A stretch of 64,000 bases of DNA, from assembly GCF_009807095.1 (NCBI RefSeq), contig NZ_WUCC01000001.1, positions 372,001 to 436,000 on the forward strand, written 5' to 3'. The position numbers were made by a program, and so were the translations under genes. The notes under the pieces are model-generated. The model had not been told where the DNA came from. It saw only the letters and a list, made by a program, of their open reading frames with translations, and made no database searches. Within the stretch, counting starts at the first letter, position 1, and every line of letters begins with the position of its first letter. Source of the stretch: Rathayibacter sp. VKM Ac-2754 (GTDB lineage Bacteria > Actinomycetota > Actinomycetes > Actinomycetales > Microbacteriaceae). This document shows positions 1-64,000 of this stretch, in pieces.

Positions 1-13
1 CGAGACCGCCCAT
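1..13 (-). CDS. Start of a downstream gene, probably the ABC permease (cut by window edge)
   Basis: An ATG on the minus strand at 13-11 overlaps the TGA of the preceding ATPase gene by one base (TGATG). Only four codons (M-G-G-L) are inside the window. MacB-type systems are usually ordered adaptor, ATPase, permease, so a FtsX/MacB-like permease is expected here. That identity is inferred from context only. Confidence 0.4.
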
Positions 14-750
14 CAGAGCGCCTCCTCGACGGCCGCGTGGGCGGGGACCCGGGGCTCCGACGTCGATCCGGACGCCGCGCCCAGCCGGCCGCGGTCGAGC
101 CGGTAGTGCCGCTCGGCGCGGGCCGCGATCGCCGGGTCGTGGGTGATGGTGACGAGCGCGGATCCCGATTCGCGGGCGATCTCGTCGAGCAGGCTCATCA
201 CGCTCTCTCCCGTGTCGGTGTCGAGGGCGCCGGTGGGCTCGTCGGCGAGGATCAGGCGGGGGCGGCGGACGAGCGCGCGCGCGATGGCGATGCGCTGCTG
301 CTCGCCTCCGGACATGCGGCCCGGCATCGAGTCGACCCGGTGGCCGAGGCCGACGCGCTCGAGCATGTCGGCCGCGAGCGAGGCGCGCTTCCAGAACTCG
401 GATCCGGTGGCGTAGAGCAGCGGGGTCATCACGTTCTCGCGCGCCGTCCGCCCCTCGAGCAGGTTGAACTGCTGGAAGATGAAGCCGATGCTCCCGCCGC
501 GGATCCGCGCTCTGGCGCGGGAGGACAGGGTCTCGGTCGGGCGGCCCTCGAGCAGCATCCGGCCGTCGGTCGGCTCGTCGATGAGACCGAGGATGTTCAG
601 GAGCGTCGATTTGCCGGAGCCGCTGCGCCCGACGACCGAGACGTGATCGCCCTCGCCCACCTCGAGATCGACCCCGTCGAGGATCGTCAGCGGCGGGGCG
701 TCGGGCAGGGGGACGACCTTGCGGATGCCCTCGAGCCGGAGGATCGTCAC
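13..750 (-). CDS. MacB/LolD-type ABC transporter ATP-binding protein
   Basis: ATPase subunit of a MacB-like ABC exporter, acting at the cytoplasmic face of the membrane. The 245-residue protein shows Walker [10 protein letters not shown] at residues 41-49, a Q-loop in QQFNLLEG near 93-100, the signature MSGGEQQR near 146-153, Walker B LILADEP near 167-172 and the switch histidine in ITHD near 202-205. The LEG insert after the Q-loop resembles the LolD/MacB/FtsE class. The start is GTG, and its GTGA overlaps the stop of the upstream adaptor gene, so the two are translationally coupled. The substrate cannot be read from the sequence; drugs, peptides and lipids are all handled by this family. 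The permease should begin at the window edge. Confidence 0.88.
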
Positions 751-1784
751 GAGCAGATGACCGAGCCGTCGGGGTTCGCGATGCAGTCGCCCTCGAGCGG
801 CACCTCTTCGCCGGCCGCGGCTCCGGGGACGAACTGCAGGAGCAGCGCTCCCTCGTCGATTCCTCCCGTGATCTCGACGTTCACGCCGTCGGTCAGCCCG
901 AGCGTGACCGGCACCTCCTCGGTCGTCCCGTCGTCGGCCTGGCGGTAGACCACGCCCGACTGCGCCGAGCCCTCGACCGCTGTCGTCGGCACCACGAGCA
1001 CGTTCTCGGCTTTGCCGCCCGCGAGGGTGACGGAGGCGGCGAGGCCCGGGAACACGGTCACCTCGGGAGGCACCTGGCAGCGGAAGCTGGTGCCGCTCCC
1101 CGTCGCACCGGTCGCGCCGTCCCCGGCCGGAGCCTCGCCCTCGCCGGCGAGCGGTGTGGTGATCGTGAGCCCGGTGCAGGTGAAGCCGGCCGGCCCTCCT
1201 GTGATCGAGACCTGCGCCTCGGTCGGCCGGTCCTGGATCCGGTAGAGCTGCTGCGCGTCGATGGAGCCCGTGACCGCGAAGGTGGGCGGCGCGACCTGGC
1301 CGGTGACCTCTCCGACCGTCACGGCCTGGTCGTGGATGACGCCGAGCGCGCTGAGCGTGCCCGAGGTGGGCGCGTAGACGCGCTCGAAGCGCACCGACGG
1401 CTCGGGCTGGGTGACGGTGACCGTGCCGTCGGGGTTCGTGGTCTCGACCGGATCGCGCGGAGTCTCGACGCGGATGTCGTAGACGAGATCGCCCGTCGCC
1501 ACCACGGCACCCTGCGCGATGTAGACGTCGTCGACGGTGCCGGCCGCCGTGGCCTTCATCGGCACGGCCGGGTCGGCGGCGACCGTGCCCTGCAGCGTGA
1601 GGTCGTTCGTGATCGTGCCCCGCCCGACGGCGACGGTCGGCTCGGTCAGCTCACCGGTCGGGACGGTCGGATCGGCGTCGGCGCTGCTGTCGGGGAAGAA
1701 CGCGATCTTCACCAGCGCGATGCTCGCCGCGCCGAGGATGATCATCCACACGATCGGGAACACCCATCGTCGAACCGTGCCCAT
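747..1784 (-). CDS. Membrane-anchored HlyD/MacA-like efflux adaptor
   Basis: Adaptor subunit expected to work with the following MacB-like ATPase and permease. I start it at the ATG giving M-G-T-V-R-R-W; the longer open frame begins with 40 residues of non-protein-like sequence and has no better signal. The 345-residue protein has one N-terminal membrane anchor (residues about 7-28, WVFPIVWMIILGAASIALVK), then beta-rich, lipoyl/barrel-sandwich-like segments (about 50-110 and 135-165), then a C-terminal beta domain. Two Cys lie near residues 216 and 248 and two at the extreme C-terminus, which could form disulfides outside the cell. A TAGGCT -10-like element lies at 1849-1844. The stop overlaps the ATPase GTG. 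Confidence 0.75.
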   Translation of the reverse strand: MGTVRRWVFPIVWMIILGAASIALVKIAFFPDSSADADPTVPTGELTEPTVAVGRGTITNDLTLQGTVAADPAVPMKATAAGTVDDVYIAQGAVVATGDLVYDIRVETPRDPVETTNPDGTVTVTQPEPSVRFERVYAPTSGTLSALGVIHDQAVTVGEVTGQVAPPTFAVTGSIDAQQLYRIQDRPTEAQVSITGGPAGFTCTGLTITTPLAGEGEAPAGDGATGATGSGTSFRCQVPPEVTVFPGLAASVTLAGGKAENVLVVPTTAVEGSAQSGVVYRQADDGTTEEVPVTLGLTDGVNVEITGGIDEGALLLQFVPGAAAGEEVPLEGDCIANPDGSVICS

Positions 1785-1922
1785 GCTGTCCCCCGACTCC
1801 GCGCCACGCGTTGCTGGCCTCGCCCCCTGGCGCACCGAACGGCAGCCTATCGAGCAGTCGAGCCGCCCCGCGTCGCTCTCGAGGGGGACGGCTCGTGATG
1901 ACACGGGAGGAGGCGCGCGGGC

Positions 1923-2354
1923 TCAGCCGCCGAGCTTGCCCACGATCGCCGCGATCCGCCGGGTGCGGGTCTCCGGCGTCTTCGCGCCGCCGACCGCCGT
2001 CGCGTGCGCCTTGCGCGCGCTCGGCGCGAGGGCCGCGAACGCGTCGCTCAGACCTGCTGAAGCGAGCGCTGCCGCAAGATCCTCCGGTACGGCGACCTCG
2101 CGGGGGGACGTGTCGAGCTCGAGGTCGACCTCGATCGTCTCGCCGCCCGTCAGGCCGGTCGCCGCGCGCTTGTCGGCCGAGAACGAGATCAGCGCGCGGC
2201 CTGCCATCGCCCCGACGGTGCCGGCGAAGACGAACCCGTTCACCACCACGCTCACGGCCGGTCGGCGACCGCCCCCGAGCGCGTCGAGCACCTCGGGCGG
2301 CACCTCGATGCCGGTGTTGTTCCCGATCCGGAAGAGCGTCGTCGTGAAGCGCAT
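1923..2354 (-). CDS. DUF1905/YdeI-like small protein
   Basis: A 143-residue soluble protein beginning MRFTTTLFRIGNNTGIEVP. The N-terminal half looks like the DUF1905 beta-barrel fold (a GNNTGIEVP motif followed by V-V-V-N-G). The C-terminal part (about residues 88-143, P-E-D-L-A-A-A-L through A-P-S-A-R-K-A-H and T-R-R-I) matches the YdeI/OmdA-type C-terminal domain often fused to it. The biochemical role of the family is unknown; some members are labelled bacteriocin-protection proteins. The start is the ATG at 2354, with CAGTCT six bases upstream, a near match to the leaderless -10 pattern seen through the window. It stands alone between the efflux operon and a secreted protein gene. Confidence 0.7.
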   Translation of the reverse strand: MRFTTTLFRIGNNTGIEVPPEVLDALGGGRRPAVSVVVNGFVFAGTVGAMAGRALISFSADKRAATGLTGGETIEVDLELDTSPREVAVPEDLAAALASAGLSDAFAALAPSARKAHATAVGGAKTPETRTRRIAAIVGKLGG

Positions 2355-2410
2355 GGCAGGAGACTGCCACGGGCCCCGCTCCGAAGCGAGAGCCCGTGGC
2401 GGTCGGATCA

Positions 2411-2995
2411 TCAGAGCGTGCTCGCACCCGACCAGGCACCGAGCTTGCCCTGGCTGTAGGTGCCTTCGCCGGCGGAGGAGGTGATGGTCATCGACCAGCC
2501 GGTCGCCGCGTTCACGCCGACGGTGCCGGTCTTCACCCGGAAGGCGATGGGGAAGACGGCGGAGCCGTTGTCGCGGGCGATCAGCGCCGGGTTCAGGAAC
2601 GACACGAAGGACGTCCCGAGGCCGGTGACGGCGGTCGGTCCGGTCAGGGAGGTGATGACCAGCGAGTTCGCGGGGAGGGTCGGGCCCGAGGTCTGCGCGA
2701 CCTCGATCGTGATCGTCGCCGCACCGGCGGGGACGTCCTCGGCGGAGGAGTAGTTGAACAGGCGGGCCTGCTTCGGGCCCTGGCCGAGGACGTTCGCCGT
2801 GGTGCGCGCCCAGACGAGGTCGGACGCGCCGAGGGCGAACTGCGGGAAGAGGTTGTTCTCCCAGCGCTCGGCCTCGGCGACGGGCTCGGAGGCGGCGGCC
2901 TGCGGGGCGGCGATCGCGACGGCGATCGCGGGAGCGGTCCAGGCTCCGGCCGAGACGACGGAGCGGCGCGAGAGGGACGGGTCGAGCGAGGTCAT
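2411..2995 (-). CDS. Tat-exported protein of unknown function
   Basis: A 194-residue protein with a twin-arginine signal: S-R-R-S-V-V-S-A-G at residues 9-17, then a hydrophobic stretch rich in A/I/V to about residue 32 and a likely cleavage site near APQAAAS. The mature part is about 160 residues, rich in T, S, G and A, predicted mainly beta, with no Cys and no recognisable enzyme motif. It resembles short Tat-dependent wall or surface proteins common in Microbacteriaceae, but I cannot name a family. It is monocistronic, with 187 bases separating it from the response regulator gene. Export is well supported; function is unknown. Confidence 0.7.
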   Translation of the reverse strand: MTSLDPSLSRRSVVSAGAWTAPAIAVAIAAPQAAASEPVAEAERWENNLFPQFALGASDLVWARTTANVLGQGPKQARLFNYSSAEDVPAGAATITIEVAQTSGPTLPANSLVITSLTGPTAVTGLGTSFVSFLNPALIARDNGSAVFPIAFRVKTGTVGVNAATGWSMTITSSAGEGTYSQGKLGAWSGASTL

Positions 2996-3182
2996 GGAGC
3001 TCTTTCTGCGGGAGGGGGCCTCTCGGCGGCGGCCGGAGGCAGGCGCTCTCGGAGTGCGCCGTCTTCGGGTGCCGGCGCACTCCGAGCAGCGCTCCGCACG
3101 CTACGGAGGGGCGGTCGGTGCCCGCCTCCGACCGTCAACAAGCGTCTACGTCGACCCGGACCCCCCGTTGACGGGACGGGGG

Positions 3183-3803
3183 TCAGGCGTCGAGCCTGCC
3201 CGCATTGACCAGGTTGGCGAGCTCGACCCGCGAGCCGGCTCCGGTCTTCTCCAGCAGCCTCGAGACGTAGGTCCGGGTCGTGCTGTCGGTCAGCCCGAGC
3301 GAGCGCGAGATGGCGGTGTTCGTCATCCCCTGAGCGAGCGCGCGCGCGACGTCGCGCTCGCGGGCCGACAGAGCGACGTCCCGCGGAGCGGGCGCGAGAC
3401 CCGCGACCCGGCGGACCTCGGCCGCGAACCGCTCAGGCGACGACACCTTCGGCAGGAACGCGTCGGCGCCCGCGACCAGCACCGCCGCCTCCGACTCCGG
3501 CCCGATGAACGAGGACATCACGATGATGCGCACCTCGGGAGCCGCGCGCCGCAGGGGTCCGATGACCTCCGGCCCCGACACCGACCGCATCCGCGCGTCC
3601 AGGAGGACGACGTCCGGGCGGGTGCGCCGGACCGCGGGCAGGACCAGCGCGCCGTCGTCGATCGCGTCGACCACCGCGACGGCGGGGTCGGTCCGCAACA
3701 CGTTCCTGAGGGCGATCAGCACGAGCGGATCGTCGTCGACGAGCAGGACTCTGACCGGCGTCGGGGACGACGACGCGGAGTCCTCCGCGGGCGGGATCGA
3801 CAC
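3183..3803 (-). CDS. NarL/LuxR-family response regulator
   Basis: DNA-binding response regulator, likely partner of the divergent histidine kinase. The 206-residue protein has a receiver domain (about residues 17-130) with acidic residues in LVDDDP, the phospho-acceptor Asp at about 69 in VVLLDARMR, and the conserved Lys near 115 in F-L-P-K-V. A LuxR-type helix-turn-helix covers about 144-200 (LSARERDVARALAQG, then NTAISRSLGL). The start is GTG at 3803, with a GGAGG Shine-Dalgarno sequence about nine bases upstream. The short Ser/Pro-rich N-terminus is dispensable. The signal is unknown; neighbouring envelope and export genes are possible targets. Confidence 0.9.
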   Translation of the reverse strand: MSIPPAEDSASSSPTPVRVLLVDDDPLVLIALRNVLRTDPAVAVVDAIDDGALVLPAVRRTRPDVVLLDARMRSVSGPEVIGPLRRAAPEVRIIVMSSFIGPESEAAVLVAGADAFLPKVSSPERFAAEVRRVAGLAPAPRDVALSARERDVARALAQGMTNTAISRSLGLTDSTTRTYVSRLLEKTGAGSRVELANLVNAGRLDA

Positions 3804-3888
3804 CGTCGGCCTCCAAGGGGTGCGCGCGCCGCCGTGCGTGCACCCGGCGCGGTGAGGTGGACCGGGAGAGGGGGTGCCGGCGATCCAT

Positions 3889-3894
3889 TATCGT
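3889..3894 (+). promoter_or_regulatory. Putative -10 element of the histidine kinase gene
   Basis: TATCGT in a locally AT-richer stretch predicts a start of transcription near 3901 and a 5' leader of about 35 bases. That leader contains GGAG six bases before the GTG. The call is inferred from motif and spacing only. Confidence 0.4.
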
Positions 3895-3935
3895 GGCGGA
3901 GCGCCGACCCCCGGCGCCCGCCCCCGGAGTACGCC

Positions 3936-5102
3936 GTGTCCCGTCCCCGCACCCCCGTGCACACCACCCCGTGGCTCGACCGGCGCTCCGCCGGCCCGAT
4001 CCTCCTGGCCGCGAACCTCGCGGTCGGACTCGCGATCTTCGCGCTCGTCGCCCCTCGACTGCCGCTGTGGAATCTGCTGCTGACCCTCGCGATCGGGCTC
4101 GGCGCGATCCTCCCGCTCGGCTGGCAGCGACGACGCCCGCGGACCGCCGGGGTCGCCGCCTGCCTCGGCGCCGCGCTCACCCCGATCGCGACGCCCGCCC
4201 TCTGGACCGCGCTCGTGCTCATCGGGCGACGCCTGCCGGCGCGGACGGCATGGCGCTTCGTCGCGGCGGGTGCGCTCGCCGATGCGTTCCTCCTCGGGCT
4301 CTTCATCGTCCGGTGGGCACGCCCCGAGATCCTCGGCGCGTCGATCCTCGTCGGGCTGTTCTCGGTGGCCGTCACCGTGACGATCGGCGTGCTCGGCATA
4401 CTGACCGGCGCGAAGCGGCGCAGCGAGCGCGAGGCCGATCGTCGGCTGATCAGCGCGCTCGACCGGGAGAGGACGGCGTTGGCGCGGTCGCTCGACGCCG
4501 AGCGCGAGCGCATCGCCGAGGAGATCCACGACTCCCTCGGCCACTCGCTGACGCTGCTGAGCCTTCACTCGGCGGCGCTGCGCGACCTCGACGGACTGTC
4601 GCCGGAGGAGGTCAGGATCCTCACCGAGTCGATCGACCGGCAGACCCGCACGGCGATCGACTCGCTGACGGCCACCCTCCGGGCGGCTCCGGTCGCGGGC
4701 TCGACCGAGGCTGCGGCCGATCTCGACCGGCTGTTCTCGGACGTGACCTCGACCGGCCGCGAACTCGATGTGCGGATCGACGGCGACCCCGGCGCACTCG
4801 ACACCGCGGCGACCGCGGCGCTCGTGCGCTTCTGCCGAGAGGGCCTGACCAACGCGCTCAAGCACGCCGCCGCCGGACCGCTCGTCGTCGCCGTCAGGGT
4901 CGACGACGACGGCTCGGTCGTCGCCGCGGTCACCTCACCGGGAGGGGAGGCGACGGCCGGCGCTGCGTCGACGGCACGGGGACTCCGCGGTCTCCGGGAG
5001 TCCACCGCGACGCTCGGAGGCGAGGTGGTGCTGACACCCGGTCGCGACCAGACGGTGCTGAGCCTGCGCGTGCCGGCACCCGGCGCGCGCGACTCGGCGT
5101 GA
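3936..5102 (+). CDS. Sensor histidine kinase, NarX/DesK-like (HisKA_3)
   Basis: Membrane sensor kinase divergent from the response regulator. I start at GTG 3936 because GGAG lies six bases upstream and the upstream frame is not protein-like, giving 388 residues. Four to six membrane segments fill residues about 20-155. The HisKA_3 dimerisation domain follows, with the phospho-acceptor His at about 198 in EEIHDSLGHSLTLL. The ATPase domain has an N-box in FCREGLTNALKHAA and a glycine-rich box near GLRGLRESTATLGG. There is no obvious extracellular sensor domain, so it probably senses within the membrane or through a partner. This architecture regularly pairs with LuxR-type regulators such as the neighbouring gene. 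Confidence 0.88.
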   Translation: MSRPRTPVHTTPWLDRRSAGPILLAANLAVGLAIFALVAPRLPLWNLLLTLAIGLGAILPLGWQRRRPRTAGVAACLGAALTPIATPALWTALVLIGRRLPARTAWRFVAAGALADAFLLGLFIVRWARPEILGASILVGLFSVAVTVTIGVLGILTGAKRRSEREADRRLISALDRERTALARSLDAERERIAEEIHDSLGHSLTLLSLHSAALRDLDGLSPEEVRILTESIDRQTRTAIDSLTATLRAAPVAGSTEAAADLDRLFSDVTSTGRELDVRIDGDPGALDTAATAALVRFCREGLTNALKHAAAGPLVVAVRVDDDGSVVAAVTSPGGEATAGAASTARGLRGLRESTATLGGEVVLTPGRDQTVLSLRVPAPGARDSA

Positions 5103-5114
5103 GCGGGGCTCGCG

Positions 5115-5639
5115 TCAGCAGGCGCGCGGGCCCGGGTTCTCGGCGAGCGTCGAGCGGACGGCGTCGACCGTCATCCGCCCCTCCGGGTCGAGCCGAGTGA
5201 GCATCCGCGCCATGATGTCGGCGAGCTGACCGATCTGCTCGGGAGCGAGCGGGTCGATCACGTCGGCGAGCACCGTCGACACGTGGCCGGGAGCCGTCTC
5301 GACGATCTTCTGCCGGCCCGCGTCGGTGAGGACGGCGTTGGTCGCCCGCCCGTCGGTCGGGCAGGGCCGGCGCTCGAGGTAGCCGCGAGCGACGAGGCGG
5401 GTCACGACGTGGGACAGGCGGGGCAGCGTGGAGTTCGTGCGCGTGGCGAGGGTCGTCATCCGCAGGGCGTGGTCGGGCGCCTCCGACAGCATCGCCAGCG
5501 TCATGTACTCGAAGTGGGTGAGGCCGGCGTCGCGCTGCAGCTGCGTGTCGAGTGCGCCGGGCAGCAGCTCGACCACCGCGATGAAACGCATCCAGGCGTC
5601 GAGCTGATCGGGGGTCAGCCAGCGGGGAGCGGAGGTCAT
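5115..5639 (-). CDS. MarR-family transcriptional regulator
   Basis: A 174-residue winged-helix repressor. The DNA-binding core runs from LTHFEYMTLAMLSEAP through LATRTNSTLPRLSHVVTRLV to the wing YLERRPCPTDGRATNAVLT (about residues 45-115). Helices at both ends form the usual MarR dimer interface. The wing has the family's D-x-R-A/x-x-N-A-V-L-T pattern. Its ligand is unknown; MarR proteins often sense phenolics or oxidants, and a flavoprotein/peroxidase group lies next to it. It is expressed from a leaderless promoter (TAGACT six bases before the ATG). The imperfect palindrome TTGCCGCGACAA just upstream, at 5659-5670, could be its own operator. Confidence 0.88.
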   Translation of the reverse strand: MTSAPRWLTPDQLDAWMRFIAVVELLPGALDTQLQRDAGLTHFEYMTLAMLSEAPDHALRMTTLATRTNSTLPRLSHVVTRLVARGYLERRPCPTDGRATNAVLTDAGRQKIVETAPGHVSTVLADVIDPLAPEQIGQLADIMARMLTRLDPEGRMTVDAVRSTLAENPGPRAC

Positions 5640-5645
5640 GCTCGG

Positions 5646-5651
5646 AGTCTA
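5646..5651 (-). promoter_or_regulatory. -10 element of the MarR gene (leaderless)
   Basis: On the minus strand TAGACT ends six bases before the ATG at 5639, so the transcript should begin at or next to the A of the start codon. Confidence 0.6.
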
Positions 5652-5690
5652 CCGAGTGGTTGCCGCGACAAGTAAGGCGCGGGGATCCTC

Positions 5691-6917
5691 TCAGCCGAAC
5701 GTCTCGGCGAGGTGGCGGTGCGTGAAGGTGACCGCCATGGCGCCCTCGCCGACCGCGGCGGCGACTCGCTTGACCGAGCCGTGCCGCACGTCTCCGGCGG
5801 CGAAGGACCCCGGCACGCTCGTCTCGAGGTAGAAGGGCGGGCGATCGAGCGGCCAAGCGGAGGCGAGGGCCGCGGCGTCGAGGTCCGGTCCGGTGAGCAG
5901 GTAGCCGTGCGGGTCGCGCTGGATCGCGGTCTCCGCCGACCAGGCGGTGTCGGGGTCGCCGCCGATGCAGACGAACAGGTTCTCGGTCGCGCGCTCCTCT
6001 CGGGCCCCGCCGACCGACTCCTCGATCGTGATGCCGGTGAGGTAGCCGTCGCCGTGCAGCGCGGCGACCCGGGCGCCGGTGCGGATCTCGACGTTCGGCT
6101 GCGCGCGGACGCGGGTCTCGAGGTAGGCCGAGAGCGTGCTCGAGAGATCGGGGCCGCGGACCAGCATCGTCACGTGGCGGGCGTGGGCCGAGAGGTTCAT
6201 CACGGCCTGCCCCGCGGAGTTGCCTCCCCCGACGACGAAGACGTCCTCGCCTCCGCAGCGCATCGCCTCGCTCGTCCCCGCACCGTAGTAGAGGCCGCAG
6301 CCGAGCAGCTCGTCCTCCCCCGCGAGGCCGAGCCGTCGCCAGTCGACGCCGGTCGCGCAGATGTTGGCGCGGGCGACGACCGTCGTGCCGTCGTCGAGCC
6401 TGGCGTGGATCCGTCCGTCGCGGAACTCGCCCAGCACCCCGCGGCGCATCATCACCAGCTCGGCGCCGAAGGCGACGGCCTGCTGGCGGGCGCGCTCCGC
6501 CAGCGTCGCTCCCGAGACGCCGTGCGGGAAGCCGAGGTAGTTCTCGATCAGGCTGCTCGACCCGGCCTGGCCGCCGACCGCCTCGCGCTCGAGCAGGACG
6601 ACGCGCAGCCCCTCCGACGCGGCGTAGACGGCCGCGGAGAGTCCGGCGGGCCCCGCCCCGTAGATCGAGAGGTCGTACTCGGCGAGGGCGGGGCGCGTCG
6701 CCCAGCCGAGCCGCCCCGCGATCTCGGCGAGCGACGGCTCCTCGAGCCGAGCTCCGTCGGGCAGCACCACGACGAGCGGCTCGGAGGCGTCGCGGTCGTC
6801 GTGCCAGCGGAAGTCGACGACGCTGCGCGCGAGGAAGTCGCGCACCTCCCACGCCCGCCGGCTGTGCGTCGAGCCGTGCAGCTCGACGCGGTCGACGGGC
6901 GCGGAGGCGGCGCTCAC
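5691..6917 (-). CDS. Thioredoxin-reductase-like FAD oxidoreductase lacking the CxxC
   Basis: A 408-residue flavoprotein. An N-terminal domain of about 80 residues (VELHGSTHSRRAWEVRDFL) has a thioredoxin/glutaredoxin-like feel. It is followed by a thioredoxin-reductase fold with the FAD motif GAGPAGLSAAVYAA near 88-101 and an NAD(P)H Rossmann motif VVGGGNSAGQA. The C-terminal FAD contact is in F-A-A-G-D-V-R-H-G. Where classical TrxB has the C-A-T-C redox centre, this protein reads G-A-G-T, so it cannot relay electrons through that disulfide. The loss appears typical of this UBP-linked actinobacterial subfamily, from memory. Its GTG overlaps the UBP zinc-finger stop by four bases (GTGA), giving a tight two-gene operon. 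Confidence 0.85.
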   Translation of the reverse strand: MSAASAPVDRVELHGSTHSRRAWEVRDFLARSVVDFRWHDDRDASEPLVVVLPDGARLEEPSLAEIAGRLGWATRPALAEYDLSIYGAGPAGLSAAVYAASEGLRVVLLEREAVGGQAGSSSLIENYLGFPHGVSGATLAERARQQAVAFGAELVMMRRGVLGEFRDGRIHARLDDGTTVVARANICATGVDWRRLGLAGEDELLGCGLYYGAGTSEAMRCGGEDVFVVGGGNSAGQAVMNLSAHARHVTMLVRGPDLSSTLSAYLETRVRAQPNVEIRTGARVAALHGDGYLTGITIEESVGGAREERATENLFVCIGGDPDTAWSAETAIQRDPHGYLLTGPDLDAAALASAWPLDRPPFYLETSVPGSFAAGDVRHGSVKRVAAAVGEGAMAVTFTHRHLAETFG

Positions 6918-7303
6918 CGCCGGTCGCCCCGCTCGCGGTCGCGCTCGAGCCGCTCCTGCCAGTCGGCCGGCACGCGGTCGGCCGGGCCCGGCACGGTCTG
7001 ACCGGCGGGGTGGCTCTCGGGCGGGGCGAGCGCGGGGCCGTCGGTGTAGTCCTCGGTCCGGTAGTCCCAGAACCAGTCCTCGCCCGGCTCGAAGCTGCGG
7101 ATGATCGGGTGCCCGGTCGCGCGGGCGTGCGAGGTCGCGTGCTTCGCGAGCGAGTCGTCGCAGCAGCCGATGTGCCCGCAGGCCGCGCACCGGCGCAGGT
7201 GCACCCACCAGAGCTGCTCCTGCTCGCACTCGACGCAGCCGGTGCCGCTCGGCGGCACCTCGGGGCGGATCTCGGATCCGTCGGTGACGGTGGAGTGGGG
7301 CAT
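6914..7303 (-). CDS. UBP-type zinc-finger protein
   Basis: A 129-residue protein with a ZnF-UBP domain: C-V-E-C, then C-A-A-C, G-H-I-G-C-C, and the His cluster K-H-A-T-S-H-A-R-A-T-G-H-P (about residues 23-70). The fold is known from eukaryotic deubiquitinases and is common in actinobacteria without ubiquitin, where its role is not established. In some genomes it is fused to a flavoprotein like the one that follows here with a GTGA overlap, so the pair probably acts together. The start is ATG 7303, with GGAGG eight bases upstream. The C-terminal tail is basic and acidic (ERLERDRERGDRR). A 17-bp tandem array lies just upstream. Confidence 0.85.
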   Translation of the reverse strand: MPHSTVTDGSEIRPEVPPSGTGCVECEQEQLWWVHLRRCAACGHIGCCDDSLAKHATSHARATGHPIIRSFEPGEDWFWDYRTEDYTDGPALAPPESHPAGQTVPGPADRVPADWQERLERDRERGDRR

Positions 7304-7326
7304 GGGACGTGCCTCCGTTCTCGATC

Positions 7327-7411
7327 GTGAGGAGTGCCGGGCCGTGAGGAGTGTCGGGCGGTGAGGGGTGTCGGGCGGTGAGGAATGTCGGATCGCAGGA
7401 GTGTCGGGAGG
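7327..7411. repeat. Five-copy 17-bp tandem array upstream of the UBP gene
   Basis: Units begin at 7327, 7344, 7361, 7378 and 7395. They resemble GTGAGGAGTGTCGGGCG, with one to five changes each. The array lies 24-108 bases upstream of the UBP start, in the divergent region before the DyP gene. It may be an operator array or a neutral tandem duplication. Confidence 0.8.
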
Positions 7412-7460
7412 TGGAGCCGGATCGTCGTCTCCGCGCCTTCCGGTCGTCGCCGGCCGGCCC

Positions 7461-7470
7461 GACAATTGTC
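7461..7470. promoter_or_regulatory. Perfect palindrome GACAATTGTC
   Basis: A ten-base perfect palindrome in the otherwise very GC-rich divergent region between the UBP and DyP genes, followed by TAGCCC at 7476. Its position suits an operator for either gene. A related palindrome (ATTGTCGACAAT) sits upstream of the siderophore operon at 62739. Confidence 0.4.
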
Positions 7471-7552
7471 GAATCTAGCCCCGGCGGCGGTCTCCGGGGA
7501 GAGGCGATCCGCGCCTCGGCCCCGACCGCGCCGATCGAGCGGAGGACCGATC

Positions 7553-7582
7553 ATGACGACACCCGCGGGCACGGCCCGATGA
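7553..7582 (+). CDS. Nine-codon leader ORF overlapping the DyP start
   Basis: ATG 7553 is preceded by GGAGG with seven-base spacing and encodes M-T-T-P-A-G-T-A-R. Its TGA overlaps the DyP ATG (ATGA). The DyP ATG has no Shine-Dalgarno sequence of its own, so this leader may deliver ribosomes by translational coupling. Confidence 0.45.
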   Translation: MTTPAGTAR

Positions 7583-8502
7583 GCACCCCGCAGGCGGTCG
7601 ACGCGCCGCTGACCCGAGCCGCGGTCTTCCTGACCGCCACCGTGCGCGAGGGCCGGGAGGCCGAGGAGGCGGTGCGGTCTGCTCTCGGCGCACTGCCGGG
7701 ACTCGTCCGCGCGGTCGGCTTCCGCGAGCCCGACGAGCGGCTCTCGTGCGTCGTGGGCATCGGCTCCGGCGTGTGGGACCGGCTGACCGGGCTCCCCCAC
7801 CCCGCACTGCTGCATCCGCTCGCGCCCGTGCACGGGTCGGTGCACACGGCGCCCGCGACCCCTGGCGACCTGCTGTTCCACCTCCGCGCCGATCGAGGCG
7901 ACCTCTGCTTCGAGCTCGAGCGGCTGCTGATGGAGCGGCTCGGCGGGCACGTCGACGTGGTCGACGAGACGGTGGGCTTCCGCTCCTTCGACTCGCGCGA
8001 CCTGCTGGGCTTCGTCGACGGCACCGAGAACCCGACGGGCACCGACGCGCTGGCGTCGACGGTGGTCGCCGACGGTCCGGATGCGGGAGGCAGCTACCTC
8101 GTCGGGCAGCGCTACCTGCACGATCTGGTCGCGTGGGAGAGCATCCCGCTCGAGGTGCAGCAGCACATCATCGGCCGCTCGAAGATCGACGACGTCGAGC
8201 TCGAGCCGCCGGCCGGCGAGCGCCCCTCGCACCGAGCCCTGGCGACGATCGTCGACGACTCCGGAGTGGAGCACGACATCGTGCGCGACAACATGCCCTT
8301 CGGCCGGCCGGGTCACGGCGAGTTCGGCACGTACTTCCTCGGCTACTCCCGCGACCCGGGCGTCATCGAGCAGATGCTGCACCGCATGTTCGTCGGCGAG
8401 CCGGCCGGCTCCTACGACCGGATGCTCGACGTCTCGCGCGCCACCACCGGCGCCCTCTTCTTCGCGCCGCCCGCCGAGCTGCTCGAGTCCCTGGCGCCCT
8501 GA
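7579..8502 (+). CDS. DyP-type heme peroxidase (YfeX-like)
   Basis: Dye-decolorising peroxidase that oxidises substrates with hydrogen peroxide using heme b. The 307-residue length fits the short YfeX-like class. The hallmark GxxDG is GFVDGTENP with catalytic Asp about 147. The predicted proximal heme His is about 218 in RPSHRA, and the distal Arg is about 236 in DIVRDNMPFG. There is no Tat or Sec signal, so it is cytosolic, and I see no clear encapsulin-targeting tail. The start is ATG 7579, overlapped by a short leader ORF. It diverges from the UBP/flavoprotein operon and ends seven bases before the convergent putA. Confidence 0.92.
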   Translation: MSTPQAVDAPLTRAAVFLTATVREGREAEEAVRSALGALPGLVRAVGFREPDERLSCVVGIGSGVWDRLTGLPHPALLHPLAPVHGSVHTAPATPGDLLFHLRADRGDLCFELERLLMERLGGHVDVVDETVGFRSFDSRDLLGFVDGTENPTGTDALASTVVADGPDAGGSYLVGQRYLHDLVAWESIPLEVQQHIIGRSKIDDVELEPPAGERPSHRALATIVDDSGVEHDIVRDNMPFGRPGHGEFGTYFLGYSRDPGVIEQMLHRMFVGEPAGSYDRMLDVSRATTGALFFAPPAELLESLAP

Positions 8503-8509
8503 CGGCGGC

Positions 8510-11500
8510 TCACACCACCTCGTCGCTGAGCGCGATCGGGTTGCCGAAGCGGTGGTTGGTGATCGAGATCGCCTGCTCGCGGAGGAACGGCAGCAGTTCG
8601 ACGCGACCGGCGGGCGTGATCGGGTCGGCGTAGATCGCGACGTCGGGTGAGCCGCCGAGCGCTTCGGCGAGAGCGGTCGAGAGCGGGATGCGGGAGCCGT
8701 CGGCGCGGACGAGCGGGACGGGCTTGCCCGTGCTGCCGCGGGTCATCCCGCTGAGGACGTCCGTGAAGGACCGGGTCGCATGGGGTGACGCGGGCGCGGG
8801 CGCGCCTGCCGCGTCGCGCCCGAGGGACGGCGCCGTGCCGCCCTGCGGGCCGCCGAAGGCGTCGACGCGGTCCGAGACGATGTCGCCGACGATGCGCACG
8901 CGCGAGGCCGTGATCCGTCCGGCGGCCGCTCGCTCGAGCCACTGCGCGTCCGACTCGACGACGACCTTCGGCACGAGTCCGGCCATCTCCTGGAGCTCGT
9001 CGCCCGAGAGCATCTCCTGCACCCGGGGTGGGAGCGGGATCGAGCTCGAGACGTCCATCCGCGAGCGGGTGAGCAGTCCCGCGGCGATCACCCGGAGCAG
9101 CTCGCCGAGATCACCGCCGTCGGCGAGCCGGATCGCGACCGGCACCCGCAGGTAGCGGAGCAGGTTGCGCTCGACGCCGATCTTGGAGATGTCGGTGACG
9201 ACGCCGAACTCGGTCGCCCAGGCGAGCTGGTCGGAGAGGGCGGAGCGGCGGAGCAGGTCGAACTGCTCGAACTGCAGCGACGACTGAGCGGCCTCGATGA
9301 ACTGCCGGGCGCGGTCGTCGAGTCCGCGCAGGTGCAGGGTGCTCGACGGCCGGGCGGGCGAGGGCTTCCACGAGCCGAGCCCGATGAGGTGGTTCGGCCC
9401 TCCCGCCTTCGCGCCGCCGCCGACGGAGGAGCGCTTCCAGCCGCCGAAGGGCTGCCGCCGCACGATCGCGCCGGTGATGCCGCGGTTGACGTAGAGGTTG
9501 CCCGCCTCGACCGAGTCGAGCCAGACCGCCAGCTCGTCGGCGTGCAGTGAGTGCAGACCCGCGGTGAGCCCGTAGTCGGTCGCGTTCTGCATCCGGATGG
9601 CGTCCTCGAGCGTCGCCGCGTGCATGATGCCGAGCACCGGCCCGAAGAACTCGGTGAGGTGGAAGTAGCTGTCCTCGGCGACGCCCTCGCGGACGCCCGG
9701 CGACCAGAGCCGGCCGCCCTCGTCGAGTCGGCGGGGCTCGACGAGCCAGGACTCCCCCGCGCCGAGCGTGGTCAGGGCGTGGGCGAGCTTGCCCGTCGGC
9801 GCCTCGATCAGCGGACCCATCACCGCGGCGGGGTCGCTCGGCAGCCCGACCCGGAGCGAGGTGACGGCGTCGACGAGCTGCGCGCGGAACCGCTTCGAGC
9901 GCGCGACGGAGCCGACCAGGATGACCAGCGACGCCGCCGAGCACTTCTGGCCGGCGTGTCCGAAGGCGCTCCTGACGATGTCGGCCACGGCGAGGTCGTA
10001 GTCGGCGTGGGGCGTGACGATGATCGCGTTCTTGCCGCTGGTCTCGGCCAGGAGCGGCAGGTCTACTCGCCAGGAGCGGAAGAGCTTCGCGGTCTCGTAC
10101 GAGCCGGTCAGCACGACGCGGTCGACCAGCGGATCGGTGATCAGCGCCCGTCCGAGCGCCTCCTCGTCGAGGTCGACGAGCGCGAGGAGGTCCTGCGGGA
10201 TGCCCGCATCCCAGAGCGCCTCGGCGAGGACCGCGGCGGAGCGGCGGGCCTGCGGCGCCGGCTTCAGGACGACGCCCGACCCCGCGGCGAGCGCCGCGAG
10301 CACCGAGCCGGCCGGGATGGCGATCGGGAAGTTCCAGGGCGGGGCGACGACGGTCACCCGCTCGGGGACGAAGGTCGCTCCGCCGACCGCGTCGAGCTCG
10401 CGCGCCCGGGTGGCGTAGTAGTGGGCGAAGTCGATCGCCTCCGACACCTCGGGATCGGCCTCGGCCAGGGTCTTGCCCGTCTCGGAGGCCATCACCTCGA
10501 TCAGGCGGTCGCGGTTGGCAGCGAGGGCGAGGCCCGCGCGGTCGAGGATCGCGGCGCGGTCGTAGCCCAGCCGGTCGCCCCAGCGCTCGGCGCGACGGGC
10601 GACGCCGCGCAGCACCTCCTGCAGCTCCTCGGCGGTCGAGACGCGCGCCCTGTCGGCGGTCGACGTGCCGATGCGCGAGGTGGCGATGCGCTCGGTGATC
10701 AGGCGCGCCCAGCGCCGGTTGCCCGGCAGGGACGGGTCGGTGTCGGGCTCGTTGCGGAAGCCCGCGGTCGCGGCCGCGGCACCGGAGCCGCGACTGAGGC
10801 CGAGGACCGCCTGGGTGAGCCCCTCCTCCGCGGGATCGTGGGCGTGCTCGCCCGCCCCGGCGTGCTCCTGCACGAGGCGGAGCCCCGAGCCGGACGCCCA
10901 CTCGCGCAGGCGGTCCTGGCTGCGGTTCGGAGTCGGCACGGTCTCGTCGAGCGCCTCCAGCGAGACCCTGAAGCGCTCGAGCTCGCGCTGGAGGACGCTC
11001 TCGTCCTCGAGCTCGAAGACGGCCGACAGGAAGTTCTCGGGGCTCGAGTTCTCCTCGAGCCGACGGATCAGGTACGAGATCGCGACGTCGAACTCGTGCG
11101 GGTGCACGACGGGCGTGTAGAGGAGGAGCCGGCCGACGTCCTCCCGGACCGCGCGGGCCTGACCCGTCGCCATGCCGAGCAGCATCTCGAAGTCGACCGC
11201 CTCGGCGACCCCGCGCTCGTTCGCCAGGATCCAGGCGAACGCGATGTCGAAGAGGTTGTGCCCGGCGACGCCGATCCGCACCGCGTCGGTGCGCTCGGGC
11301 CGGAGCGCCCAGTCGAGCAGGCGCTTGTAGTTGGTGTCGGCCTCGGCCTTGCTGCCGACCGTGGCGATCGGCCAGTCGTGGATCGCCGCGTCCACCCGCT
11401 CCATCGCGAGGTTGGCGCCCTTGACGACGCGGACCTTGATCGGGGCCCCACCGGCGCGTCGGCGCTCGACGGCCCACGCGGTGAGGCCCTGCAGCACGCC

Positions 11501-12478
11501 GAGGGCGTCGGGCAGGTAGGCCTGCAGCACGATCCCCGCCTCGAGCCCCTCCATGCCCGGCTGCTCGAGCAGCCGGCGGAACACGGCGACCGTGAGGTCG
11601 AGGTCGCGGTACTCCTCCATGTCGAGGTTGATGAACTTGGGGGTCGGGCTCGCCGCGGCGAGCTGGTAGAGCGGCGTCAGGCGCTCGACGACCCGGTCGA
11701 CGGCCTCGTCGAAGGCCCACATCGAGAGCTGGCTGACGATGCTCGACACCTTGATGCTCACGTAGTCGACGTCGTCGCGCTCGAGCAGCCGGTGGGTGCC
11801 CTCGAGACGCCGCCGCGCCTCGCGTTCGCCGAGCACCGCCTCGCCCAGCAGGTTGAGGTTCAGCCGGTCGCCGCCCGTGCGGAGGTTCCGGATCGCACCG
11901 CCCAGGCGGGAGTCGGAGGCGTCGACCACCAGGTGGCCGACCATCTGGCGGAGCACGCGGCGGGCGGCGGGCACGACGATCCACGGGAGCACCGGGCCGA
12001 CCGCGCCTCCGGTGGCGACCGCGGCGCGGAGGTAGGAGGGGAGGAATGCGGGGGTCTTCGCCGTCAGCGCGGACAGGTTCTCGGCCGCGACCGAGAGGTC
12101 CTCCGGCCGGGCGACGCCGTCGACGAAGCCGACGGTGAAGTCGAGGCCGTTCGGGTCCTGCAGCACGCCAGCCAGACGCTGGGCGGCCGGGTCGGCGGGG
12201 AACGCGCGGCTGCGGACGAGCCAGCGGCGCACCAGCGTCTCGACCCTGTCGAGGATCGGCTGGTCGGTGTCGAACTCGGGCTTCAAGCGCGGCAGCCGCA
12301 GCGGCATCCCGGTGTGGTACTGCCCGGTGTCGCTCAGGGCGCCCCGGTCGTGCCGGGCGTCGTCGGCCGGCTGCTCCTCGGCCTGCTCCTCCGACTGCTC
12401 GGCGGCCTGCTCCTCGGACAGCACGTCGTCGCGCTCCGGCTCGTTCCCGGGCGCTGCTGAGGACGTCGACTGCTCCAT
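8510..12478 (-). CDS. putA: Bifunctional proline dehydrogenase / glutamate-semialdehyde dehydrogenase
   Basis: Oxidises proline to glutamate in two steps and passes electrons to quinone. At 1322 residues it belongs to the long PutA type. An acidic Glu/Gln-rich N-terminus (about 20-40) precedes the FAD-dependent proline dehydrogenase barrel (about 60-500), which ends in the YLIRRLEEN substrate motif. The aldehyde dehydrogenase domain follows (about 560-1030), with VTVVAPPWNFPIAIP, the base Glu in LLAETSGKNA and the nucleophile Cys in GHAGQKCSAAS. A C-terminal domain of nearly 300 residues is the extra module of long PutAs, thought to cap the substrate channel. There is no N-terminal ribbon-helix-helix, so it is not the DNA-binding form. 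A leaderless promoter lies directly upstream. Confidence 0.95.
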   Translation of the reverse strand: MEQSTSSAAPGNEPERDDVLSEEQAAEQSEEQAEEQPADDARHDRGALSDTGQYHTGMPLRLPRLKPEFDTDQPILDRVETLVRRWLVRSRAFPADPAAQRLAGVLQDPNGLDFTVGFVDGVARPEDLSVAAENLSALTAKTPAFLPSYLRAAVATGGAVGPVLPWIVVPAARRVLRQMVGHLVVDASDSRLGGAIRNLRTGGDRLNLNLLGEAVLGEREARRRLEGTHRLLERDDVDYVSIKVSSIVSQLSMWAFDEAVDRVVERLTPLYQLAAASPTPKFINLDMEEYRDLDLTVAVFRRLLEQPGMEGLEAGIVLQAYLPDALGVLQGLTAWAVERRRAGGAPIKVRVVKGANLAMERVDAAIHDWPIATVGSKAEADTNYKRLLDWALRPERTDAVRIGVAGHNLFDIAFAWILANERGVAEAVDFEMLLGMATGQARAVREDVGRLLLYTPVVHPHEFDVAISYLIRRLEENSSPENFLSAVFELEDESVLQRELERFRVSLEALDETVPTPNRSQDRLREWASGSGLRLVQEHAGAGEHAHDPAEEGLTQAVLGLSRGSGAAAATAGFRNEPDTDPSLPGNRRWARLITERIATSRIGTSTADRARVSTAEELQEVLRGVARRAERWGDRLGYDRAAILDRAGLALAANRDRLIEVMASETGKTLAEADPEVSEAIDFAHYYATRARELDAVGGATFVPERVTVVAPPWNFPIAIPAGSVLAALAAGSGVVLKPAPQARRSAAVLAEALWDAGIPQDLLALVDLDEEALGRALITDPLVDRVVLTGSYETAKLFRSWRVDLPLLAETSGKNAIIVTPHADYDLAVADIVRSAFGHAGQKCSAASLVILVGSVARSKRFRAQLVDAVTSLRVGLPSDPAAVMGPLIEAPTGKLAHALTTLGAGESWLVEPRRLDEGGRLWSPGVREGVAEDSYFHLTEFFGPVLGIMHAATLEDAIRMQNATDYGLTAGLHSLHADELAVWLDSVEAGNLYVNRGITGAIVRRQPFGGWKRSSVGGGAKAGGPNHLIGLGSWKPSPARPSSTLHLRGLDDRARQFIEAAQSSLQFEQFDLLRRSALSDQLAWATEFGVVTDISKIGVERNLLRYLRVPVAIRLADGGDLGELLRVIAAGLLTRSRMDVSSSIPLPPRVQEMLSGDELQEMAGLVPKVVVESDAQWLERAAAGRITASRVRIVGDIVSDRVDAFGGPQGGTAPSLGRDAAGAPAPASPHATRSFTDVLSGMTRGSTGKPVPLVRADGSRIPLSTALAEALGGSPDVAIYADPITPAGRVELLPFLREQAISITNHRFGNPIALSDEVV

Positions 12479-12484
12479 GCGTCG

Positions 12485-12490
12485 AGGCTA
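12485..12490 (-). promoter_or_regulatory. -10 element of putA (leaderless)
   Basis: TAGCCT on the minus strand ends six bases before the putA ATG at 12478, predicting transcription from the start codon. Confidence 0.6.
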
Positions 12491-12621
12491 TGCCCGAGTC
12501 GGCATGCGAGCGGGGCGTGTCGCACGGCTCTGGGGAGACTCCGCGCCGAGGGCGGGGTGTGGACGAGCCCCGCGCCGGGGTGCACGATGAGCGAACCCGC
12601 CTCCCTCGATCGGAGTCCCCG

Positions 12622-12939
12622 ATGGACCAGCTGCCCATCCCGCACGCCGCCATGATCGCCGCGCAGGCGCTCATCGACAGCGCGGCGGCGTTCGACGGCG
12701 AGGCGACCGGCCCGATGAACCGCCTGACGCTCGAGCGCGCCCTCAGCCCCATCGAGGAGGGGGTGCTCGACGACGACGGCATCGTCGTGCCGACCGCGTC
12801 CGACGTCGCCGGCGCCGCCGTCATCTGCCTGACCTGGCTGACCGGGCGCCTGGTCGAGTCGAGCGGCCGCTCCCGGGAGGAGATCCTGTTCTCGCTCCGC
12901 GAGTTCGTCACGGAGGCGCTGCGCAGCGACGAGGGCTGA
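12622..12939 (+). CDS. Small acidic protein of unknown function
   Basis: A 105-residue protein beginning MDQLPIPHAAMIAAQALID and ending in a Glu/Arg-rich helix. I chose ATG 12622 because GGAG lies six bases upstream; the longer frame starting near 12490 is not protein-like and runs over the putA promoter. It looks all-helical, with no signal peptide, membrane segment or Cys pair. I recognise no domain. It lies between the divergent putA and a flavin oxidoreductase gene 37 bases downstream, which may share its transcript, although that gene has its own -10-like element. Confidence 0.6.
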   Translation: MDQLPIPHAAMIAAQALIDSAAAFDGEATGPMNRLTLERALSPIEEGVLDDDGIVVPTASDVAGAAVICLTWLTGRLVESSGRSREEILFSLREFVTEALRSDEG

Positions 12940-12976
12940 CTCGCGCCCCGCGCGAACGCCGAGCACACTGGAGCGC

Positions 12977-14650
12977 ATGGCCAGAAGCACCGCCCGTCGC
13001 GACCGGCACCGCCCGAAGGACGTCACCGAGCGCAGCGGCACCGCGCCCGGTCCGCGGCGGTCGGGCGGCCCCGCCCCCTCCGACCCCGCCGTCGACGTCG
13101 TCATCGTGGGCGCGGGCCACAACGGACTCGTCGCCGCCGCCTACCTCGCGCAGGCCGGACTCGACGTGCTCGTCCTCGAGCGGAGCGCCCGCGCCGGCGG
13201 TGCCGCGGTCTCGGAGAACCCCTTCCCCGGCGTCGAGGCGCGCCTCAGCCGGTACTCCTACCTCGTGAGCCTGCTGCCACCGTCGATCCTCGCCGATCTG
13301 CGCGTCGACGTCCCGCTCGTGCGCCGCCGCTACTCCTCCTACACGCCTGACCCCGTCGATCCGACCCGCGGCCTCCTCGTGGACACGGGCGATGCGGAGG
13401 CGACCGCCGCCTCGTTCGCCCGGCTCGGCGCCGCCGGCGACGCAGACCCGTTCGCCGACTTCTCGCGGCACACCGCGCGGATGGCGCGCGCTCTCTGGCC
13501 GACGCTGACCCAGCCGCTGCTGCGCCGAGGGGAGGCGCGGCGTCTCGTCGGCGACGACGACGTCTGGCGGGCGATGATCGAGCGGCCCATCGGCGAGGTC
13601 ATCGAGCGGAACATCACGAACGATGCGGCCCGCGGCATCCTCCTCACCGACGCGCTGATCGGCACCTTCGCCGGCGCTCTCGACGCCGACCTCGCGCAGA
13701 ACCGCTGCCTGCTCTACCACGTGATCGGAGGCGGAAGCGGTGACTGGGACGTCCCCGTGGGCGGCATGGGCGCCGTGTCGGGCGCTCTCGAGCGCGCCGC
13801 CCTCGACGCCGGCGCGCGGATCCTCACCGCCACCGAGGCCACCTCGGTGAGCGCCGACGGCGAGGTGACCTATCGCCGCGGTCCCCGCACGCGGCGGGTC
13901 CGCGCCCGCTTCGTGCTCTCGAACGCGGCGCCGTTCGTCCTCGACTCTCTGATGGGCGGCGGGTCGGGAGTCGGCGCCGAGCGACCGGAGGGAGCACAGG
14001 TCAAGGTGAACCTGGTGCTGACCAGGCTCCCCCGCCTCCGCGACGACAGCGTGACCCCGGAGGCGGCCTTCGGCGGCACCTTCCACGTCAACGAGGGCTA
14101 CCGGCACCTCGAGGAGTCCTACCGGGCGGCGTCCCGCGGAATCGCTCCCGGCCCGATCCCGTGCGAGATCTACTGCCACTCGCTGACCGACCCGACGGTC
14201 CTCTCGCCCGAGCTCGCCGCCTCGGGAGCGCACACCCTGACGGTCTTCGCCCTGCACACGCCCGACCGCTGGCTGACCGCCGAGAACAACGAGCAGACGC
14301 GGGCGCGCCTCGAGGCCGAGATCCTCGACTCCCTCGACTCGGTGCTCGCCGAGCCGATCCGCGACCTGGTGATGCGCGACGCCGACGGGGCGCCGTGCAT
14401 CGAGACGCGGACCACGCGCGACCTCGAGGCGAGCCTCGGGCTCCCCGGCGGGAACATCTTCCACGGTCCGCTGTCGTGGCCGTTCGCCGAGGACGACGAG
14501 CCGCTCGACACCCCCGCCCAGCGCTGGGGAGTCGCGACCGCTCACCCGCGGATCCTCCTCTGCGGTGCGGGCGCCCGGCGCGGGGGCGGCGTCTCGGGTC
14601 TCGGCGGGCACAACGCGGCGATGGCGGTCCTGGAGGAGCTCGGGGCGTAG
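12977..14650 (+). CDS. FAD-dependent oxidoreductase, phytoene-desaturase-like
   Basis: A 557-residue flavoprotein of the CrtI/retinol-saturase/PYROXD2 superfamily. After a basic, Pro-rich N-terminus comes the dinucleotide motif VVIVGAGHNGLVAAAYLA (about 41-58), then ERSARAGGAAVSENPFPG, typical of the PYROXD2-like branch. The C-terminal FAD motif is near ILLCGAGARRGGGVSGLGGHNA. It is not in the carotenoid cluster and lacks the CrtI-type substrate region, so I would not call it a carotenoid desaturase; its substrate is unknown. CACACT seven bases before the ATG is a weak match to the leaderless -10 pattern. Confidence 0.8.
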   Translation: MARSTARRDRHRPKDVTERSGTAPGPRRSGGPAPSDPAVDVVIVGAGHNGLVAAAYLAQAGLDVLVLERSARAGGAAVSENPFPGVEARLSRYSYLVSLLPPSILADLRVDVPLVRRRYSSYTPDPVDPTRGLLVDTGDAEATAASFARLGAAGDADPFADFSRHTARMARALWPTLTQPLLRRGEARRLVGDDDVWRAMIERPIGEVIERNITNDAARGILLTDALIGTFAGALDADLAQNRCLLYHVIGGGSGDWDVPVGGMGAVSGALERAALDAGARILTATEATSVSADGEVTYRRGPRTRRVRARFVLSNAAPFVLDSLMGGGSGVGAERPEGAQVKVNLVLTRLPRLRDDSVTPEAAFGGTFHVNEGYRHLEESYRAASRGIAPGPIPCEIYCHSLTDPTVLSPELAASGAHTLTVFALHTPDRWLTAENNEQTRARLEAEILDSLDSVLAEPIRDLVMRDADGAPCIETRTTRDLEASLGLPGGNIFHGPLSWPFAEDDEPLDTPAQRWGVATAHPRILLCGAGARRGGGVSGLGGHNAAMAVLEELGA

Positions 14651-14662
14651 TGCGACGGGGGC

Positions 14663-15601
14663 CTAGTGCCGGCGGTGGTCCTGGATCGTCATCCTCGGGC
14701 CCCGCCTGGGCTTGCGCGCCCCGCTCGTGCCGATCAGGCGGATCACGCGCTGGCGGTGCCCGCGCCACGGCTCGAGCAGCTCGAGCATGCCGTCGTCGTC
14801 GACCCCGTGCCGCCCCGTGAGAGCGAAGCCGATGGAGGCGGCCAGGTGGTAGTCGCCGACGCTCACCGCATCCGGGTCGCCGTGCGCGCGCATCATCACC
14901 TCCGCGGCCGTCCACGCGCCGATCCCGGGGACCGACTGCAGTCGCGCCGCGACCTCGGGGCCGCCGCGGCCGAGCGCGAGGGTGCGCTCGAGACCGGGGG
15001 CGACGAGGGCCGCCGTGAGGAGGGTGCGCGAGCGCCGCGGGTCGACGCCGGCCCGGTGCCACTCCCACGAGGGGATGCGGCGCCACTGCTCGGCCGTCGG
15101 CGCGACGTGGAGCGGCACGGGGCCGGGTGCCGGATCGCCGTAGCGCCGCACCAGCACCCGATAGGCGCGCCACGCCTCCGTGCTCGTGACCTTCTGCTCG
15201 AGGATCGACGGCGCGAGCATCTCGAAGACGAGGTTGGCCCGCGTGAGCCGGAGCCCGCTGGAGCGCCGCAGCACCTCGGCCAGCGGCCGGTGCGACGAGA
15301 GGTCGAGCCCGCTCCAGTCGTCCCCGTGCCCCAGCAGCTCGGGCACCCTGTCGATCAGCCACTCGGCGCCCTCGCCCCACGCCCGCGCGTGCACCGCGCC
15401 GTCGGAGGCCTGCCGCAGCTGCAGAGTGCCCGCCCCGAGCGGCGTGCGGAAGGCGCGCCAGTAGCCGGAGGCGTCGATCAGCATCGTCGGGTCGCCCGAG
15501 CCCCGCAGCAGCGTGCGCACGGTGAGCGCGAGGCTCACCGGCACGGCCGGCGCGTACACCGTTGCCCTGGCGGGCACGGGAGCAGGGTGGGTGATCGACA
15601 C
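14663..15601 (-). CDS. HhH-GPD DNA glycosylase (AlkA-like 3-methyladenine type)
   Basis: Base-excision repair enzyme removing alkylated purines from DNA. The 312-residue protein has an N-terminal beta domain, then the helix-hairpin-helix LQSVPGIGAWTAAEVMMR (about 218-235) and the GPD loop with the catalytic Asp in DAVSVGDYHLA. There is no C-terminal Cys cluster, so it is not a Nth/MutY iron-sulfur type; the AlkA-like monofunctional class fits best. The basic tail (RKPRRGPR) may contact DNA. It starts at GTG 15601 from a leaderless promoter and ends 12 bases from the convergent flavoprotein gene. Confidence 0.85.
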   Translation of the reverse strand: MSITHPAPVPARATVYAPAVPVSLALTVRTLLRGSGDPTMLIDASGYWRAFRTPLGAGTLQLRQASDGAVHARAWGEGAEWLIDRVPELLGHGDDWSGLDLSSHRPLAEVLRRSSGLRLTRANLVFEMLAPSILEQKVTSTEAWRAYRVLVRRYGDPAPGPVPLHVAPTAEQWRRIPSWEWHRAGVDPRRSRTLLTAALVAPGLERTLALGRGGPEVAARLQSVPGIGAWTAAEVMMRAHGDPDAVSVGDYHLAASIGFALTGRHGVDDDGMLELLEPWRGHRQRVIRLIGTSGARKPRRGPRMTIQDHRRH

Positions 15602-15607
15602 GCAGCG

Positions 15608-15613
15608 ATGCTA
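15608..15613 (-). promoter_or_regulatory. -10 element of the DNA glycosylase gene (leaderless)
   Basis: TAGCAT on the minus strand ends six bases before the GTG at 15601. Confidence 0.55.
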
Positions 15614-15735
15614 ACCGCGCCCTCCGACATCGGCTCCGGAAGCCTCTCCGCAGAACCGCCATCCACGACGTGTTCGGAGCCGCGCCCGCATCGGATTGGT
15701 CCAACCGCGATGACCACATGCGCAGATCCGATGTC

Positions 15736-15761
15736 GGGAATTCGCTGGTCAGTGCTCGGTT
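15736..15761 (+). promoter_or_regulatory. Possible stress-sigma promoter of the ferritin-like gene
   Basis: GGGAAT, then 17 bases, then GTT matches the GGAAT-N16-18-GTT layout used by actinobacterial SigR/SigH-type sigma factors. It lies about 75 bases upstream of the ATG at 15836. A housekeeping-like TAGCTT at 15770 is an alternative. The call is a motif match only. Confidence 0.3.
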
Positions 15762-15835
15762 CCCGGGCGTAGCTTCGCGCTGTCGCGGCGACGAACCACG
15801 TCGTCCGGCATCCGCCTATCACTGGAGATGCGCAC

Positions 15836-16762
15836 ATGTTCGACACGACCTTCATCCGCAACGCGATCGTGAGGAGCTCCGAGACGGCCCTCGATCGTCG
15901 TCGCTTCTTCGAGGCCACCGGCATCGCCGGCCTCGGCATCGGAGCAGCCGCCCTCGCCGCCCCCTCCGCCTCGGCCGAGGAAGTCGCGGCCGCCGGCCCC
16001 GGCGACCCCGCCGTCCTCAACTTCGCGCTCAACCTCGAGTACCTCGAGGCCGAGTTCTACCTCCGCGCCGTCACCGGCTCGGGCCTCAACAGCAGCGACA
16101 CCGGCGGCGTCGGCCGTCTCGGCGGAGTCAAGGGCGGCCGCGCCGTCCCGTTCAAGACCCCGTGGCTGAAGTCGTTCGCCCGCGAGGTCGCCAACGACGA
16201 GAAGGCGCACGTCAAGTTCCTCCGGGCCCAGCTCGGCGGCGCCGCTGTCGCACGCCCGTCAATCAACCTCACCGAGAGCTTCAACGCCGCCGCGACCGCG
16301 GCCGGCCTGATCCCCGCCGGTGGGTCCTTCGACCCGTTCCTGAACGAGCAGAACTTCCTGCTCGGCGCCTACGTCTTCGAGGACGTCGGAGTCACCGCCT
16401 ACAAGGGCGCTGCTCCCCTCATCGAGTCGAAGGTCTACCTGGAGGCGGCCGCCGGCATCCTCGCGGTCGAGGCGTACCACGCCGGTGCCATCCGCTCGGC
16501 GATCTACAGCGCCGGTCTCGACGTGCAGGCGGGCAAGCTCTCCGACGCTCGCGACAGCCTCGACGGGGCCACCGATCTCGACCAGGGTGTCAAGGTCGGC
16601 GGTGAGGCCAACATCCAGCCCACCGACGCCAACGGCATCGCCTTCAGCCGCAACCCCGGCCAGGTCCTCAACGTCGTGTACCTGAACCCGAAGGCGACCA
16701 CCAAGGGCGGATTCTTCCCCGAGGGCGTCAACGGCGTGGTCAACACGAGCCAGGCCAACTAG
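15836..16762 (+). CDS. Tat-exported ferritin-like domain protein
   Basis: A 308-residue exported protein of the Ferritin_2 / desiccation-related type. A twin-arginine signal is seen as D-R-R-R-F-F-E at about 20-26, followed by a hydrophobic Gly/Ala stretch and cleavage near SASAEE (about 48). The four-helix-bundle core carries metal-ligand candidates in LNLEYLEAEFYLRAV, VANDEKAHVKFLR and ILAVEAYHAGAIR, the E...ExxH pattern. Metal binding is therefore likely, but ferroxidase activity is unproven. The ATG follows GGAG eight bases upstream. The gene is monocistronic and ends in a strong hairpin. Similar proteins are linked to desiccation or oxidative stress. Confidence 0.88.
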   Translation: MFDTTFIRNAIVRSSETALDRRRFFEATGIAGLGIGAAALAAPSASAEEVAAAGPGDPAVLNFALNLEYLEAEFYLRAVTGSGLNSSDTGGVGRLGGVKGGRAVPFKTPWLKSFAREVANDEKAHVKFLRAQLGGAAVARPSINLTESFNAAATAAGLIPAGGSFDPFLNEQNFLLGAYVFEDVGVTAYKGAAPLIESKVYLEAAAGILAVEAYHAGAIRSAIYSAGLDVQAGKLSDARDSLDGATDLDQGVKVGGEANIQPTDANGIAFSRNPGQVLNVVYLNPKATTKGGFFPEGVNGVVNTSQAN

Positions 16763-16770
16763 TCCGGTAC

Positions 16771-16814
16771 GACGACGGGCCCTTCCTCGAGGCGGCGAGG
16801 AGGGGCCCGTCGTC
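16771..16814 (+). terminator. Strong hairpin terminator after the ferritin-like gene
   Basis: The 18-base arms at 16771-16788 and 16797-16814 pair with a single G-T wobble around an eight-base loop, eight bases after the stop codon. There is only a short T-poor tail, as is common in GC-rich actinobacteria. Confidence 0.8.
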
Positions 16815-16845
16815 GTTCCTGCCCCGAGCGCGCCCCCGCGTCCTC

Positions 16846-16851
16846 TACTCT
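16846..16851 (+). promoter_or_regulatory. -10 element of pfkA (leaderless)
   Basis: TACTCT ends six bases before the GTG at 16858, so the start codon is predicted to be the first base of the mRNA. Confidence 0.6.
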
Positions 16852-16857
16852 GAGCGG

Positions 16858-17886
16858 GTGAAGATCGGGATCCTGACCTCCGGGGGCGACTGCCCCGGGC
16901 TGAACGCCGTCATCCGCGGCGCTGTCTACAAGGGCATGAAGGTGTACGACCAGGAGTTCGTCGGCTTCCGCAACGGCTGGCGCGGCGTGGTCGACGGCGA
17001 CCTGCTCCCCCTCGGCCGCGCGGACATCCAGGGCATCGCCAAGCAGGGCGGCACCATCCTCGGCACGAGCCGCACGAACCCCTTCGAGGGCGAGAACGGC
17101 GGCCCCGAGAAGATCGCCGGGATGATGGAGCGCAACGGCATCGACTCGATCATCGCGATCGGAGGCGAGGGCACCCTCGCCGCGGCCAAGCGCCTCACCG
17201 ACGCCGGGCTCAAGATCGTCGGCGTCCCCAAGACGATCGACAACGACCTCGGGGCGACCGACTACACCTTCGGGTTCGACACCGCGGTCGGCATCGCGAC
17301 CGACGCGATGGACCGCCTCCGCACCACCGGCGACTCCCACGGGCGCTGCATGGTCGCCGAGGTCATGGGACGCCACGTCGGCTGGATCGCCCTCCACTCG
17401 GGCATGGCCGCCGGCGCGCACGTGATCCTCATCCCCGAGAAGAAGACCTCGATCGAGCAGATCGTCGAGTGGGTGAAGAGCGCTCAGGACCGCGGTCGCG
17501 CTCCCCTCGTCGTCGTCGCCGAGGGCTTCTCGCTCGACAGCATGGACGACGCGCACTCCGAGCGCGGCCTCGACGCCTTCGGCCGCCCGCGCCTGGGCGG
17601 CATCGGCGAGATGCTCGCTCCGATGATCGAGGAGCGCACGGGCATCGAGACCCGCGCGACCACCCTCGGCCACATCCAGCGCGGAGGAACCCCCACCGCG
17701 TTCGACCGCGTCCTCGCTACCCGCCTCGGCATGGCCGCCATCGACTCCGTCGTCGCCGAGCACTGGGGCCGGATGGTGGCGCTGCGCGGCACCGACATCT
17801 ACCACGTCGACTTCGCCGAGGCGCTCGGCACCCTGAAGACGGTGCCCGACTACCGCTACGAGGAGGCGCGCACCCTCTTCGGGTAG
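16858..17886 (+). CDS. pfkA: 6-phosphofructokinase
   Basis: Phosphorylates fructose 6-phosphate to the 1,6-bisphosphate in glycolysis. The 342-residue protein begins MKIGILTSGGDCPGLNAVIRG (phosphate loop). Two positions classically separate ATP- from PPi-dependent enzymes. Here the first reads GGEGT (Gly, the ATP-type residue) and the second PKTIDND (Lys, as in PPi-type enzymes). This mixed Gly/Lys pattern is known from actinobacterial ATP-dependent enzymes such as that of Streptomyces, so ATP is the likelier donor. The catalytic Asp is in TIDND and a substrate Arg in the MGRHVGWIA region. The start is a leaderless GTG. Confidence 0.93.
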   Translation: MKIGILTSGGDCPGLNAVIRGAVYKGMKVYDQEFVGFRNGWRGVVDGDLLPLGRADIQGIAKQGGTILGTSRTNPFEGENGGPEKIAGMMERNGIDSIIAIGGEGTLAAAKRLTDAGLKIVGVPKTIDNDLGATDYTFGFDTAVGIATDAMDRLRTTGDSHGRCMVAEVMGRHVGWIALHSGMAAGAHVILIPEKKTSIEQIVEWVKSAQDRGRAPLVVVAEGFSLDSMDDAHSERGLDAFGRPRLGGIGEMLAPMIEERTGIETRATTLGHIQRGGTPTAFDRVLATRLGMAAIDSVVAEHWGRMVALRGTDIYHVDFAEALGTLKTVPDYRYEEARTLFG

Positions 17887-17887
17887 C

Positions 17888-17921
17888 GCGCCTCCGCGGC
17901 ATCGGCGTCTCTAGGAGGCGC
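17888..17921. terminator. Hairpin between pfkA and the convergent PEBP gene
   Basis: Eight-base arms GCGCCTCC and GGAGGCGC (17888-17895 and 17914-17921) flank an 18-base loop. One arm lies just after the pfkA stop and the other in the last codons of the convergent gene, so it may end transcripts from both sides. Confidence 0.4.
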
Positions 17922-18447
17922 CGCCGGGCGTCGCCGTCGGCACGATCACGGCGCGCGCGAGCGTGTGGAAGTGCACGTTGAAGCCGAGGATCGCGGGCGT
18001 CGACTCGGGGTCGAGCTCGAGCGCCTCGACGTCGAGGGCGTGCACGGCGAAGAAGTAGCGGTGCTCGCGGTCCGGCGGCGCCGCTCCGATGAACTGGCGC
18101 AGCCGCATCTCGTTCGGCAGCGTCTGCGCGCCGGCCGGCAGCAGCTCGAAGCCGGCGGACCCGGCGCCGGTCGGCAGCTCGGCGGTGTCGGCCGGGAGGT
18201 TGTAGACGGCCCAGTGCCAGAAGCCCGAGCCGGTCGGCGCGTCGGGGTCGAAGACCGTGACGGCGAAGCTCTTCGTGCCCTCCGGCGCTCCCGACCAGGC
18301 CAGGTGCGGCGAGACGTCCTCGCCGCCCGCGCCCTCGCCGTAGTGGCGCGCCGCCAGCGGCTCGCCGTCGGCCATGTCGTCGCTGGTGAGGGCGAAGGTC
18401 GGCACCTCGCCGAGTCGGGCGTAGGGGTCGTAGTTCCAGTCGGACAT
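17911..18447 (-). CDS. YbhB/YbcL-type PEBP (Raf-kinase-inhibitor-like) protein
   Basis: A 178-residue phosphatidylethanolamine-binding-fold protein. The two ligand-pocket blocks are present: VTVFDPDAPTGSGFWHWAVYNLP (about 63-85, with D-P-D-A-P and the W-H-W triplet) and P-D-R-E-H-R-Y-F-F-A-V-H-A-L near 124-137. There is no signal peptide, so it is cytoplasmic. Bacterial members are structurally well known but lack a firm physiological role; one E. coli homologue is cytosolic and one periplasmic. The ATG at 18447 follows GGAG with six-base spacing. It is convergent with pfkA. Confidence 0.9.
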   Translation of the reverse strand: MSDWNYDPYARLGEVPTFALTSDDMADGEPLAARHYGEGAGGEDVSPHLAWSGAPEGTKSFAVTVFDPDAPTGSGFWHWAVYNLPADTAELPTGAGSAGFELLPAGAQTLPNEMRLRQFIGAAPPDREHRYFFAVHALDVEALELDPESTPAILGFNVHFHTLARAVIVPTATPGGAS

Positions 18448-18530
18448 CCGGTTCTCCGTTCGAGGGGGGCGCGCGATCCGCGAGCCTCGACCAGCCTACG
18501 AAGGGGCGGCCGCCGATCCAGGGCTTGCGA

Positions 18531-19142
18531 TCACGACCCCAGGTAGCGCCCAGGCCGGTGGTTGAAGGCGAGCACGAGGTTGAGCACGACGACCCCCGCC
18601 GCCGAGATCAGCACGTTCACCGGCGGCACCACCAGCAGGGCAGCCGCCACCACGCAGGCGTCCAGCGCCATCATCACGTAGCCCGCCCGCCAGCCGAGGC
18701 GCTCCTGCGCGATCAGCGCGACGATGCTGAAGCCGCCGAGGCTCGAGCCGTGCCGGAAGAGGATCAGCAGGCCGATCCCGGCGAGGATGTCGCCCGTCAG
18801 CACCCCGTAGACCGGGTCGATGCGGAGCGACCCGAACGCGAGCGGGTGCAGCCCCGCGAGCACCGAGACCAGCACGATCGAGAACATCGTCCGCAGGGTG
18901 AACCGCCAGCCCTTCTTCCACAGCGACAGCGCGAGGAACGGCAGGTTGACCACGACGAGGATCACGCCGAACGGGATCGGCAGCGGGTAGCCGAGGAGGA
19001 GCGCGAGTCCGGCCGTCCCGCCCGTCACCGCCTCGCTCGCCCGCAGCAGGAAGAGGCCGAACGAGACGACGAAGGCGCCGGTGACGAGTCCGAAGACGTC
19101 CTCGACGCGCGAGTGCGGCACGGTGCTGGTGGCGTCGGACAT
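18531..19142 (-). CDS. YitT/YczE-like integral membrane protein
   Basis: A 203-residue protein with five to six hydrophobic segments (about 15-35, 40-60, 72-95, 100-125, 145-165, 170-190). It has the T-G-G-T-A-G-L-A glycine motif after the first segment and R-H-G-S-S-L-G-G-F-S in the middle, both typical of YitT-family proteins. The function of the family is not established. I start at ATG 19142, where CAGCAT lies six bases upstream; the 27 residues encoded further upstream are not protein-like and run into the divergent trhO promoter. Confidence 0.75.
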   Translation of the reverse strand: MSDATSTVPHSRVEDVFGLVTGAFVVSFGLFLLRASEAVTGGTAGLALLLGYPLPIPFGVILVVVNLPFLALSLWKKGWRFTLRTMFSIVLVSVLAGLHPLAFGSLRIDPVYGVLTGDILAGIGLLILFRHGSSLGGFSIVALIAQERLGWRAGYVMMALDACVVAAALLVVPPVNVLISAAGVVVLNLVLAFNHRPGRYLGS

Positions 19143-19200
19143 CCGACGATGCTGGCACAGGCATGTTGCGCCGCCGTTTCGCCCGGGGTCGGCACCCTCG

Positions 19201-19206
19201 TAGGCT
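19201..19206 (+). promoter_or_regulatory. -10 element of trhO, decides its start
   Basis: TAGGCT is followed by six bases and GTG 19213. The earlier in-frame GTG at 19207 directly abuts the hexamer, so it cannot be transcribed from this promoter. The second GTG is therefore preferred. Confidence 0.55.
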
Positions 19207-19212
19207 GTGCCG

Positions 19213-20112
19213 GTGCTGCCCAAGATCCTGCTGTTCTACCGCTTCGTGCCGCTGGCCGACCCGGAGACGATGCGGCTGTGGCAGCGCGAGCTCTGCGAGT
19301 CCCTCGGTCTGCGCGGTCGCCTCCTGCTCTCGAAGGACGGCATCAACGGCACCCTCGGCGGCGAGATGACGGCGCTGAAGCGCTACGTCCGCCGCACCCG
19401 CGAGCACTCCGCCTTCCACGGGCTCGAGGTCAAGTGGAGCGAGGGCTCGGGCCTCGACGAGGACGGCCGGAGCGTCGACTTCCCGGGGCTCTCGGTGAAG
19501 GTCCGCGACGAGATCGTGTCGTTCGGTGCGCCCGGCGAGCTCCGCGTCGACGCGGACGGAGTGGTCGGCACCGGCACGAGGCTCCAGCCCGACGAGGTCG
19601 ACGCGCTGGTCGCCGAGCGCGAGGACGTCGTCTTCTTCGACGGCCGCAACGCGTTCGAGGCCGAGATCGGCCGGTTCGACGGAGCCGTCGTGCCCGGCGT
19701 CTCGAGCACACGCGAGTTCGTCGAGCAGCTCGACTCCGGCGCCTACGACCACCTCAAGGGGCGCCCCGTCGTCACCTACTGCACGGGAGGGATCCGCTGC
19801 GAGGTGCTGTCGAGCCTGATGACCGCGCGCGGCTTCGGCGAGGTGTACCAGCTCGACGGCGGCATCGTCCGCTACGCCGAGGCCCGGCGCGACGCCGGCC
19901 ACTGGCGGGGTGCGCTCTACGTCTTCGACGGCCGCGGCTCGCTCACCTTCTCCCCCGATGCCGAGGTGATCGGGCGCTGCACCGCCTGCGAGGCGCCGAC
20001 GAGCCGGATGCGCAACTGCGTCGATCCGTCGTGCCGAACCCAGCTCGTGGTCTGTCAAGGCTGCGACGCCGTCGCCTGTGCCGTGCATGCGAGCCGTACG
20101 CTCGCCTCATGA
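19213..20112 (+). CDS. trhO: tRNA uridine(34) hydroxylase, rhodanese-like
   Basis: Oxygen-dependent hydroxylase making 5-hydroxyuridine at the wobble position of tRNAs (the YceA/TrhO family). The 299-residue protein has the family's N-terminal domain with [12 protein letters not shown] near 39-50, then a rhodanese domain whose active-site loop is CTGGIRCE, including the essential Cys. The C-terminal block has zinc-like pairs C-T-A-C, C-V-D-P-S-C and C-Q-G-C, as in longer members. The start GTG 19213 is set by the leaderless -10 element; GTG 19207 would add two residues. Its TGA overlaps the next ATG (ATGA), coupling it to a PEP-mutase-like enzyme. Confidence 0.9.
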
Positions 20113-20882
20113 GCATCGAAGCGCGCGGACGCACCCTCGTCGACCTCCACACCGCCCCCGAGCTGCTGAGCGTGGTGAACGTCTGGGACGCCGTCTCGGC
20201 GACCACCGTCGCGGCCCTCCCCGAGACCCGCGCGCTCGCCACGGCCAGCCACTCCATCGCCGCGAGCTTCGGCTACGAGGACGGCGAGCGGATCCCCCTC
20301 GACCTGCACCTGAGCATGATCGCGCGCATCGTCGCCGCGGTCGAGGTGCCCGTGTCGGCCGACCTCGAGGCGGGCTACGGCGACGCCGGCGAGACCGTCC
20401 GCCGCGCCATCGAGGTGGGCGTCGTCGGCGCGAACCTCGAGGACCAGCTGAAGCCGCTCCCGGAGGCGCTGCGCGCGGTCGAGAAGGCCGTCGCGGCCGC
20501 CGAGGCCGAGGCCGTCCCCTTCGCGCTCAACGCCCGCACCGACGCCTTCGTGAAGGCGGGCGACCGCGACCGCGGTGAGGTGCTGGCCGACGCGATCGAG
20601 CGCGGCCGCGCCTACCTCGACGCCGGAGCCACCTGCTTCTTCGTTCCCGGTCTGCTGCAGGACGCCGAGCTCGAGGCCCTCGTCGCCGCGCTCGGCCGCC
20701 AGCGCGTCAGCGTGATCGGCGTCCCCGGCTCGCAGTCGCCCGCCCGCTTCGAGGAGCTGGGCCTCGCCCGGATCTCCTACGGCCCGTGGACCCAGCGCGT
20801 CGCCCTGACGGCGCTGCAGCAGACCGCGGAGGCTCTCTACGCCGGCGGCGCGCTGCCCGAGGGGACGCGGGCGCTGAACTGA
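20109..20882 (+). CDS. Isocitrate lyase / PEP mutase superfamily protein
   Basis: A 257-residue TIM-barrel protein of the isocitrate lyase/phosphoenolpyruvate mutase superfamily. Visible features are NVWDAVSA near the N-terminus, the metal-binding D-L-E-A-G-Y-G-D near 81-88, N-L-E-D-Q near 105-109 and N-A-R-T-D near 141-145. It lacks the KKCGH loop of isocitrate lyase, so a 2-methylisocitrate-lyase-like, oxaloacetate-decarboxylase-like or phosphonate C-C lyase activity are all open. Its ATG overlaps the TGA of trhO by four bases. No phosphonate or propionate genes are adjacent to narrow the role. Confidence 0.82.
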
Positions 20883-20924
20883 CGAGGACCTGAACTGACC
20901 CTGATCCGCGGGGCCCTTCGGGCG

Positions 20925-20930
20925 TAGCGT
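20925..20930 (+). promoter_or_regulatory. -10 element of the MDR oxidoreductase gene (leaderless)
   Basis: TAGCGT ends six bases before the ATG at 20937. Confidence 0.6.
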
Positions 20931-20936
20931 GGGCTC

Positions 20937-21941
20937 ATGTTCCGAGCCATCGTCGTCGAACGGCACGACTCCTCCGAGACCCCGAACCGCGCACGACTCG
21001 TCGATCGCGACGAACCCGATCGGGCGCACGGCGACGTGACGATCGCCGTCGAGTACTCGAGCGTCAACTTCAAGGACGCGCTCGCGCTCGCCGGCCGCCC
21101 AGGAGTGGTCCGCCGCACGCCGCTGATCGCCGGGATCGACGTCGTCGGCACCGTCGAGTACGCCGACGGCGCCGCGGCCGAGCGCTTCGACTCCGGCGAC
21201 CGCGTGGTGCTGAACGGTGCGGGTCTCGGCGAGCGCCACGACGGAGGGTTCGCCGAGCGCGCCCGTGTCGAGTCGGAGTCGCTCCTGCGCGTCCCCGGGG
21301 CGATCTCGTCGGCGCGGGCCGGCGCGATCGGCACGGCGGGGTTCACCGCGATGCTCGCCGTCCTCGCACTCGAGCGCCACGGCGTCCGGGCGGGCGAGGG
21401 GCCCGTCCTCGTCACGGGAGCCGCCGGCGGGGTCGGATCCGTCGCGATCGCCCTTCTCGCGCGACTCGGCCACGAGGTGGTCGCCTCCTCCGGCCGCGCC
21501 GCCGAGCACGGCGACTTCCTCCGTCGTCTCGGCGCCGCCGAGGTCGTCGACCGCGCCGCACTGCAGGAGGCGGGCAAGCCGCTGCAGTCCGAGCGCTGGG
21601 CGGGAGTCGTCGACTCCGCCGGCTCGCACACCCTCGCCAACGCGCTCGCGCAGACCCGCTGGGGCGGCACCGTCGCCGCCTGCGGTCTCGCGCAGGGCGC
21701 CGACCTGCCCGCGACGGTGATGCCGTTCATCCTGCGCGGCGTCACGCTCGCGGGCATCAACTCGGTGGAGGCTCCGCGCAAGCTCCGCGAGGAGGCCTGG
21801 CGCCGCCTCGCCCACGACCTCGACCTCGACCTGCTCGACGCGCTGACGTCGACCGTGTCGCTCGGAGGCGCACTGCAGATCGCCGAGGACGTCCTCGGCG
21901 GGCGGGTCCGCGGCCGCACCCTGGTCGACGTCCGCGCCTGA
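20937..21941 (+). CDS. acuI: YhdH/AcuI-type MDR oxidoreductase (acrylyl-CoA reductase-like)
   Basis: A 334-residue zinc-free medium-chain dehydrogenase/reductase. The N-terminus has SSVNFKDALALAG and RTPLIAGIDVVGTVE, characteristic of the YhdH/AcuI branch that reduces acrylyl-CoA with NADPH. The cofactor fold shows VTGAAGGVGSVAIALLARLG near 159-178, then A-S-S-G-R, whose Arg suits the NADPH phosphate. The catalytic-zinc Cys/His set is absent. Physiologically the enzyme detoxifies acrylyl-CoA from propionate or 3-hydroxypropionate routes. The symbol is by family resemblance and the substrate is unproven. It has its own leaderless promoter. Confidence 0.82.
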   Translation: MFRAIVVERHDSSETPNRARLVDRDEPDRAHGDVTIAVEYSSVNFKDALALAGRPGVVRRTPLIAGIDVVGTVEYADGAAAERFDSGDRVVLNGAGLGERHDGGFAERARVESESLLRVPGAISSARAGAIGTAGFTAMLAVLALERHGVRAGEGPVLVTGAAGGVGSVAIALLARLGHEVVASSGRAAEHGDFLRRLGAAEVVDRAALQEAGKPLQSERWAGVVDSAGSHTLANALAQTRWGGTVAACGLAQGADLPATVMPFILRGVTLAGINSVEAPRKLREEAWRRLAHDLDLDLLDALTSTVSLGGALQIAEDVLGGRVRGRTLVDVRA

Positions 21942-21994
21942 TTCACAGGTCGAAACGGGCGTCTCGCCGAAACGGGCGCGAAACAGCGCCTGCG

Positions 21995-22000
21995 TAGGGT
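21995..22000 (+). promoter_or_regulatory. -10 element pointing to ATG 22007 of the phosphorylase gene
   Basis: TAGGGT ends six bases before ATG 22007, the same layout as the neighbouring genes. This marks the authentic start even though that frame closes after 16 codons. Confidence 0.55.
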
Positions 22001-22006
22001 CGCGGG

Positions 22007-22791
22007 ATGAGCACAACCGTCGACAAGACCGCAGCCGGCATCGGCGAGCGCCAATAGAAGACGAGCACAGGTACCACATCGGGATCGCACCGGGCGAGGT
22101 GTCGACGGTGGCGCTGCTGCCGGGCGACCCCTTCCGCGTGCCCATGATCGCCGAGTTCCTCGACGACGCCCGCGAGATCGCGCCCAACCGCGAGCATCTG
22201 ACGATGATCGGCACCTACAAGGGCCACCCGATCACGGCGACGAGCACCGGCATGGGCTGCCCGTCGACCGCGATCGCCGTCGAGGAGCTCGCGCGCGTCG
22301 GCGTCACCTCGTTCATCCGCGTGGGCAGCTCGGCCGCGACGCAGCCCGGGATCGAGCCGGGGGCGCTCCTCGTGAGCGAGGGGACGCTCCGCAACGACGG
22401 CACGAGCGCCGCCTACGCGCACCCGGGCTTCCCGGCGGTGCCCGACCTCGAGCTGACCTCGGCGCTGCTCGCCGCGACCCGCGAGATCGCGCAGCGCGAG
22501 GGAGTGCCCGTGCACTCCGGGATCAACGCGAGCGACGACGCGTTCTACGCCGAGACTCCGGAGTGGATCGCGACGCTCGAGAAGCACGGGATCCTCAACG
22601 TCGAGATGGAGTCGAGCGCGCTCTACGTCGTGGCACGGCTCCGCGGGCTCCGGGCCGGCATGGTCTGCGCGTGCTCGAGCAACCTCGTCGATGGCGCGAG
22701 CCTCTACTCCGGCACGAAGGAACGGCTGGCGCAGGGCTGGCGGCTCAGCATCGAGGCGGCGCTCGAGACAGCGGTGCGGCTGAAGCTGTGA
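22007..22791 (+). pseudogene. Uridine-phosphorylase-like nucleoside phosphorylase with an N-terminal frameshift
   Basis: Family members split nucleosides with phosphate. The frame from GTG 22099 gives 230 residues with LLPGDPFRVPMI, T-G-M-G-C-P-S-T-A-I-A-V-E-E-L and NVEMESSALYVVARLRGLRAG, all typical of the NP-I family. However, conserved N-terminal residues (Y-H-I-G-I-A-P-G-E-V) are encoded in that frame upstream of GTG 22099, with no start codon before them. The leaderless ATG 22007 reads M-S-T-T-V-D-K-T-A-A-G-I-G-E-R-Q and stops at TAG 22055. Adding one A in CCAATAG (22052-22058) would fuse both parts into about 261 residues. It is therefore a one-base deletion or a sequencing error; a truncated product from GTG 22099 remains possible. 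Confidence 0.75.
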
Positions 22792-22812
22792 GGCGCTGAG
22801 GCCCTGGGGGCT

Positions 22813-23463
22813 CTACTCCGCAGCCTCGGTCGCTCCGCTGGGCTCGGCCGAGGCGTGACCGACGGAGGAGTCGGGACGCGGAGTGCGGGTGCGCGGGGTG
22901 GCGGGCTTCTTCTTCGCCTTCGGGGCGGGGGCGGGTTCCGGAGTCGGTTCCGGGGTCGGCTCCGTGGTCGGCTCCGGGGTCGGCTCCGGGGTCGGCTCCG
23001 CCGCCGGTTCCTGCGCGTTCGCGCTCGCCGCCGCGACACGGGCCGCGGCCTGCTCGGCGACCTCGGGCACGATCACCAGGTCGTCCGTCTCGATCACCGG
23101 GATCGCCGCCGTCCCCGTGCCGAGCTGCAGCGCGGCGATCAGCTCCTGCGCGTGGCGGGTGCTGATGATCAGGCGCGAGTAGTCCTCGTCGGCCAGATCG
23201 ATCACGACGGCCGACGGCCTGCGCTTGATCAGCAGGAAGTCCTTGCCGCCGTGGAACTTCCAGGTCCCCACCGCGATCGTCAGCGGGACGGCCGTCCCTG
23301 GGGCGCGGATGCCGCGGACCCAGATCCACGGATCCTCCGTGACGGTCGCCGAGCGGATGCTCGAGCGGTCGACCACGACATCGCCGCGGTGGAAGGCCAG
23401 GATCCGCTCGGCCGGGGTGAGGCGGAGTTCGAGGCGGTCGGGGAGCACGGTCACGACGGGCAT
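22813..23463 (-). CDS. Protein of unknown function with a PEPT-repeat tail
   Basis: A 216-residue protein. The first ~130 residues (MPVVTVLPDRLELRLTPAER, then R-G-D-V-V-V-D-R-S-S-I-R) look like a small beta-rich PH-like or bPH-related domain; I cannot name it firmly. Residues about 155-180 are a P-E-P-T/T-E-P-T-P-E-P repeat encoded by a 12-bp tandem array, then a basic linker (PKAKKKPATPRTRTPR) and an acidic end. There is no signal or membrane segment. Such extended Pro/Glu tails act as flexible spacers. CAGACT six bases before the ATG at 23463 is close to the leaderless pattern. Confidence 0.6.
   Translation of the reverse strand: MPVVTVLPDRLELRLTPAERILAFHRGDVVVDRSSIRSATVTEDPWIWVRGIRAPGTAVPLTIAVGTWKFHGGKDFLLIKRRPSAVVIDLADEDYSRLIISTRHAQELIAALQLGTGTAAIPVIETDDLVIVPEVAEQAAARVAAASANAQEPAAEPTPEPTPEPTTEPTPEPTPEPAPAPKAKKKPATPRTRTPRPDSSVGHASAEPSGATEAAE
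22934..23005. repeat. 12-bp tandem repeat coding the PEPT tail
   Basis: Six units of the form GGCTCCGGGGTC run from 22934 to 23005, the last one degenerate. On the coding strand they read E-P-x-P-E-P-T. Being in frame and a multiple of three, copy-number changes would keep the reading frame. Confidence 0.85.
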
Positions 23464-23520
23464 GCCCCTAGTCTGCCCGGACCGATCGTCCTCCGCGCCC
23501 CGCGATGGGAGCATGGTCGG

Positions 23521-23898
23521 ATGCCGATGGATCAGGAGGAGCAGCGCCTCCTCGACGCGATGCTCGTCGAGAAGCAGGCGCAGACCCGGCTCGAGGCCGA
23601 GCGTCTGGAGGAGGCGCTCACCGACCTGCTGCTCGCCCGCGGCGACGGCACCGCCGACGACGAGCACGACCCGGAGGGGACCCCGCTCTCGGCCGAATGG
23701 TCGCGGATGGCCGGGGTGCGCGACGCCCTCGCCCTGACCGGCCGCGAACTCGCGTCGGCCCGCGAGCGTCTCGCCGCCGGCGACTACGGCGTCTGCGCGC
23801 ACTGCGGCCGCCCCATCGGCGCCGCCCGCCTCGAGGCCCGCCCGACCGCCGAGCTCTGCATCGACTGCGCCCGCCTCGCGGAGTCGCGGCGGCGGTGA
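23521..23898 (+). CDS. DksA/TraR-type zinc-finger protein
   Basis: A 125-residue protein with a long N-terminal coiled-coil region (about 3-85; E-E-Q-R-L-L-D-A-M-L, K-Q-A-Q-T-R-L-E-A-E-R-L-E-E) and a C-terminal zinc finger. The finger reads C-A-H-C, then about 18 residues, then C-I-D-C (near 97-119), the DksA pattern. DksA-like proteins insert the coiled coil into the RNA polymerase secondary channel. Here the tip lacks a clear D-x-x-D-x-A motif, so ppGpp-type activity is uncertain and a more general regulator is possible. It diverges from the PEPT-tail gene. Confidence 0.82.
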   Translation: MPMDQEEQRLLDAMLVEKQAQTRLEAERLEEALTDLLLARGDGTADDEHDPEGTPLSAEWSRMAGVRDALALTGRELASARERLAAGDYGVCAHCGRPIGAARLEARPTAELCIDCARLAESRRR

Positions 23899-23919
23899 GC
23901 CGGCGTCAGCAGTTCAGGA

Positions 23920-24471
23920 TCACTCCTCGAGAGCCTGCCGCATCATCCTCGCGAATCGTGGGACGCCCGCTCTCTCCAGTGCCGAGACGAGCTGAAGGGG
24001 AGTGAGCGGAGGAGCCGAACAGGCGTCGGACCACTCGTGGAGCGCCTCGAGCACGAGTTCGGGCAGAAGATCGAGCTGATCGAGGAGGAACGCATCCGGA
24101 TGCCTCACTTCGAGGTCGAAACCGACGACCGAAGCAGGGCCGAAGTCTGCGAGGTCGAACGTGACCAGGACCGCGGCGTCCGCTCGAACCGCCGCGGCGA
24201 GCACGTGCCGGTCCTTCGGATGGTTCCTCATCACCCCGATCAGGGAGTCGTAGCCCGACACCATCGCGTCCGGGAAGTGCTGCCGCATCGCGTCGATCCG
24301 CCGGTCGACGGCCCGCGGAGGAAGACTGCGCCGGAGGTTCCGTCCGAGTTCGTCCAGCACGTCTGCCGACCAGAGTGGCCGGAAGGCCCCGCGCGCTGCC
24401 AGCCGGAGGAGGAAGTCGTTGAGACTCGCGCTGTAGAGGACGTTCGTGTCGAAGAAGACCGGGAACCGCAC
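23920..24471 (-). CDS. PIN-domain ribonuclease, probable toxin
   Basis: A 183-residue PIN-domain protein: the first acidic residue is Asp8 in FFDTNVLYSA, then acidic residues in DVLDELGR, D in KDRHVLAAAV near 91, and D in VTFDLADFGP near 107. Together these form the usual metal-binding site of PIN RNases. It follows a helix-turn-helix gene by six bases in the same direction, the order of an antitoxin-toxin pair. It is longer than a typical VapC (about 130 residues) because of an alpha-helical C-terminal part of ~60 residues. This longer type, linked to excisionase-like antitoxins, recurs in actinobacteria. Target RNA is unknown. Confidence 0.78.
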   Translation of the reverse strand: MRFPVFFDTNVLYSASLNDFLLRLAARGAFRPLWSADVLDELGRNLRRSLPPRAVDRRIDAMRQHFPDAMVSGYDSLIGVMRNHPKDRHVLAAAVRADAAVLVTFDLADFGPASVVGFDLEVRHPDAFLLDQLDLLPELVLEALHEWSDACSAPPLTPLQLVSALERAGVPRFARMMRQALEE

Positions 24472-24477
24472 TGGCGA

Positions 24478-24987
24478 CTACGCCTCGCTCGGCGAGGCCC
24501 GCTCGAACGGGGGCAGGTCGGCCCCGTAGAGGTCGTGCTCCTGCGACGATGCGGTCAGGTCGGCCAGAGCACGCAGCCGGTCGCGTTGAATCCGCTCCTG
24601 GTACTCGACCAGCGCACTGAGCATGACCCGCCGATGCCTGCCGACGAGCTCGAACTCGAGACCGCCGGCCTCGAGGATCTTGACGAACGTCGGCCGGGAC
24701 ACTCCGAGGAAGTCAGCGGCCTCCTGCGTCGTCAGCCGCGCCCGCGACGGCATCACGGTCACTCCGTCGCCGTTGGCGAGCGCCGCGGCCACCGTGACGA
24801 GCGCGTCGAAGATCTCTCCGGGGATCCGCACCGACTCACCGTCGGGCGAGATGAGGACGGCAGTGTCGTGACCCCCGGATCCGCTGATCGAGAGCCGGCG
24901 CGCGAAGTCGACGACGTCGCGTCGCTGCGACCCGTCGGGCGGGAGGAAGGTGCGGGGAGTCCGACGGGAGGTCTCTGAGGCGAGCAT
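24478..24987 (-). CDS. Excisionase/MerR-type helix-turn-helix protein, probable antitoxin
   Basis: A 169-residue protein paired with the downstream PIN gene. The DNA-binding segment is RLTTQEAADFLGVSRPTFVKILEAG (about 83-107) followed by F-E-L-V-G-R-H-R-R-V, the excisionase-family (helix 2 plus basic wing) layout seen in antitoxins of this class. The N-terminal part includes S-G-S-G-G-H-D-T-A-V-L-I-S-P-D-G, a small beta unit. The C-terminal acidic tail (H-D-L-Y-G-A-D-L-P-P-F-E-R) probably wraps the toxin. The ATG at 24987 lies directly below an AT-rich promoter/operator, consistent with autoregulation. Confidence 0.75.
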   Translation of the reverse strand: MLASETSRRTPRTFLPPDGSQRRDVVDFARRLSISGSGGHDTAVLISPDGESVRIPGEIFDALVTVAAALANGDGVTVMPSRARLTTQEAADFLGVSRPTFVKILEAGGLEFELVGRHRRVMLSALVEYQERIQRDRLRALADLTASSQEHDLYGADLPPFERASPSEA

Positions 24988-24994
24988 TCTCCGA

Positions 24995-25015
24995 GAATAT
25001 TCGAAATAATCGAAA
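24995..25015 (-). promoter_or_regulatory. AT-rich promoter/operator of the toxin-antitoxin pair
   Basis: The palindrome GAATATTC (24995-25002) is followed by TCGAAATAATCGAAA (25001-25015), with TCGAA appearing twice. The block is strikingly AT-rich against the GC-rich background. TATTCT lies close to the ATG, so transcription may start at or near the start codon and be blocked by the antitoxin. Confidence 0.5.
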
Positions 25016-25051
25016 ACAGCGCCCTCGGCGCGTTCTGCGCGATCCGGGGCG

Positions 25052-25744
25052 TCAGACGTTCGCGATGCGCTCCAACCAGAGCTCCATCAGCTGACGCTCG
25101 GCCGGCAGCAGTGCCTCCGCCTCGGGCAGCAGGGCGCGCAGAGCGACCGCGGTCGAGGTCAGCGTGACGCGGTCGCCGGGGGGCGCCTCGATCGTGACGG
25201 CTGCGATCACCGACTCCCGGGCGACCTCGGCCACCCGCAGGTCGCGCTGCTCGCGAGGCGTGTCGAGCAGCGAGAGCGTCACTCCGCGGCCGACCGCGTG
25301 CAGCAGAGCGCTCGCGCGCTCCGGAGTCTCGCGGAGGCGCCCGGCTCGCGCGACCGTCGCCACCTTCTCCTGCAGCATCGCGATGCCGAGGGCGATCGCC
25401 GCTCCGGGATCGGCCCGCGCCTGCGCGAGGCGGTACGCCGCGGGGTGGTCGAGACCGAACCGCACCGCGTCGTCGAAGCCGACGCGGATCGCCTCGACCG
25501 GGTCCTCGGGCAGGGTCCGCGTGCTCTTCGCGGCGACCCAGTCGGCGTGGACGCGCTCGACGGCCGCGTCGAGCAGCCCCTCCTTGTCACCGAAGAGCCG
25601 GTAGAGGGCGGGGGCCTGCACCTGGGCGCGGGCCGTCACCGCGCGGGTCGAGACCGCCTCCGCTCCGCCCTCGTCGAGCAGCTCGAGGGCGGCGCGGAGG
25701 ATCCGCTCGTGGGCGGAGGGCGCGTCCGACGTCATGGTTCCCAT
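25052..25744 (-). CDS. TetR-family transcriptional repressor
   Basis: A 230-residue TetR/AcrR regulator. The N-terminal helix-turn-helix reads ERILRAALELLDEGGAEAVS and VTARAQVQAPALYRLFGDKEGLLDA (about 13-62). The all-helical C-terminal domain would bind a small ligand. It is divergent from an NAD(P)-binding oxidoreductase gene and shares with it a perfect 11-base inverted repeat, so it probably represses both. The start is ATG 25744; ATG 25735 three codons later is equally possible. TCTGAT seven bases upstream is a plausible leaderless -10 element. Confidence 0.88.
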   Translation of the reverse strand: MGTMTSDAPSAHERILRAALELLDEGGAEAVSTRAVTARAQVQAPALYRLFGDKEGLLDAAVERVHADWVAAKSTRTLPEDPVEAIRVGFDDAVRFGLDHPAAYRLAQARADPGAAIALGIAMLQEKVATVARAGRLRETPERASALLHAVGRGVTLSLLDTPREQRDLRVAEVARESVIAAVTIEAPPGDRVTLTSTAVALRALLPEAEALLPAERQLMELWLERIANV

Positions 25745-25755
25745 GCTACCGATCA

Positions 25756-25789
25756 GAGTGGTAGCGTCGTGATCACAGCGCTACCACTC
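25756..25789. promoter_or_regulatory. TetR operator: perfect 11-base inverted repeat
   Basis: GAGTGGTAGCG (25756-25766) and CGCTACCACTC (25779-25789) are exact inverted repeats separated by 12 bases, between the divergent TetR and oxidoreductase genes. A GGTAGC half-site recurs at 25795-25800, and its complement GCTACC at 25745-25750. Confidence 0.75.
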
Positions 25790-25820
25790 ACCTGGGTAGC
25801 GCAGTTACCAGGAGGACCTC

Positions 25821-26672
25821 ATGATCATCGTCACAGGAGCCGGCGGCCGTCTCGGCGGCGCCGTCGTCGACGCGCTGCTCGAGCGCACCGACCCGAGCAC
25901 CATAGGGGTCAGCACCACCCGGCCCGACGAGCTGTCCGCCCTCGCCGAGCGCGGTGTGCGCGTGCGGCGCGGCGACTACGACGACCCGGCGTCCCTCGCC
26001 TCGGCCTTCGAGGGCGCCGATCGGGTGCTGGTCGTCTCGGCCCCGCGCCACGGCACGGCAGCGCTCGACGCGCACCGCACCGCGATCGAGGCGGCCCGCG
26101 CCGCCGGTGTCGGTCGCGTGCTCTACACGAGCCACGTCGGCTCGGACGCGCTCTCGCCCTTCCCGCCCGCCGTCACGCACGCGGCGACCGAGACGATGCT
26201 GCGCGACAGCGGGCTCGCGTTCACCGCGGTGCGGAACGGCTTCTACGCCGACACTCCCCTCCGCCTGCTGAGCACCGCCGCCGAGACCGGCGTGCTGAGC
26301 GTCCCCGTCGACGCACCCGTGTCGTGGACCTTCCACCGCGACCTCGCGCCGGGGATCGCCTCCCTCCTGCTCGACGAGTCGCTCGCGGAGCCGGTGGTCA
26401 CGCTCACCTCCGACCGCTCGGCCGACCTCGCCGAGCTCGTCGCGACCGCCTCCGCGGTGCTCAGGCGACCGATCCGCCACGAGCAGGTGAGCGACGACGA
26501 CTACCTCGCGGGGCTCGTCGCCGCGGGGGTCCCCGAGTTCGGTGCCGCCATGATGCTCGGCATCGTCCGCGCCTCCCGGCAGCGCCGGCTGGGCATCGTG
26601 GATCCGACGCTCGGCGAGCTGCTCGGCCGCCCGACGACGACCCTCGAGGAGGCCCTGTCCGAGCCCGCCTGA
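25821..26672 (+). CDS. NAD(P)-binding oxidoreductase (NmrA/QOR2-like atypical SDR)
   Basis: A 283-residue atypical short-chain dehydrogenase. The N-terminus MIIVTGAGGRLGGAVVDALL carries the G-x-x-G-x-x-G cofactor loop, and S-T-T-R-P near 32-36 suggests an Arg contacting the NADPH phosphate. The pattern resembles the quinone-oxidoreductase-2 and NmrA group (A-R-A-A-G-V-G-R-V-L-Y-T-S near 91-103 and R-N-G-F-Y-A-D). A perfect AGGAGG Shine-Dalgarno sequence precedes the ATG. Being under a divergent TetR repressor, it is likely induced by a toxic electrophile such as a quinone; the substrate itself is not visible. Confidence 0.82.
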   Translation: MIIVTGAGGRLGGAVVDALLERTDPSTIGVSTTRPDELSALAERGVRVRRGDYDDPASLASAFEGADRVLVVSAPRHGTAALDAHRTAIEAARAAGVGRVLYTSHVGSDALSPFPPAVTHAATETMLRDSGLAFTAVRNGFYADTPLRLLSTAAETGVLSVPVDAPVSWTFHRDLAPGIASLLLDESLAEPVVTLTSDRSADLAELVATASAVLRRPIRHEQVSDDDYLAGLVAAGVPEFGAAMMLGIVRASRQRRLGIVDPTLGELLGRPTTTLEEALSEPA

Positions 26673-26799
26673 GCACGAGCACAGGTGGCGACTGCGCGAA
26701 TCGCGGCTAGTCCTGCGAGAGTTCACATGCGGCTGCCGCCCCTCGAACGGAGGGCGCTGAGCGCTGCACCTCCCCCTCCGCTCGAAAGGCACCCTCCGC

Positions 26800-28281
26800 A
26801 TGACCGAGACGTCGACCGAGCACGCCGCTGCCGGCGCCCCTCCCGCTCCCGACCGCCGCGCCTGGCGATCCCTCGTGGTGCTCCTCGCGGGCATGTTCAT
26901 CGCCCTGCTCGACACGACGATCGTCAACGTCGCGCTGCCCACCATCCGCACCACGCTCGACGCCTCGGAGTCGACGCTCTCGTGGATCATCTCGGGCTAC
27001 GCGCTCGCGTTCGGGCTCGCCCTGATCCCGGCCGGCCGCCTCGGCGACCGGTTCGGCCACAAGTGGGTCTTCGTCAGCGGAGTCGCGCTGTTCACCGTCG
27101 CGAGCTTCGCCTGCGGTCTCGCGGCCGACGACGTGCAGCTCGTGATCGCCCGCGTCGTGCAGGGCCTCGCCGGCGGCATGTTCGTGCCCGCGGTCAACGC
27201 GTACATCCAGCTCCTGTTCCGCGGGCCCGCGCGCGGCAAGGCCTTCGCCGTCATGGGCGCGGTCCTCGGAGTCTCGTCGGCGCTCGGTCCGATCATCGGC
27301 GGCCTCATCATCCAGGCCTTCGGCGACGAGAACGGCTGGCGCCTGGTGTTCTGGGTGAACCTGCCCATCGGGATCGTCACGCTGATCGCCGCGGCGATCC
27401 TGCTCCCCGCCCGCCGCGAGCTCGCCACCGGTGAGCGCGCGAAGAGCGGCGGAGTCGACTGGCTGGGTCTCGTGCTGCTCTCGGCCGGCTTCGTCGCGCT
27501 GCTCGTGCCGCTCATCCAGGGCGAGGACGAGGGCTGGCCGCTCTGGACGATCCTCTCGATCATCGGCGGCGTCGTGCTCCTCGCGGCGTTCGGCGCCTGG
27601 GAGCTCGTCTACACGCGCCGCGGGCGCACTCCGCTCGTGCCGCCGTCGCTCTTCCGCCACCCGGCGTTCACCGGGGGCGTCATCCTCGCGCTGGTCTACT
27701 TCGCGGCGTTCACGAGCATCTTCTTCACCATCTCGCTGCTCTGGCAGTCGGGGCTGGGGTACTCCGCCCTCGAGTCGGGGCTCGTCTCGATCCCGTTCGC
27801 GATCGGCAGCATCATCAGCTCGTCGCAGAGCAACCGCCTCACCGCCCGCCTGGGACGCAACGTGCTCGTGATCGGCAGCGCCCTGGTCGCGATCGGCCTG
27901 CTCTGGGTGTGGCTGGTGCTCCTGAATGCGACTCCCGACTCGATCACCAACTGGCAGCTGCTCGCTCCGCTGCTGATCGCCGGGCTCGGCAACGGCTTCT
28001 TCATCGCCCCGAACGTGCAGTTCATCGTCGCGACCGTCGACCCCCAGGACGCGGGAGCGGCGAGCGGAGTGATCTCGGCCATCCAGCGGATCGGCTCGGC
28101 CGTGGGCATCGCCGTGATCGGCAGCGTGCTCTTCGGCGGGCTCGTGATCACCGGGCCCGACACGGTCGCCTCCGGCTTCCTCGATGCCGCGGCGCCGGCG
28201 ATGCTCGTCAGCGCGCTGATGGCGGTCGCGGCCTTCGCGCTCGTGTTCGTGCTGCCGAAGTCGGTGGCGCGGCGGGGCTGA
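26800..28281 (+). CDS. DHA2-family (EmrB/QacA-like) MFS exporter
   Basis: A 493-residue proton-coupled exporter with 14 predicted membrane segments, the DHA2 topology. The first helix ends in A-L-L-D-T-T-I-V-N-V-A-L-P, the D1-like motif of this family. Motif A is GRLGDRFGHKW in loop 2-3, and motif C is G-A-V-L-G-V-S-S-A-L-G-P-I-I-G-G near helix 5. Export of a range of hydrophobic compounds is expected. It lies 127 bases after the TetR-controlled oxidoreductase in the same direction, so it could belong to that stress response. A TAGTCC at 26706-26711 could drive it independently. Confidence 0.9.
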   Translation: MTETSTEHAAAGAPPAPDRRAWRSLVVLLAGMFIALLDTTIVNVALPTIRTTLDASESTLSWIISGYALAFGLALIPAGRLGDRFGHKWVFVSGVALFTVASFACGLAADDVQLVIARVVQGLAGGMFVPAVNAYIQLLFRGPARGKAFAVMGAVLGVSSALGPIIGGLIIQAFGDENGWRLVFWVNLPIGIVTLIAAAILLPARRELATGERAKSGGVDWLGLVLLSAGFVALLVPLIQGEDEGWPLWTILSIIGGVVLLAAFGAWELVYTRRGRTPLVPPSLFRHPAFTGGVILALVYFAAFTSIFFTISLLWQSGLGYSALESGLVSIPFAIGSIISSSQSNRLTARLGRNVLVIGSALVAIGLLWVWLVLLNATPDSITNWQLLAPLLIAGLGNGFFIAPNVQFIVATVDPQDAGAASGVISAIQRIGSAVGIAVIGSVLFGGLVITGPDTVASGFLDAAAPAMLVSALMAVAAFALVFVLPKSVARRG

Positions 28282-28290
28282 GCGCCGGGG

Positions 28291-29625
28291 CTACGCCGTC
28301 GCTGCCGCCGCGGCCCTCGCGGCGGCGGGCAGCGCGTCGACGATCCGGCCGATCGCCGCGTCGTCGTGCGCAGCCGAGACGAACCACGCCTCGAACACCG
28401 ACGGCGGCAGCGAGACGCCGGCGTCGAGCATCGCGTGGAAGAACGCCGGGTAGTGGAACGCCTCCTGCGCCTGCACCTCCGCGTAGTCGCGGATCGGACG
28501 CCCGAGGTCCGAGAACACGAAGCTGAACAGGTTGCCCGCGGTCTGCACCGTGTGCGCGACGCCCTCCTTCGAGAGCGCCGCCGACACCTCGCGCTGCAGG
28601 GTCAGCGCCGTGGCGTCGAGCGCCGCGTACACCGCGTCGTCGGCCAGCTGCAGCGTGCGGATCCCCGCTGCGACAGCGACCGGGTTCCCCGACAGCGTGC
28701 CCGCCTGGTAGACCGGCCCGAGCGGGGCCAGGTGGTCCATCACGTCGGCGCGGCCGCCGAGCGCGGCGACCGGCATGCCGCCTCCGATGACCTTGCCGAA
28801 CGTGTAGAGGTCGGCGCGGTAGGGCTCCTCGGCGTCGCGGTTCTCGAGCCCCCACCAGCCGCCGGCGCTCACGCGGAAGCCGGTCAGCACCTCGTCCATG
28901 ATCAGCAGCGAGCCGTTCGCGTGGACCAGGTCGGCGAGGGCGGCGTTGAAACCGGGCTCCGGAGCGACGACGCCCATGTTCGCGGCGGCCGACTCGGTGA
29001 TGACGGCGGCGATGTCGGAGCCGCGCTCTGCCAGCACCGCCCGCACTGCCTCGAGGTCGTTGTAGGGCAGGACGATCGTCTGCGCAGCCGTGGCCGCGGT
29101 CACGCCGGCGGAGGCGGGCAGAGCGAGCGTCGCGAGGCCCGAGCCGGCGTCGGCCAGCAGGCCGTCGGAGTGGCCGTGGTAATGACCGGAGAACTTGACC
29201 AGCAGGTCGCGCCCGGTCACACCGCGGGCGAGGCGGATCGCGGTCATCGTCGCCTCGGTGCCCGTGGACACGAGACGGAGCTTCTCGATCGGCGAGACAC
29301 CGCCGGCGGTGATCCTCGCCTCCACCAGTTCGGCGAGATCGGTCTCGGCGGGCGTCGACGCACCGAACGAGAGACCGCGCGCGGCCGCCTCCTGCACCGC
29401 CGCGACGACCTCGGGGTGGGCGTGGCCGAGCACGGCCGGACCCCAGGAGCAGACCAGGTCGACGTACTCGCGACCATCGGCGTCGGTGATGTACGGTCCC
29501 GCCGCCGACACCATGAAGCGCGGGGTGCCGCCGACCGAGCGGAACGCTCTGACCGGCGAGTTCACGCCTCCGGGGATCGCGTGGCGGGCACGCTCGTACA
29601 GGGTGTCGTTCGCGGAGGCAGTCAC
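28291..29625 (-). CDS. hemL: Glutamate-1-semialdehyde 2,1-aminomutase
   Basis: PLP enzyme converting glutamate-1-semialdehyde to 5-aminolevulinate, the second step of the C5 route. The 444-residue protein has [15 protein letters not shown] near the N-terminus, V-D-L-V-C-S-W-G-P near 57-65, [10 protein letters not shown] and the PLP-Lys motif [14 protein letters not shown] (Lys about 279). It is last in the minus-strand heme series but has its own leaderless promoter (TATCGT six bases before GTG 29625). The gap to hemB is 42 bases, so it may also be read from upstream. It is convergent with the DHA2 exporter. Confidence 0.95.
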
Positions 29626-29631
29626 GACTCC

Positions 29632-29637
29632 ACGATA
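29632..29637 (-). promoter_or_regulatory. -10 element of hemL (leaderless)
   Basis: TATCGT on the minus strand ends six bases before the GTG at 29625. It allows hemL to be transcribed separately from hemB. Confidence 0.55.
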
Positions 29638-29667
29638 CGGGGCGTACCTCAGCGGATCCCGGGCGGG

Positions 29668-30639
29668 CTACTTCAGGAGGTCCCTGGCGATCTCGACCGC
29701 CCAGTAGGTGAGCACGGCGTCGGCGCCCGCACGAAGGATGCCGGTGACCGACTCGAGGATCGCGGGCTCGCGCGAGATCCAGCCGTTCGCGGCGGCGGCC
29801 TCGATCATCGCGTACTCCCCCGACACCTGGTACGCCCACACCGGCACGTCCGAGACGGCGGCGACGTCCGACAGCACGTCGAGGTAGCTCATCGCGGGCT
29901 TCACCATCACGATGTCCGCACCCTCGGCCAGGTCGAGGGTCGCCTCGCGCAGGCCCTCGCGGCGGTTGGCCGGATCCTGCTGGTAGGTGCGCCGGTCGCC
30001 CTCGAGCGTCGACTGGACCGCCTCGCGGAACGGCCCGTAGAAGCTCGAGGCGTACTTCGCCGAGTAGGCGAGGATCGCGGTGTCGAGGCGCCCGGCGGCG
30101 TCGAGCGCGGTGCGGATCGCGCCGACCTGCCCGTCCATCATCCCCGAGAGGCCGAGCAGCTGGGATCCCGCATCGGCCTGCGCCAGCGCCATCTCCTCGT
30201 AGCGGAGGAGCGTCGCGTCGTTGTCGACTCGCCCGCGCGCATCCAGCACGCCGCAGTGCCCGTGATCGGTGAACTCGTCGAGGCACAGGTCGGTCTGCAC
30301 GACCAGGTCGTCGCCGACCTCGGCCACCACGGCGCGCGTGGCCGCGTTCAGCACGCCGTCGGGATCCGTGGCACCGGAGCCGACCGCGTCGCGGGTCATC
30401 GGCACGCCGAAGAGCATGACACCGCCGATGCCGGCCTCCGCCGCCTCCGTCACGGCGCCGCGCACGCTGTCGAGCGAGTGGTGCAGCACCCCCGGCATCG
30501 AGCCGATCGCGCGGGGCTCGGTGATCCCCTCGGCGACGAAGAGCGGGAGGACGAGCTGGGCCGGGTGGATGCGCGTCTCCTGCACGAGCCGGCGCAGGGC
30601 CGGGGTCGTGCGGAGTCGCCGAGGACGAATGGCGGTCAT
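29668..30639 (-). CDS. hemB: Porphobilinogen synthase (ALA dehydratase)
   Basis: Condenses two 5-aminolevulinate molecules into porphobilinogen. The 323-residue protein has both active-site lysines: one in [14 protein letters not shown] and the Schiff-base Lys in [11 protein letters not shown]. The metal loop reads [14 protein letters not shown]: two of the three zinc cysteines of the E. coli type are kept and the middle one is Asp, a mixed pattern typical of actinobacteria. Its metal use cannot be decided from sequence. The ATG at 30639 has TAGGCT seven bases upstream, and an unusual 19-bp repeat array lies directly beyond that promoter. Confidence 0.95.
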
Positions 30640-30646
30640 GCCCTCA

Positions 30647-30652
30647 AGCCTA
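30647..30652 (-). promoter_or_regulatory. -10 element of hemB (leaderless)
   Basis: TAGGCT on the minus strand ends seven bases before the ATG at 30639. The 19-bp repeat array begins about 34 bases further upstream. Confidence 0.55.
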
Positions 30653-30685
30653 GGCCGGGCCGTCTGGACGGCCCCTCGGCAGCAT

Positions 30686-30783
30686 CTTCGGCTCGCAGAA
30701 TCGGTTTTCGGCGCGCCGGAATCGTCGGATCCAGCGAGCCGGACCGGATTCCACGAGCCGAAGCGGATTCAGCGAGCCGACGG
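30686..30783. repeat. Five-copy 19-bp repeat array upstream of hemB (two inverted, three direct)
   Basis: Three direct copies begin at 30727, 30746 and 30765 with exact 19-bp spacing, consensus near GGATTCCACGAGCCGAAGC. Two inverted copies occupy 30686-30704 and 30705-30723, also at 19-bp spacing. The two sets face each other around 30725. The array fills the gap between the hemD stop and the hemB promoter. Confidence 0.75.
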
Positions 30784-30785
30784 GC

Positions 30786-31583
30786 TCAGCGGTTCGCGCG
30801 CTCCGAGGCGACGCGGGCGACCGCGTCGATCAGCGACGACGCCGAGCGCTCGTCGGCGACGACGTCGACGCGGAGGCCCGAGGCCCGCGCGTCCTTCGCG
30901 GTCTGCGGACCGATGGCGGCGACGAGCGTCGTCTCGGGGACGGGGCCGAGCTGACGCTGCACCTGCTCGGCGACGCTCCCCGAGGTGACGAGGATGGCGT
31001 GCACGGCACCGCTCGCGACGTCGGCCACGACGCGGTCCTCGACCGGGACGCCGACGGTGCGGTACGCGACCACCGAGCGCACGTCGTGGCCGATGCGCTT
31101 GAGACCCTCCGTCAGGAGCGGCTTCGCGATCTCGGAGCGCAGCGTGAGGATCCGCAGCGGGTGGCGGCCGCCGGTCGCCTCCGCCCACTCGGCGAGCAGG
31201 CCGCGGGCGGAGTTGTCCTCGGAGGGGACCAGGTCGACCGCGTAGCCGGCGGCGACGAGCGCGGCGGCGGTCGTCTCGCCGACCGCGGCGACGTTCGTGG
31301 TCGCAGGCACGGTCGTGCGCAGGAGGGAGAGCACGTCGACCGTGGTGGCGCTCGTGACGGTCATCCAGTCGAAGGCACCCGCCTGGAGGTCGGCCAGCGC
31401 TCGCTCGAGCGCCGGATAGTCGTCGGTCGGCGCGAAGTTGATCATCGGCGCGACCACCGGAGACGCACCCTTGGCGCGGAGCGCGGCGGCGACTCCATCA
31501 CCCCAGGGGCCTCCACGGGGGACGAGGACGCGCCACCCCTGCAGCGGCTTCTCCCACTGGGAGTAGGCGGCGGGGACGATCAC
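30786..31583 (-). CDS. hemD: Uroporphyrinogen-III synthase
   Basis: Closes hydroxymethylbilane with inversion of ring D. The 265-residue length and two-lobed architecture fit: the first lobe starts G-W-R-V-L-V-P-R-G-G, and TVTSATTVDVL near 76-86 and I-L-V-T-S-G-S-V-A-E-Q-V near 197-208 are the paired T/S-S substrate-binding stretches. Sequence conservation in this family is low, so the call leans on context: it overlaps the end of hemC by four bases (ATGA), the usual hemC-hemD coupling. A 19-bp repeat array follows its stop. Confidence 0.88.
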   Translation of the reverse strand: MIVPAAYSQWEKPLQGWRVLVPRGGPWGDGVAAALRAKGASPVVAPMINFAPTDDYPALERALADLQAGAFDWMTVTSATTVDVLSLLRTTVPATTNVAAVGETTAAALVAAGYAVDLVPSEDNSARGLLAEWAEATGGRHPLRILTLRSEIAKPLLTEGLKRIGHDVRSVVAYRTVGVPVEDRVVADVASGAVHAILVTSGSVAEQVQRQLGPVPETTLVAAIGPQTAKDARASGLRVDVVADERSASSLIDAVARVASERANR

Positions 31584-32581
31584 GAAGGGGCTCCCAGGGG
31601 TGCGAGGTCGGCGGCACCGGCACCGAGAAGCGCGTCAGCGAGCACGGAGCCGCAGCGGAACGCGGCTTCGACGACGGGCAGTTCGCGACCACCATACTGC
31701 GAATCCGCACGATGTCGACCTCTGCCGACCGAACCGTTATCGATCGGCTCCGCGACCTCCCGTGCGAGGGACGCGGATCCGTCGGTCGCGAAGACGACGG
31801 CCGTCAGCGCCACCTCGTCGTCGCGGACGGTCGCGCTCGCTCCGATCGGCGCAGCGCAGCCCGCTTCGAGCACGGACAGCAGGGCGCGCTCGGCCGTGAT
31901 GGCCGCCCGCGTCCCGACGTGCTCGACCGCCGAGAGGGCGGCCCGCAGCTCGTCCGTCGGCTCCTCGTCGCGCACCTCGATCGCCAGCGCACCCTGCCCG
32001 GGTGCGTGCGGCGAGACGTCGAAGTCGAGCAGCTCGGTGATCGCCTCGGTGCGCCCGAGTCGGCGAAGGCCCGAGACCGCCAGGACGATCGCGTCCAGCG
32101 GAGCGTCGCTCTCGTAGGTCACCCGGCGCAGGCGCGTGTCGATGTTGCCGCGGATGTCGACGACCTCGAGGTCGGGTCGGGCGGCGAGCAGGGCGGCGCG
32201 GCGACGGGGCGAGCCGGTGCCCACGCGGGCGCCGGCCGGCAGCGTCAAGAGGGTGCGGCCGTCGCGCGCGCACAGGGCGTCGCGCGGATCCTCGCGCTCG
32301 GGAACGGCGCCGAGCAGGAGCCCCTCGACCGGAGCGGTCGGCAGATCCTTCAGCGAGTGCACGATGGCGTCGCAGCGGCCGGCGAGCAGCGCATCGCGCA
32401 GGGCGCTGACGAACACGCCCGTCCCGCCCAGGGAGGCGAGGGAGCCGCGCATGCGGTCGCCGTCCGACTCGATGCGCACCAGCTCGACGGGGACGCCCGC
32501 CGCGGCGGCCATCAGGTCGGCCGTCATCCGGGTCTGCGCCACTGCGAGAGCGCTCGCGCGGGTGCCGACGCGGATGCTCAC
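31580..32581 (-). CDS. hemC: Hydroxymethylbilane synthase (porphobilinogen deaminase)
   Basis: Polymerises four porphobilinogens into hydroxymethylbilane on a covalent dipyrromethane cofactor. The 333-residue protein begins M-S-I-R-V-G-T-R-A-S-A-L-A and has V-H-S-L-K-D-L-P-T near 94-102. The catalytic Asp falls in this segment. The cofactor-binding Cys is in LEAGCAAPIGASA near 229-241. The start GTG 32581 lies 16 bases after the cpfC stop, and the end overlaps hemD, so all three share a transcript. Confidence 0.95.
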   Translation of the reverse strand: MSIRVGTRASALAVAQTRMTADLMAAAAGVPVELVRIESDGDRMRGSLASLGGTGVFVSALRDALLAGRCDAIVHSLKDLPTAPVEGLLLGAVPEREDPRDALCARDGRTLLTLPAGARVGTGSPRRRAALLAARPDLEVVDIRGNIDTRLRRVTYESDAPLDAIVLAVSGLRRLGRTEAITELLDFDVSPHAPGQGALAIEVRDEEPTDELRAALSAVEHVGTRAAITAERALLSVLEAGCAAPIGASATVRDDEVALTAVVFATDGSASLAREVAEPIDNGSVGRGRHRADSQYGGRELPVVEAAFRCGSVLADALLGAGAADLAPLGAPS

Positions 32582-32597
32582 GAAGCGGTGCCGCGGG

Positions 32598-33818
32598 TCA
32601 CGGGGCGACTCCGGCCAGGGCGGGCTTGAACCCGGCCCGGACGTTCTCGCAGCAGCCCGGTCGGCAGACGTCGTACCAGGGGCCGAGGGCGGTCAACGAC
32701 GGACGGTCCTCGACCGGAGTGCCGTTGACGCGCTCCATCACGAGGTCGACGAGCCCGGCCACGTAGGCCGGGTCGGTTCCCGGAGTCGCGACGCGGATCG
32801 CGACCAGCCCGTTCTCCTCCGACGTCTCGAGGGCCTCGTTGTCGAGGTCCCACATGACCTCCATGTGGTCCGAGACGAAGCCGAGCGGCACGATGACGAC
32901 GGCCTTGCGGCCCCGAGCGGGCAGCTCGGCGATCGCGTCGTTGATGTCGGGCTCGAGCCAGGGCTGCGTGGGCGGCCCCGAGCGCGACTGGTAGACCAGC
33001 TGCCACGGGATGTCGGCGGTCGTGGCCGCGGCCATGACGACCTCGGCGACCGCGAGGTGCTGGGCCTCGTAGGCTCCGCCGGCGCCGAAGCCGTGCACGT
33101 CGACGACGGTCCCGTCCTCGTGACGCTCGTGCGGTCCGCTGCGCTCGGCGTCGGCCATCGGGATCGAGTGCGTCGAGAACAGCACCTCCACCTCGGTGGC
33201 GAGGTCGAGACCCGGGAGGCGCCCCTGCAGCTCCTCGAGACCGTCGTGCAGCGCCTTCACGAACGGCATGACGAAGCCCGGGTGGTCGAAGAACTGGCGC
33301 ACCTTGTCGATCCGCAGCTCGCCCTCCAGGCCGGTGGCGTCCAGCGCCGCGGCGTAGTCCTCGCGGTACTGGCGGCAGGACGAGAAGGAGGAGTAGGCGC
33401 TGGTCGCGATCGCGATGAGGTTCGAGAAGCCGCGCTCCTTCGCCTCGGCGACCGCGTCCTTCATGTAGGGCTCCCAGTTGCGGTTGCCCCAGATCACGGG
33501 CAGGTCGATCCCGCGGTTCGCGAGTTCGGCCTCGAGGGCCGCCTTCAGCGCGCGGTTCTGCGCGTTGATCGGGCTCACACCGCCGAAGTGGCGGTAGTGG
33601 TGCGCGACCTCCTCGAGGCGCTCCTCGGGGATCCCGCGGCCGCGGGTGACGTTGCGGAGGAAGGGGATGACGTCGTCCTGCCCCTCCGGTCCGCCGAAGC
33701 CGGCCAGGAGGATCGCGTCGTAGGCGAAGGGCTCCGTCACGTGCTCGGGTCCCGAGGCGGCGCCGGGGGTCGCCCCGCGGACGAGGATCTGCGGGGAGTC
33801 GGGGGTCGTGTCGCTCAT
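32598..33818 (-). CDS. cpfC: Coproporphyrin III ferrochelatase
   Basis: Inserts Fe(II) into coproporphyrin III in the Gram-positive heme pathway (formerly hemH). The start is ATG 33818, which overlaps the chdC stop by four bases, giving 406 residues. Features are LLAGFGGPEG near 38-47, the metal-handling H in FSTHSIPMAD near 210-219, and the acidic D-x-x-E patch near the second lobe. The C-terminal C-R-P-G-C-C-E-N motif, with a further upstream Cys in SSFSSCRQY, is the [2Fe-2S] ligand set found in actinobacterial ferrochelatases. An N-terminal extension of ~30 residues precedes the core. Confidence 0.95.
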   Translation of the reverse strand: MSDTTPDSPQILVRGATPGAASGPEHVTEPFAYDAILLAGFGGPEGQDDVIPFLRNVTRGRGIPEERLEEVAHHYRHFGGVSPINAQNRALKAALEAELANRGIDLPVIWGNRNWEPYMKDAVAEAKERGFSNLIAIATSAYSSFSSCRQYREDYAAALDATGLEGELRIDKVRQFFDHPGFVMPFVKALHDGLEELQGRLPGLDLATEVEVLFSTHSIPMADAERSGPHERHEDGTVVDVHGFGAGGAYEAQHLAVAEVVMAAATTADIPWQLVYQSRSGPPTQPWLEPDINDAIAELPARGRKAVVIVPLGFVSDHMEVMWDLDNEALETSEENGLVAIRVATPGTDPAYVAGLVDLVMERVNGTPVEDRPSLTALGPWYDVCRPGCCENVRAGFKPALAGVAP

Positions 33819-34594
33819 CGGAGCACCTCTGCGATCTGGTCGGCGTCGATGCGCCGACCCGTGTAGAACGGGACCTCTTCGCGCACGTGCATGCGCGCGT
33901 CCGTCGCACGCAGGTCGCGCATGAGGTCGACGAGGTTGACGAGCTCCTCGTCCTCGAGAGCGAGGATCCACTCGTAGTCGCCCAGCGAGAACGAGGCGAC
34001 GGTGTTGGTGAGCACGGAGCGGAAGCGCGAGCCCTGACGGCCGTGCTGGGCGAGCATCGCGCGGCGCTCCTCCTCGGGGAGGATGTACCACTCGTAGGAG
34101 CGGACGAACGGGTAGACCGTGAGCCAGCGGGCGGGCGCCTTGCCGCGCATGTAGGCGGGCAGGTGGTTCGAGCTGAACTCGGCGTCGCGATGCACGCCCA
34201 TCGCGTTCCAGGTCGGCAGCAGGCCGACGAGCAGCTCGGTGCGGCGCAGCTCGCGGTAGGCGCGCTGCAGCTCTTCGGGCTCGGATCCGGTGAGCCAGAG
34301 CATGAGGTCGGCGTCGGCGCGCAGGGCGGAGACGTCGTACGTGCCCCGGACGGTGACGCCCTCACCGGCGAGCCGGGCGACGGTGTGCTCGTACTGCTCC
34401 ACGGCGGGCGCGACGGCCTCGTCGGAGAGGGTGAACGGACGTGCGGGATCCCTGCGGAGAACCGCCCAGAGCGTGTATCCCAGGGCCTGATCGGCGGGAG
34501 CCTGATCGGCGGGGGGCTGCGTCGCCGGAGCGGCGGCGCTCGTGTCGGGGGCGGACTGAACGGGACCCGCCGAGTCGGCGGTCTGATCGGTCAT
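33815..34594 (-). CDS. chdC: Coproheme decarboxylase (HemQ)
   Basis: Converts coproheme III to heme b by two peroxide-dependent decarboxylations, the last step of the coproporphyrin pathway. I start at ATG 34594 (259 residues); the longer frame lacks support. After a low-complexity Ala/Pro/Gln N-terminus (about 5-37) comes the chlorite-dismutase-like fold. YPFVRSYEWYILPEEER contains the catalytic Tyr candidate, A-Q-H-G-R-Q-G the predicted proximal heme His, and SFSLGDYEWILALE is a family signature. Its overlap with cpfC makes chelation and decarboxylation co-translated steps. Confidence 0.94.
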   Translation of the reverse strand: MTDQTADSAGPVQSAPDTSAAAPATQPPADQAPADQALGYTLWAVLRRDPARPFTLSDEAVAPAVEQYEHTVARLAGEGVTVRGTYDVSALRADADLMLWLTGSEPEELQRAYRELRRTELLVGLLPTWNAMGVHRDAEFSSNHLPAYMRGKAPARWLTVYPFVRSYEWYILPEEERRAMLAQHGRQGSRFRSVLTNTVASFSLGDYEWILALEDEELVNLVDLMRDLRATDARMHVREEVPFYTGRRIDADQIAEVLR

Positions 34595-34683
34595 TGCTCC
34601 ATCATCCCTCCGCCCGTGCCGATGCACAAAAGCGGCGGAGGCTCTGGCGCCACGGGCCCCGGGGCGCTAGCGATAGGAACCGC

Positions 34684-34986
34684 TCAGTCCTCGGTGATCG
34701 CGCGGACGACGCCCCAGGCGACGAGGCCGACGGCGGCCGCGGCGCCCACGGCACCGGCGATCAGCGCCGAGGGGTTCTGCCGGCGCACGACCTGGACCTT
34801 GCGCTCGATGGTCCGCTGGGCGTTGCGGAACTTGCGCGGCACGTTGACCTTGTACTCGATGGCGTCGAGCGTCGCAGCGAGCTCGGCGCGGGCGCGCTCG
34901 ATGTCGGCCTTCAGCTGGCCGGGCTTGAGCTCTGCGGGGTCGACGAAGCGGGGGGTGGTGGTCGAGACTGCGCGGTCAGTTGTCAT
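34684..34986 (-). CDS. DUF3618 membrane-anchored small protein
   Basis: A 100-residue protein with an amphipathic helical segment (L-K-A-D-I-E-R-A-R-A-E-L-A-A-T-L-D-A-I-E near 25-44) matching DUF3618, a basic stretch (R-K-F-R-N-A-Q-R-T-I-E-R-K) and one C-terminal membrane segment (about 73-95). This layout resembles the ElaB/YqjD tail-anchored proteins of E. coli. Its start overlaps the preceding holin-X-like gene by 11 bases, so they are co-translated. It is third of a three-gene membrane module inside the heme operon. Confidence 0.8.
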   Translation of the reverse strand: MTTDRAVSTTTPRFVDPAELKPGQLKADIERARAELAATLDAIEYKVNVPRKFRNAQRTIERKVQVVRRQNPSALIAGAVGAAAAVGLVAWGVVRAITED

Positions 34987-35389
34987 AGTTCCCGACTCCC
35001 TTGAACGCCTGCACGTCCTTCTTGATGCTCTCGATCGACTCCTGCGGCACCGGCGGCACGGCCTTCTTGATCGACTTGACGCCGATCAGGAGGAGGACCA
35101 CGGCCACCAGCAGGAAGAACACGGTGACGATCAGCGCCGACAGCCAGGCGGGCAGCCAGGAGGCGATGCCGATGATCGCGAACGCGACGAGCGTCGCCCA
35201 CGCGGTGATCAGGAAGAACGCCGCCACGGCGAAGAGGGCGACGGCGACGCCGGCGCTCTTCGCCTTGCCCGTCAGCTCGTTCTTCAGCGAGGCAACCTCG
35301 GCCTTGACGAGCTCGATCACGAGACCGGGGAGGTCGCCGACCAGCTCGCCCAGTGACCGGGCGTTCTTCGGATTGCGTTCGTTCACCAC
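34976..35389 (-). CDS. Holin-X/YqjE-like (DUF1469, PF07332) membrane protein
   Basis: A 137-residue protein with two adjacent membrane segments (about 52-77 and 83-110), preceded by an amphipathic helix with E-L-V-K-A-E-V-A-S-L-K-N-E-L, the signature of the PF07332 phage-holin-superfamily/YqjE group. Despite the family name there is no phage context; chromosomal members are stable envelope proteins, often beside DUF3618 and YtxH-like proteins as here. GAGGAG lies upstream of the GTG start. Function is unknown. Confidence 0.82.
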   Translation of the reverse strand: MVNERNPKNARSLGELVGDLPGLVIELVKAEVASLKNELTGKAKSAGVAVALFAVAAFFLITAWATLVAFAIIGIASWLPAWLSALIVTVFFLLVAVVLLLIGVKSIKKAVPPVPQESIESIKKDVQAFKGVGNYDN

Positions 35390-35450
35390 GGGAGCTCCTC
35401 GAGGGTGGGACGTGCCGGCGCGGAGCCGAGCAGGGCCGAAGGGATGCGGA

Positions 35451-35810
35451 CTAGGCCTTGCTGGAGGAGGGCGACGGCGAGGTGCCTGCAGCGGCAGCGG
35501 CCTCGTCGACCTTGGCCGCGGCCTTGCGGGCGGCGGCGGTCGCCTCGGCGTCGCTCGCGCCCTGGCTCTTCTTGCCGCCGGAGACGGCCTTGACGACCAC
35601 CGAGCGGACGACCTCGTAGGCCTTGTCCGAGACGGTGCTGAGCTGCGTCTTCGCCGCTCCGCCGACCGCGCCGGCCACGTCCTGGACCGGCTGCGTCTGC
35701 CAGAACCGGTTCGCCGCCGCGGCGATCTGCTCGTACCGCTTGCGACCGGCCCGTGCTCCCAGCACGTACCCGGCTGCGGCTCCTGCCACGAAAAGAATCT
35801 TGCCCTTCAC
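35451..35810 (-). CDS. YtxH-like small membrane-associated protein
   Basis: A 119-residue protein with an N-terminal hydrophobic, glycine-rich helix (MKGKILFVAGAAAGYVLGA) followed by R-A-G-R-K-R-Y-E-Q-I and a long Ala/Lys/Ser-rich helical tail. The G-x-x-x-G-Y-x-L-G-x-R-A-G-R-x-R-Y motif is typical of YtxH-like proteins. It starts at GTG 35810 with AGGAG five bases upstream. It is first of the membrane trio (YtxH-like, holin-X-like, DUF3618) that splits cgoX from chdC. No enzymatic role is expected. Confidence 0.72.
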   Translation of the reverse strand: MKGKILFVAGAAAGYVLGARAGRKRYEQIAAAANRFWQTQPVQDVAGAVGGAAKTQLSTVSDKAYEVVRSVVVKAVSGGKKSQGASDAEATAAARKAAAKVDEAAAAAGTSPSPSSSKA

Positions 35811-35886
35811 GCCTACTCCTCGTCCTGAGCCGCTCGTGCGGCTCGCCTACGCGGTCGATGACCACTCGTGTCGGGGCACACCGCAC

Positions 35887-37395
35887 TCACGCGGATGCCT
35901 GCGACCCAGAGTAGTCGTCGCCGTCATATCCTTCGCGCGGAATGCCGACGCCTTGACGCGCCAACCGGCGGCGGATAAGAGCGGCCGCCTCGGTCGCGTG
36001 CGGAAGCACCGAGGCGAGCCCGGTCCCGGCGAGCCAGGTGCCGGTGACCACGACTCCCTCGACCGGGGCGAGGGCCTCGCGGAACGCCTCCAGGTGCTCA
36101 CGGCGCCCCAGGGCGGCGGCCGGGCGGACGTTCGCCCAGCGCACCCGCGCGGAGTCGACGAGCGAGGCCGGGTCGAGCGCGATCCCGAGGAGGACGGACG
36201 CGTCCCGGAGCGCGACGGCCGCCGCCTCCGCATCGCTCGCCCCCTCGAGCGGCGGGCGCTCGCCCGGCCTGCCGTAGGAGAGGCGGAGCACGTGCCGACC
36301 GGCGGGCAGCGAGCGGGCGAGCCACTCCCACTTCGCGGTCGCGTGCGTGAGGGCCTTGGCGGTCACGTCGCCGGCGGTCGGCGCGACGAGCACTCCGGAG
36401 CCGCGCGGGGCCGCGTCCAGACGCGCGTCGTCGACGACGAGGGTCACGAGTTCGACGGAGTCGCCGTCGGTGCGCTCGTCGGCATCGGCGACAGCGGGCA
36501 CCAGCCCGGCGAGCAGGGCGCGGGCGTCGCGCTCGGGCGTCGAGACGATCACGGCACGGGCCGACAGGGTCCCGTCGCCGAGCGACAGGCGGAAGGCGTC
36601 GCCGTCGCGTTCGAGCGCCGACACGGCGACTCCGGTGCTGATCTCGCCCGAGAGGTAGTCGATCCGCTCGACGAGCGCGTCGACGAGGCGGTGCATCCCC
36701 CCGTCGATCCCGCGGACCGCGACACCGGCCGGGAGGTTCGCGCGGAGGGAGGCGACGGCGCCGGCCAGCGACCCGCGTCGCGTGATCGCCCCGTTCAGAC
36801 CGGGCGCGGCGAGGTCGACGTCGATGTCCTCGGGACGGGAGGAGTAGACGCCCGACACGACCGGGGCCACCAGGTCCTCGAGCACGCGCACGCCCATCCG
36901 GGTGCGGACGAGCTCGGCGAGGGAGTGCGCGCGCCCGATGCGCAGCACCGGCATCAGCGTGTCGAGCCAGGCCCGGGCAGCGCCGCGGCGTCCGATCGCG
37001 CGGACCACGTCCGAGGCGAGCGGCGTTCCGGGGATCCCGAGCAGGCCGGCGCGCGGCGATGGGACGGTGCGGCCGCCCGAGAGGTGCAGCCAGGAGCCGC
37101 CCGTGCTCGGCTCGACGACCGACTCCGACAGCGGGCGGCCGTCGACCTCGAGCGAGGCGAGTGCGGCCTCGACGTGGCCACCCCGGGTGGCGAAGCTCTC
37201 GGCGCCGGCGTCGAGCACGACTCCCGAGAGCTCGAGCGGGGCGAGGGAGCCGCCGACCCGCTCGCCCGCCTCCAGCACGACCACGCGCAGGCCGATGCGG
37301 AGGCAGTGCGCGGCGGCGGCGAGGCCCGCCACTCCCCCGCCGACGACGGCGACGTCGTAGGCGGCGGTGGGCTCGCCCGTCCGCTCCTCGGTCAC
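35887..37395 (-). CDS. cgoX: Coproporphyrinogen III oxidase, oxygen-dependent (HemY type)
   Basis: FAD enzyme oxidising coproporphyrinogen III to coproporphyrin III. The 502-residue protein has the FAD loop VAVVGGGVAGLAAAAHCL near 15-32, then V-L-E-A-G-E-R-V-G-G-S and D-A-G-A-E-S-F. The substrate-domain signature is near P-V-V-S-G-V-Y-S-S-R-P-E-D-I-D, and the C-terminal FAD contact is near V-T-G-T-W-L-A-G-T-G-L-A-S-V. The start is GTG 37395, overlapping the hemE stop (GTGA). Because cpfC and chdC are present, the coproporphyrin name is preferred over protoporphyrinogen oxidase. Confidence 0.93.
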   Translation of the reverse strand: MTEERTGEPTAAYDVAVVGGGVAGLAAAAHCLRIGLRVVVLEAGERVGGSLAPLELSGVVLDAGAESFATRGGHVEAALASLEVDGRPLSESVVEPSTGGSWLHLSGGRTVPSPRAGLLGIPGTPLASDVVRAIGRRGAARAWLDTLMPVLRIGRAHSLAELVRTRMGVRVLEDLVAPVVSGVYSSRPEDIDVDLAAPGLNGAITRRGSLAGAVASLRANLPAGVAVRGIDGGMHRLVDALVERIDYLSGEISTGVAVSALERDGDAFRLSLGDGTLSARAVIVSTPERDARALLAGLVPAVADADERTDGDSVELVTLVVDDARLDAAPRGSGVLVAPTAGDVTAKALTHATAKWEWLARSLPAGRHVLRLSYGRPGERPPLEGASDAEAAAVALRDASVLLGIALDPASLVDSARVRWANVRPAAALGRREHLEAFREALAPVEGVVVTGTWLAGTGLASVLPHATEAAALIRRRLARQGVGIPREGYDGDDYSGSQASA

Positions 37396-38525
37396 GGCCG
37401 CCAGGCGTGCACGTGCGCGACGAGGCGCGTCAGCACGTCGGGGTCGGTCTCGGGCGGCACGCCGTGGCCGAGGTTGAGGACGTGGGCCGGTGCGGTGAGC
37501 CCGCGGCGGAGCACGTCGTCGACGTGCGCCGCGAGCACCTTCCACGGGGCCGAGAGCAGGGCCGGATCGACGTTCCCCTGCACCGGGACGAAGCCGCCGA
37601 GCCGGTGGTTCGCCTCGTCGAGCGGGATCCGGTAGTCGACGCCCACCACGTCGACGCCGATGCCGTGCATCGCGCCGAGGAGCTCGCCCGTCCCGACCCC
37701 GAAGTGCACGATCGGCACATTGCGGCGCGTCGCCTCCTCGCCCGCCCCGCCGTGATCGAAGGCGAGGTCGCGCACGTGCGTCAGCGCCCGGGCGGAGGCG
37801 GGGGCCACGTGGGCCGTGTAGTCGGCGAGCGACAGCGCACCCGCCCACGAGTCGAAGAGCTGGGCGGCGCTGGCGCCGGCGAGCACCTGCGAGCGGAGGA
37901 AGCGGCCGGTGACCTCGGCGGTCCACTCCATCAGGCGCGACCACGCCTCGGGGTCGGCGTGCATCAGGGTGCGGGCGCGGATGTGGTCCTTCGACGGTCC
38001 GCCCTCGACGAGGTACGCCGCGAGGGTGAACGGGGCGCCGGCGAAGCCGATCAGCGGAGTGTCGCCGAGTCCGGCGACCGTCCGGCGCACACCCTCCCGG
38101 ATCGGCTCGAGGGTCTCGTCGAGCACGGCGGGGTCGATCGCGCACAGCTCGTCGACGTCGGCGGAGGTGCGCACCGGCTTCTCGAGCACGGGGCCCCGGC
38201 CGGGCACGATGTCGACACCGACGCCCGCGAGTCGCAGCGGGATGACGATGTCGCTGAAGAAGATGGCGGCGTCGACCTCGTGCCGGCGGACCGGCTGCAG
38301 CGTGATCTCGCTGGCGAGCGCGGGATCGAGGCAGGCGTCGAGCATCTGCGTGTCCGTGCGCAGCGCCCGGTACTCGGGCAGGCTCCGGCCGGCCTGGCGC
38401 ATGAACCAGACGGGGGTCGACTCCGGCCGGTCGGAGCGGTAGGCCCTGACGAGGGAGGAGTCCGCGGTGCGCCCGGAGGCGAGCGGGTGCGACGGATCGA
38501 GCAGGCCGGTGGTGGGGGAGGTCAC
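37392..38525 (-). CDS. hemE: Uroporphyrinogen decarboxylase
   Basis: Removes four acetate carboxyls from uroporphyrinogen III to give coproporphyrinogen III. The 377-residue protein has the signature PVWFMRQAGRSLPEYR (about 38-53), F-F-S-D-I-V-I-P-L near 88-96, F-A-G-A-P-F-T-L-A-A-Y-L near 156-167 and G-V-D-Y-R-I-P near 311-317. I choose GTG 38525 because AATAAT, preceded by TGG (an extended -10), ends six bases upstream, implying a leaderless mRNA. ATG 38555 is an alternative that would add ten unlikely residues and erase that promoter. The stop overlaps the cgoX GTG. Confidence 0.93.
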   Translation of the reverse strand: MTSPTTGLLDPSHPLASGRTADSSLVRAYRSDRPESTPVWFMRQAGRSLPEYRALRTDTQMLDACLDPALASEITLQPVRRHEVDAAIFFSDIVIPLRLAGVGVDIVPGRGPVLEKPVRTSADVDELCAIDPAVLDETLEPIREGVRRTVAGLGDTPLIGFAGAPFTLAAYLVEGGPSKDHIRARTLMHADPEAWSRLMEWTAEVTGRFLRSQVLAGASAAQLFDSWAGALSLADYTAHVAPASARALTHVRDLAFDHGGAGEEATRRNVPIVHFGVGTGELLGAMHGIGVDVVGVDYRIPLDEANHRLGGFVPVQGNVDPALLSAPWKVLAAHVDDVLRRGLTAPAHVLNLGHGVPPETDPDVLTRLVAHVHAWRP

Positions 38526-38531
38526 CGCGGC

Positions 38532-38537
38532 ATTATT
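38532..38537 (-). promoter_or_regulatory. Extended -10 element of the hemE operon
   Basis: TGGAATAAT on the minus strand resembles the TGnTATAAT extended -10. Its hexamer ends six bases before GTG 38525. It is one of the most AT-rich spots in the heme region and probably drives hemE-cgoX and possibly more. Confidence 0.5.
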
Positions 38538-38594
38538 CCAGGCGCATCCGTGCATTGTTCCCCCGTTCCGGGGCGGGGCCTCGGAGAGCGCGCG

Positions 38595-38600
38595 TAGACT
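38595..38600 (+). promoter_or_regulatory. -10 element of hemA (leaderless)
   Basis: TAGACT ends six bases before GTG 38607. It diverges from the hemE promoter about 60 bases away, so both directions can be controlled together. Confidence 0.6.
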
Positions 38601-38606
38601 GCTCGG

Positions 38607-39905
38607 GTGCTTCTGTGTCTGACGGCGTCGCACAAGAACGCCAGCTTCGATCTCCTCGAGAAGCTCTCCGTCGACTCCTCCGTCGTGGCGTCCGCTCTGG
38701 CGGACGGCATCGACTTCGTCTCGGGGGCCGTCGTCGTCGCGACCTGCAACCGCTTCGAGGCCTATCTCGACATCGACGAGCCGCTGACCGCTGCGCAGGC
38801 CGTGGCCGTCGAGGCCGCCACCGCAGCGGTGAGCGCGGCGACCGGTGTCGACCAGGAGCACCTCCGCACGAGCGTCGACGTCGTCTCGGGCGACCGGGTC
38901 GCCGAGCACCTCTTCGCCGTGTCGAGCGGGCTCGAGTCGGTCGTCGTCGGCGAGGGCGAGATCGCCGGCCAGGTGCGCCGCTCGCTCGAGGAGGCGCGCC
39001 GCCTCGGCACCACGTCGTCCGAGCTCGAGCGCCTGTTCCAGCGGGCGTCGCAGACCTCGCGCGGGATCAAGAACCGCACCGGGCTCGGCAGCGCCGGACG
39101 CTCGATCGTCCGCCTCGCCCTCGACCTCGCCTCCAGCCGCATCACCGACTGGCGCGCCGCCCGCGTGCTGCTGGTGGGCACCGGCAGCTACGCCCGCGCG
39201 ACCGTCGCCGCGCTGCGCGATCGCGGAGTCGTCGAGATCGCCGTCCACTCCCCCTCCGGCCGCGCCGAGGGCTTCGCCGCCCGCCGTGCGCTCCGCGCGA
39301 TCGACGGGGCGTCGTTCGCCGCCGAGGCCGTCGCCGCCGACGTCTTGATCACCTGCACCACCACGCAGGAGCCGGTGCTCGACGCCGCGCTCCTCGCCGA
39401 GGGGCGCCGGCTCACCGCCTTCCGCGAGCGTCAGCTCGTGATCGACCTCGGGCTCCCCCGCAACGTCGCCGGCGACGTCACCGGCCTCTCGGGGGTCGAA
39501 CTGCTCGATCTCGAGACGATCAGCCTGCACGCGCCGCTCGAGGTGCTCGACGCCTCCACCCAGGCGCGCGCGCTGGTCGACAAGGCCGTCCGCAAGTTCT
39601 CCGACGTCGCCGACGAGAAGAGCCTGACCCCCGCGGTCGTCGCCCTCCGAGCCCACGTCTTCGACGCCCTCGACGCCGAGATCGAGCGCGCCCGCTCCCG
39701 CGGCGACGACGACGGACGCACCGAGCAGGCCCTCCGCCACCTCGCCGGCGTGCTGCTGCACACCCCGAGCGTGCGGGCGCGCGACTACGCCCGCAACGGC
39801 GAGCAGGAGGCGTACCTCACCGGGCTCGAGGCGCTCTTCGGCATCGCGGTGCCGGCCGAGCCCGTCGCGGCGCGGCCCGTCGACGGCACGGCCGCCACCG
39901 CGTGA
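38607..39905 (+). CDS. hemA: Glutamyl-tRNA reductase
   Basis: NADPH enzyme reducing glutamyl-tRNA(Glu) to glutamate-1-semialdehyde, the committed and usually regulated step of C5 heme synthesis. The 432-residue protein has the catalytic Cys in VVATCNRFEAYLD near 44-56, the H-L-F-A-V-S-S-G-L-E-S-V-V-V-G-E-G-E-I motif near 101-119, the Rossmann loop VLLVGTGSYARATVAAL near 191-207, and a C-terminal dimerisation helix. It starts with a leaderless GTG, diverges from the hemE operon and overlaps a following GNAT gene by four bases. Confidence 0.95.
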   Translation: MLLCLTASHKNASFDLLEKLSVDSSVVASALADGIDFVSGAVVVATCNRFEAYLDIDEPLTAAQAVAVEAATAAVSAATGVDQEHLRTSVDVVSGDRVAEHLFAVSSGLESVVVGEGEIAGQVRRSLEEARRLGTTSSELERLFQRASQTSRGIKNRTGLGSAGRSIVRLALDLASSRITDWRAARVLLVGTGSYARATVAALRDRGVVEIAVHSPSGRAEGFAARRALRAIDGASFAAEAVAADVLITCTTTQEPVLDAALLAEGRRLTAFRERQLVIDLGLPRNVAGDVTGLSGVELLDLETISLHAPLEVLDASTQARALVDKAVRKFSDVADEKSLTPAVVALRAHVFDALDAEIERARSRGDDDGRTEQALRHLAGVLLHTPSVRARDYARNGEQEAYLTGLEALFGIAVPAEPVAARPVDGTAATA

Positions 39906-40486
39906 GCCCGGCGCTCCGGCTCCCGTACGAGGCCGAGCCGATCCGCACCGAACGGCTGCTGCTGCGTCCGCTCCGTCTCGACGACGCCGACGACCACGCG
40001 CGCTACCAGGGCGATCCGGAGGCGGTGCGCCACCTCCGCTGGCCGGTGAGGACGCCGGAGGAGTCGCGAGAGCACCTGCGAGTGCGACTCCCCTCCGACC
40101 GCCTCGCGGCCGACGGCGACGTCGTCGTTCTGGCGATGGTGCCTACCGACGGGCCGCTCGCGGGGCACGTCGTCGGCGACCTCACGCTGATCGCCGCCTC
40201 CGCCCCGCAGGCGACCGTCGAGATCGGCTGGGTGCTGCTCCCGGAGGCGCAGGGCATCGGCTACGCGACCGAGGGCGCCCGAGCGCTCCTCGCGCTGGCG
40301 TTCGACCGGCTCGACGCGCACCGCGTCGTGGCGCAGCTCGATGCGCGCAACACCGCCTCGGCCCGCCTCTGCGAGCGACTCGGTATGCGCCTCGAGGCGC
40401 ACCACGTCGACGACGAGCACTGCAAGGGCGAGTGGACCTCGACCCTCGTCTACGCCCTGCTGGAGCGCGAGCGCGGCGCGGTGTGA
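39902..40486 (+). CDS. GNAT-family N-acetyltransferase (RimJ/RimL-like)
   Basis: A 194-residue acetyltransferase whose GTG overlaps the hemA stop (GTGA). The N-terminal part reads IRTERLLLRPLRLDDADDHARY, the RimJ/RimL opening. The acetyl-CoA loop is near V-L-L-P-E-A-Q-G-I-G-Y-A-T-E-G (about 111-125), and N-T-A-S-A-R-L-C-E-R-L-G-M-R near 150-163 is the classic motif B end. The substrate may be a protein N-terminus or a small amine; nothing in the sequence decides. Coupling to hemA is probably positional. Confidence 0.87.
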   Translation: MSPALRLPYEAEPIRTERLLLRPLRLDDADDHARYQGDPEAVRHLRWPVRTPEESREHLRVRLPSDRLAADGDVVVLAMVPTDGPLAGHVVGDLTLIAASAPQATVEIGWVLLPEAQGIGYATEGARALLALAFDRLDAHRVVAQLDARNTASARLCERLGMRLEAHHVDDEHCKGEWTSTLVYALLERERGAV

Positions 40487-40600
40487 CGCGCTGGTGCCGA
40501 CCGGAGGCCGTGCTGCCTCGCGCAGTCGCAGAGCGCACCCTCCTCGCTGATCGAGCCCGCAGCCCGGTCTTCGCAGATCCCGTGGCCCGGTCCTCGCTGA

Positions 40601-40713
40601 TCGAGTAGCCCGCGCAGCGGGCGTATCGAGATCCACCAGCGTCAGAAGACCGGATCATCGGCCTGACCTGCTGACGCTGATGGGTCTCGATACGCCCCTG
40701 CGGGGCTACTCGA
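40601..40713. repeat. Palindromic intergenic element (REP/MITE-like), copy 1
   Basis: The left arm 40601-40645 and right arm 40671-40713 are near-perfect inverted repeats around a 25-base centre; the inner pair (GCGTCAG / CTGACGC) is exact. The right arm ends CTGCGGGGCTACTCGACCAG, a sequence that recurs at 51.47 kb. The element fills the convergent gap between the GNAT and glyS genes, which is otherwise without a gene from 40487 to 40859. Confidence 0.8.
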
Positions 40714-40835
40714 CCAGCATGGTGGGGCCCCTCCGGAGCTACTCGACCAGCATGGTGGGGCCCCTCCGGAGCTGCTCGACCAGCACGGTGGGCCCCTCCG
40801 GAGCTGCTCGACCAGCCCGGGTGGGCCCTGCCGGC
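40706..40835. repeat. 33-bp tandem repeat, four copies, abutting the palindromic element
   Basis: Units begin at 40706, 40739, 40772 and 40804 (33, 33 and 32 bp apart), each running from C-T-A/G-CTCGACCAGCA through GGTGGGGCCCCTCCGGAG. The first unit overlaps the end of the palindromic element, so the array appears to have grown from its edge. No protein-coding role is seen. Confidence 0.82.
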
Positions 40836-40859
40836 AGTCGGCCGACAGGCGCCCGCGCG

Positions 40860-42254
<1,395 letters not shown>

Positions 42255-42355
42255 GGGGAGCTCCTCAGCTGTTCGGGCGCACGGGGCCCTGGCGCACGCC
42301 GGCTGCGCGCGTCCTTCTGGTGTCCGACCATGGTAGCCGCGGGCATGATGGCGGG

Positions 42356-42757
42356 ATGAGCAGCCTCCCGCCCCTCCTCGTCTCCGCCGTCGCCGTGATC
42401 CGCGACCGGAGGGTCCTCATGGTCGTCGCACGCGGGCGCGAGGTGGTCTACCTTCCGGGCGGCAAGGTCGACCCGGGCGAGAGCGGCGTCGAGGCGGCCG
42501 CGCGCGAGGCCGAGGAGGAGCTGGGCTCGTCACCGACCCGCCTCCACGAGCTCTTCACGGTTCGGGAGCAGGCGCACGGTGAGCCGGAGGGACGCGAGGT
42601 CCACATGACGGTGTTCGCCGCCGAGCTGGCCGACGAACCGCGCCCGACCGGCGAGATCGACTCCCTGCACTGGATCGGCACGGCCGACGCCCACCGCTGC
42701 CCGCCCGCCGGCGTCGCGACGCTGGAGAGGCTCCGCGCCCTCGACCTCGTCGACTGA
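42356..42757 (+). CDS. NUDIX hydrolase
   Basis: A 133-residue NUDIX-fold protein hydrolysing nucleoside diphosphate-linked compounds. The full NUDIX box is present: [20 protein letters not shown] followed by L-G (about 37-58), with the R-E-A-E-E-E metal-binding glutamates. Substrate could be an oxidised nucleotide, a sugar nucleotide or a capped RNA; there is no adjacent clue. I start at ATG 42356, with CATGAT six bases upstream; the 12 residues upstream would overlap that promoter. It diverges from glyS. Confidence 0.88.
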
Positions 42758-42789
42758 CGCCGTCGGCGGCGGCGACCTCCGAGGCCGGA

Positions 42790-42795
42790 TACCCT
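42790..42795 (+). promoter_or_regulatory. -10 element of the glyoxalase-fold gene (leaderless)
   Basis: TACCCT ends six bases before GTG 42802. It supports this start over the internal ATG at 42871. Confidence 0.5.
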
Positions 42796-42801
42796 CGTGC
42801 C

Positions 42802-43242
42802 GTGGAGACCAGACGACGCGCCAGGGACAGGACGGGGAGCGACGACGCCCGGGGGCTCGAGCCGGTGCGGATGGAGGCGGCGGTGCCGATCCTGCGCATC
42901 TTCTCGGTCGCCAAGGCGGGCGAGTTCTACGTCGACTACCTCGGCTTCGCGGTCGACTGGGAGCACCGCGCGAGCCGCGACTCGCCGCTCTACCTGCAGG
43001 TGTCGCGCTCGGGGCTCCGGCTGCACCTCAGCGAGCACCACCGCGACGGCAGCCCCGGAGCCGCGGTGCACCTGGCCCTCCGCGGAGTCCGCGAGCTGCA
43101 CGCCGAGCTCGACGCGAAGGCGTACCCGTACCTGAATCCCCGCATCACGAGATCGGCGTTCGGCTACGCGCTCGACCTGATCGATCCCTTCGGCAATCAG
43201 CTCCGCTTCGCCGAGCCCGCACCGCAGCCGACCACTTCCTGA
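42802..43242 (+). CDS. Glyoxalase/bleomycin-resistance superfamily protein
   Basis: A 146-residue vicinal-oxygen-chelate-fold protein. The core reads AAVPILRIFSVAKAGEFYVDYLGF, then S-P-L-Y-L-Q-V-S-R-S-G-L-R-L-H-L-S-E-H-H, and ends A-L-D-L-I-D-P-F-G-N-Q-L-R-F, the standard VOC closing motif. His and Glu ligands for a metal are available (H-L-S-E-H and the final segment), so an enzyme role is possible, but binding-only resistance proteins have the same fold. The leaderless promoter supports GTG 42802; the internal ATG 42871 (M-E-A-A-V-P) matches the usual family start and is a fair alternative. Confidence 0.82.
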   Translation: METRRRARDRTGSDDARGLEPVRMEAAVPILRIFSVAKAGEFYVDYLGFAVDWEHRASRDSPLYLQVSRSGLRLHLSEHHRDGSPGAAVHLALRGVRELHAELDAKAYPYLNPRITRSAFGYALDLIDPFGNQLRFAEPAPQPTTS

Positions 43243-43297
43243 GAGCCTCGTGGTCGGGCGTTCACCGCCCGTCCACCGGATTCGGAGAGCGCTCGCC

Positions 43298-43303
43298 TAG
43301 CGT
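43298..43303 (+). promoter_or_regulatory. -10 element of the mannosyltransferase gene (leaderless)
   Basis: TAGCGT ends seven bases before ATG 43311, which favours that ATG over the in-frame GTG 43302 inside the hexamer. Confidence 0.5.
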
Positions 43304-43310
43304 GTGGACA

Positions 43311-44936
43311 ATGGCGGCATCTCGGGGGACGACGGAACGACTCCACGGGGTCGGCCCCTCGGGAGCAGCTGCCTCGCGGCGCTCGCGCTGGTCGCTCCTC
43401 CGAGCCGGCCACGTCGCTCCGCTCGCGATGGGGACGCTCGCCTCGACCGCGATCCTGGTCGGATCGCTCGGGGTCGGCTTCCTCCCGCGCGACTCATCGC
43501 TCCGCGACTGGCCCTTGATCTCGACCATGCGCGCGACGGGCTGGCTCACCGAGCTCAGCGCGATCGCGGTGGTCGGCGGCGGAGTGCTCCTGCTCGTCGC
43601 GTGGCTCCGGCTGCGCTCGGTCGCGCTCGACGGGCGCCCCGGCTCGCTCCGCGCGATCCTCGTCGCCGCCCTCGCCTGGGCGGCACCGCTGCTCGTCGCC
43701 GTTCCGCTGTTCAGCCGCGACATGTTCTCGTACGTGGCGCAGGGCCGCCTGATGACCCAGGGCGTCGACCCCTACACGCACGGAGTCGCGACCCTCCCCG
43801 GCTGGTTCGCGCTCGGCGTCGATCCGCTCTGGGCCGACACGCCGACCCCGTACGGCCCGCTGTACCTGCTGGCCGAGAAGACGGCCGTGCAGCTGGCCGG
43901 CTGGACCTCGCCGGAGCTGTCCATCGCCATGCTGCGGGCGCTCTCGGTCGCCGGAGTCGCGGTGCTGGCCGTCTACGCGATCCGCCTCGCGCGGCTCCGC
44001 GGCCTCTCGACCTCGCTGACCGCGTGGACGATCGTGGCGAACCCGCTGACCCTGGTGCTCTTCGTCGTCGCCGGCCACAACGACTCCGTGATGCTCGCCC
44101 TGATCCTCGCGTCGCTCTACTACGGCCACACCGATCGCCGCGTGGCGGCCGTGCTGCTGATGGGCGCCGCGATCGCGGTCAAGCCCGTCGCCGTCATCGC
44201 CCTGCCCGTGCTCGCGCTGCTCTGGCTCCGTCACGACGCGACGCTGCGCGAGCGGGTGCGGCTCTGGGCGTGGACCGGCGCCGGCGCGCTCGCGCTGGTC
44301 GTCGCGATCGGCCTGGCGGCGGGCGTCGGCGTCGGCTGGGTCGTGGCGATGGTCGTGCCCGGATCGATCCTGCACTGGTACGCGCCGATGTCGTTCGTCA
44401 CGGTCGTCGTGTCGAGCGCCGTCGAGCTGACCGGACACGATCCCGGAGCGGCCATCACCCTGGTGAAGGTGCTCGCCCTCGCCGTCGCGGCCGGTGTCGC
44501 GGCCGCGCTCCTGCTCTCGAAGCGCGCGATCGATCCGCTGGCCCGGCTGACCGGAGCACTGCTGGCGTTCGTCACGGCGTCGACCGCGATCCACCCCTGG
44601 TACGCGCTGTGGATCCTGCCGATCGCCGCGCTCTCGCGCCCCTGGCAGAGCGCCCACCGGCACCTCGCGGTCTACGCGACCATCTTCCTGATGTGCGTCA
44701 CCCTGGCCGAGCCGGCCGACGGGGGCGGCGGAGTCGTCGACCAGATCCCGGCGCGCGTCGCGACGATCGCCGCGATCGCGGTCGTGGGCCTGTACATCGT
44801 GCTCGGCTACTCCGACGAGGAGCGCGTGCGTGCGCGGACCCTGCTCGGCGCGGTGCCGTTCGGCACGGAGTTCCTCAGCCGGGTGTCCGGCGGGCGCGTC
44901 GGCGGCGTGCTGGTCGAGTCGCACGCGCGCGACTGA
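43311..44936 (+). CDS. MptB-like polyprenol-phosphomannose-dependent alpha-1,6-mannosyltransferase
   Basis: A 541-residue GT-C glycosyltransferase with about 13 membrane segments. The catalytic loop after helix 3 contains PLFSRDMFSYVAQGRLM, whose Arg-Asp pair is the GT-C acid motif, and Y-T-H-G-V-A and T-P-Y-G-P-L-Y near 140-170 match the MptA/MptB group. These enzymes extend the alpha-1,6-mannan core of lipoarabinomannan/lipomannan-type glycolipids on the outer face of the membrane, using polyprenol-phosphomannose. I start at ATG 43311 from the leaderless promoter. No other mannan genes are adjacent. Confidence 0.83.
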   Translation: MAASRGTTERLHGVGPSGAAASRRSRWSLLRAGHVAPLAMGTLASTAILVGSLGVGFLPRDSSLRDWPLISTMRATGWLTELSAIAVVGGGVLLLVAWLRLRSVALDGRPGSLRAILVAALAWAAPLLVAVPLFSRDMFSYVAQGRLMTQGVDPYTHGVATLPGWFALGVDPLWADTPTPYGPLYLLAEKTAVQLAGWTSPELSIAMLRALSVAGVAVLAVYAIRLARLRGLSTSLTAWTIVANPLTLVLFVVAGHNDSVMLALILASLYYGHTDRRVAAVLLMGAAIAVKPVAVIALPVLALLWLRHDATLRERVRLWAWTGAGALALVVAIGLAAGVGVGWVVAMVVPGSILHWYAPMSFVTVVVSSAVELTGHDPGAAITLVKVLALAVAAGVAAALLLSKRAIDPLARLTGALLAFVTASTAIHPWYALWILPIAALSRPWQSAHRHLAVYATIFLMCVTLAEPADGGGGVVDQIPARVATIAAIAVVGLYIVLGYSDEERVRARTLLGAVPFGTEFLSRVSGGRVGGVLVESHARD

Positions 44937-44947
44937 CCGCGCGGGAT

Positions 44948-45262
44948 TCAGGCGTCGTCGGCGGCTCCGGCATCGTCCGCCGGGCGCCGACGCCGCTCGA
45001 TCGCGGACTCCGCGGCGGAGGCGGCGGCGTCCGGCTTGCCTCCGCCGAGGACTCCCTTGAGCGACGACAGCCACTCGGCGTCGTCGCGACGGCCGGAGAG
45101 AGCGTCGGAGAAGAGCGGGAGCTCGCTGCGCGTGGCGTGGATGGCGTATTCCTCGCGGGTGTAGCCGTTGTCGGGGACGACGGGCGCGCGCTTCTCCGGT
45201 GCCCTCTCGTCGTCGGCGGCCCGGTCGTCGTCGTGCTCGTTCGCACTGCGCTCGTCGTTCAC
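44948..45262 (-). CDS. Small charged protein of unknown function
   Basis: A 104-residue hydrophilic protein with an acidic N-terminus (N-D-E-R-S-A-N-E-H-D-D-D-R), a central segment D-N-G-Y-T-R-E-E-Y-A-I-H-A-T-R-S-E-L-P-L and a mixed-charge tail. I start at GTG 45262, which has a strong GGAGGAGG-like Shine-Dalgarno sequence; the eight upstream codons are unlikely. Nothing suggests export or membrane insertion. I do not recognise a family. It is convergent with the mannosyltransferase, 11 bases apart. Confidence 0.55.
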   Translation of the reverse strand: MNDERSANEHDDDRAADDERAPEKRAPVVPDNGYTREEYAIHATRSELPLFSDALSGRRDDAEWLSSLKGVLGGGKPDAAASAAESAIERRRRPADDAGAADDA

Positions 45263-45346
45263 GGGGCCTCCTCCGTCTCGCCGCACCGTGGCGGACGGAG
45301 CGGACGCCGCGGCTGCTCTGCCGGACGTCAGGTCAGCGTACCCCCC

Positions 45347-45787
45347 TCATGGGGAGTCGGTGTCGCTGTCGTGCGATCGAGGGAGGGGCCGCCAGACGAC
45401 GACCTCGGTGCGGCGCTGCGCGCGGGTCCCGTGGCGCAGGGTGACCACGTCGCCCTCGAGGCCCGCGGCGAACACGCGGCGGCCGGGCCGGTTGAGGAGC
45501 TCGTCGGCGAGCGCGCCCTCGAGCTCGCGCACCCGCTGCGAGAGCGCCTGCACCTGGTTCTCGAGCTGCAGGATGCGCGCGATGCCCTCGAGGGACACGC
45601 CCTCGGACGACAGTCGCGCGACCTCCCTCAGCTGCACGACGTCGCGCATCGAGTAGCGGCGCGACTTGCCGGCCGTCCGCGTCGGGCGCACGAGGCCCAG
45701 CCGGTCGTACTGCCGGAGGGTCTGCGGATGCATCCCCGCGAGGTCGGCGGCGACCGCGATCGCGAAGACCGGGGTGTTCTCGTCCAC
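45347..45787 (-). CDS. hspR: HspR, MerR-family heat-shock repressor
   Basis: Represses the dnaK operon by binding HAIR inverted repeats, with DnaK as co-repressor. The 146-residue protein has the MerR-type helix-turn-helix FAIAVAADLAGMHPQTLRQYDRLGLV (about 8-33) and R-R-Y-S-M-R-D-V near 44-51, then a coiled coil (LENQVQALSQRVRELEGAL). It is last in dnaK-grpE-dnaJ-hspR, the classical actinobacterial order, and two HAIR elements are visible at the dnaK promoter, so autoregulation is well supported. The GTG start lies 47 bases after the dnaJ stop. Confidence 0.95.
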   Translation of the reverse strand: MDENTPVFAIAVAADLAGMHPQTLRQYDRLGLVRPTRTAGKSRRYSMRDVVQLREVARLSSEGVSLEGIARILQLENQVQALSQRVRELEGALADELLNRPGRRVFAAGLEGDVVTLRHGTRAQRRTEVVVWRPLPRSHDSDTDSP

Positions 45788-45834
45788 GTCCCAGCCTCTC
45801 GTCGGCGGATCGGACCCTGCTGGCGGGTCGGACC

Positions 45835-46833
45835 CTAGTAGCGGGCCTTCTCCAGGATGTCCTCGCGCGGGTTCTCCCCCGGCTCGGCGGCCGCGAACGC
45901 CTCGAGGGCGTCCCTGGCGGCGGCGGAGAGGTGGTCGGGGACGGCGACCTGGATCACCGCGAGCAGATCACCGGTGCCCTTGCCCGTCGCGACTCCGCGG
46001 CCCTTCACGCGCAGCACTCGGCCGCTCGGCGTGCCGGGGGCCACCCGGAGCTTCACGGGGTCGCCGCCGAGGGTGGGCACCTCGATCGTCGCACCGAAGA
46101 CGGCCTCGACGAAGGTGACGGGCACGTTCACGCGGAGGTTCAGTCCGTCGCGCTCGAAGACCGGGTGCTTGCGCACGGCGACGGTCAGCACGAGATCGCC
46201 GGGCTCGCCACCGTCGGGGCTCGGGCGGCCCTTGCCGCGCACGCGGATCTTCTGCTGGTCGGCCACTCCGGCGGGGATGCGCACCGAGAGCGCGCGGCCC
46301 TCCCCGGTCTGGAGCTGCACGGTGTCGCCGCGCGTGGCGGTGCGGAAGTCGATGGTGGTGCTGGCCGTGACGTCGGCGCCCTTCTGCGGGCCGCCGAAGC
46401 CGCGGAACCCGCCGCTCGGCTGGCCGAAGCGGCCGCCGCCGGCGTTGCCGAACATGCCGCCGAGGATGTCCTCGAAGCCCGCGGGCGGGCCCTGCTGGGT
46501 GCTGTAGGTGGACCGACCGCCGGCCTGGTTGAACACGTTGCCGAAGACATCGTCGAAGCCGCCGGGCTGGCCGCCGGCCGCGGTGAAGCGGGCGCCGCCG
46601 CCCATCGCGCGGATCTGGTCGTACTCCTTGCGCTGCTCGGTGTCGGAGAGGACGGTGTACGCCTCGCTGATCTCCTTGAACCGCGCCTCCGCCTTGGCGT
46701 CCCCGGGGTTGGAGTCGGGGTGGAACTGCCGGGCGAGCTTGCGGTAGGTCTTCTTCAGATCCGCCTCGGACACGTCCTTGGGCACGCCGAGGACCTTGTA
46801 GAAGTCCTTGTCGAACCAATCCTGGCTGGCCAT
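45835..46833 (-). CDS. dnaJ: DnaJ co-chaperone lacking the zinc-finger domain
   Basis: Stimulates the DnaK ATPase and presents unfolded proteins. The 332-residue protein has a J domain with HPD in KLARQFHPDSNPGD (about 31-44), a Gly/Phe-rich linker (about 85-145), and two C-terminal substrate-binding barrels, ending in the dimer region. The four CxxCxGxG zinc repeats are absent, so it is the DnaJ1/CbpA-like form usual in actinobacterial dnaK operons; a second zinc-bearing DnaJ is normally elsewhere in such genomes. AGGAAG precedes the ATG. A stem-loop lies between it and grpE. Confidence 0.93.
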   Translation of the reverse strand: MASQDWFDKDFYKVLGVPKDVSEADLKKTYRKLARQFHPDSNPGDAKAEARFKEISEAYTVLSDTEQRKEYDQIRAMGGGARFTAAGGQPGGFDDVFGNVFNQAGGRSTYSTQQGPPAGFEDILGGMFGNAGGGRFGQPSGGFRGFGGPQKGADVTASTTIDFRTATRGDTVQLQTGEGRALSVRIPAGVADQQKIRVRGKGRPSPDGGEPGDLVLTVAVRKHPVFERDGLNLRVNVPVTFVEAVFGATIEVPTLGGDPVKLRVAPGTPSGRVLRVKGRGVATGKGTGDLLAVIQVAVPDHLSAAARDALEAFAAAEPGENPREDILEKARY

Positions 46834-46857
46834 GCGCCTCTTCCTGTGTCGTGTGGT

Positions 46858-46906
46858 GCGAGGGACCCCGGCCGCCCTGCAGTGCCTGGCGGGCGGGGTC
46901 CCTCGC
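46858..46906 (-). other. Stem-loop between grpE and dnaJ
   Basis: Perfect 12-base arms GCGAGGGACCCC (46858-46869) and GGGGTCCCTCGC (46895-46906) flank a 25-base GC-rich loop that can pair further. It lies inside the operon, so it could attenuate dnaJ-hspR transcription or protect the upstream mRNA. Confidence 0.65.
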
Positions 46907-46923
46907 GGTGGTGCGGAGGTGGG

Positions 46924-47538
46924 TCAGTCGGCGGGGACGGCCACGACCACCCGGGCGGCCCGCAGCAGCGAGCCTCCGAGGTAGTAGCCCGACTCGACGA
47001 CGTCGGCGACCGTGGAGGTCTCGGCGCCGGGAGTGGGCTGCTGGAAGATCGCCTCGTGGATGTTCGGGTCGAACAGATCCCCCACGGCGCCGGTCTTCAC
47101 GAGCCCGAGCTTCTCCATCCCGCCGCGCAGCTTCTGCGCGATGGCGGTGAACGGCCCGCCCTCGGCCAGGTCGCCGTGCTTCTCGGCGCGATCGAGGTCG
47201 TCGAGCACGGGCAGTATGACCTTCACCGCGTCGCCGATGGCCCGCTCCTTCTCGACCTGGCGGTTCGACTCCGTGCGCTTGCGGTAGTTCGCGTACTCCG
47301 CGGTCACCCGCTGGAGGTCGGCGAGGTGCTCCGCTGCGAGCGTCTCGGCGTCGGACTGTCCCGAGAGGAACGAGAGGTCGGCGTCGGAGAGGCTGGTCTC
47401 GACGTCGGGCCCCTCGGCCTCGATCAGTCCCTCGGAGTCCTGGGCGGCGGCGGCCGCCTCGGTCCCGTCGGCGGGTCCGGTGCCCTCGGTGGGCTCCTCG
47501 GGTGTGCCCTCGTCGTGCGGCAGGTTGTGCTTGCCCAT
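46924..47538 (-). CDS. grpE: GrpE nucleotide exchange factor
   Basis: Releases ADP from DnaK. The 204-residue protein has an acidic, low-complexity N-terminus, a long coiled coil (about 65-115, with L-Q-R-V-T-A-E-Y-A-N-Y-R-K-R-T-E-S-N-R) and the C-terminal beta domain with L-V-K-T-G-A-V-G-D-L-F-D-P-N-I-H-E-A-I (the GrpE signature F-D-P-x-x-H-E-A). It starts two bases after the dnaK stop, so translation is probably coupled. Confidence 0.95.
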   Translation of the reverse strand: MGKHNLPHDEGTPEEPTEGTGPADGTEAAAAAQDSEGLIEAEGPDVETSLSDADLSFLSGQSDAETLAAEHLADLQRVTAEYANYRKRTESNRQVEKERAIGDAVKVILPVLDDLDRAEKHGDLAEGGPFTAIAQKLRGGMEKLGLVKTGAVGDLFDPNIHEAIFQQPTPGAETSTVADVVESGYYLGGSLLRAARVVVAVPAD

Positions 47539-47540
47539 CG

Positions 47541-49403
<1,863 letters not shown>

Positions 49404-49508
49404 ATGCGTGTTTCTCCTTCGCGAGCGGCCGTCGGGCCGTTCAGTTGACTGCGGGACTGCGGGAAGACTGTTGCGGGCTCGGGCCCCGCCGGAATCGACC
49501 CGGTGGGA

Positions 49509-49529
49509 GTTGAGCCCCGCACGCTCAAG
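49509..49529 (-). promoter_or_regulatory. HAIR element 1 (HspR site) at the dnaK transcription start
   Basis: Half-sites GTTGAGC and GCTCAAG in inverted orientation, seven bases apart, match the HspR consensus CTTGAGT-N7-ACTCAAG except at the inner base of each arm and one outer base. It overlaps the downstream edge of the -10 element, where bound HspR would block initiation. Confidence 0.8.
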
Positions 49530-49555
49530 TTTACGCAGCTGTTCCGTCGAGTCAA
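49528..49555 (-). promoter_or_regulatory. dnaK promoter
   Basis: On the minus strand TTGACT (49555-49550), 16 bases, then TAAACT (49533-49528) give a clear housekeeping-type promoter. It sits between HAIR elements 1 and 2 and leaves a leader of about 115 bases before the dnaK ATG. Confidence 0.75.
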
Positions 49556-49570
49556 GTCGACGGCGCAGAA

Positions 49571-49591
49571 CTTGAGCGGAGTCGGCTCAAC
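49571..49591. promoter_or_regulatory. HAIR element 2 (HspR site)
   Basis: CTTGAGC, seven bases, then GCTCAAC matches the HspR consensus closely. It lies just upstream of the dnaK -35 element and about 50 bases before the divergent transporter promoter, which it might also affect. Confidence 0.82.
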
Positions 49592-49638
49592 TCTCAGGGA
49601 GCGGTGCCGCCCGGTACCCGCAGTTCACCCGGGCGCCC

Positions 49639-49644
49639 TACGGT
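49639..49644 (+). promoter_or_regulatory. -10 element of the UMF1 transporter gene (leaderless)
   Basis: TACGGT ends six bases before ATG 49651. Confidence 0.6.
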
Positions 49645-49650
49645 GATCGC

Positions 49651-51003
49651 ATGACAGACCGCACCCGTCGCTGGCCCGTCGTCGCCTGGGCTCTCTGGGA
49701 CTGGGGCGGCTCGGCCTTCAACGCGGTCGTCACCACCTTCGTCTTCACGGTCTACCTGACCAGCGACGGGCTCTTCGGCACCTCGACCGGCGTCTCCGCG
49801 GCACTCGGCTGGTCGCTCGCGGGAGCCGGACTGGTCGTCGCGCTGATCGCGCCGATCACCGGGCGACGGGCCGATCTCGGCGGGCGGCGGAGGCTGTGGC
49901 TCGGCATCCACTCGGCCGTGGTCGTCGTCTGCATCCTGCTGATGTTCTTCGTGCGCCCCGACCCCGCGTTCCTCTGGCTCGGCCTGCTGCTGCTCGCCGT
50001 CGGCACCGTCTTCTTCGAGTTCGCGAGCGTCAACTACAACGCCATGCTGACGCAGGTCTCGACGCGCGCGAGCATCGGCCGCGTCTCGGGCTTCGGCTGG
50101 GGCATGGGGTACGTGGGCGGCATCGTCCTGCTCCTCATCGTCTACTTCGGCTTCATCTCGCCCGAGGTGGGGCTCTTCGGCGTCACCGGCGACGACGGCC
50201 TCGACGTGCGGGTCTCGATCCTGCTCGCGGGCGTGTGGTTCGCCGTCTTCGCCCTGCCGGTGCTCCTGGCGGTTCCCGAGACGCCGGCCACCGCCTCCGG
50301 AGCCAGCAGGGTCGGCATCATCGCCTCCTATCGCGCGCTCTTCCGGCAGATCCGGGCGCTCTGGCACGAGAGCCCCAGCACGGTCGCCTTCCTCATCGCC
50401 AGCGCGGTGTTCCGCGACGGACTGACCGGAGTGTTCACCTTCGGCGGAGTCCTCGCCCAGGGCACCTTCGGCTTCAGCCCGGGCGAGGTGATCCTCTTCG
50501 CGATCGCGGCGAACCTGGTGGCCGGAGTGGCGACCATCTCGGTCGGTGCGCTCGACGACCGCGTGGGGCCCAAGGCCGTGATCGTCGCCTCCCTGGTGGG
50601 CCTGGTGATCTGCGGGACCGCGGTGTTCGTGCTGCACGACGGCGGCCAGACGGTGTTCTGGATCTTCGGACTCCTGCTCTGCCTGTTCGTCGGCCCCGCC
50701 CAGTCGGCGAGCCGCAGCTATCTGGCCCGCCTGATCCCCGAGGGGCGGGAGGGCGAGATCTTCGGCCTCTACGCGACCACCGGACGCGCCGCGTCGTTCC
50801 TGGCCCCCGCGGCCTTCGCGGCGTTCGTGTCGATCGCCGCCGTCGCCTCCGGTGGCGACGAGGCGAACGTGCAGTACTGGGGCATCCTCGGCCTGGTCCT
50901 GGTGCTCGCCGTCGGGCTCGTGCTGCTGCTCCCGGTCAAGCGCCCGCCGACCGCCTCCGCGACTCCCGCGCCGACCGAGCGCGACGCCTCGGCCCTCCCC
51001 TAG
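49651..51003 (+). CDS. MFS transporter, UMF1/Atg22-like family
   Basis: A 450-residue transporter with 12 predicted membrane segments. The opening W-A-L-W-D-W-G-G-S-A-F-N-A-V-V-T-T-F-V-F is the strongly conserved first-helix motif of the UMF1 family, whose eukaryotic member Atg22 exports amino acids from vacuoles. A charged loop G-R-R-A-D-L-G-G-R-R-R matches MFS motif A. Substrate in bacteria is unknown. It diverges from dnaK, with HAIR 2 in between, so heat-shock co-control is possible but unproven. Confidence 0.88.
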   Translation: MTDRTRRWPVVAWALWDWGGSAFNAVVTTFVFTVYLTSDGLFGTSTGVSAALGWSLAGAGLVVALIAPITGRRADLGGRRRLWLGIHSAVVVVCILLMFFVRPDPAFLWLGLLLLAVGTVFFEFASVNYNAMLTQVSTRASIGRVSGFGWGMGYVGGIVLLLIVYFGFISPEVGLFGVTGDDGLDVRVSILLAGVWFAVFALPVLLAVPETPATASGASRVGIIASYRALFRQIRALWHESPSTVAFLIASAVFRDGLTGVFTFGGVLAQGTFGFSPGEVILFAIAANLVAGVATISVGALDDRVGPKAVIVASLVGLVICGTAVFVLHDGGQTVFWIFGLLLCLFVGPAQSASRSYLARLIPEGREGEIFGLYATTGRAASFLAPAAFAAFVSIAAVASGGDEANVQYWGILGLVLVLAVGLVLLLPVKRPPTASATPAPTERDASALP

Positions 51004-51066
51004 AGTGACCGAGCCGCTCGCCGCGGCGACAGCACGATCGGCCCCGGCCGGATGGAGGAGCACGCG

Positions 51067-51381
51067 ATGGCGCGACAGGACACGCACGAGCGCGACGGGG
51101 CACCCCGGGGCCCGGAGCGGCACACCCGGACCTCCGAGCCCGCCGTCGACGCGCCGTCGACGAGCCCCTCGTCCGAGTGGCCGACCGCGCCCGCCGCGGG
51201 GCCCACGAGCGTCCCCGACCGCCCCGCGTCGATCCGCGTCAAGAAGAAGCGCAAGTCCTCGGGAGCCGCGCGTGCCCGGCGCCTGGCGAAGCGCGTCGGC
51301 TACGCCGCCCTCGTCCTCGCCCTGCTCGCGGGCCTCGCCGTCGTCATCGTCCTGATCGTCGCGCCGCACCACCTCTTCTGA
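51067..51381 (+). CDS. Small protein with a C-terminal membrane anchor
   Basis: A 104-residue protein: a long hydrophilic N-terminus rich in Pro, Ser and Thr (about 5-60), a basic block V-K-K-K-R-K-S-S-G-A-A-R-A-R-R-L-A-K-R, then one hydrophobic helix (about 82-99). The basic side stays in the cytoplasm by the positive-inside rule, so this looks like a tail-anchored protein. ATG 51067 has GGAGG at ideal spacing; the ATG at 51052 lies inside that Shine-Dalgarno region. No family is recognised. Confidence 0.6.
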   Translation: MARQDTHERDGAPRGPERHTRTSEPAVDAPSTSPSSEWPTAPAAGPTSVPDRPASIRVKKKRKSSGAARARRLAKRVGYAALVLALLAGLAVVIVLIVAPHHLF

Positions 51382-51395
51382 GGGGAGGCGGGCGT

Positions 51396-51492
51396 GTCGA
51401 GATCCACGTCCATCAGAAGACCCGGTCAGGCGCCTCATCTCCTGAAGCTGGTGGGTCTCGATACGCCCCTGCGGGGCTACTCGACCAGCATG
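51396..51492. repeat. Palindromic intergenic element, copy 2 (shorter)
   Basis: The left part (GTCGAGATCCACGTCCATCA, 51396-51415) and right part (GGGTCTCGATACGCCCCTGC onward, to 51492) repeat the arms of the element at 40.6-40.7 kb. The right arm is nearly identical; the left arm lacks its outer half. It sits after the small membrane protein gene and before the convergent crtEb. Confidence 0.75.
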
Positions 51493-51530
51493 GGGGAAGT
51501 CGGCGCCGGAGCCCACCCCCGCCTGCCGGG

Positions 51531-52394
51531 TCAGGTGGCGAGCCAGAAGACGATCAGCAGCAGGGTGACCAGGAAGCCGGTCAGGAAGTTGAGCGCGAGG
51601 AAGCGCTTCCAGCCGGCGTTCGCTCGCTCGGCCTCCGCGTCGGTGAGCGAGCGGTAGGGCCAGACGCTCACTGCGTACGGCACCGCGAGGATCGCGGCGA
51701 GGGTGCCCGGCCACGGCAGCAGGAGCAGGAGCAGCCCGCTCGCGACGTACGCGGCGATCGCGAAGCGGCTGGTCGCCCTCGCCCCGATGACGGTGGCGAT
51801 GGAGGCGATACCGCCCGCCCGGTCCGCGAGGATGTCCTGCACCGCGCCGAAGGCGTGGCTCGCGATCCCCCAGAGGAAGAACGCGACGAGCAGCGCCACG
51901 AGCGGCGGGTTCACGACCGTGCCCGCCAGCGCGATGCCGTACACGGCGGGGCTGACGAAGTGCGTGGCCGAGGTCAGCGAGTCGACGAACGGGCGCTCCT
52001 TGAACCGCAGCCCTGGAGCACTGTAGGCGATCACCGCGAAGACGCTGATCGCGAGCACCAGCCACGACACCGGCGAGCCGAGCAGGACCAGGGCCACGAG
52101 GAACGGCACGTTCGTCACGACCGCGGCGATCAGCGTCGCGCGGTGCTCGCCGCGGTCGAGGACCGCTCCCTCCACTCCGCCCTTGCGAGGATTGCGGAGG
52201 TCGGACTCGTAGTCGAAGACGTCGTTGATGCCGTACATCGCGAGATTGTACGGGATGAGGAAGTAGAGCGTGCCGAGCACGAAGGCGAGGTCGATCTCGC
52301 GCGTGGTCAGCAGGTAGGCGGCCGCGAACGGGTACGCCGTGTTGACCCAGCTCAGCGGGCGGCTCGAGACGAACAGCGCGCGCAGCCGCTTCAC
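51531..52394 (-). CDS. crtEb: Lycopene elongase / UbiA-type prenyltransferase
   Basis: Adds two C5 prenyl units to lycopene on the way to C50 carotenoids, in the membrane. The 287-residue protein has eight to nine membrane helices and the two aspartate-rich prenyl-diphosphate motifs: N-D-V-F-D-Y-E-S-D (about 57-65) and D-I-L-A-D-R-A-G-G near 182-190. The start GTG 52394 overlaps the crtYf stop. Context (last gene after crtYe and crtYf) fixes it as the elongase rather than a quinone prenyltransferase. Confidence 0.93.
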   Translation of the reverse strand: MKRLRALFVSSRPLSWVNTAYPFAAAYLLTTREIDLAFVLGTLYFLIPYNLAMYGINDVFDYESDLRNPRKGGVEGAVLDRGEHRATLIAAVVTNVPFLVALVLLGSPVSWLVLAISVFAVIAYSAPGLRFKERPFVDSLTSATHFVSPAVYGIALAGTVVNPPLVALLVAFFLWGIASHAFGAVQDILADRAGGIASIATVIGARATSRFAIAAYVASGLLLLLLPWPGTLAAILAVPYAVSVWPYRSLTDAEAERANAGWKRFLALNFLTGFLVTLLLIVFWLAT

Positions 52395-52693
52395 GAGGCG
52401 CTCCGTCGACGCGCGGGGAGGAGGGTCCAGAGCGCGGGCAGCAGGAGCGCGGCGGCGATCGCGTAGGCGAAGTCCTCGATGGGGGCCACTCCGATCCGGA
52501 TGCCCGAGATCAGCTCGTCGTCGTAGGCGACCAGGAGTCCCACCCCGATCATCACGTTGTCGAACACGGCGGTCATCACCAGCAGCACGGCGAGCGTGCC
52601 GAGCACGGCGGCGGGGCGGAGGCGCCGCCACGCGATCGCGACGACCACCAGCACGACCGCGAGGAAGACGGCGTTGAGGAGGAGGTAGGTCAT
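52391..52693 (-). CDS. crtYf: C50 carotenoid cyclase subunit (lycopene cyclase domain)
   Basis: Second half of a heterodimeric membrane cyclase that forms the rings of C50 carotenoids. The 100-residue protein has three membrane helices and the family motif P-I-E-D-F-A-Y-A, the E-D/F pair expected in the active site, near 70-77. Its ATG overlaps the crtYe stop and its stop overlaps the crtEb GTG, so all three are translationally coupled. It is assigned Yf by its second position, as in Corynebacterium. Confidence 0.88.
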   Translation of the reverse strand: MTYLLLNAVFLAVVLVVVAIAWRRLRPAAVLGTLAVLLVMTAVFDNVMIGVGLLVAYDDELISGIRIGVAPIEDFAYAIAAALLLPALWTLLPARRRSAS

Positions 52694-53019
52694 GCGCGCA
52701 CCTCCGGTCGCCGGGCGGCGCGGTTCGAGAGGAACCCGTGCACGTCCATGCTCAGGTAGCAGAGCAGGGTGAGGAAGAGGACCTCCTCGATGGGCAGCTC
52801 CGGCGCGAGCTGGATGCCGGTCATGTAGGGCGTCTCGCCGCGGAAGAACACGCCGAGACCGATGCCGACGAGATCCCAGATCAGGAAGAAGACGACGCCG
52901 ACCGGCAGCACGATCGCCGCGCGCCGCGCGTCGGCCCAGAAGAACAGGCGCAGGCGCCTGTCGAGCACGACCATCCCGGTGATCGAGACGGCGAGCGCCA
53001 GCAGGTAGAGGAACCCCAC
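52690..53019 (-). CDS. crtYe: C50 carotenoid cyclase subunit (lycopene cyclase domain)
   Basis: First half of the heterodimeric cyclase. The 109-residue protein has three membrane helices, V-F-F-L-I-W-D-L-V-G-I near 43-53, and the P-I-E-E-V-L-F motif near 75-81, equivalent to the P-I-E-D-F of its partner. Both subunits together resemble the two-repeat CrtY of other bacteria and the fungal CarRP cyclase domain. The GTG start is three bases after the crtB-crtI stop. Ring type (beta, epsilon or gamma) cannot be read from sequence. Confidence 0.88.
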   Translation of the reverse strand: MGFLYLLALAVSITGMVVLDRRLRLFFWADARRAAIVLPVGVVFFLIWDLVGIGLGVFFRGETPYMTGIQLAPELPIEEVLFLTLLCYLSMDVHGFLSNRAARRPEVRA

Positions 53020-53022
53020 CGG

Positions 53023-55578
53023 CTACTCCCCCGCGACCGCGACCGGGACGCGGGACGCCTCCGTCACGTCGGGCGCGACGGGCGCCGCCGGGGCGTCGCG
53101 CACCGGCAGCGGCTCGGTCGAGACGTCGCCGCGCACCCGCTTGAGCATCACCTCGGCGCTGATCAGGCACATCGGCAGGCCGATGCCCGGGATCGTCGAG
53201 CTTCCCGCGAAGAGCAGGCCGTCGACGTGCTTGCTGATGTTGCCGGCGCGGAAGAAGGCGCTCTGCGAGAGCACGTGCGACGGGCCGAGCATCGAGCCGC
53301 GCCACGCGCCGAGGTCGCTCTCGAAATCCGCCGGGCCGATGGTCCGGCGGACGACGATGCGCTCGGCGAGGTCGGTCGCTCCGGTCCAGGTCGCGATCTG
53401 CTCGATCACGGCGTCGGCGATGGCCTCGACGCGCGCATCGCCCGCGCCGTCGACTCCGCCGTGCCCGATCGAGGTGTCGGCCGGGATCGGCACGAGCACG
53501 AACAGGTTCTCGTGCCCCTCCGGAGCGACCGAGGGGTCGGTCGCGCTCGGGCGGCAGACGTAGATCGAGGCCGGGTCCGGCACCGAGGGGTTCTCGCCGA
53601 AGATGCGGCCGAAGTTGTCGCGCCAGTCCTGCGTGAAGAGCAGGGTGTGGTGCTCGAGCTGGGGCAGCTCCCCGCGCACACCGAGCAGCACGAGGACGGC
53701 GCTCGGGCCGGGCTCGCGGTTCTCCCAGTACGACGGCGGGTAGGTGCGCAGCTCGTCGGGCAGCAGCGACTGCTCGGTGGTGAAGAGGTCGGAGGCGTTC
53801 ACGACGAGGTCGGCGGCGATCTGCCCGGTCCCCTCCGGCCCCTCGAACTCGACGCCGACGACCTCGGCGTCCCAGCGGCTGCCGCGCGGGGCGCGGGCGG
53901 TGAGGATCCGCGTGGCCGGCGACGAGGTGCGGATGCGCACCCCCGCCTCCTCGGCGACGTCCCGCACGGCGTCGATCAGCGTCGTGATGCCGCCCATCGG
54001 GTAGAGCACGCCGTCGGCCAGGTCGAGGTGGCTCATCAGGTGGTACATGCTCGGCGCACTGAACGGCGAGGAGCCGAGGAACACGGCCGGGTAGCCGAGG
54101 ATCTGGCGGAGCCGGTTGTCGGTGACCGTCTTGCCGGCGAGGGTGTCGAGCGGAGTGAGGAGCAGGCGCCCGAGCGTGCTCGTGCGACTCAGCACGTCGC
54201 GGCGCAGCAGCGGCAGGAACGACGAGAAGCTCGTGTAGAGGAAGCGGCGCTTCGCGACCTCGTAGGTGTCCCGGGCCGAGTCGAGGTAGGAGCGCAGGCG
54301 CTCGCCCGCGCCGGGCTCGATGCGCTCGAACAGGGCGAGGTTCGACTCGAGGTCGGCGAGCACGTCGATCGGCTCCTCGATCCCCTCGCTGTAGACCCGG
54401 TAGCCCGGGTCGAGCGTGACGAGGTCGAGGCGCTCCGCGGCGCTCGAGCCCATCAGCTGGAAGAAGTGGTCGAACACCTCGGGCATCAGGTACCACGAGG
54501 GTCCGGTGTCGAAGCGGAAGCCGTCATTCTCCCATGAGCCGGCGCGACCGCCGACGACGTCCTTCGCCTCGAGCAGGGTGACGTCGAAGCCGTCGCGGGC
54601 GAGCAGAGCCGCGGAGGCGAGACCGCCGATCCCGCCGCCGATCACGACCGCGCGGTGCGATCCGGACTGCGAGCGAGCGGCACGGGCGGGTCCCTGACCG
54701 AGTCGCGGTCCGAGAGTCGAGACCGCCGCGCGGGCGGCGAGCGCGGCCTTGGTCGCGGTCGGCACGCTGACGCGGGCGCGCAGGAGCTCCTCGGCGGGCG
54801 TCTCGCGGATGCGGTCCGCCAGCGCCTCGAACAGCGAGTGCGCGAGACGCACGGCCCGGCGCGACGAGCGGGGCAGCTCGGGCACGATCGCGGCGGCCGC
54901 CTCGAGGTCGGCGTCGAGGTCGGCGAGGAGGATCGCCTTGTCCTGCTCGGAGAAGTCGCGCGGGTCGACGCCCGGGAAGTAGCTGCGTCCGAGCCCGTCG
55001 ACATCCGCCGCCAGATCGCGGAGGAAGTTGACCTTCTGGAACGCCGAGCCCAGGCGGCGCGCGCCGGCGACGAGACGCTCGCGCTGCGCGGGGGAGACGA
55101 GACCCGCATCCGGAGCCGCGAGGAACACGTGCAGGCACATCAGCCCGACGACCTCGGCCGAGCCGTAGACGTAGGCCTCGAACGACTCGGGAGTGTGCTC
55201 GGTCTCGCGGAGGTCGGCGCGCATCGAGGCGAAGAACGGCGCCGTGAGCTCGGTGCCGAAACCGGTCGCCCGCGCGGTCCTCGCGAAGGCGTGGATGACG
55301 AGGTTGGCGCTGTAGCCGGTCTCGAGAGCCCGCTCGGTCTCGGCCTCGAAGGCGTCGAGCGCCTCCTCGACGGCGGCGCGGTCGAGCCGCGCCTCCTCGG
55401 CGACGCCGTCGACGATCTCGTCGGCGACGCGGACCAGCGCGTAGACGTCCTCGACCCGCTCGCGGACACCCGGGCCGAGCAGACGCGTGGCCAGCCCGAA
55501 CGACGTCGAGTAGCGGCGGATCACCTGCGCCGACGCCTCGTGGGCGACGCGGTCGTACAGTTCGCTCTGCCGGCTCAT
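53023..55578 (-). CDS. crtBI: Phytoene synthase-phytoene desaturase fusion (CrtB-CrtI)
   Basis: One open frame of 851 residues. Residues 1-about 300 are phytoene synthase: R-R-Y-S-T-S-F near 21-27, the first Asp motif D-E-I-V-D (53-57) and the second N-F-L-R-D-L-A-A-D near 184-192, joining two geranylgeranyl diphosphates. A 20-30 residue Ala/Gly/Arg linker follows. From about 309 comes phytoene desaturase with the FAD loop VVIGGGIGGLASAALLARDG, G-G-R-A-G-S-W and P-S-W-Y-L-M-P-E, ending with G-S-S-T-I-P-G-I-G-L-P-M near 795. These genes are normally separate; here no stop separates them. The only in-frame candidate starts near the junction are GTGs at about 272 and within A-V-V-I-G, neither with a Shine-Dalgarno sequence. 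It therefore probably makes one bifunctional protein. Confidence 0.9.
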   Translation of the reverse strand: MSRQSELYDRVAHEASAQVIRRYSTSFGLATRLLGPGVRERVEDVYALVRVADEIVDGVAEEARLDRAAVEEALDAFEAETERALETGYSANLVIHAFARTARATGFGTELTAPFFASMRADLRETEHTPESFEAYVYGSAEVVGLMCLHVFLAAPDAGLVSPAQRERLVAGARRLGSAFQKVNFLRDLAADVDGLGRSYFPGVDPRDFSEQDKAILLADLDADLEAAAAIVPELPRSSRRAVRLAHSLFEALADRIRETPAEELLRARVSVPTATKAALAARAAVSTLGPRLGQGPARAARSQSGSHRAVVIGGGIGGLASAALLARDGFDVTLLEAKDVVGGRAGSWENDGFRFDTGPSWYLMPEVFDHFFQLMGSSAAERLDLVTLDPGYRVYSEGIEEPIDVLADLESNLALFERIEPGAGERLRSYLDSARDTYEVAKRRFLYTSFSSFLPLLRRDVLSRTSTLGRLLLTPLDTLAGKTVTDNRLRQILGYPAVFLGSSPFSAPSMYHLMSHLDLADGVLYPMGGITTLIDAVRDVAEEAGVRIRTSSPATRILTARAPRGSRWDAEVVGVEFEGPEGTGQIAADLVVNASDLFTTEQSLLPDELRTYPPSYWENREPGPSAVLVLLGVRGELPQLEHHTLLFTQDWRDNFGRIFGENPSVPDPASIYVCRPSATDPSVAPEGHENLFVLVPIPADTSIGHGGVDGAGDARVEAIADAVIEQIATWTGATDLAERIVVRRTIGPADFESDLGAWRGSMLGPSHVLSQSAFFRAGNISKHVDGLLFAGSSTIPGIGLPMCLISAEVMLKRVRGDVSTEPLPVRDAPAAPVAPDVTEASRVPVAVAGE

Positions 55579-55666
55579 CGTGCCACCGTACGTCGGCGGG
55601 GCGCGGCGTGCGGCATCGTGGCGACGGTCCGCGCGTGGCGGAGTCCGCGGGCCGTGCTGCGGGCGC

Positions 55667-56737
55667 TCATCGGGTGCGTCCCACGACGCTCGCGACCAGT
55701 GGGCGGACCTCGGTGCGGAACGCCTCCGGGACAGCGGGCACCGTGAGCGCCTGCCAGGCCCGGGTCGCGAAGTCGTCGGCGAGGTTCTCGGCGTAGCTGC
55801 GGGCCCCGCACTCCACGAGGATCCGGCGCACGCGCTCGGCCGTCTCGCCGCTCAGATGCTCGTCGCCGATCAGGTCCTCGATGTCGGGCCAGCAGTCGGT
55901 CCCCGCGGCGTGGGCGATCAGGACGGTGCGCTTGCCCTCGCGGAGGTCGCCGAGCGTGGTCTTGCCCGTCTGCACCTCCTCGCCGAACACCCCGAGCAGG
56001 TCGTCGACGATCTGGTAGGCGATGCCGATGCAGCGGCCGAACTCGCCCAGCGCCGCGACGACCTCGTCGTCGGCCCCCGCGAGGATCGCGCCGGCCTGCA
56101 GCGGCGCCTCGAACGAGTACACCGCGGTCTTCAGGCGCTCCATCTCGAGCACCTCGTCGACGGTGGGCATGCCGGGCATCAGCGAGAAGTCGACGTCGGC
56201 GAGCTCCCCCGCGGCTGAGGCGAAGACGGCCTCGTCGAGCAGGGTGAGGAGCCGGGCGCGCACGGCGTCGTCGGCTCCGACGCCCTCGACGAGACGGTGG
56301 GCGCCGGTGAGCGCCAGGTCGCCCGCGATGACGGCGACCGAGGTGCCGCGGTGCTCGGCGATCGGGATGGAGAGCCCGGCGGTGGTGGCCTCGTCGCGGT
56401 AGCTCCCCGAGACGTTCGGGCCGCCGCGGCGGACGAAGTCGCGATCGATCACGTCGTCGTGCACGATCAGGGCCGTGTGGAGGAGCTCGAACGCGGCGCC
56501 GAGGTGGGCCGCCGCCTCAGGGTCGGTGCCGCCGAGGGCCTCGTAGGCCGAGATGACCATCAGGGGGCGGAAGCGCTTGCCGCCGCGGGTGTTGGCCTCG
56601 AGGGTCTGCCAGAGCGTGAGGTAGCGGGGGCCGAGGCGGCCCGCTCTGGCGCGCGCCAGCGAGAAGAAGCGATCGAGCACGGCGTCGACGTGCTCCTGCC
56701 GTCGCCGGGAGAGAACTACGGAGTCTCGCGTATCCAC
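55667..56737 (-). CDS. crtE: Geranylgeranyl diphosphate synthase (polyprenyl synthetase)
   Basis: Makes C20 geranylgeranyl diphosphate for phytoene synthesis. The 356-residue protein shows G-G-K-R-F-R-P-L near 52-59, the first Asp-rich motif H-D-D-V-I-D-R-D near 93-100 and the second D-D-L-L-G near 244-248. The absence of bulky residues directly before the first motif agrees with a C20 product, but length cannot be proven by eye. It starts the carotenoid operon from a leaderless GTG. The gap to crtBI is 88 bases. Confidence 0.92.
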   Translation of the reverse strand: MDTRDSVVLSRRRQEHVDAVLDRFFSLARARAGRLGPRYLTLWQTLEANTRGGKRFRPLMVISAYEALGGTDPEAAAHLGAAFELLHTALIVHDDVIDRDFVRRGGPNVSGSYRDEATTAGLSIPIAEHRGTSVAVIAGDLALTGAHRLVEGVGADDAVRARLLTLLDEAVFASAAGELADVDFSLMPGMPTVDEVLEMERLKTAVYSFEAPLQAGAILAGADDEVVAALGEFGRCIGIAYQIVDDLLGVFGEEVQTGKTTLGDLREGKRTVLIAHAAGTDCWPDIEDLIGDEHLSGETAERVRRILVECGARSYAENLADDFATRAWQALTVPAVPEAFRTEVRPLVASVVGRTR

Positions 56738-56743
56738 GTGCTG

Positions 56744-56749
56744 AGGCTA
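56744..56749 (-). promoter_or_regulatory. -10 element of the carotenoid operon (leaderless crtE)
   Basis: TAGCCT on the minus strand ends six bases before GTG 56737. It diverges from an idi promoter (TTGACT 56798, TACCGT 56804). The AT-rich stretch 56751-56786 between them is the place to look for a regulator site. Confidence 0.6.
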
Positions 56750-56831
56750 ACAAACTCGCTTCTCTAGCAATAAGCCGGCTGAGTTACCGGAGCGTGCTTG
56801 ACTTACCGTCATGACTTCGGGAGGAATCGCG

Positions 56832-57362
56832 GTGCTGACCGACGAGATCGAGCAGGTGGTGCTGCTCGACGAGACGGGCGGCGCGATCGGCGTCGCCGAC
56901 AAGGCGACGGTCCACGACACCGCCACTCCCCTGCACCTCGCCTTCTCGTGCCACGTCTTCGCTCCGGACGGCGCGCTGCTCGTCACGCGGCGGGCGCTCG
57001 AGAAGCGCACCTGGCCGGGCGTCTGGACCAACTCGTTCTGCGGCCACCCCGCTCCCGGCGAGCGGATCGAGGACGCGGTGGTGCGCCGGGCCGAGCGCGA
57101 GCTCGGCGCGCGCCTCGAGTCGCTCGAGGTCGCCCTGCCCGACTTCCGCTACCGCGCGGTCGACGCCTCCGGAGTCGTCGAGAACGAGATCTGCCCCGTC
57201 TACACCGCGACGCTCTCGAGCCGCGAGGCGCTGAACCCGCAGCCCGACGAGGTCATGGACTACGAGTGGGTCGACCCGGAGGCGACGCTCGCCGCGGTCC
57301 GCGCGGCCCCGTGGGCGTTCTCCCCCTGGCTGGTCCTGCAGCTCCCCCGCCTGCTCGGCTGA
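56832..57362 (+). CDS. idi: Isopentenyl-diphosphate delta-isomerase (type I)
   Basis: Interconverts IPP and DMAPP, feeding the carotenoid pathway. The 176-residue protein has the NUDIX-derived core: H-L-A-F-S-C-H-V-F near 34-42, T-W-P-G-V-W-T-N-S-F-C-G-H-P (catalytic Cys, about 64-77), R-R-A-E-R-E-L-G and N-E-I-C-P-V-Y (catalytic Glu). I choose GTG 56832 because GGGAGGA lies eight bases upstream; ATG 56811 would add seven residues and overlaps the predicted transcription start. It diverges from crtE, so supply and use of C5 units can be co-regulated. Confidence 0.93.
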   Translation: MLTDEIEQVVLLDETGGAIGVADKATVHDTATPLHLAFSCHVFAPDGALLVTRRALEKRTWPGVWTNSFCGHPAPGERIEDAVVRRAERELGARLESLEVALPDFRYRAVDASGVVENEICPVYTATLSSREALNPQPDEVMDYEWVDPEATLAAVRAAPWAFSPWLVLQLPRLLG

Positions 57363-57383
57363 GCCGACCGACGGGGCCCGGGG

Positions 57384-57968
57384 TCAGTCGGAGTAGACGT
57401 CGGTGCGGTGGAAGTTCAGCGACGACCGCGACGCGGTCGGGCCGCGCTGGCCCTGGTAGCGCGAGCTGTACTCGGCGGAGCCGTACGGCTTCTCGGCCGG
57501 TGAGCTGAGGCGGAAGAAGCACATCTGACCGATCTTCATGCCCGGCCAGAGCATGATCGGCAGCGTCGCGACATTGCTCAGCTCGAGTGTCACGTGCCCG
57601 GTGAAGCCCGGATCGATGAACCCCGCGGTCGAGTGGGTGAGGAGCCCGAGCCTCCCGAGCGAGCTCTTGCCCTCGAGTCGCGCGGCGATGTCGTCCGGCA
57701 GCGAGACCTCCTCGTAGGTCGAGCCGAGCACGAACTCACCGGGGTGGAGGATGAACGCCTCCCCCGCGGGGGTCTCGACCAGCCGGGTCAGCTCGGGCTG
57801 GTCCTCCGCCGGATCGATGTACGGGTAGCGGTGGTTGTCGAACAGCCGGAAGAACCGATCGAGGCGCACATCGACGGACGACGGCTGGATCATCGATGCA
57901 TCGTGCGGCGCCAGACCGACGCGGCCGGAGGTGAGTTCGGACTTGATGTCGCGGTCGGAGAGCAGCAC
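57384..57968 (-). CDS. dcd: dCTP deaminase
   Basis: Deaminates dCTP towards dUTP/dUMP for thymidylate synthesis. The 194-residue protein has Q-P-S-S-V-D-V-R-L near 28-36, [10 protein letters not shown] near 99-108 (catalytic Ser/Arg region) and the catalytic Glu in G-H-V-T-L-E-L-S-N near 123-131. Actinobacterial homologues include bifunctional deaminase/dUTPase forms; sequence alone does not decide here. It starts with a leaderless GTG and is convergent with idi. Confidence 0.94.
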
Positions 57969-57974
57969 GAGCCG

Positions 57975-57980
57975 ATCCTA
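57975..57980 (-). promoter_or_regulatory. -10 element of dcd (leaderless)
   Basis: TAGGAT on the minus strand ends six bases before GTG 57968. Confidence 0.6.
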
Positions 57981-58048
57981 GCCGCGGCCGCGTTCCGGCC
58001 CTCCCGCACGCCTTGCTACGATGGGAGACGCGCCCGAAACGGCGCCGC

Positions 58049-58122
58049 GCGAGTGTAGTTCAATGGTAGAACTTCTGCTTCCCAAGCAGATGGCGCGGGT
58101 TCGATTCCCGTCACTCGCTCCA
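58049..58122 (+). tRNA. tRNA-Gly (anticodon CCC)
   Basis: A full cloverleaf is visible: the acceptor stem GCGAGTG pairs with CACTCGC, the anticodon stem TCTGC/GCAGA encloses the loop TTCCCAA (anticodon CCC), and the T arm contains GGTTCGATTCC. The discriminator is T and CCA is encoded. The 3' end is duplicated immediately downstream. Confidence 0.95.
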
Positions 58123-58145
58123 GAATTCCCGTCATTCGCTCCAGA
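58104..58145. repeat. 21-bp tandem duplication of the tRNA-Gly 3' end
   Basis: ATTCCCGTCACTCGCTCCAG plus A (58104-58124) is followed directly by the same 21 bases with one change, C to T (58125-58145). The second copy overlaps the 3' end of the convergent GntR gene. tRNA 3' ends are classical integrase attachment sites, so this may be a scar. Confidence 0.85.
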
Positions 58146-58869
58146 GACGGCCCTCGCCCAGTTCCCGCGCTCGGTCGAACCAGGCCGCGGCCTCGGGAGT
58201 CAGCGCCGCAGGCCGACCCGCCCGCGCAACGGGCAGCAGAGCCGCCTCCTCTCCGAGCGCCTCCACGACCGCGGCCGGGTCTCCCCGCCGGATCGCCTGC
58301 AGGACCGGCCGGTGCCGCTCCGCCCGCTCGATCAGCGTCTCCCTGCTGGAGCGGGCGCGACGATTCAGATCCATCGCGAGCTGCAGGGCGAGGGAGCTGT
58401 ACGCCCGCTCGAGCCTGCCGTGGCCCGCCAGCCCGACGACGGCGAGATGGAAGCGGTAGCTGTCCTCGGCCGCCGTCTCCTCCCGCCCGGCGACGGCGTG
58501 CTCCTGCATCAGCTCGAAGGCGCTCTCGACCCGGCGCAGGCGCTCGGGCGCGGTGACCGGAACGCCGATCCGGACCGCCATCTCCTCGAGGGTCCGTCTC
58601 AGCGTCGAGATCTCGTAGACGTCCTGCGGCGTGAGCTGCACGACGGTGACTCCGCGATTCGGGAGGGAGACGAGCAGACCCTCCTGCTCGAGGACGCGCA
58701 GCGCCTCGCGCACCGGCGACCTCGACGTGCCGAGCACTCCCGCGAGCATCGCCTCGGTGACCCGGGTCCCCGGCGCGAGCGCGCCCGAGGTGATCATCCG
58801 CCGCACCGCGTCGCTCGGCCGGGCGGTGGAGGCGTCCGAGCGGGCCGGATCAGGGGGCGAGGAGGTCAC
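58132..58869 (-). CDS. GntR-family regulator with FCD ligand domain
   Basis: A 245-residue regulator. The winged helix is near S-D-A-V-R-R-M-I-T-S-G-A-L-A-P-G and LAGVLGTSRSPVREALRVLE. The all-helical FCD domain follows, with R-F-H-L-A-V-V-G-L-A-G-H-G-R-L (metal/ligand histidines) in the second half. GTG 58869 overlaps the ATPase stop (GTGA) and has GGGAG about ten bases upstream; ATG 58878 adds three residues. It is last in the siderophore-uptake operon, so it may sense a ligand linked to iron uptake. Its last five codons lie in the duplicated tRNA end. Confidence 0.85.
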   Translation of the reverse strand: MTSSPPDPARSDASTARPSDAVRRMITSGALAPGTRVTEAMLAGVLGTSRSPVREALRVLEQEGLLVSLPNRGVTVVQLTPQDVYEISTLRRTLEEMAVRIGVPVTAPERLRRVESAFELMQEHAVAGREETAAEDSYRFHLAVVGLAGHGRLERAYSSLALQLAMDLNRRARSSRETLIERAERHRPVLQAIRRGDPAAVVEALGEEAALLPVARAGRPAALTPEAAAWFDRARELGEGRLWSE

Positions 58870-59675
58870 GACCGCCATTCTCCCGCCGGCCCGAGCGGGA
58901 CCACGACCGGCCGGCCGGTCCGGGAGTCGGCGAGGATCTCGGCCTCGATCCCGAAGACGTCGGCCAGCACGCGCTCGGTCACGACGTCGGCGGGAGGGCC
59001 TGCCGCGACGATGCGGCCGTCCTTCATCGCGATGAGGTGGTCGGCGTGCCGCGCGGCGAGACTGAGCTCGTGCAGCACCATGACGACGGTCGCACCGGAG
59101 CGGCTGTGCAGCTCCTCGATCAGAGCCAGGACCTCGAGCTGGTGCGCGACGTCGAGGTAGGTCGTCGGCTCGTCCAGCAGCATCACCCGCGTCCGCTGCG
59201 CCACCGTCATCGCGATCCAGGCGCGCTGACGCTGACCGCCGGACAGCGAGTCGAGCGGCCGCTGCGCGAGGTCGGTCAGCCCGGTGGCGGCGAGCGTCTC
59301 CTGCACGACGCTCTCGTCCTCCGCGGACCACGGCCGGAACAGCCTCCGATGCGGGTCCCGCCCCCGCGAGACGAGCTCGGCGACGGTCATCCCGTCGGGA
59401 GCGAGGGGCGCCTGGGGCAGCATCGCGACCTCTCGGGCGTAGAGCCGCGGTGGGAGGTCCGCGAGGTCGCGGCCGTCGAGCAGGAGGTGACCCCGAGGAC
59501 CGCGGACGAGACCCGCGAGGGAGCGCAGCAGGGTCGACTTGCCGCAGCCGTTCGGACCGATGACCGCGGTGATCGCGCCGGCGGGGATGCGGGCGCTCAC
59601 GCTGTCGACGGCGCGGTGACGGCCGTACGACACCGTGAGGTCGCGGATCTCGAATCCGGAGGCGGGAGGGGTCAT
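58866..59675 (-). CDS. FepC/FhuC-type ABC transporter ATP-binding protein
   Basis: ATPase of an iron-siderophore importer. The 269-residue protein has Walker A G-P-N-G-C-G-K-S-T near 40-48, the Q-loop A-M-L-P-Q-A-P-L, the signature L-S-G-G-Q-R-Q-R-A-W, Walker B V-M-L-L-D-E-P and the switch His in V-L-H-E-L. The A-R-H-A-D-H-L-I-A-M-K-D-G-R-I tail is typical of the siderophore class. Its ATG overlaps the upstream permease stop and its stop overlaps the GntR start. Confidence 0.93.
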   Translation of the reverse strand: MTPPASGFEIRDLTVSYGRHRAVDSVSARIPAGAITAVIGPNGCGKSTLLRSLAGLVRGPRGHLLLDGRDLADLPPRLYAREVAMLPQAPLAPDGMTVAELVSRGRDPHRRLFRPWSAEDESVVQETLAATGLTDLAQRPLDSLSGGQRQRAWIAMTVAQRTRVMLLDEPTTYLDVAHQLEVLALIEELHSRSGATVVMVLHELSLAARHADHLIAMKDGRIVAAGPPADVVTERVLADVFGIEAEILADSRTGRPVVVPLGPAGEWRS

Positions 59676-60688
59676 CGGAGTGCTGTCCTTCTGCGTACGA
59701 GGAGCCAGAGGAGGAACGGGGCGCCGATGGCGGCGGTCACCGCACCGACCGGCAGGATCAGAGGGGCGAGTGCGATCCGGGCGAGCAGATCGCTCGCGAC
59801 GACCAGGACGGCGCCGATCGCGCCGGCGGCCGGGAGCGGCGCCCGGGAGGCCCGCGCGAGCATCCGGGAGAGGTGCGGCGCGACGAGAGCGACGAACGCT
59901 ATCGGTCCGGCCGCGGCCGTCGCCGCCGACACGAGCAGCACCGAGAGCACCAGGAGCGCGACGACGGTCGGGAGCGTCCGCACGCCGAGCGTCCGGGCGA
60001 CCTCGAGACCCAGGGTCAGCGCCGGGATCCTCGTCGCGAGGGGGGCGAGGGCGAGCATCACGAGGGCGACGACCACTGCCACCGCGAGCGACTCCGTCCA
60101 GCCGCGGTTGTTCAGCGACCCCGTGAGCCAGACGTTGGCCCGCGCCGCGTCGTCGATGTCCGCGGCGATCAGCATCCAGCTCACGAGCCCGCTGAAGAAG
60201 GCGGAGACACCGACACCGACGAGAAGCGGCTGGACACCACCGGAGTCGACGATGCGCAGGACGGCGGCGACCAGGGCGGCCGCGAGCAGGCCGCCGACGA
60301 CGGCGGCGACGGGGATCCCCGCTGATCTCAGGACCCCGGCGACCCGCCCGCTGGAGCCGCCGAGCACGATGACCGCGACCGCCCCGGCACTGGCCCCCGC
60401 GGTCACCCCGAGCAGATCGGGGCTGGCGAGAGCGTTGCGCGCCGTGGTCTGCACGATCGCCCCGGAGACTCCGAGTGCGAGCCCGATCAGCAGGCCCAGG
60501 ACGGCGCGCGGGAGCCGGAGCTGCAGCACGATGAGCTCCTCCTGCGGGCTCCCGCCGCCGAGGAGGATCCCGACCACTCGGTCCGGAGGCAGCGGGACGT
60601 CGCCGACGCCGAGCGAGAGCACGGCGATCCCGACCGCCAGGATCGAGGCGGTGGCCGCGACGAGACGCGGGCGTCGCGCTCCCGTCAT
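59672..60688 (-). CDS. FecCD-family siderophore ABC permease (second subunit)
   Basis: A 338-residue permease with nine to ten membrane helices, the FecCD/BtuC fold. Family motifs are R-L-P-R-A-V-L-G-L-L-I-G-L-A-L-G-V-S-G near 53-71, N-A-L-A-S-P-D-L-L-G-V-T-A-G-A near 86-100 and the cytoplasmic G-P-I-A-F-V-A-L-V-A-P-H-L-S-R near 255-269, the loop touching the ATPase. It forms a heterodimer with the next permease. Start and stop both overlap neighbours by four bases. Confidence 0.93.
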   Translation of the reverse strand: MTGARRPRLVAATASILAVGIAVLSLGVGDVPLPPDRVVGILLGGGSPQEELIVLQLRLPRAVLGLLIGLALGVSGAIVQTTARNALASPDLLGVTAGASAGAVAVIVLGGSSGRVAGVLRSAGIPVAAVVGGLLAAALVAAVLRIVDSGGVQPLLVGVGVSAFFSGLVSWMLIAADIDDAARANVWLTGSLNNRGWTESLAVAVVVALVMLALAPLATRIPALTLGLEVARTLGVRTLPTVVALLVLSVLLVSAATAAAGPIAFVALVAPHLSRMLARASRAPLPAAGAIGAVLVVASDLLARIALAPLILPVGAVTAAIGAPFLLWLLVRRRTALR

Positions 60689-61737
60689 CGGATCACCGCG
60701 TCAGGCCGACGACGACGAGCCGACCGGAGGACGATGACGAGGAACGCCGGGCCGCCGAGCACGGCCAGCGTCACACCGACCGGGAGCTCGGCGGGAGCGA
60801 CGAGGACCCGCCCGACGATGTCGGCCGCCAGGACGATCAGCGCTCCCGCTCCGGCCGACAGGGGCAGGATCCGACGCTGGTCGCCTCCGGCGAACCGACG
60901 CACGAGGTGCGGGGCGACCAGGCCCACGAAGCCGAGGGAGCCGACGCAGGCCACGGCCCCTCCCACGAGCAGGACGACCGCCAGCAGCCCCACCACCCGA
61001 CTCGCGACGACGGACCGGCCGAGGGACGCCGCGACGTCGTCACCGAGCGCGAGGGCGTTCAGAGTCGAGCCCTGCGAGACGGCGAGCACCGCTCCGAGGA
61101 GGAGGAACGGGAGGACCGCGCCGAGTACCTCCTCGCCGCGGCCTCCGGCGAGCGATCCGACCGTCCAGAAGCGGTACTCGTCGAGTGCGGCGGTGTCGAG
61201 GAGGAGGATCACGCCGGTGGCGGCGCTGAGCAGCGCCGACACCGCGGCTCCGGCGAGGACCAGGGAGGCGGGGCCGCTGTCTCGGCGCGATCGCGCGGTC
61301 GCGCCGAAGGCGGCGACGAGGACGGTGCCGATCGCGGCACCGGCGAAGGCGAACCAGAGGTGTCCGGCCGGGGTGCTGACGCCGAGCACCGAGACGGCGG
61401 TCACGACGGCGAGCGCCGATCCGGCCGTCACTCCGAGCAGCCCCGGGTCGGCCAGCGGGTTCCGAGTGTGGGCCTGGACGAGCGCCCCGCCCAGGGCGAG
61501 CGCGGCGCCTCCCGCGATGCCGATCGCCGTGCGCGGCACCCGCTGGCCGAGCACGATCGCCTCCGCCTCCGCTCCTGCGTGCCCCGAGAGCGCCGCGAGG
61601 ACCGTCGCCGGATCCAGCCCGCGAGTGCCCGTCAGCAGACTCGCGACGGCGGCGACGAGCACCGCGCCGACGACGGCGGCCGCGACGAGGACTCCGTGGC
61701 GCACTGACGCACCAGGCGCGACCCTGCCCACCGGCAC
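60685..61737 (-). CDS. FecCD-family siderophore ABC permease (first subunit)
   Basis: Partner permease of about 350 residues. Motifs are R-V-P-R-T-A-I-G-I-A-G-G-A-A-L-A-L-G-G, N-P-L-A-D-P-G-L-L-G-V-T-A-G-S and G-S-L-G-F-V-G-L-V-A-P-H-L-V-R. I start at GTG 61737, five bases after the binding-protein stop; the long upstream frame only mirrors that gene. In-frame GTG 61731 is an alternative. Gene order binding protein, permease, permease, ATPase is standard for fep/fec systems. Confidence 0.9.
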   Translation of the reverse strand: MPVGRVAPGASVRHGVLVAAAVVGAVLVAAVASLLTGTRGLDPATVLAALSGHAGAEAEAIVLGQRVPRTAIGIAGGAALALGGALVQAHTRNPLADPGLLGVTAGSALAVVTAVSVLGVSTPAGHLWFAFAGAAIGTVLVAAFGATARSRRDSGPASLVLAGAAVSALLSAATGVILLLDTAALDEYRFWTVGSLAGGRGEEVLGAVLPFLLLGAVLAVSQGSTLNALALGDDVAASLGRSVVASRVVGLLAVVLLVGGAVACVGSLGFVGLVAPHLVRRFAGGDQRRILPLSAGAGALIVLAADIVGRVLVAPAELPVGVTLAVLGGPAFLVIVLRSARRRRPDAVIR

Positions 61738-61742
61738 TGCGC

Positions 61743-62720
61743 TCAGAAGGAGGCGTAGAGCGATTCGACGACCTCGATGGCGTGCATCGCCGTCATCGGC
61801 CCGCCCTCGTGCGTCGACTTGTCCGACCGCACCACGTGGCCGGCCTGCACCGCCGGCAGCTGCGACCAGAGGGGGTTCTCCTGCACGGCGGCCCACTCGT
61901 CGGCGACGTTGACGAGTGCCACGATGCCGTCCGCATCCCTGTGCGCGTCGTACAGCTGCTCGGGGCCGTACTCGACACCCTCGCCCGACTCGACGGCCTC
62001 GGCGAAGGCCGCGGTCGGCATCGCACCGACATCGCGCAGCACCGTGGACAGCAGGCGGTTCGGCCGCACCTGCGATCCGTCGGAGTCGATGCCGATCGGC
62101 GCGACAGCGTGCGCGGCGATGACGTCGGCGTAGGTGCTCGAGACCTCGGCGACCGCGGCCTCGTACTCGGCGATCAGCTCGTCGGCGCGATCGAGCGTGC
62201 CGGTCGCCCGGCCGACCAGCCTGAGATCGTCCTGCCAGGTCGAGACGTCCTGCTCGCCGATCGCCAGCACCGGAGCGATGACCTGGAGCTCCTCGAGGAT
62301 CGGCTCGACGTCGTCGGATCGGCTGATGATGAGCGACGGCGCTGCGGCGGCGATCGCCTCCACATTGATCTCGTCGGCGAGGAACAGCGGCTCCGCGCCG
62401 CTCGCGACCGCGGCGTCGAGGGCACCGGCGAGCGGCGACTCGAGCTCGAGGGCCCCCTCCTCCTCCCGCGGGAAGCCGACCACGGGGAGCCCGAGCGACA
62501 GGGCGATGTCCAGATCGCGGCGCCCCTCGATCACGACGACCGACTCGATGCGGTCCGGCACGGTGACCTCGCCGAGCACGGTCTCGACCGTGACTCCTCC
62601 GGCTTCCGGGCTCGCCGCCGTCGCACCGCTGCAGCCGGCGCTGAGGGCGAGGACGACGACCGCGGCGGCGACCGTCGAGGCTGAGCGGAGGAGCGGGCGG
62701 GCCGAGGAGGTCGAGTTCAT
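61743..62720 (-). CDS. Iron-siderophore-binding lipoprotein
   Basis: Surface receptor of the importer. The 325-residue protein has a lipoprotein signal: a hydrophobic stretch then the lipobox L-S-A-G-C (Cys about 30). The mature part is a class III binding protein: V-L-G-E-V-T-V-P-D-R-I-E-S-V-V-V near 49-64, P-S-L-I-I-S near 128-133, and a C-terminal A-M-H-A-I-E-V-V-E-S-L helix. The ligand is probably a ferric siderophore, since a DtxR/IdeR-like box covers its start; no siderophore biosynthesis genes are present, so it may be a xenosiderophore. Confidence 0.92.
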   Translation of the reverse strand: MNSTSSARPLLRSASTVAAAVVVLALSAGCSGATAASPEAGGVTVETVLGEVTVPDRIESVVVIEGRRDLDIALSLGLPVVGFPREEEGALELESPLAGALDAAVASGAEPLFLADEINVEAIAAAAPSLIISRSDDVEPILEELQVIAPVLAIGEQDVSTWQDDLRLVGRATGTLDRADELIAEYEAAVAEVSSTYADVIAAHAVAPIGIDSDGSQVRPNRLLSTVLRDVGAMPTAAFAEAVESGEGVEYGPEQLYDAHRDADGIVALVNVADEWAAVQENPLWSQLPAVQAGHVVRSDKSTHEGGPMTAMHAIEVVESLYASF

Positions 62721-62738
62721 AAGGGCAGGCTAACCTGA
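62720..62738 (-). promoter_or_regulatory. DtxR/IdeR-like iron box containing the operon's -10 element
   Basis: On the minus strand, TCAGGTTAGCCTGCCCTTA matches about 14 of 19 positions of the DtxR consensus (TTAGGTTAGGCTAACCTAA). The embedded TAGCCT ends six bases before the ATG at 62720, so a bound iron repressor would cover both the -10 element and the start of a leaderless mRNA. Confidence 0.72.
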
Positions 62739-62750
62739 ATTGTCGACAAT
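62739..62750. promoter_or_regulatory. Perfect palindrome ATTGTCGACAAT
   Basis: A 12-base palindrome touching the upstream edge of the iron box, in the spacer/-35 region. The TTGTnnACAA form is GntR-like, so the operon's own GntR regulator is a candidate binder. This is an inference. Confidence 0.5.
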
Positions 62751-62867
62751 CTCGTGCATCCGCGGGTGACGTCGCCAGGTGGTGCCGGAGCGTCCTCCGA
62801 GCCCGACACGCCGGGCGGATCGGCGCAGGCACGCGGATCCGGGGCCTCCACGGTGCAGGCTGGGACC

Positions 62868-63518
62868 GTGACAGAGCTGGTCCAGATCCCGTCGCCGGGC
62901 ATCGCCCTCGAGTTCGGGCGCCCCGGTCGTCCGGTCGTGGTCGTGCTGCACGACGTCCACGGCCGGCTCCCCTGGATGGAGCCGTTCGCCGAGGCCGTCG
63001 CGAAGCACGGCTACCACGTGCTCGTCCCCGACCTCTACGACGGCTGGGCGACCCTCGCTCCCGAGGACGCGGAGGACCTGGCCGCGATGGCCGCCGAGGA
63101 CCGCGCGCTCGCCTCCGTCACCGAGGCGGTGCGCTCGGGGGCGGCAGCGGGTGCCGAGCGCAGCGCCATCATCGGGTTCGGGTTCGGCGGGCGCCTCGGG
63201 CTGCTCGCGGCCGCCACGGGTCTGGTCGACGCGGTCGTCGCCTACTACGCGACCCTCGGACGCGAGGAGCACGCCCTCGTCCCGTGCCCGACCCTCCTGC
63301 ACTACGCGCAGCACGACGAGTGGACGGAGGGGGACGATCCGGAGTCGTTCGTCGGCCGGCTCAAGGACGCGGGCACCCCCGTCACGGCGCACACCTACCC
63401 CGGCGCGGGGCGGCACTTCGCCAACGGGAACCTCGTCGACGCGGTCAGCCCCGCCTCGGCGGCCCTCGCCTACGCGCGGACCCTGTCGTTCCTGAATCCG
63501 CAGCTCATCGACTACTGA
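62868..63518 (+). CDS. Dienelactone-hydrolase-fold protein without the nucleophile Cys
   Basis: A 216-residue alpha/beta-hydrolase-fold protein of the dienelactone hydrolase family. The strand-turn pieces V-V-V-V-L-H-D-V-H-G-R-L-P-W and V-L-V-P-D-L-Y-D-G-W are typical. The catalytic elbow, normally G-x-C-x-G-G, reads G-F-G-F-G-G, so the nucleophile is Gly. The acid (Asp in A-Q-H-D-E-W) and His (G-A-G-R-H-F) of the triad remain. It may be inactive or act by another mechanism. GTG 62868 has CAGGCT six bases upstream; the longer frame overlaps the siderophore promoter. Confidence 0.78.
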   Translation: MTELVQIPSPGIALEFGRPGRPVVVVLHDVHGRLPWMEPFAEAVAKHGYHVLVPDLYDGWATLAPEDAEDLAAMAAEDRALASVTEAVRSGAAAGAERSAIIGFGFGGRLGLLAAATGLVDAVVAYYATLGREEHALVPCPTLLHYAQHDEWTEGDDPESFVGRLKDAGTPVTAHTYPGAGRHFANGNLVDAVSPASAALAYARTLSFLNPQLIDY

Positions 63519-63527
63519 CGAGCCGGC

Positions 63528-64000
63528 TCAGCCGTCGACGTCGTGCAGGTGGTGCACCACGTCGTGCAGGTAGTAGCGCGCCATCGTCGCGACCGTGAAG
63601 GCCGCTCCGTCGCTGCGGCGGCCCGGGCGAGACCACTGGTCGCCCGATACCCCCTCGAAGGCGGCCGCGATCAGCTCGGCCTCGTCGACCAGCTCCCGCC
63701 CGACGACCGCGGGGTCCTGCTCGGAGTAGCGGTCCTCCACGGCGGTGACGTCCTGGTCCCAGTTGGGGAAGAGCGGGTCGTCGCCCTCGAGCATCAGCCC
63801 GAGGCGCAGGCGGTAGATGCGGTGGACGTCGCGCACGTGCGCCGCGTACTCGAGCGGCGACCAGGTCTCGTCGTCGGGCCGACCGGCGGCGTCGTCGCGC
63901 TCGAGGACGTACGGCCAGCCGGCCGCGTTCTCGCGGATGAGATGGGGGACGGCGGCAGGCTCCACCAGCGAGGCGTCGAAGCCGCACTCGAGGCAGGGGC
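63528..64000 (-). CDS. DinB-family protein (5' end beyond the window)
   Basis: A four-helix DinB/YfiT-fold protein convergent with the hydrolase-fold gene. Family features are L-R/I-R-E-N-A-A-G-W, the metal-site His in Y-A-A-H-V-R-D-V-H-R and the C-terminal Y-Y-L-H-D-V-V-H-H-L-H-D-V. The frame stays open to the window edge and includes P-C-L-E-C-G-F-D-A-S, a CxxC start typical of actinobacterial members, so the GTG at 63965 is internal and the true start lies beyond 64000. Role unknown; such proteins are often thiol-dependent transferases. Confidence 0.8.
   Translation of the reverse strand, partial: PCLECGFDASLVEPAAVPHLIRENAAGWPYVLERDDAAGRPDDETWSPLEYAAHVRDVHRIYRLRLGLMLEGDDPLFPNWDQDVTAVEDRYSEQDPAVVGRELVDEAELIAAAFEGVSGDQWSRPGRRSDGAAFTVATMARYYLHDVVHHLHDVDG

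What the first reader, a model, noticed from the sequence alone, without database searches (positions are those of the whole stretch)
53023..55578. Natural CrtB-CrtI fusion in a C50 carotenoid operon
Phytoene synthase and phytoene desaturase, normally separate neighbouring genes, share one 851-codon frame with a 20-30 residue Ala/Gly/Arg linker (junction near 54654-54690). No stop separates them and no good internal start with a Shine-Dalgarno sequence is seen. A bifunctional protein would pass phytoene directly to the desaturase at the membrane. Fusions of other carotenoid genes (CrtY-CrtB in fungi, CrtI-B-Y in thraustochytrids) are known; I know of no well-described bacterial CrtB-CrtI enzyme.
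Basis: partly seen in the sequence, partly recalled or inferred. Interest (0 to 1): 0.72.

Follow-up and report, generated by a model that had tools for sequence, protein, structure and literature searches.

The report
Fused carotenoid enzyme CrtB–CrtI in Rathayibacter
Two enzymes that make consecutive steps of a yellow pigment are joined in one protein in these plant-associated bacteria; the fusion is real and already annotated in one relative, and related bacteria seem to show earlier stages of how such genes fuse.

Summary
An 851-codon frame on the minus strand (55578→53023) joins a complete phytoene synthase-type domain (CrtB, residues 1-286) and a complete phytoene desaturase (CrtI, 308-828) through a disordered linker of about 20 residues. 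It is not a sequencing error: 13 of 15 same-genus (Rathayibacter) genomes keep one frame, and the other 2 assemblies break at the linker. Both halves are under purifying selection. It is the genome's only SQS_PSY gene. No start with a good Shine-Dalgarno sequence lies at the linker, so the fusion looks obligate.

It is not the first: R. toxicus crtBI was annotated as bifunctional in 2017, and a reverse-order CrtIB fusion was reported in Verrucomicrobiota in 2023. The survey adds three things. (1) In split relatives crtB and crtI mostly overlap by 4 nt (73 of 83 and 87 of 103 loci). (2) In Clavibacter 16 of 18 genomes are fused in frame, yet all 18 keep an identical AGGAG…ATG before CrtI inside a 79-nt invariant block; 2 are split. 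(3) An independent fusion occurs in 3 of 24 classified genomes of a genus in another family. These look like stages from translational coupling to obligate fusion. Channelling is untested.

The parts
53023..55578 (-). crtBI: 851-aa CrtB-CrtI fusion (coordinates include the stop)
54721..55578 (-). CrtB (phytoene synthase-type) domain, residues 1-286; DEIVD at 53 and DLAAD at 188
54658..54720 (-). disordered linker, about residues 287-307, no start codon with a good Shine-Dalgarno sequence
53095..54657 (-). CrtI (phytoene desaturase) domain, residues 308-828; GGGIGG at 314
55667..56737 (-). crtE, polyprenyl (geranylgeranyl) diphosphate synthase; the GTG at 56680 has the better SD and may be the true start
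52690..53019 (-). crtYe, lycopene cyclase-domain subunit; GTG start 3 nt after the crtBI stop
   Evidence: (TIGR03462); no Pfam match
52391..52693 (-). crtYf, second lycopene cyclase subunit, overlapping crtYe by 4 nt (ATGA)
51531..52394 (-). crtEb, UbiA-type lycopene elongase, overlapping crtYf by 4 nt
56811..57362 (+). idi, isopentenyl-diphosphate isomerase, divergent from the operon

Best explanation
The window gene encodes one bifunctional polypeptide of about 90 kDa. The N-terminal all-helical domain joins two geranylgeranyl diphosphates to phytoene and the C-terminal FAD domain desaturates phytoene to lycopene; CrtEb and CrtYe/CrtYf would then turn lycopene into a C50 carotenoid. Shown here: one frame, two complete domains, one SQS_PSY gene in the genome, no good start at the linker, conservation across the genus. 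Inferred: catalytic activities, substrate, product, and the benefit (fixed 1:1 dose, shared membrane site, perhaps channelling). The fusion most likely arose from a translationally coupled crtB-crtI pair whose 4-nt overlap was lost by a change that put both genes in one frame, after which the ribosome-binding site and start of crtI decayed.
Against: No protein, transcript or enzyme data. A weak internal start or proteolysis of the linker could still give separate proteins. The CrtB half scores below every CrtB equivalog cut-off shown; its best NCBIfam model is HpnD (80.6 bits, cut-off 278.6), and its best structural matches are C30 CrtM-type synthases, so 'phytoene synthase' rests on the operon, the motifs and resemblance to crtB of C50 clusters. 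The SD measure is only a guide: crtBI's own start scores -4.5, and an in-frame GTG deep in CrtI (residue 547) scores -11.6. The model tool gives no inter-domain error, so packing of the domains cannot be judged (pTM 0.64).
Confidence: 0.85

Rival explanations
1. Two proteins are still made: an internal start (GTG at residue 312 or further up) or cleavage of the linker gives a free CrtI.
For: Clavibacter relatives keep an internal SD and ATG; the linker is predicted disordered, so it could be cut; a GTG at residue 232 with SD energy -6.6 lies upstream of the linker.
Against: SD energy only -3.1 at residue 312; that GTG is absent in 3 of 13 genomes; conservation at the junction is average and no invariant run of 15 nt or more lies there; a start at 312 would cut into the first FAD-domain strand (309-313).
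Confidence: 0.12
2. Sequencing or assembly error joined two genes.
For: Two of 15 genus assemblies break at the linker.
Against: 13 of 15 genomes have the same open frame; in 11 of these 13 the distance from the CrtB start to CrtI residue 306 is identical.
Confidence: 0.01
3. Rathayibacter and Clavibacter inherited one fusion from a common ancestor, rather than gaining it twice.
For: The AU test does not reject the two as one clade (p 0.313; 16 of 56 rows); in the family, all other loci classified are split.
Against: They are not sisters in the CrtB, CrtI or concatenated quick trees, though the separating branches are not starred; linkers differ in length and sequence; Clavibacter keeps the crtI start and 2 of 18 are split.
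Confidence: 0.35

Closest known systems
crtBI of Rathayibacter toxicus (AYW78_09710; PMC5552033, passages seen)
   Same: Same genus, same gene set crtE, crtBI, crtYe, crtYf, crtEb with an isomerase gene beside it; named bifunctional phytoene synthase/oxidoreductase
   Different: Only annotated there; I did not compare its sequence directly. The window comes from a 3.97 Mb genome whose nearest named relative found is Rathayibacter sp. Leaf185, 95% identity
CrtIB of Verrucomicrobiota (Ca. Pelagisphaera; PMC10284914, passages seen)
   Same: Natural bacterial fusion of the same two enzymes
   Different: Reverse domain order by name (CrtI first), rhodopsin/retinal operon, unrelated phylum
CrtIBY of thraustochytrids (PMC10016063, passages seen)
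   Same: Phytoene synthase and desaturase in one polypeptide; its knockout abolishes pigment
   Different: Eukaryotic, order I-B-Y, includes a cyclase
Separate crtB and crtI of actinobacterial C50 clusters (Corynebacterium glutamicum, Marisediminicola; PMC6669644, passages seen)
   Same: Homologous enzymes, same neighbours and pathway
   Different: Two genes, mostly overlapping by 4 nt in the loci examined here

Membership tests
Phytoene synthase CrtB (squalene/phytoene synthase family) | SQS_PSY domain and fold | tested here: met
Phytoene synthase CrtB (squalene/phytoene synthase family) | Two aspartate-rich DxxxD motifs (definition recalled) | tested here: met
   DEIVD at 53, DLAAD at 188; the loose pattern also matches 6 other places in the protein, one of them in CrtB
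Phytoene synthase CrtB (squalene/phytoene synthase family) | Curated CrtB equivalog cut-off | tested here: not met
   NF042419 38 bits against 480, NF045686 50 against 550, NF045921 26.4 against 500; HpnD scores higher, 80.6 against 278.6, also not met
Phytoene synthase CrtB (squalene/phytoene synthase family) | Uses GGPP (C20), not FPP (C15) | not testable with these tools
   suggested only by crtE in the operon
CrtI phytoene desaturase family | crtI_fam cut-off and FAD-binding GxGxxG | tested here: met
CrtI phytoene desaturase family | Four-step desaturation of phytoene to lycopene | not testable with these tools
   needs an enzyme assay
Natural bifunctional carotenoid fusion enzyme | Both domains complete in one open frame, conserved between species | tested here: met
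   13 of 15 genus genomes; the other 2 cut by contig ends
Natural bifunctional carotenoid fusion enzyme | A single polypeptide is made in the cell | not testable with these tools
   needs proteomics
C50 carotenoid operon | crtE, crtB, crtI with two cyclase-subunit genes and a UbiA-type elongase | tested here: met
   the product itself is not known

The most novel reading that the evidence does not exclude
Living relatives preserve the stages of a bacterial gene fusion: a translationally coupled pair (ATGA overlap), then a fused frame that still carries the second gene's ribosome-binding site and so makes both a CrtB-CrtI fusion and free CrtI (Clavibacter), then an obligate fusion (Rathayibacter). 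The route was taken two or three times in Micrococcales, which points to selection for physically coupling phytoene synthesis and desaturation.
Probability: 0.5. Interest if true: 0.55.

Novelty: new member of a known kind. Interest (0 to 1): 0.42.

Why it matters
Fusions of carotenoid enzymes are built on purpose to raise yields; this is a natural synthase-first order found in several actinobacteria and a ready part for engineering. The Clavibacter case, a fused frame with an apparently intact internal start, gives a testable intermediate for how coupled operon genes become one protein.

Tried and rejected
A trifunctional CrtE-CrtB-CrtI in Clavibacter, suggested by stop-free frames of up to about 1350 codons, was rejected: the extra stretch runs out of frame over crtE, which has its own ORF at L060:3877-4947 (checked in L060, with the same kind of frame seen in L063).

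Assembly error, and an internal start at the linker in Rathayibacter, were rejected as told above. A single origin of all fusions was rejected for the third lineage (nested beside split sisters), but could not be rejected for Rathayibacter plus Clavibacter (AU p 0.313).

Literature. One search (Clavibacter, Rathayibacter, carotenoid, crtB, crtI, fusion; at least 5 of 6 terms) gave no papers. Searches were seen as listings only (for example 40 of 93 papers), apart from passages of six papers: PMC2889829 (nothing on this fusion in the passages shown), PMC10016063, PMC5552033, PMC10284914 and PMC6669644; one further paper was not held. The library holds open-licence papers only.

Survey limits; 338 of 398 family genomes with a match; 263 of 396 order genomes; 108 of 396 phylum genomes. 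Each prints only the best matches; weaker unlisted ones were not classified. From I fetched listed matches whose frame was at least about 780 codons, and all 24 listed g96 genomes. From nothing was fetched; its list shows no full-length one-frame match besides the window's own, but a fusion shown as two pieces could be missed.

Full report

A weak point. The CrtB half reaches no CrtB equivalog cut-off; its best NCBIfam model is HpnD, also far below cut-off, and its nearest folds are C30 synthases. That it makes phytoene from GGPP is inferred from crtE, crtI and the rest of the operon.

Is it an accident? Stop-free frames are common here because of high GC, so the length is not evidence. But all 15 genomes sampled from the genus have the gene; in 13 it is one open frame, and in 2 (G005, G014) contig ends fall at the linker. 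The nearest named relatives are Rathayibacter. Across the 13, the ratio of mean pN to mean pS is 0.22 in CrtB, 0.41 in the linker, 0.27 in CrtI and 0.61 in the C-terminal tail, so both halves are maintained. The genome holds one SQS_PSY gene, and its other matches to the fusion are short and weak.

One protein or two? In the window the in-frame starts near the linker are GTG at residue 272 (SD energy +1.3) and GTG at 312 (-3.1), against -8.6 for crtYe and -10.8 for crtYf; but crtEb (-5.8) and crtBI itself (-4.5) are also modest, and in-frame codons at residues 147, 232, 406, 547 and 815 score -6.6 to -11.6, so the energy is only a guide. The 312 GTG is missing in 3 of 13 genomes. Codon conservation at the junction is average (rank 545 of 830 windows, 11 of the 13 genomes), and no invariant run of 15 nt or more lies there (13 genomes). 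An obligate fusion is the best reading.

Relatives. Of 80 named loci kept from the species collection (361 relatives were found, the best 80 are given), 12 are fused (5 Rathayibacter, 2 Microbacteriaceae bacteria VKM Ac-2854 and -2855 that match the two most divergent same-genus genomes, 5 Clavibacter), 2 show CrtI only because the contig ends, and 66 are split. Of 83 split loci examined for their junction (these 66 and 17 unnamed ones, some of the same strains), 73 have crtB's stop overlapping crtI's start by 4 nt. I then fetched 98 further regions from the family and order samples, chosen because the crtI frame was long enough to hold a fusion or because they belong to genus g96, and with 9 loci already given classified 107: 103 split, 87 of them with the 4-nt overlap, and 4 fused loci from 3 genomes. 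One region missed at first (G683) is also split.

Clavibacter. Of 18 genomes, 16 are fused and 2 (G228, G406) are split with the ATGA overlap. All 18 carry the same 21 nt ending in ATG, with AGGAG six bases before it, right before CrtI. It sits in a 79-nt run that is identical in all 18; the next longest run in the whole alignment is 32 nt, with 1946 of 2565 columns invariant. The six codons just upstream of the ATG are not unique in being fully conserved (77 of 839 six-codon windows equal it); the length of the run is what stands out. The linker before it varies: the 16 fused ones show 9 lengths, all multiples of three, and the 2 split ones 143 and 158 nt. So the start of crtI seems to be kept while the frame of the fusion is also mostly kept. 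The likely result, not shown, is two products.

A third case. In genus g96 of another family of the order, 3 of the 24 genomes listed with a match (G619, G483, G764) have one frame; at least one more sampled g96 genome (G439) had no match. G619's protein is 875 aa with an ATG start. Their linkers show no start with a good SD. They form one starred group whose nearest relative, G639, is split: an independent origin.

Once or twice in Microbacteriaceae? Rathayibacter and Clavibacter each form one clade but are not sisters in any of the three quick trees (91 rows each, whose output was cut in part; 56 rows, with 8 of 13 Rathayibacter, 8 of 18 Clavibacter and 10 of 24 g96 rows). The test of one clade does not reject it (p 0.313). 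I leave this open.

What is known. PMC5552033 (passages) lists crtBI in R. toxicus as bifunctional; the words fusion and fused do not occur in its text. [quoted passage not shown] PMC10016063 (passages) treats eukaryotic CrtIBY. Thus the object is a new member of a known kind; the distribution, the conserved internal start in Clavibacter and the recurrent origin were not seen in print in the searches named.

Mechanism. Inferred: one polypeptide makes phytoene and desaturates it at the membrane, at fixed 1:1 dose. The repeated gain of the fusion, and the mostly maintained frame in Clavibacter, suggest a benefit. Channelling itself is undemonstrated.

Noticed in passing
L099 (Vibrio cholerae strain 35D contig00036): This deposited contig carries a crtB-crtI pair whose junction is nearly that of Arthrobacter agilis L097; probably a contaminant contig in that assembly.
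   Followed up: no
L179-L182 (G014 and G005): Two Rathayibacter draft assemblies both break at the crtB-crtI linker; in G014 the CrtI part is given as two overlapping matches near the contig end, which suggests a change of frame there.
   Followed up: partly
window 51531-53019: The crtYe/crtYf and crtYf/crtEb pairs overlap by 4 nt, so the fused pair stands in an otherwise translationally coupled operon.
   Followed up: partly
L060 1601-3193: In Clavibacter a possible MarR-like regulator and a patatin-like gene lie near idi and the crt cluster; identities judged by eye only.
   Followed up: no
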